From: Hyphomicrobium facile
GTDB lineage: Bacteria > Pseudomonadota > Alphaproteobacteria > Rhizobiales > Hyphomicrobiaceae
NCBI RefSeq assembly: GCF_900116175.1
Contig: NZ_FPCH01000003.1
Span: forward strand, 558,001 to 622,000
Length of the DNA: 64,000 nucleotides
Direction of reading: 5' to 3'
The notes beneath the pieces were generated by a model, which saw only the letters and a list, made by a program, of their open reading frames with translations, had not been told where the DNA came from and did not search any database. This document shows positions 1 through 64,000 of this stretch, in pieces; position 1 is the stretch's first letter, and the number at the start of each line of letters is the position of its first letter. The position numbers were made by a program, and so were the translations under genes.

Positions 1-2723
1 TCCACCGGCAGGTTGGCGGACTTGAGGTCAGCGATGATCGTCGCGAAGTCGGACCAAAGGTAATGCGGCAGCATGAATCGATCGTGCAGCGCCGTACCCC
101 AGCGCACCAGCTTCTGGCGATATGGCTTTTCCCAGAACATCACAATCAGTGCACGCAGCAGAAGTTGCTGAGCGAGGCTCATGCGAGCGTGCGGCGGCAT
201 TTCGAACGAGCGGAACTCGACAAGCCCCAGCCTGCCTGTCGCGCTATCGGGGGAATAGAGTTTATCGATGCAGATCTCGGCACGATGCGTGTTGCCCGAG
301 ACATCGATCAGCAAGTTGCGGAAGAGCCGATCGACCAGCCAGGGCGGGATGTGGCCAACTCCTGGATCCGGCACTTGCGAAAGAGCGATTTCGAGTTCGT
401 AGAGCGCTTCGTGGCGGCCCTCGTCGGCGCGCGGCGCTTGGCTCGTCGGCCCGATGAACATGCCGGAAAAGAAATAGGAAAGTGCCGGATGATTTTGCCA
501 ATAGGCAATGATGGAGGCCAATAGATCGGGGCGGCGCAGGAACGGACTGTCGGCCGGTTCCATGCCGCCGACGACGATGTGGTTGCCGCCGCCGGTTCCG
601 GTATGACGGCCATCGAGCATGAACTTTTCGGCGGACAGGCGCGTATCGTGCGCTTCCTCATAGAGCGCGGTCGTTATCGCGACTGTGCTCTCCCAGCTCG
701 CCGAGGGATGGATGTTGACTTCGATGACGCCGGGATCGGGCGTGACCTTGATCACGTTGAGGCGCGCATCCGGCGGCGGATTGTAGCCTTCGATCTGCAC
801 CGGAACGCCGGTATCTTTCGCCGCTTCCTCGATCGCCGCAACGAGAGCCGCATAGTCTTCCGCGTCGGTCAGCGGCGGCATGAACACGCAAATGGCGTTG
901 CCGCGCGGCTCGACCGTCAACGCGGTTCTGACAGAGCCTGCGATGTCCGGCGTGATCTCGATGGGTGTGTTCGGCTTGGCGGCTTCCAGCGTCACGACGC
1001 GGCGTTCTTGCAGCAGGACGGAACGTTCGGGCAGCGGCCGGGATTGGCCCATCGGATCGCGCGGGATGACGTTCGATTGCTCGATTGGCGCCAGCACCGG
1101 GAAGGATTGCAAGGGAAGCCGGAAGCCGGCGGGAGAATCGCCCGGCACGAGGAAAAGATGGTCGCGCCGGAGCGCCCAGCGTTCGGTGACCCATCGACGG
1201 CCGCGATCCGCCGTCTGCCATGCTTGTATCGGAAGAACATAGCTCGCAACCTGACCCAGTCCGCGATCGAAAACGCGCGCGATCCGTTCGCGCTCGGCGG
1301 GGTCGTCCAGCCTATTGGCTTCGGCCGTGACATTGATCGGCAGCTTGCGCTCGACGAGCAGGAAGTGCGCCGGATCTTCGTAGGCCGGGATGGCGCTATC
1401 GACCGGAAGGCCGAGCTTCGCACACAGGCCGCGCATCAGATTGTCGGCGTCTTCGATCATCGCGGGGCGTGCCACGCTCTCGCTGACGATGAGGTCCTGG
1501 TTTTCCCAGAGCGGCAGCCCGTCGCCGCGCCAATAAAGGGCGAACGCCCAGCGCGGGAGCTGTTCGCCGGGATACCATTTGCCTTGGCCGTAGTGGAGCA
1601 GTCCACCCGGCGCGAAGCGGCGTTGCAGCCGACGGATCAGTTGATCAGCGTAACGACGTTTGGTTGGTCCGACGGCCGCCGTGTTCCACTCGGCAGCTTC
1701 CATATCGTCGGCGGCGACGAAGGTCGGTTCGCCACCCATGCTGAGGCGCACATCGCCCTTGACGAGCCGCTCGTCGATCGCGTTGCCGGTTGCGACGATG
1801 GTTTTCCACGTTTCGTCATCATAGGGTTTCGTTACGCGCGGCGTCTCGCGGATGCGCGTGACGGCCATCTTGAAGTCGAATGCGACTTCCGCCTTCGTGT
1901 GGCTGCCGCTGACGGGCGCGGCGCTGACGGGATGAGGCGTCGCGGCAAGCGGAATGTGGCCTTCGCCCGCCAATAGACCGGACGTCGCGTCGAGGCCGAT
2001 CCATCCGGCACCGGGAATATAGACCTCCGTCCAGGCGTGGAGATCGGTGAAGTCCGTATCGGCGCCTGCGGGACCGTCGTGAGGCTTCACGTCCGGCTTC
2101 AGCTGAATGAGGTAGCCCGATACGAAACGCGCCGCGAGGCCGACGTTGCGCAGGATCTGGGTCAGAAGCCAGGCGCTGTCGCGACAGGAGCCCGAACCCT
2201 TCGCGAGCGTTTCTTCGGGCGTCTGAACGCCCGGCTCCATGCGAATGAGATAGCTGACATCGGCCTGCACCATGCGATTGAGATCGCAGATGAAGTCGAT
2301 CGTCGTTTGCGATTTGGGAACGATCTTCTTGAGATAGCGCTCGAGATTGGGGCCGAGAGGCGCTGCAGCGAGGTAGGGCGCGAGTTCTTTCTTGACGACG
2401 TCATCGTAGACGAACGGCCAAGCCTCGGCCTTTTCCTCGATGAAGAAGTCGAACGGGTTGATCACCGCCATGTCGGCAACGAGATCGACGGTGACGGAGA
2501 GTTCCGTGATCTCTTCGGGGATGACGACGCGGGCAAGGAAGTTGCCGAACGGGTCCTGCTGCCAGTTCAGGAAGTGCGATTTCGGCGTGATGGTGAGCGA
2601 GTAGCTCAGAATGGGCGTCCGGCAATGCGGGGCGGGGCGAAGCCTGATCACCTGTGGCGCCATGCTTACCCGTCGATCGTAGCGGTAACTCGTTTGATGG
2701 GTCAGCGCGACGTGAAGGACCAT
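1..2723 (-). CDS. Transglutaminase-family protein with DUF2126-type architecture (partial, 3' end outside window)
   Basis: An open frame runs from ATG at 2723 to the window edge without a stop (at least 907 codons). The N-terminal region is the bacterial transglutaminase N-domain, with the conserved [19 protein letters not shown] segment near residues 24-42. A transglutaminase-like core follows, with a complete catalytic triad: Cys180 in [11 protein letters not shown], His229 in DLHAWTEVY and Asp245 in GLDATSG. The length and the remaining sequence fit the ~1100-residue proteins that carry DUF2126 after this core. The biochemical role of the family is not established; it is probably a protease or amidotransferase acting on peptides. 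The ATG at 2723 is chosen over the internal ATG at 2663 because the conserved strand ([17 protein letters not shown]) lies between them. It is divergent from the peptidase-like gene at 3050. Confidence 0.88.
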
Positions 2724-3049
2724 GAAGCAGCATCATCCCTGTTTGATCTGATCGCGGTGCCGGGCCTTCGGGGAGGGCCCCAGGCAACGAAATAGTCTTA
2801 CCTGCGTTACCGGGCCGAAAGTTATGGTACAAGCGCGGGTTAGCCTAAAAAGTTCGCAGCTGCCAATTCTGCATGAGGTTTGAGCAGGGTGCTGAAAAAT
2901 TCGGACCCCAGTGCGATTTATAAGGGCATCAACGTGTTTTATCGGCAAGGCCCAATGAGCCAGCAAGGAGCGGTCCGCCGCCGCCGGGAAACCCCGTTCG
3001 GGGCCATTTGCGCGTTTGCCTGCCGGCACCGGAGCATTCGGTACGCGGC
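2724..3049. other. Divergent intergenic region
   Basis: These 326 bp separate two divergently transcribed genes and must contain both promoters. I see GC-rich short dyads (around 2763-2780 and 2990-3006) but no convincing -35/-10 pair and no RNA gene. Reading frames here are short and not protein-like. Confidence 0.5.
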
Positions 3050-4123
3050 ATGAAGAATTTCGCCTGCTCGCACTGCGGAAACACGGTCTATTTCGAGAAT
3101 GTGAAGTGCATGGAATGCGGCAGCACGCTCGGTTTCGATACCGGGGAAATGGCCGTCGTTGCGATAGCGGAAGCCGGCGACAGTACAGTCGCGCTCGACA
3201 CCCCCATTTTTCGCAAGCTGAGCAGTACGCCAAGCGACGTTCCGCTTCGATATTGCGCCAATGCGGAGTTCGGCGTTTGCAACTGGCTGACGCCTGAGTC
3301 CGAGAGCAACGTTTTCTGCAAGGCGTGCGACCTCAACCGCCTTATCCCGAACCTTTCGGAGCGCGACGGATTACGAGCCTGGCGCGCGCTCGAACATGCG
3401 AAAAAGCGCCTCGTTTATTCGCTTCTGCGATTTGGGCTTCCGTTCGATGGTTCGGCTTCGGCAAAGGGTCCGCTGACGTTCGATTTCGTGCGCGACTCGC
3501 TGACCGGCCATCTCGATGGCGTCGTCACCATCGACGTCAGCGAAGCCGACTCCGTGCAACGGGAACTGCAACGGCAGCGGTTCGATGAACCCTACCGTTC
3601 GCTACTCGGCCATCTGCGCCATGAAAGCGGGCATTACTACTGGATGGTTCTCGTCGAAGAGCGCGATCGGCTCGACGAGTTTCGCGCACTCTTCGGCGAC
3701 GAGCGCGAAGACTATGACGCGGCGCTTACGCGCCATCATAGCGCCGGCCCCACGCCCGATTGGCAGAAGCGGCACGTTTCCGCCTATGCCAGCGCGCACC
3801 CGTGGGAAGACTGGGCGGAAACTTGGGCGCACTATCTGCACATGGTCGATGCTCTCGACACCGCTGCGGCCGAAGGCATGGAGGGCCATGGCGTTCATCT
3901 CGATCTGCGCGACGATATCTATTCAAGCGGGACGTTCGGCGCGCTGATGGCGAGATGGATTCCGCTGACGATCGCCATGAACAGCCTCAGCCGCAGCATG
4001 GGTCATGACGATTTTTATCCGTTCGTAATTCCCGGCGCAGCTTACGACAAACTCGCATTCGTGCATCGCGTCATCCACGAGCGCACTCAGCGGTCGGCGG
4101 CGCCAGAGACCTCCAAAGTTTAA
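3050..4123 (+). CDS. Zinc-ribbon protein with HExxH metallopeptidase-like domain (Peptidase_Mx-like)
   Basis: A 357-residue cytosolic protein, read from ATG at 3050 (MKNFACSHCG). Two zinc-ribbon-like Cys clusters are visible: Cys6, Cys9, Cys20, Cys23, then Cys69, Cys77, Cys90, Cys93. They are followed by a HESGH motif (residues 191-195) matching HExxH, and by a WAETWAHYLHMVD segment around residue 255 that could supply the third metal ligand. This is the arrangement of the 'putative zinc-binding metallopeptidase' family (Peptidase_Mx). The family's substrate is unknown. An upstream in-frame GTG-type start at 3008 would add 14 residues lacking conserved character. The stop codon lies inside a 12-bp palindrome that precedes the heme operon. 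Confidence 0.82.
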   Translation: MKNFACSHCGNTVYFENVKCMECGSTLGFDTGEMAVVAIAEAGDSTVALDTPIFRKLSSTPSDVPLRYCANAEFGVCNWLTPESESNVFCKACDLNRLIPNLSERDGLRAWRALEHAKKRLVYSLLRFGLPFDGSASAKGPLTFDFVRDSLTGHLDGVVTIDVSEADSVQRELQRQRFDEPYRSLLGHLRHESGHYYWMVLVEERDRLDEFRALFGDEREDYDAALTRHHSAGPTPDWQKRHVSAYASAHPWEDWAETWAHYLHMVDALDTAAAEGMEGHGVHLDLRDDIYSSGTFGALMARWIPLTIAMNSLSRSMGHDDFYPFVIPGAAYDKLAFVHRVIHERTQRSAAPETSKV

Positions 4124-4127
4124 ACTT
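4116..4127. repeat. 12-bp perfect palindrome AAGTTTAAACTT, possible operator
   Basis: A perfect palindrome overlapping the stop codon of the upstream gene. It lies about 80 bp before the first small gene of the heme-uptake operon. A TTGACT hexamer (4126-4131) abuts it and could be a -35 element. It does not match the Irr (ICE) box or the classical Fur box as I know them, so a regulatory role is only a possibility. Confidence 0.3.
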
Positions 4128-4208
4128 GACTCTTGTAGTATACTTTAGCTTAATGGCTCCATTCGCCATTTGCGGGGCCTTGAACCTCGATATTTTGGAT
4201 AGAAAACC

Positions 4209-4388
4209 ATGAAACAATCGCACCTAAGCGGTGAGCGATTGGACGTGCGCGATAATTCCGGCGCAGTCCTGGCCGCATCGCTGTTCGCCGCCTCCGCGGG
4301 AATGATTTGGGATTTAGCGACGGGCGATGTCTCGGCATTCGACCGCATGCTCTCCAACCTTTCCGACGATGAAGGGGATGAGCGATAA
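4209..4388 (+). CDS. Small hypothetical protein (59 aa) heading the heme-uptake operon
   Basis: ATG at 4209 to TAA at 4386-4388 gives 59 residues (begins MKQSHLSGERLDVRDNSG, ends acidic DDEGDER). The stop codon is immediately followed by the ATG of the next gene (4389), so the two are probably translationally coupled. A short hydrophobic stretch (AVLAASLFAASAGMIW, about residues 20-35) could be a membrane segment, but there is no clear signal peptide. I do not recognise a family. Its place at the head of the hemP-hmuTUV operon suggests an iron- or heme-related role; this is inference from context only. Confidence 0.55.
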   Translation: MKQSHLSGERLDVRDNSGAVLAASLFAASAGMIWDLATGDVSAFDRMLSNLSDDEGDER

Positions 4389-4964
4389 ATGCGGAACAAA
4401 TCTCCGAAGCCGAACGACGGCAAGGCTGGCGACGGCAAGACCGGCGGCGAGGATACCTGTGCGGGCCACGCACTCGGATTTCCCCTGCGCGCCGAACTCG
4501 ACTTTCTGCCGATCGAGAACGTCACGCTCGATATCTTCCGCTGCCTTTGCGAGGTGTACACCACTGGCTCGGCGCAGCCGTGGGAGATTGCGATGAAAGA
4601 GGCCGAGGCCAAGCTCGGGCCCGCCGAAGGTCCTCTTCTTGTCGCGCGTGTGACGGCGCTCCTCAGAGCGCTCCGATCCGAACGCAAAGTCGGCTTTTCC
4701 TATCTCAGCATCGGCTGCCAGCATGTTTCGCCCGACGAGCTTTCGGTATCGGGGCTTTTGAAAGCTGCCCGCTCCGGCAACGAGAGCGCATTGGATCGTG
4801 GATTGAAGCTGCTGGTGGAGGATCCGCAGGCGCCGGCGCGCACGCAGTTTGCCGCTCGCGCACTCGCCTCAATGCAGTCGCAGCACATTGCTTCCGATGC
4901 GAACGTTCGTGACGAGAGCCGCGCGTCGCAAAAGAAGACTGCACCGGCCCATTATCTTCACTAG
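4389..4964 (+). CDS. Hypothetical protein (191 aa) in the heme-uptake operon
   Basis: A 191-residue soluble protein starting one base after the stop of the preceding 59-aa gene. The N-terminal 25 residues are polar, Lys/Gly-rich and probably disordered. The remainder looks alpha-helical, with LDIFRCLCEVYTTG near residue 48 and a long Ala/Arg/Leu helix (GPLLVARVTALLRALRSERK) near 82-101. Two Cys lie in the first helix and one in YLSIGCQHVSPDELS. I do not recognise a domain. The spacing to hemP is only 17 nt, so co-transcription with the heme genes is likely. Confidence 0.7.
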   Translation: MRNKSPKPNDGKAGDGKTGGEDTCAGHALGFPLRAELDFLPIENVTLDIFRCLCEVYTTGSAQPWEIAMKEAEAKLGPAEGPLLVARVTALLRALRSERKVGFSYLSIGCQHVSPDELSVSGLLKAARSGNESALDRGLKLLVEDPQAPARTQFAARALASMQSQHIASDANVRDESRASQKKTAPAHYLH

Positions 4965-4981
4965 AGCGGATATTGAAAGAT

Positions 4982-5239
4982 ATGCCCGCTCCCAGCCACT
5001 TATCCTTGATCGAGCGAATGCCTCAAAAAAAAGAGGTCGCAGCATCCGTACTGCGCCAAGCGGGGCAAAGCCCTAATTCAACGACCGAAGTGCCAAATAC
5101 CGATGGCCCGACCGAGAACGGCGTCCGCTATCGAATCGACGAATTGCTCAAAGGTCACCGCGAAGCAACTCTCGTGCACCGAGGGCAAGAGTATCGCTTG
5201 CGCATTACCGCGACCGGCAAGCTGATCCTAACCAAGTAA
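4982..5239 (+). CDS. hemP: Hemin uptake protein HemP/HmuP
   Basis: A small protein of about 85 residues whose C-terminal half matches the HemP family: YRIDELLKGHREATLVHRGQ followed by EYRLRITATGKLILTK. In rhizobia and related bacteria HmuP/HemP is a small regulator or accessory factor needed for hemin-uptake gene expression. The start is taken as ATG 4982; an in-frame TTG at 4973 would add three residues. The first 45 residues are poorly conserved. It lies 22 nt upstream of hmuT, which fits the usual hemP-hmuTUV order. Confidence 0.85.
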   Translation: MPAPSHLSLIERMPQKKEVAASVLRQAGQSPNSTTEVPNTDGPTENGVRYRIDELLKGHREATLVHRGQEYRLRITATGKLILTK

Positions 5240-5261
5240 GACACAACCAGGGACGCACGAT

Positions 5262-6173
5262 ATGGGCGTGGCAACACGACGATTTGCAATTGCTGGCGCG
5301 GCTCTCGCGCTGGCCGGGTTCTTGACCGAACTCGGCTTTGATCGCTCCCGTGCTGTCGCAGCCGATGCGGCCGAGGTGCGGATTCTGTCTCTCGGCGGCG
5401 ACGTGACAGAGATCCTTTACGCGCTTGGGCAAGAGCAAAAGATTGTCGCCGTCGACACGACGAGCCAGTTCCCCGCGAGTGCCCTCACCGACAAGAAGTC
5501 GGTTGGATATTTGCGTGCACTCTCGGCAGAGGGTGTGCTTTCCATGAATCCCACGCTCATTATCGCGTCCGAGCAGGCTGGGCCGCCCGAGGTCGTCAAA
5601 GCCATCAAGGGCAGCGGCGTCCAATACATCGATATTGCGGAAAAGCAGACGGCTGAGAGCGTGCCCGAAAAGGTTCGCCGTATCGGCGAGGTTGTCGGCG
5701 CTGCCAGCGAAGCCCAGACGCTTGCGTCGAAAATCGAAGCCGATTTCGCGTCTCTCGAAAGCGATCGCAAGCAGATAAAAGATCGCAAGAAGGTGCTGTT
5801 CGTTCTCGCCGTTCAAAACGGCCGCGCGACAGTCGGTGGCGTGGGCACGGGCGCTGACGCCGTTCTGCAGCTTGCAGGTGCCGACAATGCAGCGGCCGGC
5901 GTCAACGGCTACAAGCCGGTGAGCGATGAACAGCTGGCAGAGTTTTCTCCCGACGCGGTTGTCGTGATGAGCCGCGGCACAGCCGATCGCCATGGCGCCA
6001 GCACGGCGCTGGAGTTGCCGGGCCTCAGCCAGACCCCGGCTGCAAAGACCAAAAATCTCATCGAGATGGACAGCCTGTATCTTCTCGGCTTCGGACCGCG
6101 CGCTCCTTCAGCCGCGCATGACTTGATGAAGGCTCTTTATCCCGAGCCCGGCCAGACCGCTGCAACGCCGTGA
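5262..6173 (+). CDS. hmuT: Heme ABC transporter periplasmic binding protein HmuT
   Basis: A 303-residue helical-backbone binding protein of the FepB/BtuF type. It would receive heme in the periplasm and pass it to HmuUV. The N-terminus has a signal peptide with a twin-Arg motif (TRRFAIAGAALALAG), so Tat export is possible. The mature part starts with RILSLGGDVTEILYALGQ, typical of HmuT. The C-terminal part has the family's GPRAPSAAHDLMKALYP segment. The stop TGA (6171-6173) overlaps the GTG start of hmuU by four bases. Confidence 0.93.
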   Translation: MGVATRRFAIAGAALALAGFLTELGFDRSRAVAADAAEVRILSLGGDVTEILYALGQEQKIVAVDTTSQFPASALTDKKSVGYLRALSAEGVLSMNPTLIIASEQAGPPEVVKAIKGSGVQYIDIAEKQTAESVPEKVRRIGEVVGAASEAQTLASKIEADFASLESDRKQIKDRKKVLFVLAVQNGRATVGGVGTGADAVLQLAGADNAAAGVNGYKPVSDEQLAEFSPDAVVVMSRGTADRHGASTALELPGLSQTPAAKTKNLIEMDSLYLLGFGPRAPSAAHDLMKALYPEPGQTAATP

Positions 6174-7255
6174 CAGCCATCGACGCCAGGTTTGCTAAAG
6201 TTGCCGGTGCAGTGAGGCCTGCGCGAGCCAAGGTTTTTCTCGCGCTCACCGGGCTCTTGCTCCTTTCGGCAATCTTATCGCTCGCCATCGGACCGACCGG
6301 CGTTTCGCTGCAGTCACTGCCCCGCGCGCTCGCGGCGGCTGCCGGCTATGCCGCCGATTCCAGCGCTGAGCGGGACAGGTTGGTTCTGATCGATCTCAGG
6401 CTGCCGCGAACGCTGCTCGCTGCTTTCGTCGGCGCCGCGCTCGCGACGTCGGGCGCGATGATGCAGGGCCTATTCCGCAATCCGCTCGCAGACCCGGGCC
6501 TCATCGGCGTTTCTTCGGGCGCGGCGCTTGCTGCGATTGCGACGATCGTGCTCGGTCACGGGATCGCTGCGCCGCTAATTGCACCTCTCGGAATTTACGC
6601 ATTGCCGATCGCCGCGTTCTTCGGCGGCCTTATCACGACGATCACGCTTGTCGCCATCGCGGCGCGCCGGGGACGGCTGGCTGTTGGAACGTTGCTGCTT
6701 GCCGGCATCGCTCTCGGCGCATTGGCTGGTTCGCTCGGCGGATTTCTGGCGTACGCGAGCGATGACCGGGATTTGCGGGATCTGACACTCTGGTCGATGG
6801 GCAGCCTTTCCGGCGCGAGCTGGCAGAAAGTTTTTGCGGTTCTTCCCTTTGCGGCAGCCATCTGTCTCGCCGTGCCGCACCTCGTGCGGGGGCTCAACGG
6901 ATTTCTACTCGGAGAGTCGGAAGCGATGCACCTCGGCATCGATACCGAGCGGACAAAGCGGATTACCATTGCGACCACGGCCGCGGCCGTTGGAGCCGCC
7001 GTGGCCGTTGCCGGTGTCATCGGCTTTGTCGGTCTCGTTGCGCCTCACGTCATGCGGCTGCTTTCCGGCCCCGACCATCGCGTCGTTCTTCCGGGAAGCG
7101 CCATTCTCGGTGCAACACTCGTCATCGTTGCCGACATCATCGCGCGCATGGCGATACGGCCTGCAGAGTTGCCCATCGGTATCGTGCTCGCGCTCGTCGG
7201 CGCACCCGTGTTCCTTCATCTCGTGCTGAGGCGCGGCATCGGCGGGGGAGAATAA
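6170..7255 (+). CDS. hmuU: Heme ABC transporter permease HmuU (FecCD family)
   Basis: A 361-residue inner-membrane permease with many hydrophobic segments. The FecCD signature is clear: LRLPRTLLAAFVGAALATSG, then MMQGLFRNPLADPGLIGVSS near residue 105, and GFVGLVAPHVMRLLSGPDHR near 284. The gene starts with GTG overlapping the hmuT stop (GTGA), consistent with coupled translation. The product would form the translocation channel as a homodimer with HmuV. Confidence 0.94.
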   Translation: MTAIDARFAKVAGAVRPARAKVFLALTGLLLLSAILSLAIGPTGVSLQSLPRALAAAAGYAADSSAERDRLVLIDLRLPRTLLAAFVGAALATSGAMMQGLFRNPLADPGLIGVSSGAALAAIATIVLGHGIAAPLIAPLGIYALPIAAFFGGLITTITLVAIAARRGRLAVGTLLLAGIALGALAGSLGGFLAYASDDRDLRDLTLWSMGSLSGASWQKVFAVLPFAAAICLAVPHLVRGLNGFLLGESEAMHLGIDTERTKRITIATTAAAVGAAVAVAGVIGFVGLVAPHVMRLLSGPDHRVVLPGSAILGATLVIVADIIARMAIRPAELPIGIVLALVGAPVFLHLVLRRGIGGGE

Positions 7256-7258
7256 GCG

Positions 7259-8080
7259 ATGCTTGAAGCACGTAGCGTCTCCGTAGTGGCAGGTTCGAAA
7301 CGGCTCATCGACAATGTGTCGCTGACGATTACGCCCGGCCGCCTCACTGCCGTGATCGGCCCGAATGGCGCCGGAAAATCTACACTGCTGCGCGTCATGG
7401 CGGGAGAACTCAAGCCGAGCGAGGGCACGGTGTTCCTCGACGACACCGATCTCCTGAAAGTGCCGGTCGCCCGTCTTGCGGCACGTCGATCGGTAGTCGC
7501 GCAATCGACGACGCTGTCATTCCCGTTCACAGTTCTCGAAGTCGTCATGCTGGGCGCGACAGTGCCGGGATTTGGCATTCGCGATTCCGCTGCGGCAGAT
7601 GCTGCACGCGAAGCACTAGACGCCGTGGGCCTCGCAGAATTCGAAACGCGGATGCTCAATGAGCTTTCCGGCGGCGAGCGGCAGCGCGTCCATATTGCTA
7701 GAGCTCTATGCCAATTGGCCACCGCTCCGCCGTCGCAAGCGGGAACGGCCGCAATCCTGCTCGATGAACCAACTGCGAGCCTCGATCTCAAGCATCAATG
7801 CGATGTGCTCGCACTCATCAAAGCGCAGGCCGAAATGGGACGGGCAGTCATGCTCGTCATTCACGATCTCAATCTTGCCGCAGCATTTGCTGATGAAATC
7901 GTACTGATGGCGGCGGGTAGGATCGCCGGAAAAGGTAAACCCGACGACCTCTTGAATGAGGATCTACTCAGCCACACGTTCGGGTGTCGATTGCGGGTCG
8001 TTTCGTCCGAAGATGGCGGGCGACTGGTGTTACCTTCGGCCATCACAGGCAAAGCGATCATGGGAGCGGCTGCAGAATGA
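7259..8080 (+). CDS. hmuV: Heme ABC transporter ATP-binding protein HmuV
   Basis: A 273-residue ABC ATPase. Walker A is GPNGAGKST (residues 34-42), the signature is LSGGERQRVHIARAL (near 139), Walker B is AAILLDEPTASLD (near 163) and the H-loop is VIHDLNLAA. The start is three bases after the hmuU stop. Its stop overlaps the ATG of the next gene (ATGA). Strong similarity in pattern to HmuV/HemV of other proteobacteria, together with context, gives a secure call. Confidence 0.95.
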   Translation: MLEARSVSVVAGSKRLIDNVSLTITPGRLTAVIGPNGAGKSTLLRVMAGELKPSEGTVFLDDTDLLKVPVARLAARRSVVAQSTTLSFPFTVLEVVMLGATVPGFGIRDSAAADAAREALDAVGLAEFETRMLNELSGGERQRVHIARALCQLATAPPSQAGTAAILLDEPTASLDLKHQCDVLALIKAQAEMGRAVMLVIHDLNLAAAFADEIVLMAAGRIAGKGKPDDLLNEDLLSHTFGCRLRVVSSEDGGRLVLPSAITGKAIMGAAAE

Positions 8081-8487
8081 TGACGTTACCTGACGAACTG
8101 GCGGCCAACGGCGTAGCGGTGCCATTGGCGATCCCCGTCCTGCTTTCAACCAACATCGAACGGTCGGCCGAAATCTATGACAGCAAAGGTTTCGTCGTCG
8201 TGCACCCCGCGCACAACTATCTGATCCTGCGCCGGCGCGCTGTGGAGCTGCATATATCTTCCGTTGCGGTCATTCCCGAACCGCATTGCGTCTCCGCCTA
8301 CATTCGCGTCAACGACGTCGACGAATGGTATTCCGCATTCAAAAACGGCCCGTCCAAGCGGCTATCGGAGGTTTCGGACAAGCCTTGGGGAATGCGGGAA
8401 TTCCACTTTATCGACGACGACGGCAATCTTCTCAACATCGGCCAGATGCTGCCAACGCATACGGAATACCGCATAGGCGCAGCGTGA
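8077..8487 (+). CDS. VOC-superfamily (bleomycin-resistance-like) protein in the heme operon
   Basis: A 136-residue cytosolic protein of the vicinal-oxygen-chelate fold. The pattern is that of Ble-type members: PVLLSTNIERSAEIYDSKGF near the start, NYLILRRRAVELHI in the middle, and EFHFIDDDGNLLNIGQML near the C-terminus. It starts at the ATG overlapping the hmuV stop (ATGA, 8077-8080), so it is co-translated with the transporter. Ble-type proteins bind and sequester metal-chelating drugs. In this operon the ligand could be a tetrapyrrole or iron chelate instead; that is inference. Confidence 0.8.
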   Translation: MMTLPDELAANGVAVPLAIPVLLSTNIERSAEIYDSKGFVVVHPAHNYLILRRRAVELHISSVAVIPEPHCVSAYIRVNDVDEWYSAFKNGPSKRLSEVSDKPWGMREFHFIDDDGNLLNIGQMLPTHTEYRIGAA

Positions 8488-8492
8488 CGATA

Positions 8493-8594
8493 ATGTTGAC
8501 TTTTTACGGATACAACAATAGCGTGCCGCCGCGGCAACGCTCCGCAAACAACAAGAATTCAAAATGCGTCTTAGAGCAACTCTCGCAGCTCTGA
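8493..8594 (+). CDS. Possible 33-aa leader peptide before a terminator hairpin
   Basis: ATG at 8493 to TGA at 8592-8594 encodes 33 residues (begins MLTFYGYNN, ends VLEQLSQL). It lies in the gap between the VOC gene and the monooxygenase gene, directly followed by a terminator-like hairpin. No family is recognised and chance occurrence cannot be excluded. The coding potential is weak. Confidence 0.2.
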   Translation: MLTFYGYNNSVPPRQRSANNKNSKCVLEQLSQL

Positions 8595-8600
8595 GATGAC

Positions 8601-8640
8601 CGGCGGACCGGAAATCCCAGCTCCCGGTTCGCCGTTTTCT
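8601..8640 (+). terminator. Hairpin with T-tail inside the heme operon
   Basis: Arms CGGCGGACCGG (8601-8611) and CCGGTTCGCCG (8624-8634) form an 11-bp stem with one G-U pair and a 12-nt loop, followed by TTTTCT. It sits between the VOC gene and the IsdG-like monooxygenase gene. It could end the hmu transcript or attenuate expression of the two downstream genes. Confidence 0.65.
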
Positions 8641-8657
8641 CACAAGAAAGGTGCCAA

Positions 8658-9008
8658 ATGTACATCGCGATGAACCGATTCAAAGTTGAGCCCGGCCTCG
8701 GAAAAGATTTCGAGCAGCTGTGGATCGCGCGGGAAGTGCACCTGCATAAAGAACCCGGTTTCGTGTCGTTCCACTTGCTTCGCGGACCCGAGCGCGAGGA
8801 TCACCTTCTCTATTCATCGCACACGGTGTGGCGTTCGTTCGCAGACTTCGAGGCGTGGACGAAATCTGAATCGTTCCGCAAGTCGCACTCCAGCGCCGGA
8901 ACGACGAAGAAGCTTTATCTCGGCCATCCCGAGTTTGAAGGTTTCGAAGCGATCCAGGAAGTTCGCGCCGACGGTTCGAAGTCGGTGTTCGCAGCGGCGG
9001 CCGAGTGA
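8658..9008 (+). CDS. IsdG/HmuQ-type heme-degrading monooxygenase (ABM fold)
   Basis: A 116-residue antibiotic-biosynthesis-monooxygenase-fold protein. It has the N-terminal MYIAMNRFKVEPGLGKDFEQ strand, then HLHKEPGFVSFHLLRGPE and SSHTVWRSFADFEAWTKSE, the pattern of IsdG-like heme monooxygenases such as rhizobial HmuQ/HmuD. It would open the heme ring in the cytosol to release iron. The candidate axial His lies near residue 75 (FRKSHSSAG). An RBS-like AAGAAAGG precedes the ATG at 8658. It is followed immediately by hutX. Confidence 0.85.
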   Translation: MYIAMNRFKVEPGLGKDFEQLWIAREVHLHKEPGFVSFHLLRGPEREDHLLYSSHTVWRSFADFEAWTKSESFRKSHSSAGTTKKLYLGHPEFEGFEAIQEVRADGSKSVFAAAAE

Positions 9009-9013
9009 GTAGC

Positions 9014-9535
9014 ATGAGCGAAACTCTGACATCCGAAGCTGCCGCGCGCCCGCCGCTCCGCGAGCGTTTGGCGAAGAATGCCGACGGTATCCTCGAGCAG
9101 ATCGCCCGCGAATACGGCGTCAGCACGTTCGAGGCGGTCGAAGCGCTTCCGGATGCGCACCGGGCCATTGTTCCCGGCAGCGCCTTCGAGAAGATATTGA
9201 CTGCTCTGACCGCGTGGGGGCCTGTGGTCTTCATCGTTCACACGCCCGACATCGTGCTCGAATGCGAAGGGCCTATCCCGCCCGGCACAATCGGCCGCGG
9301 ATATTTCAATCTGCATGGCGACAGCCCCATCGGCGGCCATATCAAAGCAGAGAACTGCACGCACATCGTCTTTGTTTCACGTCCCTTCATGGGGCGGGAG
9401 TCGCGGTCGGTTCAGTTCTTCAACGGTGCTGGCGAAGCGATGTTCAAAATCTTCGTCCGCCGCGACGAGAAGCGCGAATTGATCCAGGAGCAAGTTGCGC
9501 TGTTCGATGAGCTGAGGAAGAGCTTCGCGGGCTAA
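9014..9535 (+). CDS. hutX: Heme utilization cytosolic carrier protein HutX/HugX
   Basis: A 173-residue protein of the HutX/ChuX/HugX family. These bind heme in the cytosol and deliver it to degrading enzymes. Matching segments include ILEQIAREYGVSTFEAVEAL, a central GPIPPGTIGRGYFNLHGDSP and GHIKAENCTHIVFVSRPFMG. An in-frame GTG at 9005 overlaps the previous stop and would add three residues; ATG 9014 is preferred. It is the last gene of the heme operon, ending about 25 bp before a strong hairpin. Confidence 0.9.
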   Translation: MSETLTSEAAARPPLRERLAKNADGILEQIAREYGVSTFEAVEALPDAHRAIVPGSAFEKILTALTAWGPVVFIVHTPDIVLECEGPIPPGTIGRGYFNLHGDSPIGGHIKAENCTHIVFVSRPFMGRESRSVQFFNGAGEAMFKIFVRRDEKRELIQEQVALFDELRKSFAG

Positions 9536-9560
9536 CACGCGTCGCTCAACGGAAATTTCC

Positions 9561-9592
9561 AAGGGGCGCATCAAAATTGCGCCCCTTAATTT
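9561..9592. terminator. Bidirectional rho-independent terminator (heme operon / sensor kinase)
   Basis: A perfect 10-bp stem AAGGGGCGCA (9561-9570) / TGCGCCCCTT (9578-9587) with a 7-nt loop and the tail AATTTTT. It lies between the convergent hutX and histidine kinase genes and can serve both. Confidence 0.9.
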
Positions 9593-9611
9593 TTGCGGCC
9601 GCTGCCGCGGC

Positions 9612-10982
9612 TCACATGCTCGGGAACCTCACTTCGGCGCGGAGGCCCGGCGCATTGTCGAAGAGTTCGATCTTTGCCGAATGAAGCTCGACGATCGCCG
9701 CAACGAGGCTGAGGCCCAAGCCGCTCCCCTCGGTCGAGCGGGCACGCTCCAACCGGTAAAGGCGACGAAACACATTCACCCGTTCGTGCTCCGGGATACT
9801 CGGTCCCGTGTCCGAGACTTCGACGACGTGCACGGCGCCGCGCGAGGAGAGTCGAATCGTAATTTCAGTGCCCGCCGGGCAATGGCGAATGGAATTCTCG
9901 ACGAGGTTCGCGACGAGCTGAACGAGGAGTTCCGGATCCCCCCGAACGTACGCTGGTCCCATGCACTCGCTGACGTACTTCAGCTTGTCGCCCGCGTCCT
10001 CCGCCACGACATCGTAGACGTCGCGGACATCGGCGAGCAGAAGCGAAAGATCCACCATTACGAAGCGCGATTTACGAGCGCCCGCCTCGATCTGCGTGAT
10101 CCGCAGCAGCGCGTCGAATGTTTCCGATATGGAATCGATATCGCCGAGGGCTGCATCGATTGCGTTTTGAAACTCCGCCTTGTCTTCCCCGTTGCGCGCG
10201 TCGTCCAGGCGTTGGCGCAATCGGCCGAGCGGCTTCTTCAGATCGTGCGCGATGTCTGAGGATGATTGATTTACGTTCTCGATCAGTCTCTGCAAATCGC
10301 CCAGCATGCGGTTCACTTGCAGTGCGACCTGGTCGATGTCGTCATGCTGTCCGGAGATCGGAACGCGGGCGGTGATTTCGCCTTGTGATACCCGCGCGAG
10401 GGGCCGAGCGAACGCATTGATGCGATGTTGCGCTTCACGTGCGAAATACGCCGCGCAAAGAGCCAGCGCCAAGGCGGCCGCAACCACGCCGTAGGCGAGC
10501 AGCTTCAGCAGAAACGATTTCATCTGCTTGACTTCGCTATTATCGCTGCCGACGAGCAGCCGCCCTTTGACGAGGGGCCTCCATATTGCGAGAAATTCGT
10601 CGTCGGGCTCACCGCGATCGAGGGTGAGAAACACGTCGGAACGCTTCAACGTCATCCATTGCTTCGAATCTTTAACGCCCCGAACATTGCCCGCCAGAAA
10701 ATTGCCGTTCTTGTCGACGAGTTCCATGATGAAGTCGGGATCGCGGACGGATTCGCTTTCGCTGGCGACGAGGGCGACGAGATCATCGAACGTGCGCTCG
10801 CCGTCGAGAGCTGCGAGGGAATCGAGTGTCGTCTCGACGCGGTCGCGAATGTCGGTCACGAGACGCTCGCTGGCGACGAAATAGACTGCCGTGAAAAGCG
10901 CCAATATCGTCGTTAGGAAGAATAGCGAGAACGTCGCCGCCAATCGAAACGGCGTCCGTTTGAAGAGGTCACGAGCCGTCAT
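9612..10982 (-). CDS. Sensor histidine kinase of an OmpR-type two-component system
   Basis: A 456-residue inner-membrane kinase. Two membrane segments (residues ~15-38 and ~155-180) flank a periplasmic sensor region of about 115 residues. A HAMP domain (RPLARVSQGEITARVPISG) follows, then HisKA with the phospho-acceptor His near residue 246 (SSDIAHDLKKPLGRLRQRL), an N-box (LVANLVENSIRHCP), a G1 box (EVSDTGPSIPEHE) and a G2 box (GSGLGLSLVAAI). The start MTARDLFKRTP at 10982 overlaps the end of the regulator gene by 14 bases; a further in-frame start at 11003 is possible. The signal sensed cannot be told from sequence. Organisation resembles PhoQ/QseC-like pairs. Confidence 0.92.
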   Translation of the reverse strand: MTARDLFKRTPFRLAATFSLFFLTTILALFTAVYFVASERLVTDIRDRVETTLDSLAALDGERTFDDLVALVASESESVRDPDFIMELVDKNGNFLAGNVRGVKDSKQWMTLKRSDVFLTLDRGEPDDEFLAIWRPLVKGRLLVGSDNSEVKQMKSFLLKLLAYGVVAAALALALCAAYFAREAQHRINAFARPLARVSQGEITARVPISGQHDDIDQVALQVNRMLGDLQRLIENVNQSSSDIAHDLKKPLGRLRQRLDDARNGEDKAEFQNAIDAALGDIDSISETFDALLRITQIEAGARKSRFVMVDLSLLLADVRDVYDVVAEDAGDKLKYVSECMGPAYVRGDPELLVQLVANLVENSIRHCPAGTEITIRLSSRGAVHVVEVSDTGPSIPEHERVNVFRRLYRLERARSTEGSGLGLSLVAAIVELHSAKIELFDNAPGLRAEVRFPSM

Positions 10983-11646
10983 GGACCGTGTATCCGCTCC
11001 CACGAATGGTGTGGATCAGCTCTTTGCTGTAGGGCTTATCGATCTTGGCGCGCAGCCGGGAAATGTGCGTTTCGACGACGCTCGTCTTCGGATCGAAATG
11101 GAAGCTCCAAACGCGCTCCAACAGCATTGTGCGCGTCACGACGCGACCGCGATTGCGCATGAGCACTTCGAGCAGGCGAAACTCACGCGGTTGGAGATCG
11201 ATGATATCCCCCCCGCGCGTCACCTTTCTGCTCACGAGGTCGATCTCGAGATCGCCGACCTTGAGGCGCGTCTCTTCACCTTTCGTGTGCGGGCGGCGGG
11301 CCAGCGCGTTGACGCGGGCGAGAAGCTCGGAGAACGCAAATGGCTTGACGAGGTAATCATCGGCGCCCGCATCGAGACCTTCGACGCGATCGTCGACGCC
11401 CCCGAGGGCCGTCAGGAATAATACGGGCACGCCGCGTCCGGCACTTCGAATTGTCTTGATGATCGCGAGGCCGTCGAGGCCCGGAAGCATGCGATCAAGG
11501 ATGATCACATCGTAATTCTCGGCGACGGCTTGGGCGACCGCATCGCGGCCATCGGCGAGGTGATCAACCGTATGACCTTCTTCCTCAAGGCCCTTCAAGA
11601 TATATCGTGCGGTATTCAAGTCGTCTTCAAGCAGCAGAATTCTCAT
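10969..11646 (-). CDS. OmpR/PhoB-family response regulator
   Basis: A 225-residue regulator. The receiver domain has acidic Glu7-Asp8-Asp9, phospho-acceptor Asp51 in VIILDRMLPG, Thr79 in FLTALGG and Lys101 in YLVKPF. The C-terminal winged helix is typical of OmpR (LQPREFRLLEVLMRNRGRVV, SFHFDPKTSVVETHISRLRA). It is transcribed first and overlaps the kinase gene by 14 bases, so the two form one operon and a cognate pair. Targets are unknown; the adjacent Bcr/CflA pump gene (same strand, upstream) is a candidate. Confidence 0.94.
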   Translation of the reverse strand: MRILLLEDDLNTARYILKGLEEEGHTVDHLADGRDAVAQAVAENYDVIILDRMLPGLDGLAIIKTIRSAGRGVPVLFLTALGGVDDRVEGLDAGADDYLVKPFAFSELLARVNALARRPHTKGEETRLKVGDLEIDLVSRKVTRGGDIIDLQPREFRLLEVLMRNRGRVVTRTMLLERVWSFHFDPKTSVVETHISRLRAKIDKPYSKELIHTIRGSGYTVHDGS

Positions 11647-11789
11647 GTCCGTACTGCCCTCGCGCCTCGGGATCGAGCCGTCAGCAATGACCGTCGCCGC
11701 CGCAGCATGTAGTACACGAGGCGATGGGTGGCCAGTGCGAGATGGCTCCTAGGCGCTCGTTACGTAAATTTTAGGTGGCAAACCTCATA

Positions 11790-13055
11790 TTACGCCGGGC
11801 GGTTTCGTCCGAACAGGCCCTTCGAGCCCTCGACATAGACGACAATGAGGGCCGCAATTATGCTGCATACTGCAAATCCAGCCGTTATCGGAAAGATCGA
11901 GCCGTCGAAGGATGCACCGACGAACCCGCCCGCAACGGCGGCGATGGCGGTCCCAAGCGAGCCGATGACCGACGATGCCATCCCAGCATTGTGACCTTGC
12001 GGCTCCATGGCGAGTGCGTTGAAGTTCGGCGCAATCAATCCGAATAGGAAAAACTGAACGCCGACAGCCGCCGCGAAGAACCAAAAGCCGGCCACGCCCA
12101 ACGCGGCCGCTATTGCCAGCAGAACTGCAACGCCGATGAAGGCGACCAGCGCCCAGTGCGACACCCACCGCATTCCAAGCCGGCCGACAAGACGCGCGTT
12201 GGCGAATGAAGCGAAAGCGATCGTAGACGCGAGCGCGCCGAAAATGACGGGAAAGATCTCGCCCATGCCGAACACGCCCACGAATACCTGCTGGGCGCTC
12301 GCGACATAGGCCAGCAAGCAGCCGAACATGAAGCCGCCCGCCACTCCGTAGCCCGATGTCTGCGGATTGAGGATGGCGGCCATCAGCGATTTTCCGAGCG
12401 TCATCGCGCGGTCTGTCCCAAGTGCGGGGCCGGCGGTTTCCGGTAATCTCGCACCGGACCAGACCGCCGCGAGCACCGCCATCGCCAGCAGCACGGCGAA
12501 GATCCAGTGCCAGTCTCCGAAAAGAACGACGGCCTGCCCGATGGAGGGCGCGAAGACCGGGATCATGATGAACACCATCATCGCAAACGACATCACCCGC
12601 GCCATTTGCCGGCCGCTATAGAGATCTCGAACGACCGCGACGGCGATGATGCGTGGAGACGCTGCGCCGACGCCTTGAATAATGCGGGCGATCAGTAGCG
12701 TTTCGAACGTTCCTGCCAGAATCGCCCCGAGGGTTCCCAAAATGAAAATCGCGAGGCCGGTCATAAGCACCGGCTTACGGCCAAGGCGGTCTGAAAGCGG
12801 GCCGAACAACATCTGGCCCACCGCGAACCCGACCATATAGAGAATGACGACGAGCTGCCGGTCGTTGTCCCTGACGACGCCGAAAGTCGAGGCAATTTCC
12901 GGTAACGCGGGCAGCATGATGTCGATCGACAACGCGGTCAGCGCCATAAGCGCGGCGATCAGAACGACAAATTCGACAAACGGAATCGATAACGAAATAG
13001 CCGGTGTGTCCGGGCGCGACGCTTGAATGCGCGCCTCCCGTTCTGACGTGGTCAT
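11790..13055 (-). CDS. Bcr/CflA-family MFS drug efflux transporter
   Basis: A 421-residue 12-TM major facilitator. Motif A is FGPLSDRLGRKPVLMTGL between TM2 and TM3; the first helix reads MALTALSIDIMLPALPEIAS, typical of Bcr/CflA drug:proton antiporters. The start ATG 13055 (MTTSEREARIQ) is preferred over a frame extension to 13133, because AGGA lies 7 nt upstream of it. Substrates are unknown. The gene is on the same strand as the two-component genes but separated from them by about 140 bp. Confidence 0.9.
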   Translation of the reverse strand: MTTSEREARIQASRPDTPAISLSIPFVEFVVLIAALMALTALSIDIMLPALPEIASTFGVVRDNDRQLVVILYMVGFAVGQMLFGPLSDRLGRKPVLMTGLAIFILGTLGAILAGTFETLLIARIIQGVGAASPRIIAVAVVRDLYSGRQMARVMSFAMMVFIMIPVFAPSIGQAVVLFGDWHWIFAVLLAMAVLAAVWSGARLPETAGPALGTDRAMTLGKSLMAAILNPQTSGYGVAGGFMFGCLLAYVASAQQVFVGVFGMGEIFPVIFGALASTIAFASFANARLVGRLGMRWVSHWALVAFIGVAVLLAIAAALGVAGFWFFAAAVGVQFFLFGLIAPNFNALAMEPQGHNAGMASSVIGSLGTAIAAVAGGFVGASFDGSIFPITAGFAVCSIIAALIVVYVEGSKGLFGRNRPA

Positions 13056-13308
13056 GTGATGGTCCTGAAGCCTTTTGCGGCTGATACGGGGCAACGCCCG
13101 TCGCTCAGCGTTGAAATCGCGCGAACGCGGCATCTGTCTCGTTGCCGCTTTTTCGGGCGCTGGTTAGCACGCGGCTCCCCGTTCGTCACCCAGCTGGTCC
13201 ATGGCATTTCTGCGACGAAAGGGCGGACGGGCGGCACTACACGCTCGCGAGCGCCCGCAGCGCCCGTCGCGCAGAGATTGGCCGATCGCCACATCAACTT
13301 CGCTTTCA

Positions 13309-13338
13309 CCACGTGATATATTTTTTTTATAAACGTGG
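13309..13338. repeat. Imperfect AT-rich inverted repeat upstream of the MFS pump gene
   Basis: CCACGT (13309-13314) and ACGTGG (13333-13338) flank TATA/TATA inner arms and a run of eight T. The arms pair with small bulges. It lies 254 bp upstream of the MFS start and could be an operator for the divergent genes or a chance AT-rich hairpin. Confidence 0.35.
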
Positions 13339-13493
13339 AACCAATTGGTGGGTGCAATCAATGGCCTTCGTCCCAAAATTCGTGCTGTCAAATTGACCGA
13401 ATTGGCTGAGACTATTCATTGGAAAAATAATTGCCACTCGACCGAACGACGCGACGATCGATCAAAACGAACGTGACCGAGAGCCGACAACCA

Positions 13494-13524
13494 TTGACAA
13501 TCGGGGATATAGACTGAAAATACT
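13494..13524 (+). promoter_or_regulatory. Putative sigma70-type promoter of the LabA-like gene
   Basis: A consensus TTGACA (13494-13499) is followed after 19 nt by AATACT (13519-13524), about 42 nt before the ATG at 13566. The spacing is longer than optimal. Confidence 0.4.
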
Positions 13525-13565
13525 CGGTGCGAGGATTCTTCTGCTGCAGGACTCGGAAACCCCTC

Positions 13566-14126
13566 ATGCATTTTTATCCGACTGAGCGGGTCGCGTTATT
13601 TATTGATGGCGCCAACCTTTACGCCGCGGCGAAATTGCTCGGATTCGACATCGATTACAGGAGATTGCTCCGGCTTTTTAGGAGCAAGGTGCAGCTTGTA
13701 AGGGCGCTCTATTACACGGCGATTGCTGACGAGCAGCAATATTCGTCAATACGTCCTTTGATCGACTGGCTCGAGTATAATGGGTTTTCGATGGTGACTA
13801 AGCCATCGAAAGAGTTCGTCGACAGCGCGGGACGGCGCCGCATCAAAGGCAATATGGACATCGAGCTTGCCGTTGACGCGATGCGGCTTGCGGGGAATCT
13901 CGATCACATCGTGATCTTCTCCGGCGACGGCGATTTTCGCAGTCTGGTCGCTGCCCTGCAGCAAATGGGCAAAAGGGTAAGCATCGTGTCGACGCTGCAG
14001 ACGCAGCCGCCGATGATTGCCGACGAGTTGCGGCGTCAGGCCGATCAATTCCTGGATCTCGCCGATCTCGAAAAGGAGATTGGCCGCGCTCTCAATGGCA
14101 AGGGAAGCCCGCAAGGGGAGCTGTAA
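13566..14126 (+). CDS. LabA-like NYN-domain protein (DUF88)
   Basis: A 186-residue protein consisting almost only of an NYN (PIN-like nuclease) domain. The first acidic site is in VALFIDGANLYAA (Asp14). The central segment has MDIELAVDAMRLAG, and the motif IFSGDGDFRSLVAALQQMGK gives the second and third acidic residues. A C-terminal helix follows. NYN proteins are presumed RNases; LabA members act in regulation in cyanobacteria. The ATG at 13566 is chosen because the domain starts right after it. The gene stands alone between its own promoter and a hairpin terminator. Confidence 0.88.
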   Translation: MHFYPTERVALFIDGANLYAAAKLLGFDIDYRRLLRLFRSKVQLVRALYYTAIADEQQYSSIRPLIDWLEYNGFSMVTKPSKEFVDSAGRRRIKGNMDIELAVDAMRLAGNLDHIVIFSGDGDFRSLVAALQQMGKRVSIVSTLQTQPPMIADELRRQADQFLDLADLEKEIGRALNGKGSPQGEL

Positions 14127-14142
14127 GCGCTCGCGCCGCGCC

Positions 14143-14166
14143 GTGAAATTGTCGTTTCACTTTTTT
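14143..14166 (+). terminator. Terminator of the LabA-like gene
   Basis: GTGAAA (14143-14148), a 6-nt loop and TTTCAC (14155-14160) are followed by six T. The stem is short but the T-tract is perfect and lies 17 bp after the stop codon. Confidence 0.6.
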
Positions 14167-14235
14167 GGTTCCGGCGCTTTTGAAAAAATTGCCGTACGCT
14201 CTCTCGGGCTCGCGCACGGGCGGCAATCGTCACAA

Positions 14236-14301
14236 ACTGTGAGTCCCATCTGCTTTTGTGGCCGGGATCGGTCGAACTTTGCGGCAAATCAAACTCACAG
14301 T
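14236..14301. repeat. 9-bp inverted repeat ACTGTGAGT / ACTCACAGT
   Basis: Perfect 9-bp arms at 14236-14244 and 14293-14301, 48 nt apart, in the gene-free region before the RND operon. They could be two half-sites, the base of a structured RNA, or chance. Confidence 0.3.
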
Positions 14302-14848
14302 ATCGGCAATCGGATTTCCCTGGTTTCATATGCTCGTCATTTGTCGATCTCTCAAAGTGCATTGCCCATAACGGCCCTGGTTCTGATCATTGCCTGATCT
14401 CGCAGCCTGTCTGCCCGTCTGATCTTGAGTTCTGCGCTCGTGCGGCGCTTTTTGATCGGTCTCGGTGCAGCATTATTCGTGGGGTCTAATTTCATTGAGA
14501 GCCGATCGCTGCCAGCGATCAATCATCGGGCATTTTTCCCGAGCCGCCGGCAGGTGAGCCGGCCCAAATTGCGGGCCATACGACATATCGCCACGCAGCT
14601 CAGGGATGATTTGTGGCCGCAAAGATACGATTGTCGGCAGAAGAGGCCATGAAACGTGGCGAACCCAGCAGGGTTTCCTACTTTTCATCAGACGGACCGT
14701 CAGGCCGCAGCATATTTACCTCGCCCAAAGATCGTCTCAATGGCCGCTTGAGGTGAGACAGGTTTAAAGGCTTTAAGAAGGGCAAGCGATCCTAAAACGG
14801 GACACCCAAGCCGCCATCTGCGGCTACCCGCATTAATGTGGACGGCGC

Positions 14849-17800
14849 ATGGTCAACTTCTTCATCCACCGGCCCATCTTCGCCTCGGCGATCGCCGTCA
14901 TCATGGTTCTGGCAGGGACCATTTGCTATTTCCTGCTGCCCGTCTCGCAACTTCCTGACGTCACGCCGCCGCAAGTCGTCGTGAGCGCGATTTATCCGGG
15001 CGCCAGCGCCCAGGTTGTTGCCGATACGGTCACGACGCCGCTCGAACAGCAGATCAACGGCGTCGAAGGAATGACGTACATGTCGTCGTCGAGTTCCAAC
15101 GACGGCTCTTCGAACATCACGATCACATTCGATGTCGGTTATCCGCTCAGCATCGCCGCCGTCGACGTCCAGAACCGCGTGGCAGAAGCTGCATCTTCGT
15201 TGCCGCCCATCGTCAACCAAGCCGGCATCTCGATCAGGAAACAAAACCCGAATTTCGTTTTGATCGTCAATTTGACGTCGCCGGATCAATCCGTCGATCC
15301 GGTTACGCTCAGCAATTACGCCTATCTTCAGATCGTCGATCCGCTGAAGCGGCTGCCGGGCGTGGGCGACGTGCAGATATTCGGCGAACGGCGCTACTCG
15401 ATGCGGTTGTGGCTCGATCCTGACAAGCTATCCCAGCTTGGGATTACGGCTGTCGACGTTCAGAACGCGGTCGCGGAACAAAACATTCAGGTCGCGGCCG
15501 GAAAGATCGGTCAGTCGCCGGCGCCGCCGGGGACGCCATTCGAGATGCAGGTCAACGCGACCGGGCGCCTGAGCAATCCGGAAGAATTCGGAAATATCGT
15601 CGTGCGGTCTAATCCGTCGACGGGCGCCATCGTGCGCCTTCGGGATGTCGCCCGCATCGAGCTTGGGGCGCTTCAATATTCGTCATCGGCATTTTTCGGC
15701 AAAGACCCTTCAGTCGTGCTTGCCGTATTTCAGATGCCCGGATCGAACGCGCTCGATCTGCAGGAACGCGTGCTGACCAAGATGGACGAGCTGTCGAAGC
15801 GGTTCCCGAAGGGGATCGCCTACGGCATGCATTATGACACGACCCGTTTCGTTTCGGCGGCCATGCATGACGTGGTTTTCACGCTGCTCGAGGCGTTGAT
15901 CCTGGTCGTTCTCGTTGTTTACATCTTTCTACAAAGCTGGCGCACGACGATCATTCCGACGATTGCCATACCGGTTTCGCTGATTGCGACGCTCGTGATC
16001 ATGCACGTGCTCGGATTCTCGCTGAACATGCTCAGTCTTCTCGGCATGGTGCTAGCGATCGGCCTCGTCGTCGATGACGCCATCGTGGTCGTGGAGAATG
16101 TCGAGCGGCAGCTGGAAAACGGTCTCAAGCCAATGGCCGCGGCTTTGAAGGCCATGTCGGAAGTGACGGGTCCGATCATCGCGACGACCGGCGTGCTCAT
16201 GGCCGTGTTCATTCCCGTGGCTTTCATCCCGGGCGTCTCGGGCCGTCTCTATAATCAGTTCGCACTGACGGTCGCGATTTCAGTGGGAATATCGGCTTTC
16301 AACTCGTTGACGCTAAGCCCGGCGCTGGCCGCGGTCTTCCTTCGCCATCGCGGTCCGCCATCGTTCGTGCTCTTTCGGTGGTTCAACGCCGGCTTCGACC
16401 GGATTTCGCACGGCTATGCACACCTGGTGCACTTCATGATACGCATCCGCTGGGTGATGCTCTTTCTTTTTGCGGCAGTGCTCGGCGCCACGTATCTGAT
16501 CTCCCAGCGCATTCCTTCGACATTTTTGCCCGTCGAGGACCAGGGATACTTTTTCGTCGTCGTCCAGCTGCCGGACGGGGCTTCGCTCGAACGAACCGAT
16601 GCTGTCGCCAAGAAGGTCAGAGACATTCTGGAAAACACTCCGGGCGTCGATATCGTCGGCTCGATCAGCGGCCTCAACTTCCTGACGAACGCGGCGCAAT
16701 CGAACTCCGCCGTCGAATTCGCCATTCTCAAGCCATGGAACGAGCGGCCACCCGAGCAAAGCGCGTCGCGTCTGGTGCAAGCGGTTCGCGGCCAGCTGCT
16801 CATGATTCCCGAGGCCGTCGTGCTCAGTTTCGACCCGCCGTCGATACCGGGCCTTGGGACGACGGGCGGATTTGAATTCCAGGTTGAAGATCTGACGGGC
16901 CGCGGCAGCGCTGCCCTCAACGACGCCACACAGGCGCTGATTGCAGAAGCCCGCAAACAACCGGAGCTCGATGCGCAGCAGCTCTTCACGTCGTTTTCGA
17001 CCTCGACGCCGCAGTTCAACTACGATCTCGATCGGTCGAAGGCGAAACTGCTGGGGCTCAATCTGCCGGACGTATTCAACACGCTGCAGATCTATCTCGG
17101 TTCGCTCTATGTGAACGACTTCAACCTTTTCGGGCGCACGTTCCGCGTGACGCTGCAAGCGGACACCAATGCGCGCGCCGATCCGTCGAGCCTTTCCCGG
17201 CTTTACGTTCGCAATGCGACGGGCGGAATGGTGCCGCTCAGCACGCTCGGCACGCTAAAGCCGATCGTCGGGCCCGAGACGGTTCCTCATTACAACAACT
17301 ATGCTTCGGCACTGATCAACGGCGGTCCCGCGCCGGGGTACAGCACCGGGCAGGCCATTCAGGCGATGGAACGCGCGGCTGCGGCAGCGCTCCCTCGCGA
17401 CTTCGGTTATGAATGGACAGGCATTACCTTCCAGGAACTGAAGGCGGGTTCGATCGCCCTCGTCGTCTTTGGGTTGGCCAGCATTTTCGTGTTCTTGATC
17501 CTTGCCGCGCAATACGAAAGCTGGTCGATGCCGTTCATGGTGCTGCTTGCAGTGCCGCTCGCGCTGTTCGGCGCGCTCCTTGCGATCTGGGTCCGCGGCC
17601 TGCAAATCGACGTCTATTCGCAGATCGGATTCGTCATGCTCATCGGTCTTTCGGCGAAAAATGCCATTCTGATCGTCGAGTTCGCGAAGAGGCGGCGTCT
17701 CGAGGGCTTGTCCATCGTCGAGGCTGCGATGGAAGCGGCGCGGCTCCGGTTGCGCCCGATATTGATGACCGCATTCGCCTTCATTCTTGGCGTCGTTCCG

Positions 17801-18013
17801 CTCATGATCGCGAGTGGAGCGGGCGCCGCCAGCCGGCAATCGATCGGCACGACGGTTTTCGGAGGAATGCTGGCTGCGACGCTGCTTACGCTGCTGTTCG
17901 TTCCGGTGTTCTACGCGGTCATCGAAGAGTGGCGGGAAGGGCGTGATGCCCACACTTCCGGGAAGGTCGACACATCAGGCAGCGATGCTTCGCATCCGGC
18001 TGCCGCCGAATAG
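14849..18013 (+). CDS. RND multidrug efflux permease (HAE1/AcrB-like)
   Basis: A 1054-residue inner-membrane proton-driven pump. It starts MVNFFIHRPIFASAIAVIMV, the typical HAE1 first helix. Two large periplasmic loops follow TM1 and TM7. TM4 carries the proton-relay Asp pair in GLVVDDAIVVVENVERQ, and TM10 the Lys in LSAKNAILIVEFAKRR. Length matches AcrB/MexB. It lies 14 bp upstream of its adaptor gene. No outer-membrane TolC-like gene is in the window, so the pump must borrow one. Substrates are unknown. Confidence 0.95.
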   Translation: MVNFFIHRPIFASAIAVIMVLAGTICYFLLPVSQLPDVTPPQVVVSAIYPGASAQVVADTVTTPLEQQINGVEGMTYMSSSSSNDGSSNITITFDVGYPLSIAAVDVQNRVAEAASSLPPIVNQAGISIRKQNPNFVLIVNLTSPDQSVDPVTLSNYAYLQIVDPLKRLPGVGDVQIFGERRYSMRLWLDPDKLSQLGITAVDVQNAVAEQNIQVAAGKIGQSPAPPGTPFEMQVNATGRLSNPEEFGNIVVRSNPSTGAIVRLRDVARIELGALQYSSSAFFGKDPSVVLAVFQMPGSNALDLQERVLTKMDELSKRFPKGIAYGMHYDTTRFVSAAMHDVVFTLLEALILVVLVVYIFLQSWRTTIIPTIAIPVSLIATLVIMHVLGFSLNMLSLLGMVLAIGLVVDDAIVVVENVERQLENGLKPMAAALKAMSEVTGPIIATTGVLMAVFIPVAFIPGVSGRLYNQFALTVAISVGISAFNSLTLSPALAAVFLRHRGPPSFVLFRWFNAGFDRISHGYAHLVHFMIRIRWVMLFLFAAVLGATYLISQRIPSTFLPVEDQGYFFVVVQLPDGASLERTDAVAKKVRDILENTPGVDIVGSISGLNFLTNAAQSNSAVEFAILKPWNERPPEQSASRLVQAVRGQLLMIPEAVVLSFDPPSIPGLGTTGGFEFQVEDLTGRGSAALNDATQALIAEARKQPELDAQQLFTSFSTSTPQFNYDLDRSKAKLLGLNLPDVFNTLQIYLGSLYVNDFNLFGRTFRVTLQADTNARADPSSLSRLYVRNATGGMVPLSTLGTLKPIVGPETVPHYNNYASALINGGPAPGYSTGQAIQAMERAAAAALPRDFGYEWTGITFQELKAGSIALVVFGLASIFVFLILAAQYESWSMPFMVLLAVPLALFGALLAIWVRGLQIDVYSQIGFVMLIGLSAKNAILIVEFAKRRRLEGLSIVEAAMEAARLRLRPILMTAFAFILGVVPLMIASGAGAASRQSIGTTVFGGMLAATLLTLLFVPVFYAVIEEWREGRDAHTSGKVDTSGSDASHPAAAE

Positions 18014-18027
18014 ACAGGGATTTCGCG

Positions 18028-19212
18028 ATGCGCCTTTGGAAGATCATTGGCTTGGCTTTGCTGGTTGCCGCTGGCAGTGCGGCCTACGTTCACCGGCAAG
18101 AAATCGAGAAGCTTGTCGCCTCGCTCGAGCAGCCGGCGGCCGAGCAGCCTCAGGCCGCTCTCGTCATGCCCGTACCGGTCGCGCCTGTCGTCAAACGCCC
18201 GGTGAGTATTTATCTGGAATATCCGGCGCGGACGGAATCCATTCGTGACATCACGCTACAGGCGCGGGTTTCAGGTTACGTCCAGAAGCAGGTTGTTCCC
18301 GATGGCGCGGACGTCGCCGCCGGCGACCTTCTGTACGTGATCGATCCGCGGGATTATCAAGCGGCCCTCGATCGCGCGAAAGCTCAGAAGCAGCGCGACA
18401 TCGCCGCCCGGGAATACGCCAGCTCCAGTCTCGAGCGTGGGTCGGAACTCACCAAAAGCGGGTGGCTCGCCAAGGATACTTTCGATCAGCGATCGAGTTC
18501 GCTGCGCCAGGCCGACGCCGCCATAGCGATTGACGAGGCCGCCATCCGGGAGGCCGAGCTCAATCTCGAATATACCGAAATCCGTGCGCCGTTCGCCGGG
18601 CGGCTGGGCAAGAACCAAGCGGCGATCGGTGCGCTCATCAACGTCGCAGGTGCGGTCCTCAATACGCTGGTCCAGATCGATCCCATTTATGTGACGTTCA
18701 ATCCGAGCGAGGCGGATCTCGGCGCCATCCAGAAAGTTCATGCCAGCGGCCAAACTGCGGCCGAGATCTTCGTTCCCGGGAACGACAAGGTGAAGCACAA
18801 AGGCACGATCACGTTCATCGACAATAGTGTCGACCGGCTGACTGGGACGCTCACGGCGCGCGCCACCATCGCCAACGCCGATCGCGCGCTCCTGCCGGGG
18901 CAATACGTTCGCATCCGCATTCATGCCGGCGAGGACGCCAATGCCCTGATGGTGCCCCAGACCGCGCTCGGCTCGAGCCAGCTCGGCAAGTATGTGTACG
19001 TGGTCGGCGAGAAGAACATGGCGGAGCAGAAACTGGTGACGACAGGCCCGACGGATGGGGATCTCATCAGCGTCGTCGGCGTGAACGAGAAAGATCTCGT
19101 CATCACTGGGAATCTGCAAAAGATCGGGCCTGGATCTCCGGTGCAGCCTCTTACCGCTCCACCACCGCAGGCCGGCGAGAAGCGCACTGTCACCACCGGT
19201 GCCGTCAATTAA
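18028..19212 (+). CDS. RND efflux periplasmic adaptor (membrane fusion protein)
   Basis: A 394-residue AcrA/MexA-family adaptor. An N-terminal membrane anchor (IIGLALLVAAGSAAYV) is present; no lipobox Cys is seen. The barrel-sandwich half YLEYPARTESIRDITLQARV with VVPDGADVAAGDLLYVIDPR is followed by an alpha-hairpin (about residues 100-165). The second lipoyl half LEYTEIRAPFAGRLGKNQAA and a beta-barrel domain (IDPIYVTFNPSEADL) come next. It follows the permease gene, the reverse of the common adaptor-first order. A terminator lies 22 bp after the stop. Confidence 0.93.
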   Translation: MRLWKIIGLALLVAAGSAAYVHRQEIEKLVASLEQPAAEQPQAALVMPVPVAPVVKRPVSIYLEYPARTESIRDITLQARVSGYVQKQVVPDGADVAAGDLLYVIDPRDYQAALDRAKAQKQRDIAAREYASSSLERGSELTKSGWLAKDTFDQRSSSLRQADAAIAIDEAAIREAELNLEYTEIRAPFAGRLGKNQAAIGALINVAGAVLNTLVQIDPIYVTFNPSEADLGAIQKVHASGQTAAEIFVPGNDKVKHKGTITFIDNSVDRLTGTLTARATIANADRALLPGQYVRIRIHAGEDANALMVPQTALGSSQLGKYVYVVGEKNMAEQKLVTTGPTDGDLISVVGVNEKDLVITGNLQKIGPGSPVQPLTAPPPQAGEKRTVTTGAVN

Positions 19213-19233
19213 GTCCGAATAGCGCTCAAAGAG

Positions 19234-19276
19234 AAAGGCGCGGCCAGCTCATGTAGAGCACAGCACGCGCCTTTTT
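19234..19276 (+). terminator. Terminator of the RND operon
   Basis: AAAGGCGCG (19234-19242) pairs with CGCGCCTTT (19266-19274), with TTTTT running to 19275. The 23-nt loop contains a small inner GCTC/GAGC hairpin. Confidence 0.8.
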
Positions 19277-19306
19277 ATACGTCTCGGGCTTGGCTTCGCG
19301 CCGCGT

Positions 19307-20728
19307 TTAGAAATCGACGCGCAGCATCGATCCGCCGTAAGCACCTTCGCCGCCGGCTCTCGTTTCGCCGCTGTTGTTCACGAACTGCTGGCCGACGTTG
19401 AAGGTCACCTTGGCCGGCAAACCACTCCACCAGAGATGGAACGGGATCGTTGCGAATGCGCCGACGCGCGTCGCGATATCACCCTCGTCACTGTAGATGG
19501 AGCTTTCAGGTCCGAAGATGAACGTCTTCGCGTTGTAGCCTACGCGAGCTTCCGCGTAGTAGGAGTTGAAGGCGGTCGAGTAGCTGCCTTCCAAGCTTCC
19601 GTACAGCGGGCTTTCATCGTCGGTCTCGAGTTCGACCGCGACTTTGAAGCCATCAGCGCCGCCGCGAACGTCGTTGTTCGGGTCAAAGGGTGACAGATGG
19701 ACGTTGCGCACCTCGTAGCCGAGGTAGGCAATGGCGCTCCAGTTGGAGAAGACCCATTGATAGCCGAGCATGATGTCGAGCGACCGGTCGTCCGCATCGA
19801 CCGTCGAATTGACCGGCTCACCCGCCTGATAGCTGTAATCCGCGATGATGCCCTGCGTCCGGAGCAGGAAACCATTCTTGTAAAGATCGCCGCTCAAGCC
19901 GAAGACAGTACCGCCGTACCATGCGACCGAGTCGTTTGCTGCGTCGATGCCGTTGTAAGTGATGACCTTCGGGCCGCGATCTTCCGTGATCGGGTCGGGG
20001 TTCAAAACTTTCGAGCGGTCGAGCTTATAGACGAGCCCTGCCTGCACCGTCCAAATCGAGGGAACTTCGCGGTCTACGAAATCGACCCCGTCAACGGTGC
20101 CACTATTCGTAATTCTGCCTGAGAAGTCCGAATAACGCGCCTCGCCGCGCAGATAGAAGTTATCGGAAATTCGCCGCTCGACGCCGCCACCGACAAAATA
20201 GCCGCCGAAGTTCTGGCCGCCCTTGCCGTGGGCCGTCGTATCGTCGGTGTCGATGTCCCACCATCCATCATTGGAGAAGTGAGCCTGCGTGTAACCGCCC
20301 GTCGCGTAGACCAGCGTCTGCTCGTTGACCAGGATGCCGGCGCGCGCGCCGATCGCCCATGAGCGATCGATCGTCATCGCGTTGTGAATGTCTTCGTTGC
20401 CGCGATTCAATTCGGAGACCGAGAAGTCGGCGAAGGCGCCGACGACGTAGCGGCTGCCTACCTGACGGTCGATACCATAAATCAGCGAGACCAGGCCGCC
20501 ATCGGCGAACTCGTTCCTGGACGAGGTCGTGTCCTCGCTATCGTGATAGTTGTTTTTCGAGTGGTTGTGCCCGAAGCCGCCGCTAACTCCGAAATATATT
20601 CCCGACCAGCTCGGCGCTTCGACCTGAACTGGCGTGTCCTTCAAAGAGAAAGGTCCATCGGCGAGGGCGGGTGCGACCATCGCGGGCATAGCCGCTCCGC
20701 ACGCCATTGCCGCAAAAAGCTTCTTCAT
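19307..20728 (-). CDS. Outer-membrane protein: OmpA-like barrel plus BcsS-like C-terminal domain
   Basis: A 473-residue exported protein. The signal peptide is MKKLFAAMACGAAMPAMVAP...ALA. Residues ~40-240 look like an 8-stranded Omp25/RopB-type barrel (WSGIYFGVSGGFGHNHS, VVGAFADFSVSELN, YATGGYTQAHFSNDGWW, RISDNFYLRGEARYSDFSG). Residues ~260-473 form a second beta-rich unit (SVAWYGGTVFGLSGDLYKNG, LDIMLGYQWVFSNWSAIAYL, YAEARVGYNAKTFIFGPES) that resembles the cellulose biosynthesis protein BcsS. It ends in Phe, as outer-membrane barrels do. It lies 195 bp downstream of the NRPS gene on the same strand. No other bcs gene is present. The two-domain reading is mine and needs a structural prediction. 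Confidence 0.75.
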   Translation of the reverse strand: MKKLFAAMACGAAMPAMVAPALADGPFSLKDTPVQVEAPSWSGIYFGVSGGFGHNHSKNNYHDSEDTTSSRNEFADGGLVSLIYGIDRQVGSRYVVGAFADFSVSELNRGNEDIHNAMTIDRSWAIGARAGILVNEQTLVYATGGYTQAHFSNDGWWDIDTDDTTAHGKGGQNFGGYFVGGGVERRISDNFYLRGEARYSDFSGRITNSGTVDGVDFVDREVPSIWTVQAGLVYKLDRSKVLNPDPITEDRGPKVITYNGIDAANDSVAWYGGTVFGLSGDLYKNGFLLRTQGIIADYSYQAGEPVNSTVDADDRSLDIMLGYQWVFSNWSAIAYLGYEVRNVHLSPFDPNNDVRGGADGFKVAVELETDDESPLYGSLEGSYSTAFNSYYAEARVGYNAKTFIFGPESSIYSDEGDIATRVGAFATIPFHLWWSGLPAKVTFNVGQQFVNNSGETRAGGEGAYGGSMLRVDF

Positions 20729-20923
20729 TGGTCTTCCTCAAAGCGCAAAGTCGCGAGCGCAGACGACCATCCTCAATACGAAGATGTCGAAACACCGTCT
20801 GGTACTTCTCTAAGGTATCGAGGGAATGTGATTCGCGTGCCAGAGTCGAGTTTGAACGTCAACGATCAAATGCGTAGGCGCCGCAGTGATGTCCGCGGTG
20901 CCACAGTTTCACATTAGTTGTAC

Positions 20924-23900
20924 TCACACGGAGACGTGTATCAACTCGTTTTGCTTTTTCACCAGCCGCGCTGGCCTCCTATGTTGTGCATAAGAGCGGC
21001 CGTCGACGACCCGCAGATTGTCGCTTATGGCGACTCTTGCCTTAGGCGCGGCAAGAGGCTCGCACGGTGTGCCGTGCCAGCGCGTTCCGGCCGGCAGGAC
21101 GTCGCCTTTCATCAGGACCGATAGGGCACCGAGGTTCGACGCGGCGTGCATTTCCGTTCCGTAGAGAACGACCGCCATATTGCCGACGGTGCAGCCTTCG
21201 CCGATTTTGATGCGATCGGCCTTGAAGACGCGATCCTCGAATAGATGGTTCTGAATCGTCGCGCCGACGTTCAGGCACGCGCGGTCATCGATGTCGACGA
21301 GATCGAATTCGGAAAAGAGGGTCGTTTCGAGATAGCACCACTTCCCGATTTTGCAGCCCATCATGCGCAAGCACGATGAGATGAACGGCGTTCCCATCAG
21401 CGGCGTCATGGTTGTCGCCGCCACTGTTTCGTACACGCCATTCACGAGCTCGTTGTTCCAGATGAACCGGCACCAGAGGGGCTTCACTGTCGGCGCGATA
21501 CGGCCGACGAACAGCGCCTTGACGAGAGCCGTGAGTACTATGGACCCGGCCGCAAGAGCCGCCGCGACAAAGGGAATGCCCGCGACCACGACCCAGAGCG
21601 GCAAGGTGCGATAGCCGATGACAAGATAGCTCGTGAACGCGATGCCTTCCGCGGCGACGATAAAGCCCGGCAATAGTATGCGAAGGGTATCGGTCATCGT
21701 CCGTGCGATCTTCGCGCCGAGCGCCGGCTTAAAAATTTCGGCGTCGTTGAAGCAAACATTGCGTTGCGTCTGCGGGAGAGCAAACCCAGGCGAACCCAGC
21801 CAGCGCGTATCGTCGGGAATTTCAGTGGCGTTCGCTGGCGGCGTCGACGCAACGCCGATCAACGCGTTGTCGCCCACGGCATGACCGCCCGGAATGAGCG
21901 CACTGTTGCCGATGAAAGAGCGCGAGCCGATGCGCACTGCTCCGATCTCGACTGTACCGGCGTTGAGCCGCTCTCCGCCGATGAGGCAAGCGTCGGCCAG
22001 GAAGCTCCCATCGCCGACATCGAGGAGACTAGGCACAACATGCGAGACGGTTGAAACTTCCGAGCCAGCGCCGATCTTCGCACCCAGGGCGCGGAGAAAG
22101 ACCGGGCAGTAGACGGTCGCGTAAACCGGCAGCAGGATGGTCTTCGTGTTCTTCAGCAGATAGCTGACGAACCAATGCCTCAGGTAGGCGAGGCTGAAGA
22201 CCGGCATTTGGCCAGCCTCGGACGGCTGGAGCAGGGTGACAAGCGTAATTGCGCCGAGCGCGTAGGTCAGGACTCCGACCGGTACCGCGATGAACGCGCC
22301 GATCGCGCCACCCAGAGGTCCGCCGAACGACAGTCCAGCCGCGATGATGATGGCGGATGGGATGATCGTCGCGATCAGAAAATATCCCATCACGTAAATA
22401 AGCGCGAGATGCAGCACGCCGAACGTGAACGTTCGCAGCAGCGTTGGCGAAGGCGTCGTCGCTTCCGGAGTTACGACTTCGGCCAGCAGCGCGGGCGATC
22501 CGCGACGGCATTCGTAACTTCCCATGGCGGTGCCGTCGGGCAGCGAGGACATATCGTCGAGCCGTGCACCGTCGCCCATGCTCGTGCCGAGACCGAGACT
22601 GCAGTGCATGCCGATGAAGCAATTCTCGCCGATATCGACCGGTTCGATAACGAGGTAGCCGTCCTCAACGCGATATCCGAGGATCTGGCTTTCGAGACCG
22701 ATGCTCGAACCGCGGCCGATCGAGACAACGTCGTAGGCGCCGCACAGAGATGTCGACAGCGAGACGTTGCGGCCAATCTTGGCACCCATTGCGCGCCAAT
22801 AGAGATTCATCAACGGCGTGCCCGCGAACATGTCCGACCAGCTCAAAGCTTGGAAACGCGTCACAAACCACCATCGGAAGTAATAGAAGCTCCAGAGTGG
22901 ATAGCGGCCAGGCTTGACGCGACCGATGACCAACCACTTGAGCGCGATGCTCAAGAACAGCATGCTCGGCCAGATGGCGAAGCCGACCACCGTCGAGATT
23001 TGCGCTGCGCGCTGCCACGTGATCTGACCGTCGACCACGGCGGTCGCTATCAGCACCATGTACGCGAGCGGCGCTAAGAGAATGCCGTAATAGGCCGCGA
23101 TGCTCAAAGCCTGGAGCGACACCGTCGTCCAGCGCATTAGCGGATGCACGCTTTTGAAGGCTTCCTTTGATACGTCCGCCCGGGCCGGGTTTTCCTGTTT
23201 TTCTGCGCCCATGCGGCCTTCGAGAACGGAGGCGAGTGCCCGTACGGAGCGATGCTCGTAGAAATCGCGAACCGAGATTTGAACGCCGGCGATGGCTTCA
23301 CGAACGAGGCTCGCGCATCGCGATGCCAAGAGTGAATGTCCGCCGAGATCGAGAAAGAAATCGTCGGTGACCGAAATGCTCGGTAGGCGAAACGCTTCAG
23401 ACCAAGCCGCCGCGATGCGCGCCTCGAGCTCGCTCGCAGGAGCGACGACATTGCCGAGGCCCTTCAGCAGCGTCTTGGGCTGGGGCAACTTTTTCCGGTC
23501 GACCTTGCCGCTCGTCGACATCGGAAGCTCGGCGATGACATCGAGATATTGGGGCACCATGTAAGCGGGCACGCGCCGTCGCAGCAGTTCGTCGACCGCT
23601 TGACGATCGAGGCTTTCGTCCGCTCCGTGACAGACGACGAAAGCCGCAAGCTCCTTGATGTCGTCTCCGACCGCGATGACCGCAGCCGCCGCGGCCTTGA
23701 TTTGAGGATGCTCCATCAGGACGGCTTCGATCTCGGAAAGCTCGATGCGAAAACCGCGGAGCTTCACCTGATCGTCGAGGCGCCCGAGAAAATAGAGTTC
23801 GCCTTCATGCCCGAGCCGCACATGATCGTAGGTGCGATACAATCGGCCTCTCTTTGCCGGTTCGAATGGATCGGCAATAAAGCGCTGATCGGTAAGCGCT

Positions 23901-25018
23901 TCGAGATGCATGTAGCCGCGTCCGACGCCAGCGCCGCCGATGAACAGCTCGCCGTTTTCGCCCGGCGCCACGGGTTGAAAATTTTCGTCGAGGACGTGCG
24001 TGGAATAGCCCGGCAGAGGCTTGCCGATGGCAACCGGCTCGCCGCTTACACACTCATGCCAGGTCGCAACGACGGTCGCCTCCGTCGGGCCGTACGTATT
24101 CAGCATGCGGCGTCCCGGCTTTGCCCATCGCGTCACCAGCTCTTGCGAGCAGGCTTCGCCGCCAAGAACGAGCGTCGTCACCGTCGGAAGATCGCGATCG
24201 ATCATCGCGAGCATCGTCGGCACGGTCGAAAAATAGCTGATCTGCATGTCGTCGATAAATTGGGCGACGTCAGCCGGCGACCTTTCGACTTCTTCGGGCG
24301 GAACCACCAACGTTCCGCCGCGAGAAAACGCAGCCCAGATTTCTTCCACCGATGCGTCAAAGGCGGTCGAAAATCCCTGGTAGATGCGGTCGTCCGCCGT
24401 CACCTTGTAGACTGAGCGCAGCGATTTGACGAAAGCGACGACGTTGCGATGTTCGATCATCACGCCCTTTGGGCGACCCGTCGAACCCGATGTGTAAATA
24501 ATGTAGCTCAACGCACTCGGGTGGATTTCCGCATCGAGCAGAAGGTCGACGGATTCGTCCGATTGCCCGGCCAGAACGTGCCGTTGGCGGTCAACCAGCA
24601 GGAGCGGCGTCACGACTTTACCTTCGATCACGCCTGCGAGTGCATTTTCCGAGATGATCAAACGTAGCTGCGCATCGTCTTCGATCGCGCGGATACGCTC
24701 CAACGGCGAACGCGGATCAATCGGCACATAGGCGGCGCCGGCTTTCAAAATGCCGAGAATTGCCGCGTAAAGCTCCGGCGATTTCTTAAGATAAATTCCG
24801 ACGAGATCTTCAGCGCCTATTCCGCAAGAAACCAAATAATTGGCTATGCGATTTGCGGCCGCATCAAGTTCTTCATATGTGAGCGTTTCACCCGCAAATT
24901 CGATTGCAGGATGATCAGGCCGCCGCTGCGCTTGGAATTCGAAATAGTGGTGGAGGAGCCGCGGCTCTCTTGTTCGCCCAGTTTCCAGCGAATGCCAATT
25001 TGGTTCGTATACTGACAC
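20924..25018 (-). CDS. Single-module membrane NRPS, Pls/PosA family (poly-amino-acid synthetase-like)
   Basis: A 1364-residue protein. Adenylation domain (~20-510): A3 YIIYTSGSTGRPKGV (172-186), A4 with Asp221 in FSTAFDASVEEIW (the residue that holds the substrate alpha-amino group), A5 NTYGPTEAT (307-315), A8 GRLDDQVKLRGFRIE (412-426) and A10 STSGKVDRKKLP (Lys505). A carrier domain has its phosphopantetheine Ser562 in LDLGGHSLL. From ~630 on there are three pairs of membrane helices, each followed by a hexapeptide-repeat (LbH) domain. This is the architecture of epsilon-poly-L-lysine synthetase: no condensation or thioesterase domain. The GTG start at 25018 has AGGA 5 nt upstream. It overlaps the PPTase gene by 104 bp. 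The substrate amino acid is unknown. Confidence 0.93.
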   Translation of the reverse strand: MSVYEPNWHSLETGRTREPRLLHHYFEFQAQRRPDHPAIEFAGETLTYEELDAAANRIANYLVSCGIGAEDLVGIYLKKSPELYAAILGILKAGAAYVPIDPRSPLERIRAIEDDAQLRLIISENALAGVIEGKVVTPLLLVDRQRHVLAGQSDESVDLLLDAEIHPSALSYIIYTSGSTGRPKGVMIEHRNVVAFVKSLRSVYKVTADDRIYQGFSTAFDASVEEIWAAFSRGGTLVVPPEEVERSPADVAQFIDDMQISYFSTVPTMLAMIDRDLPTVTTLVLGGEACSQELVTRWAKPGRRMLNTYGPTEATVVATWHECVSGEPVAIGKPLPGYSTHVLDENFQPVAPGENGELFIGGAGVGRGYMHLEALTDQRFIADPFEPAKRGRLYRTYDHVRLGHEGELYFLGRLDDQVKLRGFRIELSEIEAVLMEHPQIKAAAAAVIAVGDDIKELAAFVVCHGADESLDRQAVDELLRRRVPAYMVPQYLDVIAELPMSTSGKVDRKKLPQPKTLLKGLGNVVAPASELEARIAAAWSEAFRLPSISVTDDFFLDLGGHSLLASRCASLVREAIAGVQISVRDFYEHRSVRALASVLEGRMGAEKQENPARADVSKEAFKSVHPLMRWTTVSLQALSIAAYYGILLAPLAYMVLIATAVVDGQITWQRAAQISTVVGFAIWPSMLFLSIALKWLVIGRVKPGRYPLWSFYYFRWWFVTRFQALSWSDMFAGTPLMNLYWRAMGAKIGRNVSLSTSLCGAYDVVSIGRGSSIGLESQILGYRVEDGYLVIEPVDIGENCFIGMHCSLGLGTSMGDGARLDDMSSLPDGTAMGSYECRRGSPALLAEVVTPEATTPSPTLLRTFTFGVLHLALIYVMGYFLIATIIPSAIIIAAGLSFGGPLGGAIGAFIAVPVGVLTYALGAITLVTLLQPSEAGQMPVFSLAYLRHWFVSYLLKNTKTILLPVYATVYCPVFLRALGAKIGAGSEVSTVSHVVPSLLDVGDGSFLADACLIGGERLNAGTVEIGAVRIGSRSFIGNSALIPGGHAVGDNALIGVASTPPANATEIPDDTRWLGSPGFALPQTQRNVCFNDAEIFKPALGAKIARTMTDTLRILLPGFIVAAEGIAFTSYLVIGYRTLPLWVVVAGIPFVAAALAAGSIVLTALVKALFVGRIAPTVKPLWCRFIWNNELVNGVYETVAATTMTPLMGTPFISSCLRMMGCKIGKWCYLETTLFSEFDLVDIDDRACLNVGATIQNHLFEDRVFKADRIKIGEGCTVGNMAVVLYGTEMHAASNLGALSVLMKGDVLPAGTRWHGTPCEPLAAPKARVAISDNLRVVDGRSYAQHRRPARLVKKQNELIHVSV

Positions 25019-25832
25019 GGGCTTCCTCGAGGGGCTGACGCCACGAGCCCCTTTCTTTGCGGCCGCCCATTGCGACGGCCACGGAAAGTCGATGCCCTTG
25101 GCATTTGGCGATCCATGTCCGGAACGTTACCGGTTCGCCCTGGGGGTTCGGATGTCCCGACCAAAGGCGATCGTTGCGGAGATCAAATGCAACTGTCGAT
25201 GCTTCAGCAATTCCGGTGCCAAGCATCTTGAGGTAGGCTTCTTTGAGCGCCCAAAGCCGAGAAACCGCCGTTTCCCGCTCCCCCACAGCCATCGATTTCA
25301 GTGCCGTCTGTTCGTCAGTCGTGAAGACGTCAGAAAGCCATGTGTCATTCGTATCAACGATGGCGTTTTCAATATCGATACCAACTGGGCCGCACGTAGA
25401 TACAGCGACAACCGACGCCAAACGCGTGTGAGAACAGCTGAAATTCAAACTGCCAGCGTTGTTCGATAGCGTTGGTTTTCCCCAGGCTGACCTTTTAAAA
25501 CTCCACTCGTGTGCTGCCGTCCGGCCGCCGACACTTTCAGTCAGTGCTTTCCGAAGAACGGCACGCGTCGCAAGCGAACGACGACGCATTTCGACGTTAC
25601 GTATCGAAGCAAATTCGTCGATGTCAGCTTGGGCCAGTGTCCCGAAATGCTCCGTAAGGTTACTTGCGGTAGCGTGTGGCACGTACCAAATTCGTACACC
25701 CGGGAAATCGTGCTCGGCCTCGAACGCGTTAACAGAGATTTCCACCTCTGCGCCGCGCGCGGGCGGGCCTTGGGTTAATTTCCCCGGAAAAGAAAATAGA
25801 CGAGCCATTTTGCAATCAATGCAGTCGAACAC
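24915..25832 (-). CDS. 4'-phosphopantetheinyl transferase (Sfp type)
   Basis: A 305-residue enzyme that would attach phosphopantetheine to the carrier domain of the adjacent NRPS. The Sfp signature is present: GKPTLSNNAGSLNFSCSH (119-135), the metal-binding VGIDIE (150-155), and LWALKEAYLKMLGTG (193-207). The last ~35 residues (Ala/Pro-rich) lie beyond the conserved domain and are read from the same DNA as the NRPS N-terminus in another frame. The start could be the internal ATG at 25808 (MARLFSFPGK). The gene is first in the operon. Confidence 0.93.
   Translation of the reverse strand: MFDCIDCKMARLFSFPGKLTQGPPARGAEVEISVNAFEAEHDFPGVRIWYVPHATASNLTEHFGTLAQADIDEFASIRNVEMRRRSLATRAVLRKALTESVGGRTAAHEWSFKRSAWGKPTLSNNAGSLNFSCSHTRLASVVAVSTCGPVGIDIENAIVDTNDTWLSDVFTTDEQTALKSMAVGERETAVSRLWALKEAYLKMLGTGIAEASTVAFDLRNDRLWSGHPNPQGEPVTFRTWIAKCQGHRLSVAVAMGGRKERGSWRQPLEEARVSIRTKLAFAGNWANKRAAAPPPLFRIPSAAAA
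25022..25028 (-). promoter_or_regulatory. Ribosome binding site for the NRPS gene, inside the PPTase coding region
   Basis: On the minus strand GAGGAAG precedes the GTG start at 25018 by three bases (AGGA core, 5-nt spacing). It supports this start despite the 104-bp overlap, and suggests translational coupling of the two genes. Confidence 0.7.
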
Positions 25833-25961
25833 AGACGCGCGTCATCGCGGGTCGCATGCGATCTGCTCTAAAAAGAATTGGGTGTTAATGGAATGCTAAA
25901 CTATGCTTACTGATCAAATTGCTGATATAAAGGTAAACTTCATTTTTCTGTCAAAAAGACC

Positions 25962-25985
25962 GCGACACTTTCAAATCAGTGTCGC
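25962..25985. repeat. Perfect 8-bp stem-loop just upstream of the M23 peptidase start
   Basis: GCGACACT (25962-25969) and AGTGTCGC (25978-25985) are perfect inverted arms around an 8-nt AT-rich loop. The element lies 18 bp before the TTG start at 26004, within the divergent PPTase/peptidase promoter region. It could be an operator, or an mRNA hairpin controlling translation. Confidence 0.55.
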
Positions 25986-26003
25986 AACGGTATTGGTATT
26001 GGT

Positions 26004-26765
26004 TTGAAAATTCCAGAGAGTTTAAAGGACGTGCTTTTATTTCGATATGCGATTTTTATCGTCGCTGGCTTCTTCGTCACGCTCACGGTCACAATGGGAA
26101 ATGCCACTGATTCAGACGATACGCCAACTGTTACACCCACCGGCTTAAAACCAAATTACCCGGCCGGCTACAATTGCACACCCATTTCGTCACCATATGG
26201 GAGTTGGATTGATGTCGACGGCACGCGCCGCGATGAAATTCATACCGGTGTCGATGTCGGCCGATTGGGCGAATGGATATTGGCGCCCGCCTCGGGAACG
26301 GTGCGCGCGGCTTGGAAGGCAAATTGGAAATGGGGCACCGAAGGCGCCCTCCTGATCCAGCATGATCGCGACGATCTAAATCTCACCAAAGGGCCGAAAT
26401 TCTATTACTCCGAGTTCGACCATCTCGACTTCGACGAAATCAAACATTTTCGCGAAGGGCAAAAGGTGAAGCGCGGTCAGCGGCTGGCTCGTGTCACGCA
26501 TCCCGGTGAAAACCAGACCTATCTGCCGGAGGTTCATTGGGAAGTCTGGAAGGCTGATCATGACAATCTGACGTGGCGTACCAATCGTTACGACGCACCC
26601 GATTGGTGGAACGACAGCGCGGAGCTTGTCGACCCTTTATCGCTTCTCGGCCTGAATAATCCGCCGACTGAGGATAAGAGCGTTGCTATTGTCCCGTTCG
26701 TAAATGGCAAAGACTACGACGGCTTTCGCGGATTCACCTATATTATGCCGTGTACTCCGAAGTGA
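26004..26765 (+). CDS. Membrane-anchored M23 (LytM-like) peptidase
   Basis: A 253-residue protein. An N-terminal hydrophobic segment (FRYAIFIVAGFFVTLTVTM, residues 13-31) is a signal or anchor. The rest has a lysostaphin-like fold: ligand motif HTGVDVG (HxxxD, near residue 80), then the LLIQHD strand, a gap with inserts, and the last motif VHWEVW near 176 (HxH reduced to a single His, as far as I can see). M23 enzymes cut peptidoglycan cross-bridges; degenerate members are regulators. The only upstream start in frame is TTG 26004. Local DNA is more AT-rich than its neighbours. Confidence 0.8.
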   Translation: MKIPESLKDVLLFRYAIFIVAGFFVTLTVTMGNATDSDDTPTVTPTGLKPNYPAGYNCTPISSPYGSWIDVDGTRRDEIHTGVDVGRLGEWILAPASGTVRAAWKANWKWGTEGALLIQHDRDDLNLTKGPKFYYSEFDHLDFDEIKHFREGQKVKRGQRLARVTHPGENQTYLPEVHWEVWKADHDNLTWRTNRYDAPDWWNDSAELVDPLSLLGLNNPPTEDKSVAIVPFVNGKDYDGFRGFTYIMPCTPK

Positions 26766-26868
26766 GCCGTGTTCCGCACGGAAAACCTCGATCCGGCTGT
26801 AGGCTCATAGTTGGCATTACGCTTGCTTAGATATCTCCAAATTCGATCCGAACCAGGAGTGGGGTCAC

Positions 26869-27405
26869 ATGTCCCAAATTATTTCGAAGCCGCGCATCGC
26901 CGTCATCTCATTATTCTCGGCAGTATTCGCCGCTTTCTTTTCGCTCCCGGCTAATGCCCAGAACGCGGCACCAGCCGCGCAGGCCGATAACGGAAGCGTC
27001 TGGTGGAACGAACTCATCAGCGCCAACCCGGAGCGCAGCCGCGACTTCTATGCTGGCGTGATCGGCTGGACACCGAAGATCGTGGCAGCGGAAGATACCT
27101 CTCGTCCGCCCGCCGCCGGCGAAAACGAGTACACTCTATTCATGCAGAACGGTAACGAGAGCGCCGGGCTCGCGAAGTATGACGGCAAGGAGCCGACCGA
27201 TCCCAAGCCCGGCTGGCTGACCTACATTCAAGTCAGCAATGTCGACGACGCCGTTGTCGAAGCATTGAAGAAGGGCGGCAAAGTTCTCAAGGCTCCGACC
27301 GATGCCAATAACATCGGTAGACTTGCGATTGTCGCCGATCCCGACGGCAATCCCTTTGGCCTCGTCACGCCATTGAGCAAAGATTCGACCGCGGCGGGAC
27401 ATTAG
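26869..27405 (+). CDS. Exported VOC-superfamily (glyoxalase-like) protein
   Basis: A 178-residue protein with a clear signal peptide (ISLFSAVFAAFFSLPANAQ, cleavage near residue 30). A single glyoxalase/bleomycin-resistance repeat pair follows: VWWNELISANPERSRDFYAG and IGWTPKIVA, then WLTYIQVSNVDDAVVEALKK, ending with VADPDGNPFGLVTP. Most VOC proteins are cytosolic, so export is unusual. Function unknown. Confidence 0.83.
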   Translation: MSQIISKPRIAVISLFSAVFAAFFSLPANAQNAAPAAQADNGSVWWNELISANPERSRDFYAGVIGWTPKIVAAEDTSRPPAAGENEYTLFMQNGNESAGLAKYDGKEPTDPKPGWLTYIQVSNVDDAVVEALKKGGKVLKAPTDANNIGRLAIVADPDGNPFGLVTPLSKDSTAAGH

Positions 27406-27435
27406 AATTTCGAAAGTCAGCGGTGCGCCCATCAC

Positions 27436-27470
27436 AGGCCCGGCGGGGATCAGCAATCCCTGCCGGGCCT
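27436..27470 (+). terminator. Strong hairpin after the exported VOC gene
   Basis: A 15-bp stem (27436-27450 with 27456-27470, one G-U pair) around a 5-nt loop, 30 bp after the stop codon. The T-tail is poor (TCATGCTTTC), so it may act as an mRNA 3' stabiliser as well as a terminator. Confidence 0.65.
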
Positions 27471-27604
27471 TCATGCTTTCGGCCCACTCATGGGCAACCC
27501 ACCTGCTTCTGCCGGCCCTCGAGGGAACGCACAGCGTTCAGAAGGCGTTGCGAAGTTGATACGGCGATCCGTCAGACGATTGGGAAGAAGCAAAGGAAGC
27601 AGGG

Positions 27605-27763
27605 ATGGAAAACGGCAACGATCCTCCACGAATTCCTTTTCCCACGCAGGAGCCCGGAGAGCTTCCGACGCTGCCCCCTGCACCGAAAGAGCCGCCCCAG
27701 CCATCTCCCGTGCCGCTCGATGAGCCTGGCGAGAAACCCGATCCAGAAGCTCCGGTGAGATAG
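27605..27763 (+). CDS. Small proline-rich hypothetical protein (52 aa)
   Basis: ATG 27605 to TAG 27761-27763. The start is MENGNDPPRIPFPTQEPGEL; 16 of the 52 residues are proline, with many Glu. AGGAAG lies about 5 nt upstream of the ATG, a good ribosome binding site. No signal peptide or membrane segment; probably disordered. I know of no function, but short Pro/Glu-rich proteins of this type occur in Hyphomicrobiales. Confidence 0.55.
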   Translation: MENGNDPPRIPFPTQEPGELPTLPPAPKEPPQPSPVPLDEPGEKPDPEAPVR

Positions 27764-27908
27764 TCCGCCTGCAGTTCTGATTTTTCAAGAAGAGTCGTTC
27801 GATCATGCTTTTCAGCATGCGCGATCGATCGTCCTTTCGATCATTGAAAGTGAGTTTCAGAGCTTCGTTGGAGCTTGGAGACTTTCGTTGAGCTGGCACA
27901 GACTCACG

Positions 27909-28115
27909 CTACAGAACGTTGTCCAGAGAGCACCCCTCGATGTCATTCTCGTCCAAGCAGTATTCCGCAACGGCATAAGGCGGGCCACAAAACCAATCCT
28001 CACTTCGGCCATCGAGTTTGATCGCGCTCACAGTTCGAGTTCCTACATCGGTGCAGCGCCATTGCGCTCCGCTCATCCAGAACGTTGCGCCAATTTTGAA
28101 ATCGCTGTGATCCAT
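27909..28115 (-). CDS. Conserved small hypothetical protein (68 aa)
   Basis: ATG 28115 gives MDHSDFKIGATFWMSGAQWR, then CTDVGTRTVSAIKLDG and CGPPYAVAEYCLDENDIEGC. The pattern (IG..FW..G..WRCTDVGTR..AI..D....GPPYAV.E..DE.D.EGC) is one I recognise from short unannotated proteins of methylotrophic and related alphaproteobacteria. The open frame continues upstream into the tRNA gene, but that part is not coding. Function unknown; the Cys/Trp-rich strands suggest a small beta fold. Confidence 0.7.
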   Translation of the reverse strand: MDHSDFKIGATFWMSGAQWRCTDVGTRTVSAIKLDGRSEDWFCGPPYAVAEYCLDENDIEGCSLDNVL

Positions 28116-28225
28116 TCGAATTCCCGTTCTCACCAAACGCGCACACGTTTGCCTGCATGACGAACCCAAATTAGGTGAGATCTTAGATGGGAATAATCTT
28201 TTTGTTTTCAACGATTTAAGGCCGA

Positions 28226-28301
28226 TGGTGGAGCCGAGGGGAATCGAACCCCTGACCTCTGCAGTGCGATTGCAGCGCTCTCCCATCTGAGCTACGGCCC
28301 C
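28226..28301 (-). tRNA. tRNA-Ala (anticodon CGC), CCA encoded
   Basis: On the minus strand the 76-nt cloverleaf begins GGGGCCGTAGCTCAGATGGG and ends with the encoded CCA. The anticodon arm is CTGCA-loop-TGCAG with the loop ATCGCAC (anticodon CGC). The T arm has GGTTCGATTCC. The acceptor stem carries the G3-U70 pair that defines alanine identity. Confidence 0.97.
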
Positions 28302-28485
28302 AATGGGCGCGCATTTAGAATTTGGCCTCGTTCATTGTCAAGAAAGCGCGGCTGGCGGAGCCGCGCCCCAAGCCACAATTGCCGCTGTCTACCGGCCAAG
28401 TCCCAAGACAAGCGGGATCAACTACTTGCGGCGCAGAGGTCGTCAGGGCTACATGGCGCAACGGTCGACAACTGCGGGACGGCGA

Positions 28486-28776
28486 ATGCTCGAGCTTTTG
28501 CAATTTATCAGTTATCTCATCACTCTTTACACTTACGTCGTCATCGCAGTGGTGATCGTCAGCTGGCTCATGGCCTTTGGGGTCATCAACGCCTACAACC
28601 CCATGGTGCGTTCGATCTGGCAGGGGTTGAATGCGGTGACGGAGCCGTTACTGCGGCCCATCCGGAACGCGCTTCCCAACATGGGCGGCCTCGATATTTC
28701 GCCCGTTATTCTGCTGCTGCTCTGCTATTTCATTCAGACGGTCATTCTTCCGAATATCGCCAAGGCGGTGGTGTGA
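28486..28776 (+). CDS. YggT-family membrane protein
   Basis: A 96-residue inner-membrane protein with two hydrophobic regions (ISYLITLYTYVVIAVVIVSW and ISPVILLLLCYFIQTVIL) around the conserved PYNP-like NAYNPMVRSIWQGLNAVTEP and LLRPIRNALPNMGGLDISP. The start ATG 28486 gives the normal family length; longer frames upstream are not conserved. It overlaps the next gene by four bases (GTGA), the usual yggT-yggU pairing. YggT is linked to osmotic tolerance and cell division, function uncertain. Confidence 0.9.
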   Translation: MLELLQFISYLITLYTYVVIAVVIVSWLMAFGVINAYNPMVRSIWQGLNAVTEPLLRPIRNALPNMGGLDISPVILLLLCYFIQTVILPNIAKAVV

Positions 28777-29123
28777 CCAGCCGTCTGGCGTCCCAACCGC
28801 CGGCTCGCAAGGCCTGGCGGCATGGGAGCGCGTGCGTCATTGCGCACTTTCGGCTGACGCCGAAATCTTCCAAAGAGGCGATTGACGGGATCGTCGAAAC
28901 CCCCGACGGTCCGGCCTTCCAGGCGCGTGTCCGCGCACTTCCCGAGGATGGAGCCGCCAACAGGGCGCTCGAAGAGCTGGCCGCCCGGTGGCTCGGAGTG
29001 ACCAAGAGCTCGGTTTCGCTCGCAACGGGCGGGAAGTCGCGGCTCAAATCCTTGAAGATTTCCGGTGATCCGGAGACGCTTGAACGGCTACTGCAAGAAC
29101 GAACAAACGAATTGCGAAAATAG
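28773..29123 (+). CDS. DUF167 (YggU-family) protein
   Basis: A 116-residue cytosolic protein starting with GTG that overlaps the yggT stop. Conserved features are the [15 protein letters not shown] strand-turn, [20 protein letters not shown], and the C-terminal [19 protein letters not shown]. Family function is unknown. folD follows 23 bp downstream with a good RBS (AGGAGG), so all three may be one transcript. Confidence 0.9.
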
Positions 29124-29146
29124 ACGAACCAGGAGGAAAGACGGGA

Positions 29147-30034
29147 ATGTCCGTGGCGCAAATCATCGATGGGAAAGAGATTGCGGCGAAGGTCCGCGCT
29201 GAAGTGGCTGCGGAGGTCGCGCGTCTTCAGAAAGAACATGGCCTGAAGCCCGGACTTGCCGTCGTGCTTGTCGGCGAAGATCCGGCCAGCAAGGTCTACG
29301 TGGCGAACAAGGCGAAGCAGACCGTCGAAGTCGGCATGAACTCGTGGGAGCATCGCCTTCCGGCCGAAACGCCCGAGGCCGACGTGCTCGCCCTCGTCGA
29401 AAAGCTGAACAACGATCCGTCCTGCCACGGGATTCTCGTGCAGCTGCCGCTGCCGAAGCACATCAACGCCGAGAAGGTGCTGAACCTCATCAGCCCCGAT
29501 AAGGACGTCGACGGGTTTCATCCGGTGAACGTCGGCCGGCTTTGGGTTGGCGAACGCGCACTCGTTCCGTGCACGCCGACCGGCTCGGTCATTCTCGCGA
29601 AGAGCGTGCTGCAAAACCTCTCGGGCCTCAACGCCGTCGTCATCGGCCGTTCGAACATCGTCGGCAAGCCGGTCGCGGCGCTGCTGCTCAGGGAAAACTG
29701 CACGGTGACGATCGCGCACTCGCGCACGAAGAACATCGAAGACGTCGTTCGCGGCGCCGATCTCGTCATCGCCGCCGTCGGCATTCCGGAGATGGTCAAG
29801 GGAAGCTGGATCAAGCCCGGCGCGACCATCATCGATGTCGGCATCAATCGCGTTCCGTCGGACAACGGAAAGACGAAGATCGTCGGCGACGTCGCTTACG
29901 AAGAGTGCGCGAAGGTTGCCGGCGCGATTACGCCGGTTCCCGGCGGCGTTGGACCGATGACGATCGCGTGCCTTTTGCGGAATTCCGCTCAGGCGGCCGC
30001 GATGCAGGCCGGCGTCAAGTCAGCGTTCGGCTGA
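29147..30034 (+). CDS. folD: Bifunctional methylenetetrahydrofolate dehydrogenase / cyclohydrolase
   Basis: A 295-residue cytosolic enzyme interconverting methylene-, methenyl- and formyl-tetrahydrofolate with NADP. Signatures are [16 protein letters not shown] (catalytic Lys), [40 protein letters not shown] for the nucleotide site, and the C-terminal [23 protein letters not shown] lies 12 nt before the ATG. A terminator lies 30 bp after the stop. Confidence 0.97.
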
Positions 30035-30050
30035 GCGCGACAAACTCAAG

Positions 30051-30320
30051 TCAGTGAATTGTGCGCCGGGACCTTCGTGTCCCGGCGTTTTTCGTTGATC
30101 GCCAGCGGCGCGTTTCAACGCACTCTTCGCACTCGTAGTGGCCGCGGATGCGGGTCTTGAAATATTCTGCGACGGAATCTGCGTTGACGAGGCCCTCGTA
30201 TTCCGGCCGGGGCACCCCGAAGTAGGTGATGCAGCTGCCGTTCGAAAAGAAAATATCCAGCGTCCGGCTTGCGGCATCGTATTCAGCGGCATGAATGACC
30301 GACGTTTTTTGAAACTCCAT
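30051..30320 (-). CDS. KTSC-domain protein
   Basis: A protein of about 89 residues with the KTSC domain: MEFQKTSVIHAAEYDAASRT, LDIFFSNGSCITYFGVP and YFKTRIRGHYEC. The start at ATG 30320 is supported by GGTGA five bases upstream; in-frame starts at 30332 and 30344 (GTG, overlapping the comM stop) are possible. The basic C-terminal tail is read through the DNA of the folD terminator on the other strand. KTSC proteins are small, often found with RNA-related enzymes; function unproven. Confidence 0.82.
   Translation of the reverse strand: MEFQKTSVIHAAEYDAASRTLDIFFSNGSCITYFGVPRPEYEGLVNADSVAEYFKTRIRGHYECEECVETRRWRSTKNAGTRRSRRTIH
30064..30092 (+). terminator. Terminator of folD, inside the KTSC gene
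   Basis: CGCCGGGAC (30064-30072), a 6-nt loop and GTCCCGGCG (30079-30087) followed by TTTTT. It is a textbook terminator for folD that overlaps the 3' coding end of the convergent KTSC gene. Confidence 0.88.
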
Positions 30321-30340
30321 TTTCTTCACCATTCTCGGCT

Positions 30341-31870
30341 TCACGATACTCTGACTTGCCGCAACGTCTCCCCTCGATAGCTCAGGGCTTCGGCGACATG
30401 AGCGCGAGCCACCGTCTCACAACTCTCCAGGTCCGCTATGGTTCGAGCGACCTTGAGCGTGCGGTGAAAGCCTCGCGCCGATAATCCAAGAGTTCCCGCC
30501 GCGTGACGAAGTAGCGCCACGCCCGCTTCATCGGGCGTCGCCGTTTGTTCGAGAAGAGTTGCGGAGCAATCTGCATTCGTGCGGACACCTTTTGCGCCCA
30601 GCGCCGCGAACCGCGTGCGTTGACGATCACGAGCCGCGGCGACGCGAGAGCGAACTTCGGCGCTGCCCTCGGACGGTGCGGGCAAGACGAGATCAGCCGC
30701 CGATATGGCCGGGACCTCGATCTGCAAATCGATGCGATCAAGCAGCGGCCCGGACACGCGCGCTTGATAATCGCCAGCGCAGCGCGGACCACGGCGGCAT
30801 GGTTCGCCGGGATTGCTGCCTCCGCATTTGCACGGGTTCATCGCGGCGATCAGCTGAATGCGAGAGGGGTAGGCAATGCGGTGGTTGGCCCGGGCGATGA
30901 CCGTCTCGCCCGATTCCAACGGCTGGCGCAAAGCGTCGAGCACGTTCGGCTGGAACTCGGGCAGCTCATCGAGGAAGAGGACGCCATGATGCGCAAGCGA
31001 GACCTCGCCGGGCCTTGGCCGCGAGCCGCCGCCAACGAGAGAAGCCATGCTTGCCGAATGATGCGGCGCGCGAAACGGGCGTTCGACCGTGAGCTTGCCG
31101 CCGACGAGCTCGCCCGCGAGCGAATGCACCATCGAGACTTCAAGGATCTCTTCGGGTTGCAGATGCGGCAGGATCGACGGCAGGCGCGAGGCCAGCATCG
31201 ATTTGCCGGAGCCGGGCGGGCCGATCATCAGCAGGTTGTGGTTGCCCGCTGCTGCGATTTCCAGGACGCGCTTGGCGGTTTCCTGGCCTTTGATATCGCG
31301 GAGGTCGGCCGCGTAGCTCTGCGTTGGGAGGACGTTGGCCTCGGGCCGGGAGAGCGTCTGCGTGCCCTTGAAGTGATTGACGAGCGACAGGAGATGCGGT
31401 GCGGCCAGGATCGCGAGGTCTTCGCTGGCCCAGGCCGCTTCGGGGCCCGAGGCTGCGGGGCAGATGAGGCCCTTACCAATGGCGTTGGCGCCCATCGCAG
31501 CGGGGAGCGTGCCCGGCACGGGCCGGATGGAGCCGTCCAGCGCCAGTTCGCCGATGGCGGCGTAGCCCGCGATGGCGTCGGGCGCGATCGCCTCCATCGC
31601 GCACATCATGGCGAGCACGATGGGCAAATCGAAATGGCTGCCTTCCTTCGGCAGGTCGGCGGGCGCGAGGTTGACGGTGATGTGCTTGAAGGGGAGCCCG
31701 AGGCCGACGGCGTGGAGGGCGTTGCGGACGCGTTCTCGGCTTTCTGCGACCGCCTTGTCGGGCAAGCCGACGATGGCGAAGGCGGCGGCTCCGGGCGTCA
31801 CGCGGACCTGCACTTCGACAGGCCGGGCTTCGATGCCGATGAACGCGAGCGTGGAGATCTGACCGTACAT
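30341..31870 (-). CDS. comM: YifB/ComM-family AAA ATPase (Mg-chelatase-like)
   Basis: A 509-residue protein. The N-terminal Lon-protease-like/ChlI segment (ARPVEVQVRVTPGAAAFAIV) is followed by an AAA core with Walker A GPPGSGKSMLA (near 218), GVLFLDELPEF as Walker B, and a C-terminal Mg-chelatase domain with a Cys cluster (NPCKCGGSNPGEPCRRGPRC). ComM is a hexameric helicase promoting branch migration during integration of transforming DNA. Its stop overlaps the GTG of the KTSC frame. Confidence 0.94.
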   Translation of the reverse strand: MYGQISTLAFIGIEARPVEVQVRVTPGAAAFAIVGLPDKAVAESRERVRNALHAVGLGLPFKHITVNLAPADLPKEGSHFDLPIVLAMMCAMEAIAPDAIAGYAAIGELALDGSIRPVPGTLPAAMGANAIGKGLICPAASGPEAAWASEDLAILAAPHLLSLVNHFKGTQTLSRPEANVLPTQSYAADLRDIKGQETAKRVLEIAAAGNHNLLMIGPPGSGKSMLASRLPSILPHLQPEEILEVSMVHSLAGELVGGKLTVERPFRAPHHSASMASLVGGGSRPRPGEVSLAHHGVLFLDELPEFQPNVLDALRQPLESGETVIARANHRIAYPSRIQLIAAMNPCKCGGSNPGEPCRRGPRCAGDYQARVSGPLLDRIDLQIEVPAISAADLVLPAPSEGSAEVRSRVAAARDRQRTRFAALGAKGVRTNADCSATLLEQTATPDEAGVALLRHAAGTLGLSARGFHRTLKVARTIADLESCETVARAHVAEALSYRGETLRQVRVS

Positions 31871-31981
31871 TTTGCCCCCTATTGGGAGCTAATCAGCGGG
31901 CTGAGCGAAAGTCAAGAACGAATAGGGAACAGTAGCTCTGAAGCGCCGGTCCCATTCGCCGAGACTCCGCGAAACCAAAAA

Positions 31982-32021
31982 TTGAATCGAAATCAGTAAG
32001 TTGCGCAACTGATTGATTCAA
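31982..32021. repeat. 40-bp imperfect inverted repeat with a 12-bp perfect core palindrome
   Basis: Outer arms TTGAATC (31982-31988) and GATTCAA (32015-32021), with further pairing inwards, surround AGTTGCGCAACT (31999-32010), a perfect palindrome. It lies 112 bp upstream of the comM start and downstream of the DUF3800 gene. It looks like a dimeric regulator site; the regulator is unknown. Confidence 0.5.
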
Positions 32022-32147
32022 AACGGTTTATCTTGCTGTGCGAATCGAAATGTGATATTTCTATTTTGCTGGTGCGAAACGCTGGAAATATCCGAAGCTG
32101 CAGCTGATGTGGCTCCCTGAAGGAATGACTGCCGGAATGGTCGTCTA

Positions 32148-32969
32148 TCAATCCTCTGGAAGAATCGGACCGGGGCGCACCAGCTTTTCATCGTCGTAGC
32201 CAAACATTCGAAACAGCTTTTCTTGGTCGGCGCTTAGATTGGCTTCCCAAAGATTCCAAGGAAGGCCCGTGACGCCCCATCCAGCGATGCGGCGGCCTTT
32301 TCCTTTCCGAGCAATTCGCCAGCCAAGATTTGCGACAAATCGAGTATCGCAAGAGTGGAACCGTCGCTCGTCGACTGCTCTTGAAAATGACCCGCTTACT
32401 ATATCAGCAAGCTGCAACCCTGCGACGTTGCTTGCCGGCGCCGTCGTTATTAGATCCAAATCTACGACCGGCCAAGCTAGATTGCGTGGCAGCGTGTTCG
32501 TGCCCGCAGCAAGATTTCTCCGGTCTTTCTCGAGGTATGTTTTAAACCGATCTAAATAGAATCCGCCGCGCTGCGCGATTGTGATCGCCACCGGTCGAGG
32601 TTCGCCGTAATCACGATGGCTGCGCGCGAGACACCACTCCGTCGCCCGCTCCAGGAGGGCTTTAAGAACCATGTGGGAGTACCACAGCTTCCGCCTGGGC
32701 TCGATCGTGAAGCTTGTGGCATCGTCCGAATAGACTCGCAAATCCGCGGCTCGCTCGGCGCGCACATTGCGGTAGTTGATCATATTGCCCTTGTGAGAAA
32801 TCAGAGTGAAACAGCGAAGGGGCAACTTGCCGATGAAACGGGTCGCCCGGAGCTTTGCCCGCTCATCGAGGTCGGTAAAGTGGAGCGGTTGTCCACGCCA
32901 ATGCCGCCGTTGCTGGTTGATCCTATTCACCCAGTGAGGCAGATCGGGCTCGCGATGAGCTGCAACCAC
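32148..32969 (-). CDS. DUF3800-family protein, 5' end without canonical start codon
   Basis: From the first usable start (GTG 32969) 273 residues are encoded. Family features include LKALLERATEWCLARSHRDYG and the C-terminal GLQLADIVSGSFSRAVD. The same frame continues upstream to 33066 without ATG, GTG, TTG or CTG. This stretch encodes the expected N-terminus of the family, HIFSDEFGDQALKAAASEFF, with the acidic motif of the RNase H-like site. So either a rare start (ATC at ~33064) is used, or the gene has lost its start. DUF3800 proteins often occur with mobile or defence genes, but no such genes are adjacent. Confidence 0.6.
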   Translation of the reverse strand: MVAAHREPDLPHWVNRINQQRRHWRGQPLHFTDLDERAKLRATRFIGKLPLRCFTLISHKGNMINYRNVRAERAADLRVYSDDATSFTIEPRRKLWYSHMVLKALLERATEWCLARSHRDYGEPRPVAITIAQRGGFYLDRFKTYLEKDRRNLAAGTNTLPRNLAWPVVDLDLITTAPASNVAGLQLADIVSGSFSRAVDERRFHSCDTRFVANLGWRIARKGKGRRIAGWGVTGLPWNLWEANLSADQEKLFRMFGYDDEKLVRPGPILPED

Positions 32970-33066
32970 AACGGCAGAAACGATGAAGAACTCTGAAGCT
33001 GCTGCCTTGAGTGCTTGATCACCAAACTCGTCGCTGAAGATGTGGTAGGCTGGCGGCGCGATATGA

Positions 33067-33546
33067 TTACCCCTTCGTCATTACGAGCGTCATGCCGATC
33101 AGGGATGAATTGGTGAACTGAATTTCGACAGCCTGCTTATCGTTGTTGACGACGATGTCCATGTTGGCGGCGACGTCGCTGCCCTGGATGACGACGTGAA
33201 AACCTTTCGGCGTGACGTCGCCGCTCAAGTCGCCCTCGAAATTGTGGATCGTCTCTTTCCAGTGGCCCGTCAGCTTGCCGCCCGTTTCCTTCACGTTGCT
33301 GATGATCTCGACCGCGCCGCCTGCCGTCGCGCAGCGGATCGTTTGCTTCAGCTCGTCCTCGGTGTCGGTCAGAAGGTAAGTCGCGCGGCATTTGATTTTT
33401 TCGGCCGGGCTCGCCTTGTAGCCGATCATGCCGATGCCGGACCACCGCCCGAGAAGCGGCGCGAACGGTGAGGCGGTAACGGCCGACGCTTCATGGGCAA
33501 CGAACAAAAGCGCTGCCAGCGAGCCTGCGATCGTGATCGATCTCAT
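33067..33546 (-). CDS. Exported hypothetical protein
   Basis: About 159 residues from ATG 33546: signal peptide SITIAGSLAALLFVAHEASA, then a beta-rich body starting FAPLLGRWSGIGMIGYKASP, ending TNSSLIGMTLVMTKG. In-frame ATGs at 33564 and 33591 are possible; the latter overlaps the gshB stop. The GRWSG...C...L..G...GHWKE pattern suggests a small lipocalin-like barrel, but I do not recognise a named family. It is co-directional with gshB and may share its transcript. Confidence 0.75.
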   Translation of the reverse strand: MRSITIAGSLAALLFVAHEASAVTASPFAPLLGRWSGIGMIGYKASPAEKIKCRATYLLTDTEDELKQTIRCATAGGAVEIISNVKETGGKLTGHWKETIHNFEGDLSGDVTPKGFHVVIQGSDVAANMDIVVNNDKQAVEIQFTNSSLIGMTLVMTKG

Positions 33547-33587
33547 CGTGAATTGGCCTTTCATCGTCCTGATATCGATACGCGCGT

Positions 33588-34538
33588 TCATGGTTGCGAT
33601 TTTCTCTTGTCTTCGATGACGTCCCAGATCATCGCGGCGATGTCGTTGCCGCCGAACTTCTTCACCTGGCGAATGCCCGTCGGCGACGTGACGTTGATTT
33701 CGGTGATGAAGGGTCCAATCACGTCGATGCCGGTGAAGATCAGTCCGCGGCGTTTCAATTCGGGTTTGAGACGCGCGCAGATCTCGCGATCGCGGTCGGT
33801 CAGTTCGACGGGCGTCGCGGTGCCGCCCACGTGCAGGTTCGAACGCGTTTCTCCGGCTTGGGGAACACGGTTGATCGCGCCTGCGATTTCGCCATCGACC
33901 AGGATGATGCGCTTGTCGCCTTCCTTCACCTCGGCGCGGAATTCCTGCACCATGAAGGGCTCGCGGAACACGGTTTGAAAGAGCTCGACGAGGGAGCCGA
34001 GATTGCCGTCCTCCGGCCTGATGCGGAATACGGCGGCGCCGCCGTTGCCGTAGAGCGGCTTGACGATGATGTCCTTATACTCGGCGCGGAAGGCCTGCAC
34101 GTCGGCGAGCGAGCGCGTGACGAGCGTCGGCGGCATCAGGTCGAGGAAATCCAGGACGAACAGTTTTTCCGGCGCGTTGCGCACGCTTGCCGGATCGTTG
34201 ACGACGAGCGTTTTCGGATGGATGCGTTCGAGCAGATGGGTCGTGGTGATGTAGGCCATGTCGAACGGCGGGTCTTGCCGCAGCAGGACGACATCGAGGC
34301 CGCCCAGATTTTCGATACGCGGATTTGAAAGCGCGTGATGCGCGCCGTGCTTGTCCTCGACCTTGAGCGTGTGACCGCGCGCGAGAAGCTTGTCTCCGTG
34401 CAACGCGAGATCGAACGGCGTGTAATAGAAAATGTCGTGTCCGCGCTTCTGCGCTTCGAGGAGGATGGCGAACGTCGAATCGCCGCTAATGTCGATGCGA
34501 TCGATCGGGTCCATCTGGACGGCAATGCGAAGTGGCAT
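33588..34538 (-). CDS. gshB: Glutathione synthetase
   Basis: A 316-residue ATP-grasp enzyme joining gamma-glutamylcysteine and glycine. It begins with the prokaryotic GshB domain (IAVQMDPIDRIDISGDSTFA), followed by VLLRQDPPFDMAYITTTHLL, KPLYGNGGAAVFRI for ATP binding, and DVIGPFITEINVTSPTGIRQ at the end, all highly conserved. Normal family length. Confidence 0.97.
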   Translation of the reverse strand: MPLRIAVQMDPIDRIDISGDSTFAILLEAQKRGHDIFYYTPFDLALHGDKLLARGHTLKVEDKHGAHHALSNPRIENLGGLDVVLLRQDPPFDMAYITTTHLLERIHPKTLVVNDPASVRNAPEKLFVLDFLDLMPPTLVTRSLADVQAFRAEYKDIIVKPLYGNGGAAVFRIRPEDGNLGSLVELFQTVFREPFMVQEFRAEVKEGDKRIILVDGEIAGAINRVPQAGETRSNLHVGGTATPVELTDRDREICARLKPELKRRGLIFTGIDVIGPFITEINVTSPTGIRQVKKFGGNDIAAMIWDVIEDKRKSQP

Positions 34539-34711
34539 GAATGACTTTCGAGGCGTGGTGCTGCGGCCGCCGAAGCGGCACGGGTTATTCGAATACTCAT
34601 CGTCGTTTAGACGATTTGCGCACCGGGCGGAATGTCAGGAAGCGTGCTCATCGGTAAGCGCCGCGGCTTATGGCAAACTTGCCGCACACGCGCTCGAAAC
34701 CCGGCGCCAAT

Positions 34712-36946
34712 TCATAGGAAATTGTAGGGGTCGATATCGACGGTGATGCGGACGTCGGTCTTGAGTTTTGGAATCATTCCAGCCCACGCCCGGAGATACG
34801 TTTGCAAATCGACGTCGCGCGGGGCTTTCACGAGAAGCCGCCAGCGGTGACGGCCGCGGACGACGGCGATCGGGGCTTCGGAGGGGCCGAGCACCGAAAT
34901 CATTTCGCTCGGGGGCGCGCGGCGCGCAATTTCGCGGGCGACCTGCTCAGTCAGAGCTTTGTCGCGTGCGGAGACAATGATCGCCGCCAACCGGCCATAG
35001 GGGGGCAGAAGGCCCGCCTGGCGCGTCTTGACCTCGTAATTGAGGAAGGCGTTGCGGTCGCCGGCGACGATTGCGGTCATCACCGGGTGGTCAGGCGAAT
35101 AGGTTTGCACGAAGCCGCGGCCGACGAAGGTCGTTCGCCCGGCGCGGCCCGTCACCTGATGCAAAAGCTGGAACGTGCGTTCGGCGGAGCGCGGATCAGC
35201 GCCGTGCGCCAGCCCCAAATCGCCGTCAACCACGCCGACGAGGGCGAGGCCCGGAAAGTTGTGGCCCTTCGCGACGATCTGCGTGCCGATGATGATGTCG
35301 AACTCGCGGGCTTCGATGCCGCGGATCATCTCACGCATCTCGGGCAATCCCGGAATGAGATCGGACGAGAGCAGCGCGACGCGCGCGTCGGGGAATCGCT
35401 CGGCGACTTCTTCCTGGACGCGCTCGACACCCGGACCGCAGGCCACAAGCGAACCGGGTGCTGCACACTTCGGGCATTTCTCCGGGAGCGACAGCTGGAA
35501 GCCGCAGTGGTGGCATGACAGCTTCTTCTTGAAGCGGTGCTCGACAAGCCAAGCTGTGCATTGCGGGCATTCGAGGCGGTGCCCGCAGGAACGGCATAGC
35601 GTCAGCGGCGCGTATCCGCGTCTATTCAGGAACAGCAGTGTCTGCTGGCCTTTTTCGAGGGTCTCGGTCATCGACGCGACGAGACGCTCGGCCAACCATT
35701 TGCCAGGCACCAGCTTTTCGGAGCGGAGATCGATCGCCGATACATCCGGCATTTCGACGCCCGAAAAGCGGCCCGGAAGCACGGCATGGCGATATCGCCC
35801 GATAAGCGCGTTCACGTGGCTCTCGATCGACGGCGTCGCGGAGGCGAGGATAACGGGAAACTTTCCGAGGTTGCCGCGCACGACGGCCATGTCGCGCCCT
35901 TGATAGTGGACGCGGTCATCCTGCTTGAAACCCTGATCGTGCTCTTCGTCGACGACGATCAGTCCGAGTTCGCAGTACGGCAGGAACAATGCCGAGCGCG
36001 CGCCGACGACACAGCGCACGTCTCCCCGCGCGACGCCTTTCCAGATGCGGCCACGTTCGGCTGGGCTGAGCGCCGAATGCCATTCGACGGGGCGCGCACC
36101 AAAGCGGCGGGCGAAGCGATCAAGGAACTGGCTGGTCAGCGCAATTTCCGGGAGCAGAATGAGGGTTTGGCCGCCCGCTTCGAGCGCACGCGCTACGGCT
36201 TCGAAATAGACCTCGGTTTTGCCCGAACCCGTGACGCCATCGAGTAAGGTCACGGAAAAATTGTTGGCATCGACCGCGCTGCGCAGGCTTTCGACCGCAC
36301 GCGTCTGATCGGCGGTGAAGCCTGTCTCTCCGTGCTGCGGCAAGGGCCGCGGAAAGCTCCGCTCGGGGATCGCCACTTCGACGAGCATACCCGCGGCGGC
36401 GAGGCCATCCACCACGCCCGTCGAGCAGCCGGCGAGATTTGCGAGATCGGATTTCGCACGGACAAGGCCATCGGCTGCGATTTCCATGACGCGGGTGCGC
36501 GCCTGGGTCATTTTCGGCGGTGGGGTCGCGCCTTCGACGATACACACGCCGAAACGATGTTTAGGGGGCTCGAACGCAGCGTCGGCGCTCATCATCATGC
36601 GCGCGACCATGCCGAGCGGCGCCAGGGTGTAACGTGCGACCCATTCGGCGAAGCGCATCGAAATTTCGGGCAGGCACGGTGCGTCAATGCGGCTCGTCAG
36701 GGCCTTGAGCTTCTTCGGATCGACGGGCTTTCCCTCGCCGCGCGGCGCATCCCAAACGATCCCTATGCGTGTCTGCGGCCCAAAGGGCACCAGCACGAAG
36801 GCGCCGGGTGCGGCATCCATGCCCTCGGGCACGAGATAGTCGTAGGTCTGGTCGAGCGCCACGGGCATGAGCACAGGCACGCTGCGGGCGGCCTCGACGG
36901 CGTTGTTATCCAGGATTTGAAGCAGGCTATCCAAAGGGGCGTTCAA
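34712..36946 (-). CDS. priA: Primosomal protein N' (replication restart helicase PriA)
   Basis: A 744-residue helicase that reloads the replisome at stalled forks. Walker A is LLDGVTGSGKTEVYFEA, the DEEH box is LIVVDEEHDQGFKQ, and the eight-Cys zinc domain runs from CRSCGHRLECPQC to CHHCGFQLSLPEKCPKC. The helicase core ends GRAGRTTFVGRGFVQT. The N-terminal DNA-binding domain starts VPVLMPVALDQTYDYLVPEG. Length is normal. Confidence 0.97.
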   Translation of the reverse strand: MNAPLDSLLQILDNNAVEAARSVPVLMPVALDQTYDYLVPEGMDAAPGAFVLVPFGPQTRIGIVWDAPRGEGKPVDPKKLKALTSRIDAPCLPEISMRFAEWVARYTLAPLGMVARMMMSADAAFEPPKHRFGVCIVEGATPPPKMTQARTRVMEIAADGLVRAKSDLANLAGCSTGVVDGLAAAGMLVEVAIPERSFPRPLPQHGETGFTADQTRAVESLRSAVDANNFSVTLLDGVTGSGKTEVYFEAVARALEAGGQTLILLPEIALTSQFLDRFARRFGARPVEWHSALSPAERGRIWKGVARGDVRCVVGARSALFLPYCELGLIVVDEEHDQGFKQDDRVHYQGRDMAVVRGNLGKFPVILASATPSIESHVNALIGRYRHAVLPGRFSGVEMPDVSAIDLRSEKLVPGKWLAERLVASMTETLEKGQQTLLFLNRRGYAPLTLCRSCGHRLECPQCTAWLVEHRFKKKLSCHHCGFQLSLPEKCPKCAAPGSLVACGPGVERVQEEVAERFPDARVALLSSDLIPGLPEMREMIRGIEAREFDIIIGTQIVAKGHNFPGLALVGVVDGDLGLAHGADPRSAERTFQLLHQVTGRAGRTTFVGRGFVQTYSPDHPVMTAIVAGDRNAFLNYEVKTRQAGLLPPYGRLAAIIVSARDKALTEQVAREIARRAPPSEMISVLGPSEAPIAVVRGRHRWRLLVKAPRDVDLQTYLRAWAGMIPKLKTDVRITVDIDPYNFL

Positions 36947-37050
36947 CGGACTAGAAGCTTCCTCCGAGAATCGGTCGTGCTAGGTTTGCCGGGAAGTTGC
37001 GGCGCACCAAAGGCAGGGCCAAGACTTAAGGACGAGGTGAGGAGAAAGAA

Positions 37051-37707
37051 ATGAAATTCTTCGTCGATACCGCCGACGTGGCCGAGATCAAGGAGTTGGC
37101 GGCGACGGGCTTGCTGGACGGCGTTACGACGAACCCGTCACTTGTTGCGAAAGCCGGCCGCGACTTCAAGGAAATCGTCAAAGAAATCTGCGCGGTTGTG
37201 CCGGGGCCCGTATCTGCCGAGGTGGCAGCTACCGACTACGCGGGCATGATGCTGGAAGCCGAAGTGCTGCGGAAGATCGCGAAGAACGTAGCCATCAAAG
37301 TCCCGCTGACGCTCGACGGTCTCAAAGCCTGCAAGGCTCTGACGGGCGACGGCACGATGGTGAACGTCACGCTCTGCTTTTCGGCCAACCAGGCGTTGCT
37401 CGCAGCGAAGGCCGGGGCGACGTTCGTTTCGCCGTTCATTGGGCGTCTCGACGACATCGGTCTCAACGGCATGGACGTCATTCGTGAAATCCGCACGATC
37501 TACGACAACTATCCGGATCTCTCGACCGACATTCTCGCGGCGTCGATCCGCACGGTGAACCATGTGAAGGAAGCGGCTCTCATCGGCGCCGACGTCGCGA
37601 CCATTCCGCCGAGCATTCTGAAGGCGCTGGTGAAACATCCGCTTACGGACGCCGGTCTCGTCACCTTCGTCAACGATTGGAAGAAGACCGGACAAGCGAT
37701 CGTGTGA
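37051..37707 (+). CDS. fsa: Fructose-6-phosphate aldolase / transaldolase (small TAL type)
   Basis: A 218-residue TIM barrel: [20 protein letters not shown], then [14 protein letters not shown], the Schiff-base Lys in [29 protein letters not shown] and [12 protein letters not shown]. The small TAL group includes true transaldolases and fructose-6-phosphate aldolases; sequence alone does not separate them. AGGAGA lies 8 nt upstream of the ATG. It sits between priA and a FAD oxidase. Confidence 0.93.
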
Positions 37708-37722
37708 GGCAGGCACGGCAAA

Positions 37723-39147
37723 GTGCGAGCACGGACCTTATCCAACGATCTGATCGGACGCTTCGCACACATCGTCGGCGACGCGAACGCGTTGACGCGC
37801 GCCGAGGACCAAGCCGGATATCTCACTGAATGGCGGGACCGCTACACCGGCAAGACGCCGGTCGTTTTGCGTCCGGGGTCGACGGAGGAGGTTTCGCGCA
37901 TTCTCGCGCTTGCGGACGCCCACAGCGTCGCGATCGTTCCGCAAGGCGGCAATACCGGGTTGGTCGGCGGACAAATCCCGTCGTCCGAGGGTGATGAGAT
38001 TGTGCTGTCGCTCGGCCGTCTCAAGGCCGTTCGCGACGTCGATGCGGCCGGCGGAACGATGATCGTCGAAGCCGGTGTCACGCTGCACGCGGCGCAGATC
38101 GCGGCCAACGAAGCGGGGCGCATCTTTCCGTTGAGCCTTGCCTCGGAAGGCAGCGCGCAAATCGGCGGCGTGCTGGCGACGAATGCGGGCGGCACCGCAG
38201 TTCTCGCATATGGAAACGCGCGCAGCCTGACGCTCGGACTTGAAGCCGTTCTTGCCGACGGCCGCGTTTGGCATGGCTTGAGACGGCTCAAGAAGGACAA
38301 CACCGGTTACGATCTGCGCGATCTTCTGATCGGCTCGGAGGGGACGCTCGGCATCATCACGGCGGCTTGCTTGAAGCTCTTTCCGACGCCCGCGGAACGC
38401 GAGACAGCGATCGTCGCGCTGCAATCACCGAAGCATGCGCTCCGGCTCTTTCGGATGGCCGAAGCGGAGGCCGGGGGATCGCTGACCGCATTCGAGTTCT
38501 GGGCGCATCGCGCGCAAGAGTTCGCGTTGAACTACGTTCCGGGTCTCCGCGACCCCTTCACGGATGCTTACCCTTGGTATGCGCTGATCGAGCTCTCGCA
38601 TGGCGGGACCGGAGCGCGTGTCTCGAATACGATCGAACGAATGCTGACGAATGCGCATTCGAAGGGTCTCATCCTCGATGCCGCCATTACGCGGTCACTC
38701 CGGCAGGCGGAGGATTTCTGGCGCTTACGCGACGCCTTTTCGGAAGCGCAAAAGGGCGCGGGCGGGAGCATCAAGCACGATATCTCGGTGCCCGTTGCGC
38801 GAATTCCAGAGTTTCTCGAACGCGCTGCCGCCGTCGTCGAGGACATTTGCCCAGGTGCGCGGCCGGTTCCGTTCGGACACTTCGGGGATGGCAACCTGCA
38901 TTACAACGTCAGCCAACCCGAGGGGATGGATCGCGCGCAGTATCTCGCCCTTTGGGATGCGATGTCGGACGCGATCTTTGCGCTCATTGCGGAACTCGAC
39001 GGTTCGATTTCTGCCGAGCACGGAATCGGGCAAATGAAGCGGGACGCTCTCGTCCGCCACAAGTCCGCGGTCGAGATCGACATGATGAGATCGATCAAGC
39101 GTGCGCTCGATCCCAAGGGGATTCTCAATCCGGGTAAGTTGCTTTAG
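37723..39147 (+). CDS. FAD-linked oxidase (D-2-hydroxyacid dehydrogenase/GlcD-like)
   Basis: A 474-residue flavoprotein. The FAD-binding domain has VLRPGSTEEVSRILALADAH, VPQGGNTGLVGGQIPSSEGD and GGVLATNAGGTAVLAYGNAR; the C-terminal FAD-oxidase domain has VPFGHFGDGNLHYNV and SAEHGIGQMK. It resembles D-2-hydroxyglutarate or D-lactate dehydrogenases of the GlcD type. The start is GTG 37723, 15 bp after fsa. Which hydroxyacid it oxidises is unclear; neighbouring 2-oxoglutarate dehydrogenase genes make D-2-hydroxyglutarate plausible. Confidence 0.92.
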   Translation: MRARTLSNDLIGRFAHIVGDANALTRAEDQAGYLTEWRDRYTGKTPVVLRPGSTEEVSRILALADAHSVAIVPQGGNTGLVGGQIPSSEGDEIVLSLGRLKAVRDVDAAGGTMIVEAGVTLHAAQIAANEAGRIFPLSLASEGSAQIGGVLATNAGGTAVLAYGNARSLTLGLEAVLADGRVWHGLRRLKKDNTGYDLRDLLIGSEGTLGIITAACLKLFPTPAERETAIVALQSPKHALRLFRMAEAEAGGSLTAFEFWAHRAQEFALNYVPGLRDPFTDAYPWYALIELSHGGTGARVSNTIERMLTNAHSKGLILDAAITRSLRQAEDFWRLRDAFSEAQKGAGGSIKHDISVPVARIPEFLERAAAVVEDICPGARPVPFGHFGDGNLHYNVSQPEGMDRAQYLALWDAMSDAIFALIAELDGSISAEHGIGQMKRDALVRHKSAVEIDMMRSIKRALDPKGILNPGKLL

Positions 39148-39194
39148 CGTCGCGTTAACGTTTGATTAACCAACGCGGGTAACGTTCGGAAGCA

Positions 39195-40196
39195 TTGCCG
39201 AACACCCGGCATGGGGAACAACCATTGGCGCAATCGCTCGACGACGTATTGGCCGGGGATGCCGAGCTGCCGCTTAACGACGATCTGAAGAACGTCATCG
39301 TGGCATGGCTCGATCATCTCATCGTGGAGCGTGGGCAAAGTGCGGCGACGCGCGAAGCCTATGAGCGCGACGCGCGCCAGTTCCTCGCATTCCTCAAGAC
39401 GCAGCTCGGCCATCCGCCTTGCCTCGCCGATCTCGAACGGCTGAATGCCAAGACGATACGGGCTTTCCTCGCCGGGCGTCGTAAGGCGGGCGTGACGTCC
39501 CGGTCACTCGCACGGTCGCTATCGGCGCTGCGCACGTTGTTCCGCTGGCTGGAACGCGAGGACACCTTAAAAAACCGCGCGATTTTGCAAGTCGCGGCGC
39601 CGAAGATCCCGCATTCGATTCCGAAGCCTTTGACCGTTCAAGGCGCGGCCTCGTTGATCGAGCGCGACGGAGGCGGGCCTGAGGATTGGATCACGGCTCG
39701 CGACGTCGCGGTGATGCTGTTGCTCTATGGATCGGGGCTGCGCATCAGCGAAGCCTTGAGCCTCATGCCACGCACGGCGCCGATCGACGGCCGCGATATC
39801 ATGCACGTGACGGGCAAGGGTGGTAAGGAGCGGCTGGTCCCAGCGCTCGCCGTCGTCTCCGAGGCGATCTCCAAATATATGCGGCTTTGTCCTTATCCTT
39901 TGGAACCGGACAGGCCGCTTTTTCGCGGGGCTCGGGGCGGGCCACTGTCGCCGCGCCTCATACAGCTCGCGATGGAGAAGTTGCGTTACGAACTTCAGCT
40001 GCCGGATACGGCGACGCCACATGCGCTGCGGCATTCATTCGCGACGCACCTGCTTTCGGCAGGCGCGGATTTACGCCAAATTCAGGAGCTTTTGGGTCAC
40101 GCCTCGCTCTCGACGACGCAAGTCTATACGGAAGTGGACCGGGCGCGCTTGCTGACGGTGTATGATCAGGCCCATCCGAGAGCGTCGCGCAGTTGA
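39195..40196 (+). CDS. xerC: Tyrosine recombinase XerC/XerD
   Basis: A 333-residue site-specific recombinase. An SAM-like N-domain (AWLDHLIVERGQSAATREAY) and a catalytic domain with Arg in LLLYGSGLRISEALSL, Lys in VTGKGGKERLVPA, His-Arg in ATPHALRHSFATHLLSAGAD, and HASLSTTQVYTEVDRARL with the nucleophilic Tyr. It resolves chromosome dimers at dif. XerC and XerD are hard to tell apart here; its location near priA and the suc/lpd cluster favours XerC. Start codons are non-ATG: TTG 39195, or TTG 39225 with GGGGAA six bases upstream. Confidence 0.9.
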   Translation: MPNTRHGEQPLAQSLDDVLAGDAELPLNDDLKNVIVAWLDHLIVERGQSAATREAYERDARQFLAFLKTQLGHPPCLADLERLNAKTIRAFLAGRRKAGVTSRSLARSLSALRTLFRWLEREDTLKNRAILQVAAPKIPHSIPKPLTVQGAASLIERDGGGPEDWITARDVAVMLLLYGSGLRISEALSLMPRTAPIDGRDIMHVTGKGGKERLVPALAVVSEAISKYMRLCPYPLEPDRPLFRGARGGPLSPRLIQLAMEKLRYELQLPDTATPHALRHSFATHLLSAGADLRQIQELLGHASLSTTQVYTEVDRARLLTVYDQAHPRASRS

Positions 40197-40227
40197 AGGC
40201 CGCTCCGACTTGTTCAAGAGTATCGCC

Positions 40228-41262
40228 ATGACGTCTTTCCGCCGGCTGAGATTCAGCCGCCGTTCGTTTTACGCTCTGACGGTTTTCGTTCTCGCATTCG
40301 CTGCAGGTCCCGTTGCTGCGGAGGACGCGCCGGCGCGATGTCAGGGCACCGACATGCTGGCCGAGATGCAGGTCAAGCAGCCCGCGCTTTTCGATAAGAT
40401 CATGGCGGAAAGCAACGCGACGGCGAACGCCGAGGCCATGCTTTGGAAAGTCGAAAAGCCCGGCATTCCGGCATCCTATTTGCTCGGGACGATGCACCTC
40501 AGCGATCCGCGCATCACCGAACTTCCGGCAGCAGCGATCGACGCCATCGCGCATTCGAAATCAGTGGCACTTGAAGTTGCAGATCTCTCTCCCGAAGCCG
40601 TGGCGGCGGCAATGGCGAAAGCCGCCGGGCTTATCGTCTATACGGACGGGTCCTCTCTGAAGAGCGCGCTTTCGGCGGACGACTACAATAAGGTCGAGCG
40701 GGTCGTCGTCAAATCCGGCATGCCGGGAGAATTGGCGGCGATGATGAAGCCCTGGCTCGTCAGCATGCTGCTCGCGACGTCCGATTGCGAACGCAAGCAG
40801 ATCGCTTCGGGCAAGGTCGTTCTGGATCTCCGCGTTGCGGCTGAGGCCAAGAAGGCCGGCATTACAGTAACGGGGTTGGAGACGATCGAGAGTCAGCTTC
40901 GTGCGCTCGCGTCCATTCCCGACGATCAGCAAGTGGCGATTTTGAAAGTCGAACTCGACACCATCGACCGCGCCGACGACATGATGGAAACGATGGTGCA
41001 GATGTACGTGAAGCGGCAGATCGGTGCGGCGATGCCGTTCCAGCTGGCGCTTGCGGCCGAGAGCGGAGCGGCTCCGGACGTTTTCGATGGGTTCAAGAAA
41101 GCACTGCTGATCGACCGCAATGCAGGGATGCGCGACGCGGCGTTGCCGCTGCTCGAGAAGGGCAATGCCTTCGTCGCGGTCGGCGCGCTGCATCTCCCCG
41201 GCCCGACCGGCCTCGTCGCGTTGCTGCGGGAGTCGGGCTACACCGTCACGCCGATCGAGTAG
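40228..41262 (+). CDS. TraB/GumN-family protein, exported
   Basis: A 344-residue protein with a signal peptide (FYALTVFVLAFAAGPVAA). The TraB/GumN (Tiki-like) domain has ASYLLGTMHLSDPRITELP with the conserved His, VALEVADLSP with Glu, and a C-terminal GNAFVAVGALHLPGPTGLVA giving another conserved His. Eukaryotic Tiki relatives are metalloproteases; the bacterial role is unknown. It is convergent with lpd, four bases apart. Confidence 0.88.
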   Translation: MTSFRRLRFSRRSFYALTVFVLAFAAGPVAAEDAPARCQGTDMLAEMQVKQPALFDKIMAESNATANAEAMLWKVEKPGIPASYLLGTMHLSDPRITELPAAAIDAIAHSKSVALEVADLSPEAVAAAMAKAAGLIVYTDGSSLKSALSADDYNKVERVVVKSGMPGELAAMMKPWLVSMLLATSDCERKQIASGKVVLDLRVAAEAKKAGITVTGLETIESQLRALASIPDDQQVAILKVELDTIDRADDMMETMVQMYVKRQIGAAMPFQLALAAESGAAPDVFDGFKKALLIDRNAGMRDAALPLLEKGNAFVAVGALHLPGPTGLVALLRESGYTVTPIE

Positions 41263-41266
41263 TGCG

Positions 41267-42664
41267 TCAGAAGTGGATGGCGCGCTTGGCGACGGCCAAC
41301 GCCGCTTCCTTGACGGCTTCCGAGAACGTCGGGTGCGCGTGGCAGGTGCGGGCCAGATCTTCCGCCGAGCCGCTGAATTCCATCAGGACGCAGGCTTCCG
41401 CGATCAGCTCGCCGGCATTGGCGCCGATGATGTGAACGCCGAGAACGCGATCGGTCTTGGCGTCGGCAAGGATTTTTACAAAGCCGTCGGTCATGTGGAT
41501 CGCTTTGGCGCGGCCGTTCGCGGTGAACGGGAACTTGCCGACATTGTAGGCGATGCCCGCTGCCTTCAATTCCTCTTCGGTCTTGCCGACGCTTGCGACC
41601 TCGGGGCTCGTGTAGATGACGTTCGGGATCACATCGTAATTCACGTGCCCGGCCTGGCCGGCGATGATCTCCGCAACGGCGACGCCTTCGTCTTCCGCTT
41701 TATGCGCCAGCATCGGACCGGCGATGACGTCGCCGATGGCGAAAACGCCCGTGACGTTCGTTTGATAGTGACCATCGACCAGAACGCGCTTTTTCGGATC
41801 GAGGGCGATACCGGTTTCAGCCAGACCCAGTCCCTCGGTGAAGGGCACGCGGCCGACGGCAACGAGCACGGCATCGGCCTCGACGGATTCGGCAACGCCG
41901 CCTTCGGCAGGTTCGACCTTCGCGGTCACGCCGGTGCCCGTCGTTTCGACGGCGGAGACTTTGCTCGACAGCCTGAATGCGATGCCCTGCTTTTCGAGGA
42001 TGCGTTGGAACGACCGGCCGATTTCGGCATCCATGCCGGGCAGAATGCGGTTCAAATATTCGATGACGAGGACTTCCGAGCCGAGCCGCCGCCACACCGA
42101 TCCCAATTCAAGTCCGATGACGCCAGCGCCGACGACGATCAGCTTTTTCGGGACGGTCGTGAAGTCGAGTGCGCCCGTCGATGAGACGACGCGCTTCTCA
42201 TCGATCTCGATGCCGGGAAGCCGCGTCACGTCGGAGCCGGTCGCGATCACGATCCATTTGGTCTCGAGCGTCTGCGTCTCGCCGCTTGGCGACGTGACGG
42301 CGACCTGACCCGATCTGACGATGCGGCCGGTGCCGAAGACGCTGTCGATCTTGTTCTTCTTCAAGAGATAGGCGACGCCATCGACGTTGCCTTTGACGCC
42401 TTCGCGTTTGAACGCCTGCATCTTCGCGAGGTCGAGCTTCGCATCGGTGTTGATGCCCATCGACGCGAAGCCGTTCTTCGTCTCGTCATAGGAATGCGAG
42501 GCGTGGAGAAGGGCCTTTGAGGGAATGCAGCCGACGTTCAAGCAGGTGCCGCCAAACGTCGACCGTTTTTCGACGACGGCGACCTTCATGCCCAATTGCG
42601 CGGCGCGGATCGCGCAGACGTAGCCTCCAGGGCCTGTGCCGATGACGATGAGGTCGTAGGACAT
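41267..42664 (-). CDS. lpdA: Dihydrolipoyl dehydrogenase (E3 of 2-oxoglutarate dehydrogenase)
   Basis: A 465-residue FAD enzyme that reoxidises the lipoyl groups of SucB with [20 protein letters not shown] binds FAD, the redox disulphide is Cys41/Cys46 in [33 protein letters not shown] binds NAD, and the C-terminal [15 protein letters not shown] carries the catalytic His. It is the last gene of the suc cluster. Confidence 0.97.
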
Positions 42665-42702
42665 AAATGCGGTCTCGTCGGGTTGGAACCTTAACGGCTA
42701 GT

Positions 42703-43137
42703 CTATTTTTCGAGTACGCGACGTATTTCGAATTGGGGCACCGAAACCATGAATAGCTCCCATCGCAGCTTCCAATCGCCCAGGGTCGAACAATAGGCGG
42801 ATAACGCGGCGCGGTCAGCAAATCTTGGCGTCGCCTTCTCGATATCAAGATGATCGACCAGCGTGTGGATGGCGCTATCGTCGAATCCTGATTTCTGAAG
42901 GACCTCCTTGACGGAGGCTATGTCGCGTTCCCAGCTGATTTTGAGGAATTTCAGCGTGTCGGCGTCATCGTCAAGAGCGGCACAGGCAATCATTGCGCCC
43001 CGTTCCAGAAGTGCACGGGAAAGTACCGCGTCGATGGGATTTTTTGCGGCGAGTGGTTCGGCGAACCCCGAGGTTTGAAGGGCCGCCATGCCCCAGAGTG
43101 CGATGACGACATTCACGGCTGCGCTTCGACGCATCAT
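42703..43137 (-). CDS. Exported hypothetical protein between sucB and lpdA
   Basis: A 144-residue protein with a signal peptide (AAVNVVIALWGMAALQTSGFA) and a short, helical mature domain with two Cys (MIACAALDD, SAYCSTLG) that could form a disulphide. It lies 12 bp after sucB and 38 bp before lpdA, thus within the operon. I recognise no domain. A secreted protein inside a TCA operon is unexpected; its position may simply be an insertion. Confidence 0.72.
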   Translation of the reverse strand: MMRRSAAVNVVIALWGMAALQTSGFAEPLAAKNPIDAVLSRALLERGAMIACAALDDDADTLKFLKISWERDIASVKEVLQKSGFDDSAIHTLVDHLDIEKATPRFADRAALSAYCSTLGDWKLRWELFMVSVPQFEIRRVLEK

Positions 43138-43149
43138 TTCGCCCTTGGA

Positions 43150-44454
43150 TTACAATTCCAGAATGAAGCGCTGCGGGTCCTCAAGGCATTCCTTGACGCG
43201 AACAAGGAAGGTGACTGCCTCTTTGCCGTCGACGACGCGGTGATCGTAGGAGAGCGCAAGGTACATCATCGGCCGGACCACGACTTGGCCGGCGCGAACG
43301 ACGGGGCGCTCTTCTATGCGATGCATGCCCAGAATGCCGGATTGCGGCGCGTTCAAAATCGGCGTCGACATCAGCGATCCGTAGACGCCGCCATTCGAAA
43401 TCGTGAACGTGCCGCCCTGCATGTCCTCGATCGACAGCTTGCCGTCTCTTGCGCGCTTGCCGAACTCGTTGATCCGCTGCTCGATCTCGGCGAGGCTCAG
43501 GCGATCGGCATCGCGCACGACGGGCACGACGAGGCCTTTCTCCGTCCCGACAGCGACACCGATATGATAGTAATTCTTGTAGATGAGATCGTCGCCATCG
43601 ATCTCGGCGTTGACGGCCGGGACGTCGCGCAGCGCCTGGATGCAGGCTTTGACGAACAGCCCCATGAAGCCGAGCTTCACGCCGTGGCGCTTCTCGAAAA
43701 TATCTTTGTACTGAGAGCGGAGCGCCATCACGGCGCTCATGTCGACGTCGTTGAACGTCGTCAGCATCGCGGCCGTGTTCTGCGCATCCTTGAGGCGGCG
43801 GGCGATGGTCTGGCGCAGCCTCGTCATCTTGACGCGTTCTTCGCGCGTCGCGTCGTTGCCGGGCGAGGGAAGCCGCGTATCCTGCGGCACGGCCTTCAGC
43901 GCCGGCGCGGTTTGAATGGCGACGACGTTGGTCGCGGGCGCAGAGCTTAGAACCTCATGCACCGGCGGCGGGGCAGCGGGTCTCGGCGCCGATGGGGTGG
44001 CGTTGGCGACATCCTCTTTCAGGATTTGCCCGCGCCTTCCCGAGCCACGTATTTCCGACGCTTCGAGGCCCGCCTCGGTCATCGCCTTCTGAGCTGCCGG
44101 GGGTGGCGGAGGAGGAGCACTTGCGGCTGCGGGCGCCGGCTTTTCCGGCTCGCGCTCGGGAGCAGACTGCGCGGGCTGAGATTTTGCCTCGGGCTTTTGC
44201 GGTTGAGACTTGCCGGCGCCTTCTCTCAATGCGGCGAGCAGCGATCCAACGGCGACTGTCGATCCGGATGGAACGAGAATTTCGCTGAGCACTCCTGAGG
44301 AAGGCGCGGGGACTTCAACCGTCACCTTGTCGGTTTCAAGCTCGACAAGCGGCTCGTCCGCGTTGACGGTCTCGCCTTCTTTCTTGAACCATTTGCCCAC
44401 AGTCGCTTCCGTTACGCTTTCTCCGAGCGCGGGGACGCGAATCTCGATCGACAT
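43150..44454 (-). CDS. sucB: 2-oxoglutarate dehydrogenase E2 (dihydrolipoyl succinyltransferase)
   Basis: A 434-residue core subunit. The lipoyl domain carries Lys43 in [17 protein letters not shown] Pro/Ala-rich linker follows, then the E3-binding domain ([18 protein letters not shown]) and the catalytic domain ending [20 protein letters not shown] with the active His and Asp. It lies 19 bp downstream of sucA. Normal family length. Confidence 0.97.
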
Positions 44455-44473
44455 CTGAGCCTCTCAAACCTTC

Positions 44474-47437
44474 CTAAGTTCCGAGCGCGTCGGCGACGAG
44501 CGCGGTCTGCTCCTTGATATGCTGCGAAAGTAATCCTGTTGCCGTGGACGCGGATGCGGGCCGTCCTGCATACCGCGGGCGGCGATGAATGTATCCGAGA
44601 TGGTTCAGAACCCACTCGATGTTCGCATCCATGAAGTACCAGGCACCCATATTCTTGGGCTCCTCCTGGCACCAGACGATCTCGGCGAACTTGAAGCGAC
44701 CGAGTTCCTGGATAAATGCGCGTGCCGCAAATGGGTAAAGCTGCTCGACGCGAAGGATATAGACGTCGTCACGGCCTTGCGCGTCGCGCGCGTCGAGAAG
44801 GTCATAGTAGACTTTGCCGGTGCAGATGACGACGCGCTTGATCTCGTTGTCGGGCTTGAGCTTGACGGAGGAGGTGCCACGCTCGGCATCGTCCCACAGC
44901 AGGCGATGGAAGCCGGCGTTGGGTCCGAAATCCTCGAGTTTCGAAACGACGCGTTTGTGGCGCAGCAGCGACTTCGGCGTCATCAGGATCAGGGGTTTGC
45001 GGAAATTGCGATGCAATTGCCGGCGTAAAATATGAAAGTAGTTTGCGGGCGTCGTGCAGTTGGCGACCTGCCAATTGTCTTCAGCGGAAAGCTGCAGATA
45101 ACGCTCGAGGCGCGCCGAGGAGTGCTCCGGTCCCTGGCCCTCATAGCCGTGCGGCAGCAGGCATACCAATCCGGACATGCGCAGCCACTTGCGCTCACCC
45201 GACGACAGGAACTGGTCGAAGATAACCTGCGCACCGTTTGCGAAGTCGCCGAATTGCGCTTCCCAAAGCGTCAACGCGTTGGGTTCGGCGAGGGAGTAGC
45301 CGTATTCGAAGCCTAGAACCGCTTCTTCCGACAACATCGAGTTGACGATTTCGAAGCTCGCCTGATTGGTCGAGAGGTGCTTCAACGGAGAAAACCGGCG
45401 TTCGTTTTCCTGGTCGATGAAAACGGCGTGACGCTGCGAGAAGGTGCCTCGTTCGCAATCCTGGCCGGACAGGCGGACGCGGAAGCCCTCCATCAAAAGC
45501 GACGCAAACGCCATGTGCTCGGCCATCGCCCAGTCGATGCCGAGGCCCGTATCGATCATCTCGCGACGGCGCTCGAGCAGCTTGGCGGCCGTCTTGTGCA
45601 TGTGGAAATCGTTCGGGATCGTGGTGATGCGATGCCCGATGTCTTTCAGCGTATCGATCGGAATGCCCGTGTTGCCGCGCCAATCATCGCTATCGGGGCG
45701 GGTGATGCCGGACCAGCGTCCGTCGAGCCAGTCGGCCTTGTTGGGCTTGTAGCCGTCGGAGAAACTGAACTCCTTGTCGAGGTTGGCGCGGACCGCCGCC
45801 TTCATCTCGGTGAACTCGGCGGGGGTCATCACACCCTCATCCATGAGTTCTTTCGAATAGATGTCGACGACCGTCGGGTGCGATTTGATGCGCTTGTACA
45901 TCGCCGGCTGCGTGAACATCGGCTCGTCCGTCTCGTTGTGACCGTGACGGCGATAGCAGAACATGTCGATGACGACGGGCTTCTGGAAGCGCTGGCGGAA
46001 CTCGGTCGCAATTTTCGCGACGTGGACGACGGCCTCGGGGCTGTCGCCGTTCACGTGGAAGATCGGCGCTTCGATCATCAGCGCCACATCAGAGCAATAG
46101 GGCGATGACCGCGAGTGATGCGGCGCGGTCGTAAAGCCGATCTGATTGTTGATGATGAAGTGAATGGATCCGCCGGTCCGATGGCCCCGGAGACCCGAGA
46201 GACCGAAGCATTCGGCGACCACGCCTTGGCCTGCGAACGCGGCGTCGCCGTGAATGAGAAGGGGCATGACTCGCGTGCGATCGCCGCTCGGGCAGCCCGC
46301 CTGATCCTGCTTTGCGCGGACTTTGCCGAGCACGACCGGATCGACGATTTCGAGATGCGAGGGATTGGCGGTCAGCGACAAGTGAACGGTATTGCCGTCG
46401 AACATACGGTCCGACGATGCGCCGAGGTGATACTTCACGTCGCCCGAGCCTTCGACGTCGTCGGGCTTGAATGAGCCGCCCTTGAACTCCTTGAAGATGG
46501 CGCGGAGCGGCTTCGACATCACGTTCGCGAGCACGTTGAGACGGCCGCGGTGGGCCATGCCCATGGCGATTTCCCGAACGCCCAAATGGCCGCCGCGCTT
46601 GATGATCTGCTCGAGCGCTGGAATGATCGATTCCGCGCCGTCGAGGCCGAAGCGCTTCGTGCCGGTATATTTGAGATCGCAGAATTTCTCGAAGGTTTCG
46701 GTCTCGATCAGTTTTCGCAGAATGGCCTTGCGGCCCTCGGGCGTGAACCGAATGTCCTTCTCCGCGCCTTCGATGCGCTCCTGGATCCAGCCTTTTTGCG
46801 TCGGGTCGGTGATGTGGGTGAACTGGACGCCGATTTTCCGGCAATAGGTCCGCCGCAGGATCGTAACGATCTGGCGCATCGTTGCCGTTTCGAGGCCCAT
46901 CACGCGGTCGATGAAAATCGGGCGATCGAGATCGGCTTCGGTAAATCCGTACGTTTCCGGCATCAGCTCGCGATGGGCGCGGCGGTCTGCGAGACCGAGC
47001 GGATCGAGGTCAGCTGCCAAGTGGCCGATGACGCGATAGGCGCGGATCAGCATCAGGGCGCGAATGGAATCCTGCGTCGCACGGAGGGAAGCCGCCGGCG
47101 TCAGCTCGAAACCGGCGATCTGCGCACGGCGTTCGATCTTATCGCGAATGGTGCGTTCGCCTTCGCCGTAATCGCCGGTCAAAGCGCCGACGAGATCGCG
47201 GTCCGCGCCGTTCTCGTTCAGAAGTGCCGAGAGCGGCGGAGCCCACGCGGGGCCTCCGGAATTTGCGGGGACGGATGAGGGCGCTTCTTTTATGCTTTCG
47301 AAAAACCTTCGCCATTCATCGCTGACGGCGCCGGGATTGCGCTCGTATTCGGCCTGCATGTCTTCGATGTAGGGCGCGTTGGCAGCGCTCAAAAATGAAG
47401 TGCGTAGAAAAGCTTCGTTCTGGCCATTTCGTGCCAT
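44474..47437 (-). CDS. sucA: 2-oxoglutarate dehydrogenase E1
   Basis: A 987-residue thiamine diphosphate enzyme that decarboxylates 2-oxoglutarate and succinylates SucB. Conserved segments include FLSAANAPYIEDMQAEYERN at the N-terminus, GMAHRGRLNVLANVMSKPLR, HGDAAFAGQGVVAECFGLSG, FIINNQIGFTTAPHHSRSSP and the cofactor region CYRRHGHNETDEPMFTQP. The start ATG 47437 has AAGGA eight bases upstream. A stem-loop lies in the leader. Confidence 0.97.
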   Translation of the reverse strand: MARNGQNEAFLRTSFLSAANAPYIEDMQAEYERNPGAVSDEWRRFFESIKEAPSSVPANSGGPAWAPPLSALLNENGADRDLVGALTGDYGEGERTIRDKIERRAQIAGFELTPAASLRATQDSIRALMLIRAYRVIGHLAADLDPLGLADRRAHRELMPETYGFTEADLDRPIFIDRVMGLETATMRQIVTILRRTYCRKIGVQFTHITDPTQKGWIQERIEGAEKDIRFTPEGRKAILRKLIETETFEKFCDLKYTGTKRFGLDGAESIIPALEQIIKRGGHLGVREIAMGMAHRGRLNVLANVMSKPLRAIFKEFKGGSFKPDDVEGSGDVKYHLGASSDRMFDGNTVHLSLTANPSHLEIVDPVVLGKVRAKQDQAGCPSGDRTRVMPLLIHGDAAFAGQGVVAECFGLSGLRGHRTGGSIHFIINNQIGFTTAPHHSRSSPYCSDVALMIEAPIFHVNGDSPEAVVHVAKIATEFRQRFQKPVVIDMFCYRRHGHNETDEPMFTQPAMYKRIKSHPTVVDIYSKELMDEGVMTPAEFTEMKAAVRANLDKEFSFSDGYKPNKADWLDGRWSGITRPDSDDWRGNTGIPIDTLKDIGHRITTIPNDFHMHKTAAKLLERRREMIDTGLGIDWAMAEHMAFASLLMEGFRVRLSGQDCERGTFSQRHAVFIDQENERRFSPLKHLSTNQASFEIVNSMLSEEAVLGFEYGYSLAEPNALTLWEAQFGDFANGAQVIFDQFLSSGERKWLRMSGLVCLLPHGYEGQGPEHSSARLERYLQLSAEDNWQVANCTTPANYFHILRRQLHRNFRKPLILMTPKSLLRHKRVVSKLEDFGPNAGFHRLLWDDAERGTSSVKLKPDNEIKRVVICTGKVYYDLLDARDAQGRDDVYILRVEQLYPFAARAFIQELGRFKFAEIVWCQEEPKNMGAWYFMDANIEWVLNHLGYIHRRPRYAGRPASASTATGLLSQHIKEQTALVADALGT

Positions 47438-47464
47438 GAAATTCGTCCTTATTCATACTCCAGA

Positions 47465-47481
47465 AGCATGGCCTTCATGCT
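47465..47481. repeat. Short stem-loop in the sucA leader
   Basis: AGCATG (47465-47470) and CATGCT (47476-47481) pair around a 5-nt loop, with partial extension to CCAGA/CCGG. It lies about 28-44 nt before the sucA start in the 112-bp sucD-sucA gap, so it may be an intercistronic processing or regulatory hairpin. Confidence 0.35.
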
Positions 47482-47549
47482 CCGGATGACGCGGACAAGA
47501 CCGGATAATGCGTGCCGCCGGTCGTTCGGCCTATTGGTTCTGGCGGAGG

Positions 47550-48449
47550 CTACGCTCGCAAGACTTCAACAAGAGTACGACCCAGAGCGGCAGGGCTCGG
47601 CGCGATGGCGATGCCTGCGGCTTTCATCGCCTCAAGCTTGTCCTCTGCTTTACCCTTGCCGCCCGAAATGATTGCGCCCGCATGACCCATGCGCCGCCCA
47701 GGGGGCGCGGTCACGCCAGCGATGAAACCTGCCATCGGCTTTTTGCGTCCCTTCTGCGCTTCGCGCATCAGGAACTCAGCGGCGTCTTCCTCAGCGGAAC
47801 CGCCGATTTCGCCGATCATGATGATCGACTGCGTGTCGTCGTCGGAAAGGAACAGGTCGAGGACGTCGATGAATTCCGTGCCCTTGACGGGGTCGCCGCC
47901 GATGCCGACGGCGGTCGTCTGCCCGAGCCCAACATCAGTTGTCTGTTTCACGGCCTCATATGTGAGCGTTCCGGAGCGCGATACAATGCCGACGGAGCCC
48001 TTCTGGAAAATGTTGCCGGGCATGATGCCGATCTTGCATTGGCCAGGCGTCAGGAGACCCGGGCAGTTGGGTCCGACGAGGCGCGACTTCGAGCCATCGA
48101 GGGCCCTTTTGACGCGGACCATATCCATCACCGGGATGCCTTCGGTGATGCACACGATGAGCGGCAATTCCGCGTCGATAGCTTCGAGAATGGCGTCAGC
48201 CGCGAAGGGCGGGGGAACGTAAATCGAGGTTGCCGTGGCACCCGTCTTGGCGACCGCCTCGCCGACGCTGTCGAAAAGCGGAACGTCCGCGAGTTCGGCG
48301 TCGGGGTGCTTCGAGCCGCCCTTACCGGGCGTGACGCCGCCGACGATCTTGGTGCCGTAGGCGCGGGCCTGCTTCGTGTGAAAAGTGCCTTGGCTTCCCG
48401 TTATACCTTGGCAAATGACCTTGGTATTTTGGTCGATAAGAATAGACAT
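47550..48449 (-). CDS. sucD: Succinyl-CoA synthetase alpha subunit
   Basis: A 299-residue subunit. [20 protein letters not shown] starts the CoA-binding Rossmann domain; [20 protein letters not shown] and the phospho-His in [17 protein letters not shown] mark the catalytic part. The start at ATG 48449 is fixed by this conserved N-terminus. It follows sucC by 117 bp. Confidence 0.97.
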
Positions 48450-48566
48450 TCCAACCCCGCGTGAAGGCGCGTCACAGCGCCTACATTTTGCGCATTTTTT
48501 GCACCGCAGCAAGTAGAACCGGGTGTTTAACTCATAAGCGTACGAAGTTTCAACCGCACAACACCG

Positions 48567-49766
48567 CTAAGCTGCGTTCTTCAGCTGATCGGTGATTTTC
48601 TTGGCAGCGTCGGCGAGATCATCGGCGGGGATGATTTTCAGACCCGATTCCTTCAGGATTTTCTTGCCGAGATCGACGTTCGTCCCTTCCAGCCGGACGA
48701 CGAGCGGGACCTTGATATCCATCTCGCGCGCGGCGGCGACGACGCCTTCGGCGATGATGTCACAACGCATGATGCCCCCGAAAATATTGACCAAGATGCC
48801 TTTGACGGACTCGTCTGCCAGAATGATCTTGAACGCTGCCTGAACCTTTTCCTTCGAGGCACCGCCGCCGACATCGAGGAAGTTTGCAGGCTCGGCACCG
48901 TAGAGCTTGATGATGTCCATGGTCGCCATGGCGAGACCGGCGCCGTTCACGAGGCAGCCGATGTTGCCGTCCAGCTTGACGAAGGCGAGATCGTATTTCG
49001 AAGCTTCGATTTCGGTCGGATCTTCCTCGCCGAGGTCGCGCAGGGCGACGATCTCGGGGTGGCGGTAGAGCGCATTTGAATCAAAGTTCATCTTGCCATC
49101 GAGGCAGATGAGCTTGCCGTCCTTCGTGACGACGAGGGGATTGATCTCGAGCAGGCTCATGTCCTTCTCGACGACCATGCGGTAGAGGTTCTCAACAAGG
49201 TTTCCACAGGCTTTCAACTGGTCGCCCTTGAGGCCCAGCGCGAAGCCCACCTTGCGGCCATGGAACGGTTGATAGCCGGTCGCGGGGTCGATGGTGAGGG
49301 TGTGGATTTTTTCGGGCGTGTCGTGGGCCACGTCCTCAATGTTCATGCCGCCGGCTTCGCTGACGATGAAAGCAACGCGCGACGTTGCGCGGTCGACGAG
49401 CGCCGAGAGATAAAGCTCGCGCGCGATCGCGGAGCCGTCTTCGATATAGAGCCGGTTGACGACGCGGCCTGCCGGACCCGTCTGGACGGTCACCAATGTC
49501 TTGCCGAGCATTTCCTTGGCGAACTTCTCAACCTCCTCCAGAGACTTGGCGAGGCGGACGCCGCCCTTGTCCCCAGCAGACGGCTGCTTGAACTTGCCTT
49601 TGCCGCGGCCGCCAGCATGGATCTGGGCCTTGACGACCCAAACGGGGCCGGGAAGCTTTTTCGCTGCCTCGACTGCCTCTTCCACGGAAAATGCGGGAAA
49701 CCCGTTCGGGGTCGGCACGCCGTATTCCCGGTAGAGTTCTTTGGCCTGATATTCGTGGATGTTCAT
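48567..49766 (-). CDS. sucC: Succinyl-CoA synthetase beta subunit (ADP-forming)
   Basis: A 399-residue ATP-grasp subunit. [20 protein letters not shown] is the conserved start, [20 protein letters not shown] binds nucleotide, and [19 protein letters not shown] and [20 protein letters not shown] are typical. The start is ATG 49766; a frame extension to 49907 lacks conservation. It forms the alpha/beta enzyme with SucD. Confidence 0.97.
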
Positions 49767-49962
49767 AAGCGTGCCCTCACAGAACAAATCTCCGTCATCA
49801 TGCGCATCGCGGCAGCGCGTGCCGCTTTTTGTCCAAATTCCCAACAATAAGGTCGCGATGCACCCGCATTTCCGGGGTGCGCCTCGGCCGCCTATTGAGT
49901 CGGCCATTCAAGAACCGTAAAACTGGTTTCGATACTCGCTTAGTCAATAACGGGGAACGTCT

Positions 49963-50601
49963 ATGACATTTGCCTGCATCAACATCGACGGCCTGAAGGC
50001 GGCGCGGACTGGCCGCGATCCCTTCAATTTCCTGGTCGGCGAGAATTTCATCCAGCCCTCGACCGTCGAGCCGCTGAAAAAGGATTTTCCTGATCTGAAG
50101 GAGCCCGGGTTTCTGACAGAGACCGACATTGGCGAGGGCATCCATGGCGCCTTCCAGAAGCTGCTCGCAGATCTGAAGAGCCCCGAAGTTTCGAAGATCG
50201 TTTCCGAGAAACTCGATATCGATCTCGTCGGCAAGCCGAAGATGATCACCATTCGCAAGCTGTCGGCCGCGAAGGACGGACGCATCCACACGGATGGCGA
50301 AGCCAAGATCGCGACGATGCTCACCTATCTCAACGATAAGTGGGACGGCACCGGAGCCGGTTGCCTCCGCGTTCTGCGCAACGATCACGACTTCGAGGAT
50401 TACGTCGAGCAGATCAGCCCGCTCACCGGCACGGTTTTCGCCTTCCGGCGGTCCGATTCTTCCTGGCACGGGCACACGCCGTTCGTTGGCGAACGCCGGG
50501 TCGTTCAAATGACGTGGCTTAGAAGCGAAGCCGATGTCGCCCGCAAGGAGAAGCGCGGCGCGCTTTCGCACAACCTGAAGAAAATGTTCAAGTTCGGCTG
50601 A
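49963..50601 (+). CDS. 2-oxoglutarate/Fe(II)-dependent oxygenase family protein
   Basis: A 212-residue protein of the prolyl-4-hydroxylase-like fold. The iron ligands are visible: HTDGEAKIATMLTYLND gives the HxD pair near residue 110, and SDSSWHGHTPFVGERRVVQM gives the distal His followed by the Arg that binds 2-oxoglutarate. The substrate is unknown. The gene is alone on the plus strand inside the minus-strand TCA cluster, divergent from sucC and convergent with mdh. Confidence 0.85.
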   Translation: MTFACINIDGLKAARTGRDPFNFLVGENFIQPSTVEPLKKDFPDLKEPGFLTETDIGEGIHGAFQKLLADLKSPEVSKIVSEKLDIDLVGKPKMITIRKLSAAKDGRIHTDGEAKIATMLTYLNDKWDGTGAGCLRVLRNDHDFEDYVEQISPLTGTVFAFRRSDSSWHGHTPFVGERRVVQMTWLRSEADVARKEKRGALSHNLKKMFKFG

Positions 50602-50628
50602 GGCCGAAACCCTTATCTCATCTTCCTG

Positions 50629-50660
50629 AGGGTGGCGTGCCGGCAAGGTTGCGCCACCCT
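50629..50660. terminator. Hairpin between the oxygenase gene and mdh
   Basis: AGGGTGGCG (50629-50637) and CGCCACCCT (50652-50660) form a perfect 9-bp stem between two convergent stop codons. Neither side has a strong T-tract, so it may be a weak bidirectional terminator or an mRNA end stabiliser. Confidence 0.55.
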
Positions 50661-50661
50661 T

Positions 50662-51720
<1,059 letters not shown>

Positions 51721-51815
51721 TCAAGCACAAGACGCAACTTTCTTCTCAAAGTCTGGCTGCGCGCCGTGATTTGGTACGATCGGAACGACAGGACATGGGC
51801 CTGCCATTTGCGGCT

Positions 51816-52919
51816 TCAATGACGGGTGCGGCCTCCGGAATGGCCCGCCAAATAGGCCTCTGAACGCATTTCGGTCAGCCGAGACGCGGTTCGCTGGAAG
51901 AGATCGGCGCCATCGCCCTTGGGATAAAGCGCGGCCGGCTCAGCAGCGGCGGAGGCGATGAGACAGATGCGGCCATCATAGAGAGCGTCGACAAGATTGA
52001 TGAAGCGACGCGCGACGTCCCGCCGATCGGGCGTGAGTAGTGGGATCCCATCAATAATGACGGTGTGGAAGGCGTGGGCGATATGAATGTAATCGTTCGC
52101 GCCCAATGGCTGATCGCAAAGATCGGCGAACTGAAAGCGGGCGACGCCCATGGATGCCACCGGCACCTGGACCTTGCGGCCTTTGACATCCAGCGTTTGC
52201 GGTTTTCCCGGATGGTTGCCGGTCAGCCGTTTCCAATGCGCATCGAGAGCGGCTTTGGCCGCTGTATCGATCGGATGAAAGTAAAGCGTCTCGCCTGAAA
52301 GCTTATCGAGCCGGAAATCCTTCTTCGCGCCGAGCTCGACCACGTCGAGCCGCTTTTCGAGCGACGATATGAAGGGAAGGAAAAGCAGGCGATTGAGGCC
52401 GTTCTTATAAAGCTCCGATGGGCGCGCGTTCGACGTTGCGACGACGACGGTACCTGCTGCGAAGAGCGCTTCGAACAGCCGGCCAAGGATCATGGCATCG
52501 GCGATATCGGTGACGTGCAGCTCATCGAAGCACAGAAGCCGCGCTTCTTTTGCGATAGCTTCCGCGACGTGCGGAATTGGATCGCCATCGACTGTCTTTC
52601 TTGCTTCGCCGATGCGGTCATGCACGTCGGCCATGAATTCGTGAAAATGCGCGCGCCGTTTCGGCTCGAAGGATGTCTCCTCAAAAAAGAGGTCCATCAG
52701 CATTGTCTTGCCGCGGCCGACCAAGCCCCAAATGTAGAGGCCCTTCGGCGGTACCGGCGGTTTGCTGAACACTTTCGCGAGCATGCCGTTTTTCGGCCGA
52801 TACGCCCCGAGTTCAATCTCCAGCTCGTCGAGACGTATCGCGAGTGCGGCCTGCGCGGCGTCAGGCTCGATCTCTTGCTCGGCGAGCCGCCGGTTATATC
52901 CCTCGATGATCGTCGCCAT
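51816..52919 (-). CDS. zapE: Cell division protein ZapE (AFG1-like ATPase)
   Basis: A 367-residue P-loop ATPase. Walker A is GLYIWGLVGRGKTMLMDLFF and Walker B is LLCFDELHVTDIADAMIL; VVATSNARPSELYKNGLNRL is the sensor region. ZapE binds FtsZ in E. coli. The start ATG 52919 has GGGGG upstream and is preferred to the long extension at 53102. Its position upstream of mdh is common in alphaproteobacteria. Confidence 0.93.
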   Translation of the reverse strand: MATIIEGYNRRLAEQEIEPDAAQAALAIRLDELEIELGAYRPKNGMLAKVFSKPPVPPKGLYIWGLVGRGKTMLMDLFFEETSFEPKRRAHFHEFMADVHDRIGEARKTVDGDPIPHVAEAIAKEARLLCFDELHVTDIADAMILGRLFEALFAAGTVVVATSNARPSELYKNGLNRLLFLPFISSLEKRLDVVELGAKKDFRLDKLSGETLYFHPIDTAAKAALDAHWKRLTGNHPGKPQTLDVKGRKVQVPVASMGVARFQFADLCDQPLGANDYIHIAHAFHTVIIDGIPLLTPDRRDVARRFINLVDALYDGRICLIASAAAEPAALYPKGDGADLFQRTASRLTEMRSEAYLAGHSGGRTRH

Positions 52920-53195
52920 CCGGCCCCCAATCGTGATCCGCTTTCGGTAATCGGCGGAAGCCGAGAGATGCAACAGCAGATCGCCGCGACGAATTGGGGT
53001 GCGCCGAATGTCGCTCTCCAATTGCGTCGCATCGCTCAGCTCCCAGCAATCAGAGGTTCGGCGCCGTCCGTCGCCTAAAAACGCATTGCTGCTGTGCAGC
53101 ATTTTCTATCGCCCCGCACAGAATAAGTCCCACTTTAGGGGACGTTACAAGCGCTTAGCGCGCGCCGGCGCGGCGTGAAGCGAGGAGATTGAATA

Positions 53196-53792
53196 ATGTT
53201 GAAAGAGGCCCCGGAAGCAAGCGCGGACCGTCTTGGTTCCATCAGGCGACTGCTGACAAGCGAGAGCTACTTGCTCACCGAACATTTGCAGCGGCTCGAC
53301 CCCGAGGCGCGTCATCGCCGCTTCGGTCACGATGTTTCTGATGAATTCATCACTCGCTATGCGTCGCACGCGGGCGATTTCGGCAACGTGACGTTCGGCT
53401 ATTTCGTCGACGGCGAATTGCGTGCTGTCGCGGAATTGCGTCCGGATGATCTCATGCATCGCCCCGGTGCAGAGGTTGCATTCTCAGTGGAGAAGCCGTT
53501 CGTCAATCGCGGTATTGCTACACAGTTGATGGGTCGCGTGATACGCACTGCACGCAATCGTGGACTGCGCCACCTCATTCTCGTGTGCTTGCCGGATAAC
53601 GCGAAGATGCAAGCGATCGCGCGTCACTACGGAGCAGAGATCAAGGTCGAGGACGGGTCGGTCATCGCGGACATCATTCCCAAAGATGCCGATTATCAGT
53701 CGTGGGTCGGCGAATTGTTGGATGAGCGAATGACGTACCTTCACTCTGCGCTCGATTTCCAAAAGCGTCTCAGAGGCACGGCCGAATTATAA
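53196..53792 (+). CDS. GNAT-family N-acetyltransferase
   Basis: A 198-residue protein. The GNAT core has GNVTFGYFVDGELRAVAELR, FSVEKPFVNRGIATQLMGRV (the acetyl-CoA loop, RGIATQL for Q/RxxGxG/A) and LRHLILVCLPDNAKMQAIAR with HYGAEIKVEDGSV. The first 50 residues are variable. The substrate is unknown. Confidence 0.87.
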   Translation: MLKEAPEASADRLGSIRRLLTSESYLLTEHLQRLDPEARHRRFGHDVSDEFITRYASHAGDFGNVTFGYFVDGELRAVAELRPDDLMHRPGAEVAFSVEKPFVNRGIATQLMGRVIRTARNRGLRHLILVCLPDNAKMQAIARHYGAEIKVEDGSVIADIIPKDADYQSWVGELLDERMTYLHSALDFQKRLRGTAEL

Positions 53793-53950
53793 TTGCGATT
53801 TGGCTGTCCGAACGCGAATTGGGTAATTCGATATCACTCAATTCAGATACAACGAGATGTTTGCAGCGCGGTAATTCGAGCCCGCGAGTCGGTCTAAAGG
53901 CCAATAGACGTCGAAAAATAAGAAAAATTGAGTCATTATCGCAACAGTTT

Positions 53951-53970
53951 GCGTTAATAAACGCCTTTTT
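53951..53970 (+). terminator. Possible terminator of the GNAT gene
   Basis: GCGTT, loop AATA, AACGC, then CTTTTT. The stem is only 5 bp and lies 159 bp after the stop, so it is a weak candidate. The surrounding 276-bp stretch (53793-54068) otherwise shows no gene. Confidence 0.4.
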
Positions 53971-54068
53971 GCCCGCGATTTCAAACTTCTCCGTCTACAA
54001 AGCTCTCGAATTTGCTCATGTTTGTGAAGTTCGAGCTGATTCGAACATCCTAGAGGGAGATTAATACT

Positions 54069-54197
54069 ATGGCTAAGGCAGCTAAGGCAGTTAAGACGGT
54101 CGCGAAGCGCAAGAAACCCGTTGCCAAGAAGGCAGCACCTGCGAAGAAGACCGTCAAGAAGGCAGTCAAGAAAGTCGCCAAGCGGAAAGCCGCTTAA
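54069..54197 (+). CDS. Lys/Ala-rich H1-like small basic protein (42 aa)
   Basis: ATG 54069 to TAA 54195-54197 encodes 42 residues, of which 16 are Lys and 14 Ala. AAKAVKTVAKRKKPVAKKAA and PAKKTVKKAVKKVAKRKAA show (A)KK(A/V) repeats as in bacterial histone H1-like proteins. GGGAG lies 9 nt before the ATG. A hairpin with pyrimidine tail follows 68 bp downstream. It probably binds DNA or RNA by charge; no direct evidence. Confidence 0.75.
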   Translation: MAKAAKAVKTVAKRKKPVAKKAAPAKKTVKKAVKKVAKRKAA

Positions 54198-54264
54198 TTC
54201 CATTTCGCGTCCCGGAGCTCTGGACCGGGCACTCAGGCTTCGGACGCAAATGCAAATGGCGAAT

Positions 54265-54292
54265 GGGCGCTCTCGAAGCGCCCCTTTCTCTC
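54265..54292 (+). terminator. Terminator of the H1-like gene
   Basis: GGGCGCT (54265-54271), loop CTCGA, AGCGCCC (54277-54283), then CTTTCTCTCC. The 7-bp GC stem fits the small gene upstream. Confidence 0.65.
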
Positions 54293-54482
54293 CAAACGGT
54301 ACTATCCAATGGCCGGGCGATTGCGACAAGCATCACCGGCCATATCTTTTTTCCGATATAAACCGGCGATTCCGCCAGACAGGCCGCGGAATTCGCCGCC
54401 GATATCGATCGGCAATCCGCATGCTTTCGTTCAAAACGGCGAAATATGAGCAGGCCGATTGCTCGACCTGCCCATATTGCAT

Positions 54483-55067
54483 TTAGCCTACGCGGAACAC
54501 GGCACCGGCGACCGACCTCGCCCGCTCGCGTACTGCGTTTCCGTCGTTGCCGGATTTCACGATCCACTGCCCGTTGGCCGCGCGACCGGTGATCATGCCG
54601 ACGTGATGCGGCCAGACGACCACGGCACCGACCTGCGGTCCGCTCGCGCGTCCGTAGCGCTTCCAGTTGGCAGCGAGATTGTATTCCGGGCCCCCGCCCA
54701 GCTGCGTGCGCATCCACCAACCGCACCACGCACGGGGGCGGCCGCCGACGTTGCCGGCCGACGCATATTTGCGACCGCTGGAGCGGTGCTGAGCGTACTT
54801 CCGTTGACCGTTGCCGCTATTGGCATAGTGACGGCGTGTTCCGGAACGAGACGCATATCCGGAACCAGACTTTCGGTGTGAGTATTGACGGTGGGCAGAA
54901 CGACCGCGCTGAGCGTAGCGGGCCGAATACTGGCGCTTGCCAGCCGAATGCGCATGGGAGCGCTCGTATCGGTCACCCTTGTAACCGTGTTGAGGGCGCG
55001 CCTCCGCAGATGCCATTCCGGCAAACCAAGCAAAACACATCGCCACTGCGATTAAACTCAATCGCAT
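54483..55067 (-). CDS. Exported CHAP-like (NlpC/P60-type) protein
   Basis: A 194-residue protein. The signal peptide (LIAVAMCFAWFAGMASA) leads to a long Arg/Ser/Tyr/His-rich low-complexity stretch (residues ~25-105). A compact domain follows: RPRAWCGWWMRTQLGG with the presumed catalytic Cys, NLAANWKRYG, VGAVVVWPHHVGMITGR with the presumed His, and IVKSGNDGNAVRERAR. This is the pattern of CHAP-like cell-wall amidases or peptidases. The basic tail could bind the envelope. Divergent from the aldo/keto reductase gene. Confidence 0.8.
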   Translation of the reverse strand: MRLSLIAVAMCFAWFAGMASAEARPQHGYKGDRYERSHAHSAGKRQYSARYAQRGRSAHRQYSHRKSGSGYASRSGTRRHYANSGNGQRKYAQHRSSGRKYASAGNVGGRPRAWCGWWMRTQLGGGPEYNLAANWKRYGRASGPQVGAVVVWPHHVGMITGRAANGQWIVKSGNDGNAVRERARSVAGAVFRVG

Positions 55068-55407
55068 TTTAACTCTCCTTACTACTTGTCTTCACAAACG
55101 GGGCGCACTCACCGTCGTAATGGGGCGAAAACAAGAGAGGATTCGACGCGCGGCATATCGTCTTGCGGATGCACAACTGGCGCGGGTTAGGGAATTTCCG
55201 CCTATTTATTAAAAAGTTAACTCAAATAAACCGGTGCATTCAAAGGTTCGTTCACTACCTTTGGGCGAGTAAATTGTGAAGTTTGCGTAAGGAACGACGC
55301 CATATGTGATCGATTTTAACCGTCACATCGGGCATTTTTTGCGAATGGGGGTGCGGCGACAATCCGCACGCAGACGCCTAAATCACAGCCAAAAGAGGTC
55401 GACTCCG
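55068..55407. other. Divergent intergenic region with a 7-bp inverted repeat
   Basis: 340 bp, AT-rich in the middle (55195-55235). It contains CAAAGGT (55241-55247) and ACCTTTG (55257-55263), a perfect inverted repeat with a 9-nt spacer, which could be an operator for the divergent genes. No protein-like frame or RNA gene is recognised. Confidence 0.45.
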
Positions 55408-56433
55408 ATGGAATACCGAAGGCTTGGCGCATCCGGACTATCGGTTCCACTCTTGAGTTTCGGCGCGGCGACTTTCGGTGGTTCGGGCGAATTCTTCAGT
55501 GCGTGGGGCTCTACCGATGTCGCGGAGGCGCGCCGTATGGTGGATCTCTGCCTCGATGCCGGCGTCACGCTTTTCGACACGGCCGACATCTACTCCAACG
55601 GAAATTCCGAGACGGTGCTCGGCGAAGCTCTGAAGGGGCGCCGAGACAAAGCTCTCATCTCGACGAAAGCGACATTCCGTTTCGGTGATGATCCCAACGA
55701 CGTCGGATCATCGCGTTTTCATGTCTTGAAAACCTGCGAGCAGGCGCTGAAACGTCTGCAGACGGATCACATCGATATTTTCCAGCTTCACGGTTTCGAT
55801 GCGTTGACGCCGCCGGAAGAAGTGCTCTCGACGCTCGATCAACTCGTTCGCGACGGCAAAATTCGCTACGTCGGCGTATCGAATTTCTCCGGCTGGCATT
55901 TGATGAAGTCGCTCGCCGTCGCCGATCGCTACGGCTATCCGCGCTACGTTGCGAACCAGACTTATTATTCACTTGTCGGTCGCGATTACGAATGGGAGCT
56001 CATGCCGCTCGGGCTCGATCAAGGTCTCGGCGCGCTCGTCTGGAGTCCGCTCGGGTGGGGACGACTTACCGGCAAGATCAGACGTGGACAGCCGTTGCCG
56101 GAGACGAGCCGTCTCCACAAGACGGCAGAGCAGGGGCCGCCTGTTCCGGACGAGCATGTATATAATGTCGTCGATGCTCTCGATGAGATCGCGAAAGAAA
56201 CCGGCAAAAGCATTCCGCAAATCGCACTCAATTGGCTATTCCATCGCCCGACGGTTTCGAGCGTCATCATCGGCGCGCGCAACGAGCAGCAACTGCGGGA
56301 CAACCTCGGTGCGACCGGCTGGAGCCTGACGCCTGAGCAAATGACGAAGCTCGACGCCGCCAGCGAGACGGCGAAAGCCTATCCATATTGGCATCAGAAG
56401 AACTTTACGGAACGCAACCCGCCGCCGGTTTGA
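55408..56433 (+). CDS. Aldo/keto reductase
   Basis: A 341-residue TIM-barrel NADPH oxidoreductase. MEYRRLGASGLSVPLLSFGA starts the family; the tetrad is visible as Asp/Tyr in LFDTADIYSNGNSE, Lys in ALISTKATF and His in DIFQLHGFDAL. SSVIIGARNEQQLRDNLGAT binds the cofactor. The start ATG 55408 has AGAGG about 11 nt upstream. Resembles the YajO/Tas-type group. Substrate unknown. Confidence 0.92.
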   Translation: MEYRRLGASGLSVPLLSFGAATFGGSGEFFSAWGSTDVAEARRMVDLCLDAGVTLFDTADIYSNGNSETVLGEALKGRRDKALISTKATFRFGDDPNDVGSSRFHVLKTCEQALKRLQTDHIDIFQLHGFDALTPPEEVLSTLDQLVRDGKIRYVGVSNFSGWHLMKSLAVADRYGYPRYVANQTYYSLVGRDYEWELMPLGLDQGLGALVWSPLGWGRLTGKIRRGQPLPETSRLHKTAEQGPPVPDEHVYNVVDALDEIAKETGKSIPQIALNWLFHRPTVSSVIIGARNEQQLRDNLGATGWSLTPEQMTKLDAASETAKAYPYWHQKNFTERNPPPV

Positions 56434-56515
56434 GGGGTGGAACCGCATTGTCACAGCGTTGTCATATGGCTCGCGAAAGGATCGCGAGAAATTGGGCGGA
56501 AATAGACGGGCGATC

Positions 56516-57439
56516 ATGGACGAGCAGGATAAAGCCGAGCGGACACTATCAGCACGCATCGAGGCCGAAATTGCCGACAGCTTCGACGAGGAGCTGGAAA
56601 TGGAAATGGACGATGGCCGGCTCGAACGGCTTCTAGACGGACGCGATCGCGATGGCGATGCGGGCCTTCTCGATCGCCAGGTCTACTTCAAGGAGCTGTT
56701 CCGGCTGCAGCGCGAACTGATCAAGCTGCAGGACTGGGTCGTCAACACCAAGGCCAAGGTCGTCGTCATTTTCGAAGGGCGCGACGCGGCCGGTAAAGGC
56801 GGCGTCATCAAGAGGATTACACAACGTCTCAATCCGCGTGTCGTGCGCGTCGTCGCGTTGCCGGCGCCGAGCGAGAGAGAGCGTTCGCAATGGTATTTCC
56901 AGCGTTACGTTCCGCATCTCCCGGCTGGCGGCGAAATCGTTCTCTTCGATCGCTCCTGGTATAATCGCGCTGGCGTCGAACGCGTCATGGGCTTCTGCAC
57001 GGAGTCCGATCTCGAAGAATTCTTCCGCACCGTTCCCGAATTCGAAAAGATGCTGGTGCGTTCGGGGATCACGCTCATCAAATACTGGTTCTCGATTTCC
57101 GACGACGAACAGCATTTGCGATTCGAGATGCGCATCCACGATCCGATCAAGCAGTGGAAGCTATCGCCGATGGATCTCGAGTCGCGGCGGCGATGGGAAG
57201 ACTACACAAAAGCCAAGGAAGCGATGCTCGAGCATACGCATATTCCGGAGGCGCGCTGGTGGGTGGTTGAAGCCGACGACAAGAAGCGTGCACGGCTCAA
57301 TTGCATTCATCATCTGCTGAGCCAAATGCCGTATCAGGAGGTTCCGCGTGCGCCGGTGGCGCTGCCGGAGCGCGTGTATCATCCGGATTATAGCCGGGCG
57401 CCCGTGCCGGATGATCTCTACGTGCCGGAGATCTACTGA
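56516..57439 (+). CDS. ppk2: Polyphosphate kinase 2
   Basis: A 307-residue PPK2 family enzyme that transfers phosphate between polyphosphate and nucleotides. Walker A is VIFEGRDAAGKGGVIKRI, followed by ALPAPSERERSQWYFQRY, the lid-like LFDRSWYNRAGVERVMGF and SDDEQHLRFEMRIHDPIKQW. It is of the one-domain (class I) type. The first 50 residues are acidic. The start is ATG 56516, although a frame from 56459 exists. Confidence 0.93.
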   Translation: MDEQDKAERTLSARIEAEIADSFDEELEMEMDDGRLERLLDGRDRDGDAGLLDRQVYFKELFRLQRELIKLQDWVVNTKAKVVVIFEGRDAAGKGGVIKRITQRLNPRVVRVVALPAPSERERSQWYFQRYVPHLPAGGEIVLFDRSWYNRAGVERVMGFCTESDLEEFFRTVPEFEKMLVRSGITLIKYWFSISDDEQHLRFEMRIHDPIKQWKLSPMDLESRRRWEDYTKAKEAMLEHTHIPEARWWVVEADDKKRARLNCIHHLLSQMPYQEVPRAPVALPERVYHPDYSRAPVPDDLYVPEIY

Positions 57440-57513
57440 CCGGCGCCGGCGCGTATTGCCGTTGGAGCGGACAGCCCAGCTGACCGCCCAGCGCACGCCC
57501 TAAAGGCCATCCG

Positions 57514-58452
57514 CTAGCGCATCCGGCGCGGGTTCAAATAAAGGTCAGCTTCCTGGCGCTGGATGTCGGGCTTAATGCGTCCGTCATGAATATCACGCGC
57601 CAGTTTCTTGACGTGACGTCGAGCTCCGCCATTGAAGACGATCATCCCGGTGAAAAGCTTCATCACCATCAGCAGCCGCGGATCGGCATGATCGCCGCGC
57701 ACCTTGCAACGCCATTTGCCGCCGATCGTGAGCACAGCACCATCAATATGGCCGACGTGCTCGCCGTGCTGATCGATCAGCGTGTAGTCACCCCCGAGAT
57801 TGATGAAATCGCGACGGAACCTGTAGAATTTCGGCTCTCCGCCTTCCATCAGGAAGAACGAGAAGTTCTCGGGCATCAGCGGCCATTTGTGGGCTGAGCG
57901 TTCGAGATAGACGATATAGTCGTCGGGACTCGTATTGATCGAGTAGCAAGGTACGGGAAGGCCGTGAGCTGCGAGCGTCTGCTGAACGGACCGGCCTAGC
58001 ATCATGTCCATGCTGGCCTTCCAATTCAAAGTCTCGGAAAACAGCTTGAAGACGAGCCGCTTGTTCATGCCGGTCGCGTCTTTCCAAAGCTCCCTGCGAT
58101 AACCAAGGACTCCGGTGCGTTTGCCGTTTTCGATGACCTCGGCGAAGATATCCATGTCGGTCGTAAACTGACGCGACTTGCCGCGATTGCGGTCTTTCTT
58201 CCAGAAGCCGAATTCGTACGAATTGAAATTCGTGATCCAGACATCGACCTGGAAATCGTGCCAGGTTTTGCGCGCTGCGCTGGTCGCGTCCTTTTTGCCC
58301 TTCTCGAGCTTTGAAACGGCTGTCTTGGCGTTGGCGGTTTCTTCCTTTTTCGCCTGGTCCAGCACCTCCGCGCGCGCGACGTTCGCAGCTTCGGCAGCGG
58401 CCGTGTTGGCTTCGACTTCGGCGATATCTTTTTTCTGAGCAGATGCAGTCAT
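57514..58452 (-). CDS. Hypothetical protein with N-terminal coiled coil
   Basis: A 312-residue protein. The first 65 residues are Ala/Lys/Glu-rich and probably coiled. Then comes a globular beta-rich domain: DVWITNFNSYEFGFWKKDRN, GVLGYRRELWKDATGMNKRL, and a C-terminal GGDYTLIDQHGEHVGHIDGA then LTIGGKWRCKVRGDH. The last part resembles the tubby-like/LURP-one barrel in style, but I cannot support this strongly. It is convergent with ppk2. Confidence 0.72.
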   Translation of the reverse strand: MTASAQKKDIAEVEANTAAAEAANVARAEVLDQAKKEETANAKTAVSKLEKGKKDATSAARKTWHDFQVDVWITNFNSYEFGFWKKDRNRGKSRQFTTDMDIFAEVIENGKRTGVLGYRRELWKDATGMNKRLVFKLFSETLNWKASMDMMLGRSVQQTLAAHGLPVPCYSINTSPDDYIVYLERSAHKWPLMPENFSFFLMEGGEPKFYRFRRDFINLGGDYTLIDQHGEHVGHIDGAVLTIGGKWRCKVRGDHADPRLLMVMKLFTGMIVFNGGARRHVKKLARDIHDGRIKPDIQRQEADLYLNPRRMR

Positions 58453-58571
58453 CGGGGAAAGCTACCTCGCGTGCGCCAACGCCCACACATCAAGCGAATC
58501 ACTTGGGGAAGGTAGCACCGCGAGTGCTTGTCACTGTGGTCGTGAGCAAAATTGCCGTGGGAAAAGCCGGA

Positions 58572-59252
58572 TCAGCGGACGCCGAAAATAGCTGAACCCA
58601 CACGGACATGCGTCGCGCCAAAGGCGATTGCGGTTTCGAAATCTCCGCTCATTCCCATGCTGAGGCCGGCGAGCCCCATTTCGCGCGCAAGCTTCGCGAG
58701 AAATGCGAAATGCACTGCCGGTTCTTCGTCCACCGGCGGGATGCACATGAGCCCTTTGATCTCGAGCTTCAGGTCATCGCGGCAAAACGCGACGAAGGCT
58801 CGCGCATCACCCGGCATGATCCCCGCCTTCTGCGGCTCTTCGCCGGTATTCACTTGAACGAAGAGTTCGAGGCTACGGCCCTGCGCCGTCATTTCACCCG
58901 CGATGGCACGCGCAATTTTTTCGCGATCGATCGTATGGATCGCATCGAAGAAGGCGACTGCTTCCTTCGCCTTGTTGGATTGCAGCGGACCAATGAGATG
59001 CAACTTTACGTCCGGGAACTCGGCGCGGAGCGGGGGCCATTTGCGCTCTGCCTCCTGGACGCGATTTTCACCGAATACGCGCTGCCCAGCCTCGATGACC
59101 GGGCGGATCGCGTCGGCATCGAAAGTTTTGGAAACCGCAACCAATTCAACGCTTTCCGCATTACGGCCGGCGGCTTTCGCGGCGGCGGCTATTTCGTCGT
59201 TTACGCGCTTTAACCTGTCGACTGCGCTTTCCTGATAGTCGTTCTGTTGCAC
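58572..59252 (-). CDS. PLP homeostasis protein (YggS/PLPBP family)
   Basis: A 226-residue single-domain TIM barrel that binds pyridoxal phosphate on Lys42 in VELVAVSKTFDADAIRPVIE. VFGENRVQEAERKWPPLRAE, LHLIGPLQSNKAKEAV and LSMGMSGDFETAIAFGATHV are characteristic. The family controls free vitamin B6 levels. Confidence 0.93.
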   Translation of the reverse strand: MQQNDYQESAVDRLKRVNDEIAAAAKAAGRNAESVELVAVSKTFDADAIRPVIEAGQRVFGENRVQEAERKWPPLRAEFPDVKLHLIGPLQSNKAKEAVAFFDAIHTIDREKIARAIAGEMTAQGRSLELFVQVNTGEEPQKAGIMPGDARAFVAFCRDDLKLEIKGLMCIPPVDEEPAVHFAFLAKLAREMGLAGLSMGMSGDFETAIAFGATHVRVGSAIFGVR

Positions 59253-59423
59253 GCGTGGTCCTCGTTGGTCTCAAGCCTTTCCATAGACATTCCGGCCCAT
59301 GAGGAACAAGTGTCGTAATTTCGCGCGGGCACTCTATGTAAAGGGTCGAGGCACGACCGAAACGTCCGGCTTCGCTCACCGTTATCCCCCGAACCTTTAG
59401 ACCGAACCTGAGGAGCATTTCCT

Positions 59424-59828
59424 ATGCTGAAACTCGCCGACGCTCGCCGCATCATCGACGCCGCAGAAAAGAAGGCGAAGGAGATCGGTCAGCCCATGAA
59501 CATCGCCGTCGTGGACGAGGGCGCGAACTTGATCTCGCACATTCGCATGGACGGGGCGTGGCTCGGATCGATCAACATTGCGATCAACAAGGCTTTCACG
59601 TCGCGCGCCTTCAACATTTCGACGAAGGAATTGGCCGAGAACAGCCAGCCTGGCGACCAGTTCTTCGGCATCCATGTTTCCAACCACGACCGTGTGATGA
59701 TCTTCGCGGGCGGCATTCCGCTGAAGGATTCGAAGGGCGAAGTCATCGGCGCCATCGGCGTTTCAGGCGGCAGCGGCGTGCAGGATCAGACCGTGGCAGA
59801 AGCGGGTGCCGGCGCGCATACGTGCTGA
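59424..59828 (+). CDS. GlcG/HbpS-family heme-binding-like protein
   Basis: A 134-residue single-domain protein: MLKLADARRIIDAAEKKAKE, NIAVVDEGANLISHIRMDGA, then FFGIHVSNHDRVMIFAGGIP and VIGAIGVSGGSGVQDQTVAE. Members bind heme (HbpS) or are linked to glycolate genes (GlcG). No signal peptide, so cytosolic. A hairpin follows at 59844. Confidence 0.9.
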   Translation: MLKLADARRIIDAAEKKAKEIGQPMNIAVVDEGANLISHIRMDGAWLGSINIAINKAFTSRAFNISTKELAENSQPGDQFFGIHVSNHDRVMIFAGGIPLKDSKGEVIGAIGVSGGSGVQDQTVAEAGAGAHTC

Positions 59829-60203
59829 CAAGTGACGTTCTCGCCGGATCATGTGCTCGGCATTCGGGCGCATGGTCCGGTGTTTGACGTTACCGCACAG
59901 CGTTCGGGCACCGTCCGGACGCTTTTATGTTTTTTAGGGCGAATTGCCATCGGTCGCCCGCATCGCTGCGCTTAGGGGTTCCTCGCACGCCCTTCCAATT
60001 CCCCTGATAGCGTCTCCCCATCGTACACATTAGTTGTTGCCGCAACCTTGACGTGGCTGCGCGCTCATGTAGGCGATTACGCGGGCCCGCTCCGATCCCG
60101 CTGGCCCCGGCCAGCCAATTGTTGTCCCAACGACTTGACCGGCTTTACCATTCGGGCTCTTTACGGCCTTCCGACGAATTCTTGAACGAGATCCAAGGCC
60201 CCC
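59829..60203. other. Intergenic region with hairpin upstream of leuS
   Basis: 375 bp. A 13-bp imperfect stem (59844-59856 with 59868-59880, loop 11 nt) follows the HbpS-like gene and probably acts as its terminator, although the tail is TGTTTGACG. A weak promoter-like TTGACG (60048-60053) / TAGGCG (60070-60075) lies before leuS. No gene is seen. Confidence 0.5.
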
Positions 60204-62828
60204 ATGGCCAATGAACGTTACAACGCGGCCGAGCGCGAAAAATACTGGCAGTCCGTTTGGGAGAAGGGCGAGATCTTTCGCGCTTCCGAAGATCCCTCAC
60301 GTCCGAAATCCTACGTGCTCGAGATGTTCCCGTATCCTTCGGGGCGCATCCATATGGGCCATGTCCGCAACTACGCGATGGGCGACGTCGTCGCGCGTTA
60401 CAAGCGGGCTCGCGGTTTCAACGTGCTGCACCCCATGGGTTGGGATGCGTTCGGCATGCCGGCGGAAAACGCGGCGATGGAACGCAAAGTCCATCCCGGC
60501 GCGTGGACATATGCCAATATCGACACGATGCGCGGACAGCTCAAATCGATGGGCTTGTCGCTCGACTGGTCGCGCGAGATCGCGACGTGCTCGCCGAGCT
60601 ATTACAAGCATCAGCAAAAGCTGTTCCTCGATTTCCTGAAGAAGGGGATCGCGTACCGGAAGTCTTCGAAGGTCAATTGGGACCCGGTCGATCAGACGGT
60701 GCTCGCGAACGAGCAGGTTATCGACGGCCGCGGCTGGCGGTCCGGCGCGCTCGTCGAACAGCGCGAGCTGACGCAGTGGTTCTTCAAGATCACCGACTAT
60801 GCCGATGAGCTGTTGAGCGATCTCGATACGCTCGTGAACTGGCCCGAGAAAGTGCGCCTGATGCAGGCGAATTGGATCGGGCGCTCGGAAGGCATGCTGG
60901 TCCGGTGGGCTCTCGACAAGAAGGCCGCGCCGAAAGATTTCAGCGAGCTCGAAGTTTATACGACGCGGCCCGACACGCTGTTCGGCGCGTCGTTTCTCGC
61001 CGTGGCGGCCGATCATCCGCTGGCAAAAGCAGCAGCTGAACGCGATCCGAAGCTCGCCGCGTTCTGCGACGAGTGCCGCCGCATGGGCACGTCGGTCGCC
61101 GACATCGAAGCCGCTGAAAAGCGCGGCTACGACACGGGAATTCGCGCCATCCATCCGTTCGACGACAGCTGGGAGCTTCCGGTCTACGTCGCGAATTTCG
61201 TTTTGATGGACTACGGCACGGGCGCGATCTTCGGCTGCCCGTCAGGCGATCAGCGCGACATGGATTTCGCGCGCCGCTACAATCTTCCCGTCGTGCCCGT
61301 CATCTTGCCGCCCGGTGAAAACGCCGAGACGTTTCAGCTGACCGACAAGGCGTACGTCGACGACGGCACGATGATCAATTCGCGGTTTCTCGACGGCCTT
61401 TCGACGTCGGCCGCCTTCGAGGAGGCGGCGAACCGTCTCGAAAAGCAGTCGCTCGGTTCGCGTCCGCAGGGCGCGCGGAAGGTGAATTACCGGCTGCGCG
61501 ACTGGGGCATCTCGCGGCAGCGCTATTGGGGCTGTCCGATCCCCATCATCCACTGCAAAACGCACGGGCCTGTTCCAGTTCCCGAGAAGGACCTGCCGAT
61601 CGAGCTTCCCGAGGATGCGACGTTCGATAAGCCCGGCAATCCGCTGGACCGGCATCCGACGTGGAAGCACGTCAATTGCCCGATTTGCGGTGAGCCGGCG
61701 GTTCGCGAAACCGACACGATGGATACGTTCGTCGACTCGTCCTGGTATTTCGTCCGCTTCACCGCGCCTGAAGCTCAGACGCCGGTCGATCTCAACGCGG
61801 CCCACTATTGGCTGCCGGTCGATCAATATATCGGTGGCATCGAGCACGCGATTTTGCACCTTCTCTATTCGCGCTTCTTCGTGCGGGCGATGTGCGACAC
61901 GGGTCATTTGTCGTTCGCGACGAACACGCGCGAGCCATTTGCTGCGCTCTTCACGCAAGGCATGGTGACCCACGAAACCTACAAGTCCGAGGACGGCCTT
62001 TGGCTCTTGCCGAACGAAGTCCGGTTCGAAGGCGAGGGTGCAAATCGCAAGGCCGTCGAGGTTTCGTCCGGGCGTCCGGCCGTGATCGGCAGCATCGAGA
62101 AGATGTCGAAGTCCAAGAAGAACCTCGTGGACCCTGACGACATCATCGCCCATTACGGCGCCGATTGCGCCCGCTGGTTCATGCTTTCGGACAGCCCGCC
62201 GGAGCGCGACGTCATTTGGACGGAAGCCGGTGTTGCGGGTGCAGGCCGGTTCATCCAGCGCGTCTGGCGGATCGTCGAGGAGATTGCCGAAGCGTATCCC
62301 GGCGAAAAAGGCCCGAAACCGGGTTCATTCGGCCCGGAGGCCCTGGAGGTCCGAAAGGCGGCTCACCGGGCTCTCGACGCCGTTGGGCGGGCGATCGAAG
62401 CGCTGCGATTCAACGTGGCGGTGGCCAATATCCACGAGTTTTCCAATGTGCTCCAATCGGCTTTATCCAAGCGCGGACCGGACATTGCCTGGGCCGTTCG
62501 GGAGGCCGGAGACCTGCTGATTGTCATGATCGGCCCGATGATGCCGCATTTGGCTGAAGAATGCTGGGCGCGGCTCGGATACAACACGCTGGTTGCGAAT
62601 GAACCTTGGCCAGCCCCAGAACCCGAGCTGCTCGTTGACGATCAAGTGACCATTGCCGTACAGGTTAATGGTAAGCGACGGGACGAACTTGTGATTTCGC
62701 GTAGTGCGAAGTCCGAGGAAGTTGAAGCGGCGGCGTTGCAGCTTGGATCGGTGGTGCGTGCGTTGGACGGGCGACCGCCGAAAAAAGTTATCGTCGTTCC
62801 GCAGAGGATCGTGAATGTCGTTGGTTGA
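60204..62828 (+). CDS. leuS: Leucyl-tRNA synthetase
   Basis: An 874-residue class I synthetase. The HIGH motif is HMGH (residues 50-53) in [18 protein letters not shown]; the CP1 editing domain has [19 protein letters not shown] with its conserved Thr-rich peptide; the KMSKS motif lies in [16 protein letters not shown]. Its 3' end overlaps lptE by 14 bp. Normal length. Confidence 0.98.
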
Positions 62829-63387
62829 GGGGCGGGTTGGGAGACGTAGCGTGGGCAGCCGGTGGGTTGCACGCTGCCTTTTGGCGTCTTCGGTCTTCAT
62901 TGCCGTTTCAGCTTTGGGCGGTTGCGGCGACGGCGGTTTCCGTCCCCTTTACGGCTCGGCGTTGATCAACGGTTCGGCCGTCACCGAAAGAATGGCTACC
63001 GTCGACATCGCGCCCATTCCGGGCCGCGTCGGCCAGCGGATTCGCAACGAACTGATCTTCCAGGCTACCGGCGGGGGCGCTCCGAAGCCGCCGCAGTACC
63101 GTCTCGACGTCGCCATCCGCGAATCCGTCACTTCGATGCTCGTTGCCGTCGACGGCAACGCGGGCAGCCAGATTTACAGCATCGACGCTTCGTTCAGCCT
63201 CATCAGGCTTTCCGACAAGAAGGTCGTGGCGAGCGGCACAAGCTACGGCCGCGCTTCGTTCGATCGCGTGTCGTCGGTTTTTGCCAACGTCGAGGCGCGT
63301 CAGAACGCAGAAAACCGGGCGGCCGAGACTGTCGGCCAGGAAATCCAGACCCGGCTGCTCGCAGTTTTATCGACCGGCAACGTCTAG
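62815..63387 (+). CDS. lptE: LPS-assembly lipoprotein LptE
   Basis: A 190-residue lipoprotein. The hydrophobic segment and lipobox are ...[20 protein letters not shown], with Cys37 as lipidation site. GFRPLYG is the LptE/RlpB hallmark. The rest fits the alpha/beta LptE fold that plugs LptD. The leuS-lptE-holA order is common in proteobacteria. It overlaps leuS by 14 bp, so translation is probably coupled. Confidence 0.93.
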
Positions 63388-63424
63388 CTCTGGTATCTAG
63401 GCATCGCCCTAGAAGAGCATCACG

Positions 63425-64000
63425 ATGACCGCCGTCAAACCACAACAAGCCCCAGCGTTCATGAAGGCGCCCCCTGCCGATTTGGCGGCTGTGCTCTTCC
63501 ATGGCTCGGATCCTGGCCTCGTCAGCGAACGTGCCGCAGCGCTGGCCAAGAGCCTGGCTGCTCGCGAAAACCCGCCGGGCGAAGTCCTGAAGCTTGACGA
63601 AACGGAACTCGACGAAGACCCCTCACGGCTCGAGACCGAGTTGCAGACACGCCCAATGTTTTCGGGGCGAAGGATAGTCCGCGCTATCGCCGGCCGGCGC
63701 ATTTCAACGGCGCTTCTGAAGCCGCTTCTCAATTCAGGGCCGCTCGAAGGCTTGCTGGTCGTCGAAGCGGGCAATCTCAAAGCGGACGACAGCCTGCGGG
63801 CGCTTTTCGAATCCCAGCCTCATTGTTTTGCCGTCGCCTGCTATCCCGACAGCGCCGCCGACATCGACGCGCTGATATCGGAAGTCCTCTCTTCCTTCTC
63901 GTTGACGATCGAAGGCGACGCCCGGGCGTTGCTGCAAAGCCGGCTCGGCGCTGATCGCGCTTTGTCGCGAGCGGAGATCGAGAAGCTCGCGCTTTTTTGC
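63425..64000 (+). CDS. holA: DNA polymerase III delta subunit (partial, 3' end outside window)
   Basis: 192 codons from ATG 63425 to the window edge without a stop. It begins MTAVKPQQAPAFMKAPPADL, then AVLFHGSDPGLVSERAAALA typical of HolA, RPMFSGRRIVRAIAGRRIS, and GLLVVEAGNLKADDSLRALF. The delta subunit opens the beta clamp. It lies 37 bp after lptE. GAAGAG lies upstream as a modest RBS. Confidence 0.94.
   Translation, partial: MTAVKPQQAPAFMKAPPADLAAVLFHGSDPGLVSERAAALAKSLAARENPPGEVLKLDETELDEDPSRLETELQTRPMFSGRRIVRAIAGRRISTALLKPLLNSGPLEGLLVVEAGNLKADDSLRALFESQPHCFAVACYPDSAADIDALISEVLSSFSLTIEGDARALLQSRLGADRALSRAEIEKLALFC

Follow-up and report, generated by a model that had tools for sequence, protein, structure and literature searches.

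We found that the window, the whole 64,000-nucleotide stretch of Hyphomicrobium facile DNA analysed here, carries a compact cassette that is probably dedicated to epsilon-poly-L-lysine, with a synthetase that would make the lysine polymer and neighbouring genes that would function with it in its handling. This reading draws on the computed family and architecture of the synthetase, its adenylation pocket, the conservation of the cassette, and the co-occurrence of its genes. The features are as follows:

19212..27603, unstranded: cassette of about 8.4 kb with PPTase, synthetase, OMP, M23, and glyoxalase-fold protein
19307..20728, minus strand: outer-membrane protein (OMP), an Omp25-like barrel (PF13505) fused to CBP_BcsS (PF17036)
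20924..25018, minus strand: Pls/PosA-family synthetase, an ORF of 1364 aa with a GTG start, identified with Pfam and TIGR02353
24915..25832, minus strand: Sfp-type 4'-phosphopantetheinyl transferase (PPTase), PF01648 at 56.0 bits against a cutoff of 25
26004..26765, plus strand: M23 metallopeptidase with a hydrophobic N-terminus, divergent from the PPTase
26869..27405, plus strand: glyoxalase/VOC-fold protein with a signal-like N-terminus

A preliminary description of this DNA had proposed a Pls/PosA-type enzyme with one adenylation (A) domain, a carrier domain, no condensation or thioesterase domain, and three units of two transmembrane helices plus hexapeptide repeats. Its observation on the architecture and family of the synthetase is confirmed. 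The NCBIfam Pls/PosA model TIGR02353 scored 555.9 bits against a curated cutoff of 423.1 and covered residues 636-1318, a match that makes the C-terminal domain full length. Pfam placed AMP-binding at 26-369, AMP-binding_C at 429-505, and PP-binding at 534-597, and detected no condensation or thioesterase family in the synthetase at E<=0.001. The carrier serine lies within DLGGHSLL, and the A7 motif reads YRTYDHVR rather than the usual YRTGD. For the three units, hydropathy revealed three clusters of hydrophobic segments (~644-698, 880-927, and 1116-1178), each followed by a sequence match to solved left-handed beta-helix structures. The match after the first cluster is at ~770-856 (E 6e-7), and those after the second and third, at 999-1086 (best E 9e-4) and 1269-1321 (best E 4e-4), are weak. 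These clusters and matches suggest a three-unit layout; six separate helices were not resolved. Hexapeptide repeats were found at ~793-820, and the Pfam hexapeptide models report the first unit only. A structure model of the C-terminal domain from four sequences had a mean pLDDT of 29.2 and was unusable. The third unit contains a QxH motif (1256-1258) that is invariant in the family.

The expectation of a cognate Sfp-type PPTase directly upstream was also borne out. In addition to the PF01648 match, the protein retains intact GIDIE and WALKEAYLK, which we take to be the catalytic motifs of Sfp-type PPTases. Its ORF overlaps the start of the synthetase by 104 nt, GAGGAAG lies directly upstream of the synthetase GTG, and the two genes adjoin in 9 of 9 loci of the genus.

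To predict the substrate, we read the specificity code of the A domain, which is D221 A222 E225 S264 V284 G286 T308 V316 V317 K505, or DAESVGTVVK. Asp221, from which an alpha-amino-acid substrate had been proposed, is position 1 of the code, and this claim holds; with Glu225 at position 3 it forms the Asp/Glu pair of the Pls/PosA (CHPA) family. We compared the pocket with that of Pls from Streptomyces albulus (DAESIGTVVK; 7WEW), a check suggested earlier, and found nine of ten residues to be identical, with Ile replaced by Val at position 5. Five of eight congeners of the window protein match the Pls code exactly. Ala222 at position 2 is also the residue of the Pls lysine pocket, and Ala at position 2 with Glu at position 3 are features tied to lysine in PMC10522769. 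We conclude that L-lysine is the predicted substrate of the A domain, and we therefore infer that the synthetase would produce epsilon-poly-L-lysine.

The pocket predictions are backed by a sister clade, in which a putative beta-lysine-type code goes with a KamA-family (lysine-2,3-aminomutase-like) neighbour. Three sister loci (L072, L073, and L080) have the code DGESVSVVNK, which resembles DGESISVVNK, reported for epsilon-poly-beta-lysine of the Streptoalloteichus hindustanus type in PMC10522769. A KamA-family gene adjoins the synthetase at three of these three loci, and none was found within 10 kb of 12 of 12 alpha-lysine loci. The window protein thus differs from the beta-lysine type both in its alpha-lysine code and in having no KamA-family neighbour. 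The use of KamA as a marker restricted to beta-lysine was weakened, because three of the 42 other loci of the order (G156, G089, and G227, with code DFEALGTVTK) also have such a gene within 10 kb.

These observations also bear on whether a polymerase of this family acts here on another cationic substrate, such as beta-lysine, ornithine, or a modified lysine, which we regard as improbable. The ornithine enzyme PosA, which makes delta-poly-L-ornithine, has the code DMEHNGTVSK, with Met at position 2 where the window protein has Ala. The near-identity to the Pls code, its exact match in five congeners, and the KamA result at the alpha-lysine loci likewise speak for lysine, although specificity codes are degenerate and position 5 does differ from Pls. 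The A domain of one homologue was modestly active with arginine and inactive with the diamino acids tried, according to PMC10522769, a finding that favours a different substrate.

The window protein and S. albulus Pls have in common the family model match and apparently the arrangement A-carrier-(TM+C)x3, and the window protein shares about 33% identity with a pair of actinobacterial proteins carrying the Pls code (L084 and L085). In the tree, the window protein fell in a clade separate from actinobacterial Pls. The polymerase domain stands apart from actinobacterial Pls, and we therefore infer function across a deep split. As a test of a common origin of all lysine pockets, the tested sequences with a lysine code were forced into one clade; the C-terminal domain rejected this grouping (AU p=0.0004), whereas the A domain did not (p=0.20). 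L097, a locus outside the clade with the lysine-like code DAESIGTVIK, was not among the sequences held together in this test. PosA of Acinetobacter baumannii (8G95-8G98) is a Gram-negative member with apparently the same architecture and a conserved Asp/Glu pocket; PMC10522769 describes it as an operon of one gene with no obvious cotranscribed neighbours, in contrast to the cassette found here.

The preliminary description had recognised the synthetase and PPTase pair, but not the OMP, M23, and exported glyoxalase-fold neighbours in the cassette. Synteny of the cassette was kept at 9 of 9 loci of the genus, and full-length orthologues of OMP, M23, and VOC protein were found in 9 of 22 genomes of the genus, the same nine that have the synthetase. 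Of the 13 genomes of the genus that lack the synthetase, three (G017, G018, and G021) are 71, 84, and 88% complete, respectively. In the relative G005 we found an empty site, where the aligned cassette flanks are 271 bp apart and the whole block is missing. A yifB tree, built without G002 and G006, which were split or broken, and without G019, which had no match at 1e-100, implied at least five presence/absence changes, with mostly weak supports. We considered an RND efflux pump (14849-19212) as a cassette member or exporter. The pump is adjacent, but G005, which has no cassette, carries it at the corresponding position, and the 20 kb surrounding the synthetase in L065, L068, L070, and L071 showed no such pump; we therefore place it outside the cassette. 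A recent foreign island was also rejected, as GC content is similar in the cassette (0.579) and the window (0.599) and no 9-mer shared between the junctions was detected. A tRNA-Ala lies 0.6 kb from the cassette and is not its edge, because G005 aligns from 27604, between the cassette and the tRNA.

In a sample of the order, TIGR02353 matched above its cutoff in 48 of 297 genomes, showing the family to be widespread; three candidates were scored per genome, so second synthetase copies may be missed. The M23 subfamily was present in 4 of the 297 genomes, exactly the four in which a lysine code was read, although three of these are of one genus. Within the genus and order samples, M23 occurred only in genomes where a lysine-code synthetase was read. 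In one genome (G051) the M23 and synthetase genes sit on separate contigs, and both are over 25 kb away from the contig end. BcsS lies within 10 kb of the synthetase at 13 of 15 clade loci, compared with none of the 42 other loci sampled in the order. Among these 42, no code was obtained for G258 and G143, which are distant from the window protein, or for G032 and G175, which fell below the filter (over 300 bits, 900 aa); the code of the remaining 38 is neither DAES nor DGES. The VOC protein was rejected as an alpha-lysine-specific partner because weaker homologues are widespread (E<=1e-15 in 52 of 297 genomes, including that of the window), it lies near two beta-lysine loci, and it was not found in the three f30 alpha-lysine genomes at the same threshold.

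Could the cassette be a merely linked block, with M23, barrel, and glyoxalase-fold protein unrelated to the polymer? Within the genus, co-occurrence of the cassette genes partly reflects linkage, as a block that is present or absent as a whole would generate it simply through linkage. Of the neighbours, the RND pump and folD are unrelated, and L097 has a lysine-like code, yet its 20 kb contain no window-type M23 and no BcsS. However, M23, BcsS, and PPTase accompany the synthetase again in a second family, where the genes are ordered differently (L081 and L082), they are kept in the genome when on another contig (L083 and L100), and BcsS recurs near two of the three synthetases with a beta-lysine code. 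Taken together, we judge mere linkage to be unlikely and favour a functional epsilon-poly-L-lysine cassette.

The M23, OMP, and VOC proteins all have signal-like N-termini. The C-terminal half of the OMP matched PF17036 at 208.2 bits, placing it in the BcsS family. BcsS takes its name from cellulose loci, of which it is an accessory in some. Here it is instead fused to an Omp25-like barrel beside a Pls/PosA-family synthetase, and no cellulose gene was found among the window genes scanned around the synthetase. Lying 195 nt downstream of the synthetase, the OMP gene may have its own promoter. M23 peptidases usually target peptidoglycan. We take HxxxD and HxH to be the motifs of an active M23 endopeptidase; the first is kept (HTGVD in the window), and the second reads ExH in 12 of 12 sequences. 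With Glu in place of the first His, M23 is possibly altered or inactive. These envelope neighbours would suit an enzyme that adds one or a few lysines to an acceptor in the envelope (lipid, peptidoglycan, or polysaccharide), with barrel and M23 acting on wall or polysaccharide rather than on free polymer, yet we find this reading improbable, as the window synthetase has a full-length C-terminal domain and the full-length enzymes described in PMC10522769 make isopeptide-linked poly-amino acids.

For epsilon-poly-L-lysine, we propose that the PPTase would prime the carrier domain and that the A domain would adenylate and then load L-lysine. The membrane-embedded three-unit domain would join lysines by isopeptide bonds, with the QxH motif as a candidate active site, and release the polymer towards the periplasm. 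M23 could trim or destroy the polymer for self-protection, as PldII does in Streptomyces, a tentative assignment. Both Pls and the window synthetase have a neighbouring metallopeptidase gene, PldII for Pls according to PMC8117764 and M23 here, although the two peptidases belong to different families. A BcsS-type barrel could let the polymer cross or attach to the outer membrane, an idea we hold with similar reserve; the host, in contrast to that of Pls, is Gram-negative with an outer-membrane barrel. More doubtful is a dedicated Gram-negative route for export and tolerance of polycationic isopeptides, in which the synthetase would sit in the inner membrane, the BcsS-type barrel would serve as exit or anchor in both alpha- and beta-lysine versions, and M23, specific to the alpha-lysine version, would hydrolyse epsilon-polylysine as immunity.

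The family was already known, including in alphaproteobacteria, where Rhizobia and Methylobacterium are named in PMC10522769, which also claims the first such polymer from bacteria outside Actinomycetes and does not settle what these polymers do biologically. Our analysis adds the predicted lysine pocket, the cassette, the M23 co-occurrence, and the KamA link of the sister clade. Among the literature matches listed, no paper described a Hyphomicrobium family member, BcsS beside such a synthetase, or the export or survival of a membrane-active polycation in outer-membrane cells. Related bacteria offer a natural comparison between alpha-lysine loci with M23 and beta-lysine loci with KamA and without M23. 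Epsilon-polylysine is an antimicrobial polymer, and the cassette points to a possible way for a Gram-negative cell to release and withstand it, with the barrel, M23, and the glyoxalase-fold protein as testable candidates.

The preliminary description gave the window synthetase a Pls-type architecture, with one adenylation (A) domain, one carrier, three units of transmembrane segments plus hexapeptide repeats, and a PPTase encoded directly upstream. Pls/PosA is an established family making cationic polymers with isopeptide bonds, and its C-terminal domain has been modelled as three beta-helices above a six-helix bundle (PMC10522769). The features concerned are:

20924-25018, minus strand: Pls/PosA-family synthetase, ORF with a GTG start, 1364 aa
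24915-25832, minus strand: Sfp-type PPTase (PF01648, 56.0 bits)
26004-26765: M23 peptidase
26869-27405: glyoxalase-fold protein, nearest solved relative Rv0577 (3oxh, 81.8 bits)
28226-28301: tRNA-Ala (cgc), lying some 0.6 kb beyond the cassette

The NCBIfam model TIGR02353 ("Pls/PosA family non-ribosomal peptide synthetase") scored 555.9 bits over residues 636-1318 (cutoff 423.1), bearing out the family assignment. A Pfam search placed the A domain at 26-369, its C-terminal subdomain at 429-505 and the carrier at 534-597. It also picked up hexapeptide repeats within the first of the units, and it detected neither a condensation nor a thioesterase domain, as had been described. Hydrophobic segments form three clusters (near 644-698, 880-927 and 1116-1178), each followed by a separate stretch similar by sequence to solved left-handed beta-helix proteins. 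The first stretch matched tetrahydrodipicolinate N-acetyltransferase (E 6e-7), the second weakly matched ferripyochelin-binding protein (9e-4) and a hexapeptide transferase (1e-3), and the third, also weakly, gamma-carbonic anhydrase-type chains (4e-4, 1e-3). Because the weak matches sit where the family model expects units, the three membrane and beta-helix units are credible. Within the third unit, Q1256 and H1258 (42/42 rows of the family alignment) and E1261 (40/42) form a candidate catalytic site. The upstream PPTase was confirmed. Its GIDIE and WALKEAYLK motifs are intact, its ORF shares 104 nt with the beginning of the NRPS gene, and GAGGAAG sits immediately 5' of the NRPS GTG.

The closest named records are Hyphomicrobium metagenome-assembled genomes L055 and L057 (95% and 84% identity) and L056, labelled Proteobacteria (84%); the name Hyphomicrobium used for the genus group rests on them. 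The A7 motif (residues 394-401) reads YRTYDHVR in 8/9 genus rows, YRTFDHVR in the genus locus L065 and YRTSDLVR in L081; most other listed family rows have YRTGD or YRSGD. One family member (L035/L076, genome G258) is broken by an in-frame TAG stop.

The specificity code was assigned by alignment, which for A. baumannii PosA gives DMEHNGTVSK, in agreement with the published residues (PMC10522769). The window code is D221, A222, E225, S264, V284, G286, T308, V316, V317 and K505. For S. albulus Pls, the sequence of crystal structure 7WEW was read off an alignment and gives DAESIGTVVK, differing only conservatively at the fifth position (V284 in the window). Five of eight other congeners have DAESIGTVVK exactly, and three have the window's own code. 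In PMC10522769, Glu at position 3 is argued to bind the side-chain amine, and the size of position 2 to set chain length (Phe, short; Met, ornithine; Ala, lysine). On this argument and the match to Pls, L-lysine is the predicted substrate, in keeping with the alpha-amino acid previously expected as likely from Asp221. Unusual pockets occur in family members L096, L098 and L074 (DVEANGTGSK, DFEHSGTCSK and DYECISLVSK).

Trees of the A and C-terminal domains (42 rows) both join the order's 12 DAES-code proteins, nine from Hyphomicrobium and three from another family (f30), with three DGESVSVVNK-code proteins (SH-aLRT 99 and 98). DGESISVVNK is the code given for epsilon-poly-beta-lysine synthetase (PMC10522769). 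A KamA-family (lysine-2,3-aminomutase-like) gene adjoins the synthetase in all three DGES loci:

L072:6341-7663
L080:5388-6713
L073:8826-10130

These genes score 230-259 bits against the TIGR00238 cutoff of 199.2 but fall short of the more stringent equivalog cutoff for lysine 2,3-aminomutase; the loci are candidate Gram-negative epsilon-poly-beta-lysine loci in the window's order. Within 10 kb, a KamA-family gene was found at 0/12 alpha-Lys loci. Since 3/42 other order loci also have one, the pairing is support for the pocket reading, not proof. A more distant KamA-family gene (L103:15069-16535; also genomes G089 and G227) lies no more than about 4 kb from DFEALGTVTK-code synthetases, possibly marking another beta-amino-acid polymer. 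In two of the three loci with a beta-Lys code, a C45/acyltransferase-family gene lies near the synthetase (L072:3524-4540, L073:2255-3295). A constraint placing 14 rows with lysine codes, two of them actinobacterial (L084, L085), in a single clade is rejected by the C-terminal domain (AU p=0.000374); the A domain does not reject it (AU p=0.197).

All nine genus loci (window, L064-L071) share one gene order, with the glyoxalase-fold and M23 genes divergent from PPTase-synthetase-outer-membrane protein. The outer-membrane protein is an Omp25-like barrel fused to a CBP_BcsS domain (PF17036, 208.2 bits). Judged by hydropathy only, this protein, the M23 peptidase and the glyoxalase-fold protein begin with signal-like segments, unlike the PPTase. 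The synthetase exceeds the cutoff in 9/22 genus genomes. The same nine, and 0/13 others, carry full-length outer-membrane protein matches and any M23 or glyoxalase-fold match (E<=0.001); 11 of the 13 have partial, weak outer-membrane protein matches. In the cassette-less genome G005 (yifB 96% identical), alignment to the window covers 16636-19211 and resumes at 27604; the two flanks are separated there by 271 bp, where the window has about 8.4 kb. Cassette presence changes at least five times on the yifB tree (19 genomes; supports mostly weak).

The order sample holds 49 synthetase loci over cutoff in 48/297 genomes, seven in the alpha-/beta-Lys clade. BcsS lies within 10 kb of 13/15 clade loci (including the eight other genus loci) versus 0/42 order loci outside; in the two exceptions, genomes G051 and G023, it is on another contig. 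The f30 loci are organised differently: in L081 and L082 the synthetase is adjoined by genes for M23, BcsS, PPTase and a TPR protein, and in G051 this four-gene block and the synthetase occupy different contigs (L100, L083), each >25 kb from a contig end. The M23 subfamily (E<=1e-20) occurs in 4/297 order genomes (G000, G051, G159, G208), those in which the lysine code was read, and is absent at that threshold from the beta-Lys genomes G238, G188 and G023. Since three of these genomes belong to a single genus, this co-occurrence represents about two lineages. The glyoxalase-fold protein is less specific. L097, from another order and outside the clade, has a lysine-like code (DAESIGTVIK), and the 20 kb around it contain no M23 of the window type and no BcsS.

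Family, domains, pocket, cassette and co-occurrence are computational results. We infer that the PPTase would prime the carrier, that L-lysine would be adenylated and loaded, and that the membrane domain would polymerise it through isopeptide bonds. In Kitasatospora, one locus whose synthetase carries the Pls code has an M1 peptidase gene beside it, and the M23 enzyme may be an unrelated counterpart of that peptidase. This step is uncertain because, with HxxxD kept, HxH reads ExH (PEVHWE; first His replaced by Glu) in 12/12 rows. The weakest step is the BcsS barrel, which could serve as exit or anchor for the polymer.

Pls/PosA-type proteins are already annotated in public alphaproteobacterial records, also beside PPTase (Rhizobium, Sphingomonas). 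Among the literature matches listed there is no paper on this envelope cassette or a lysine-code M23 partner. The window synthetase adds one more member to a known family; what is new is the envelope cassette, together with an M23 partner linked to the lysine code.
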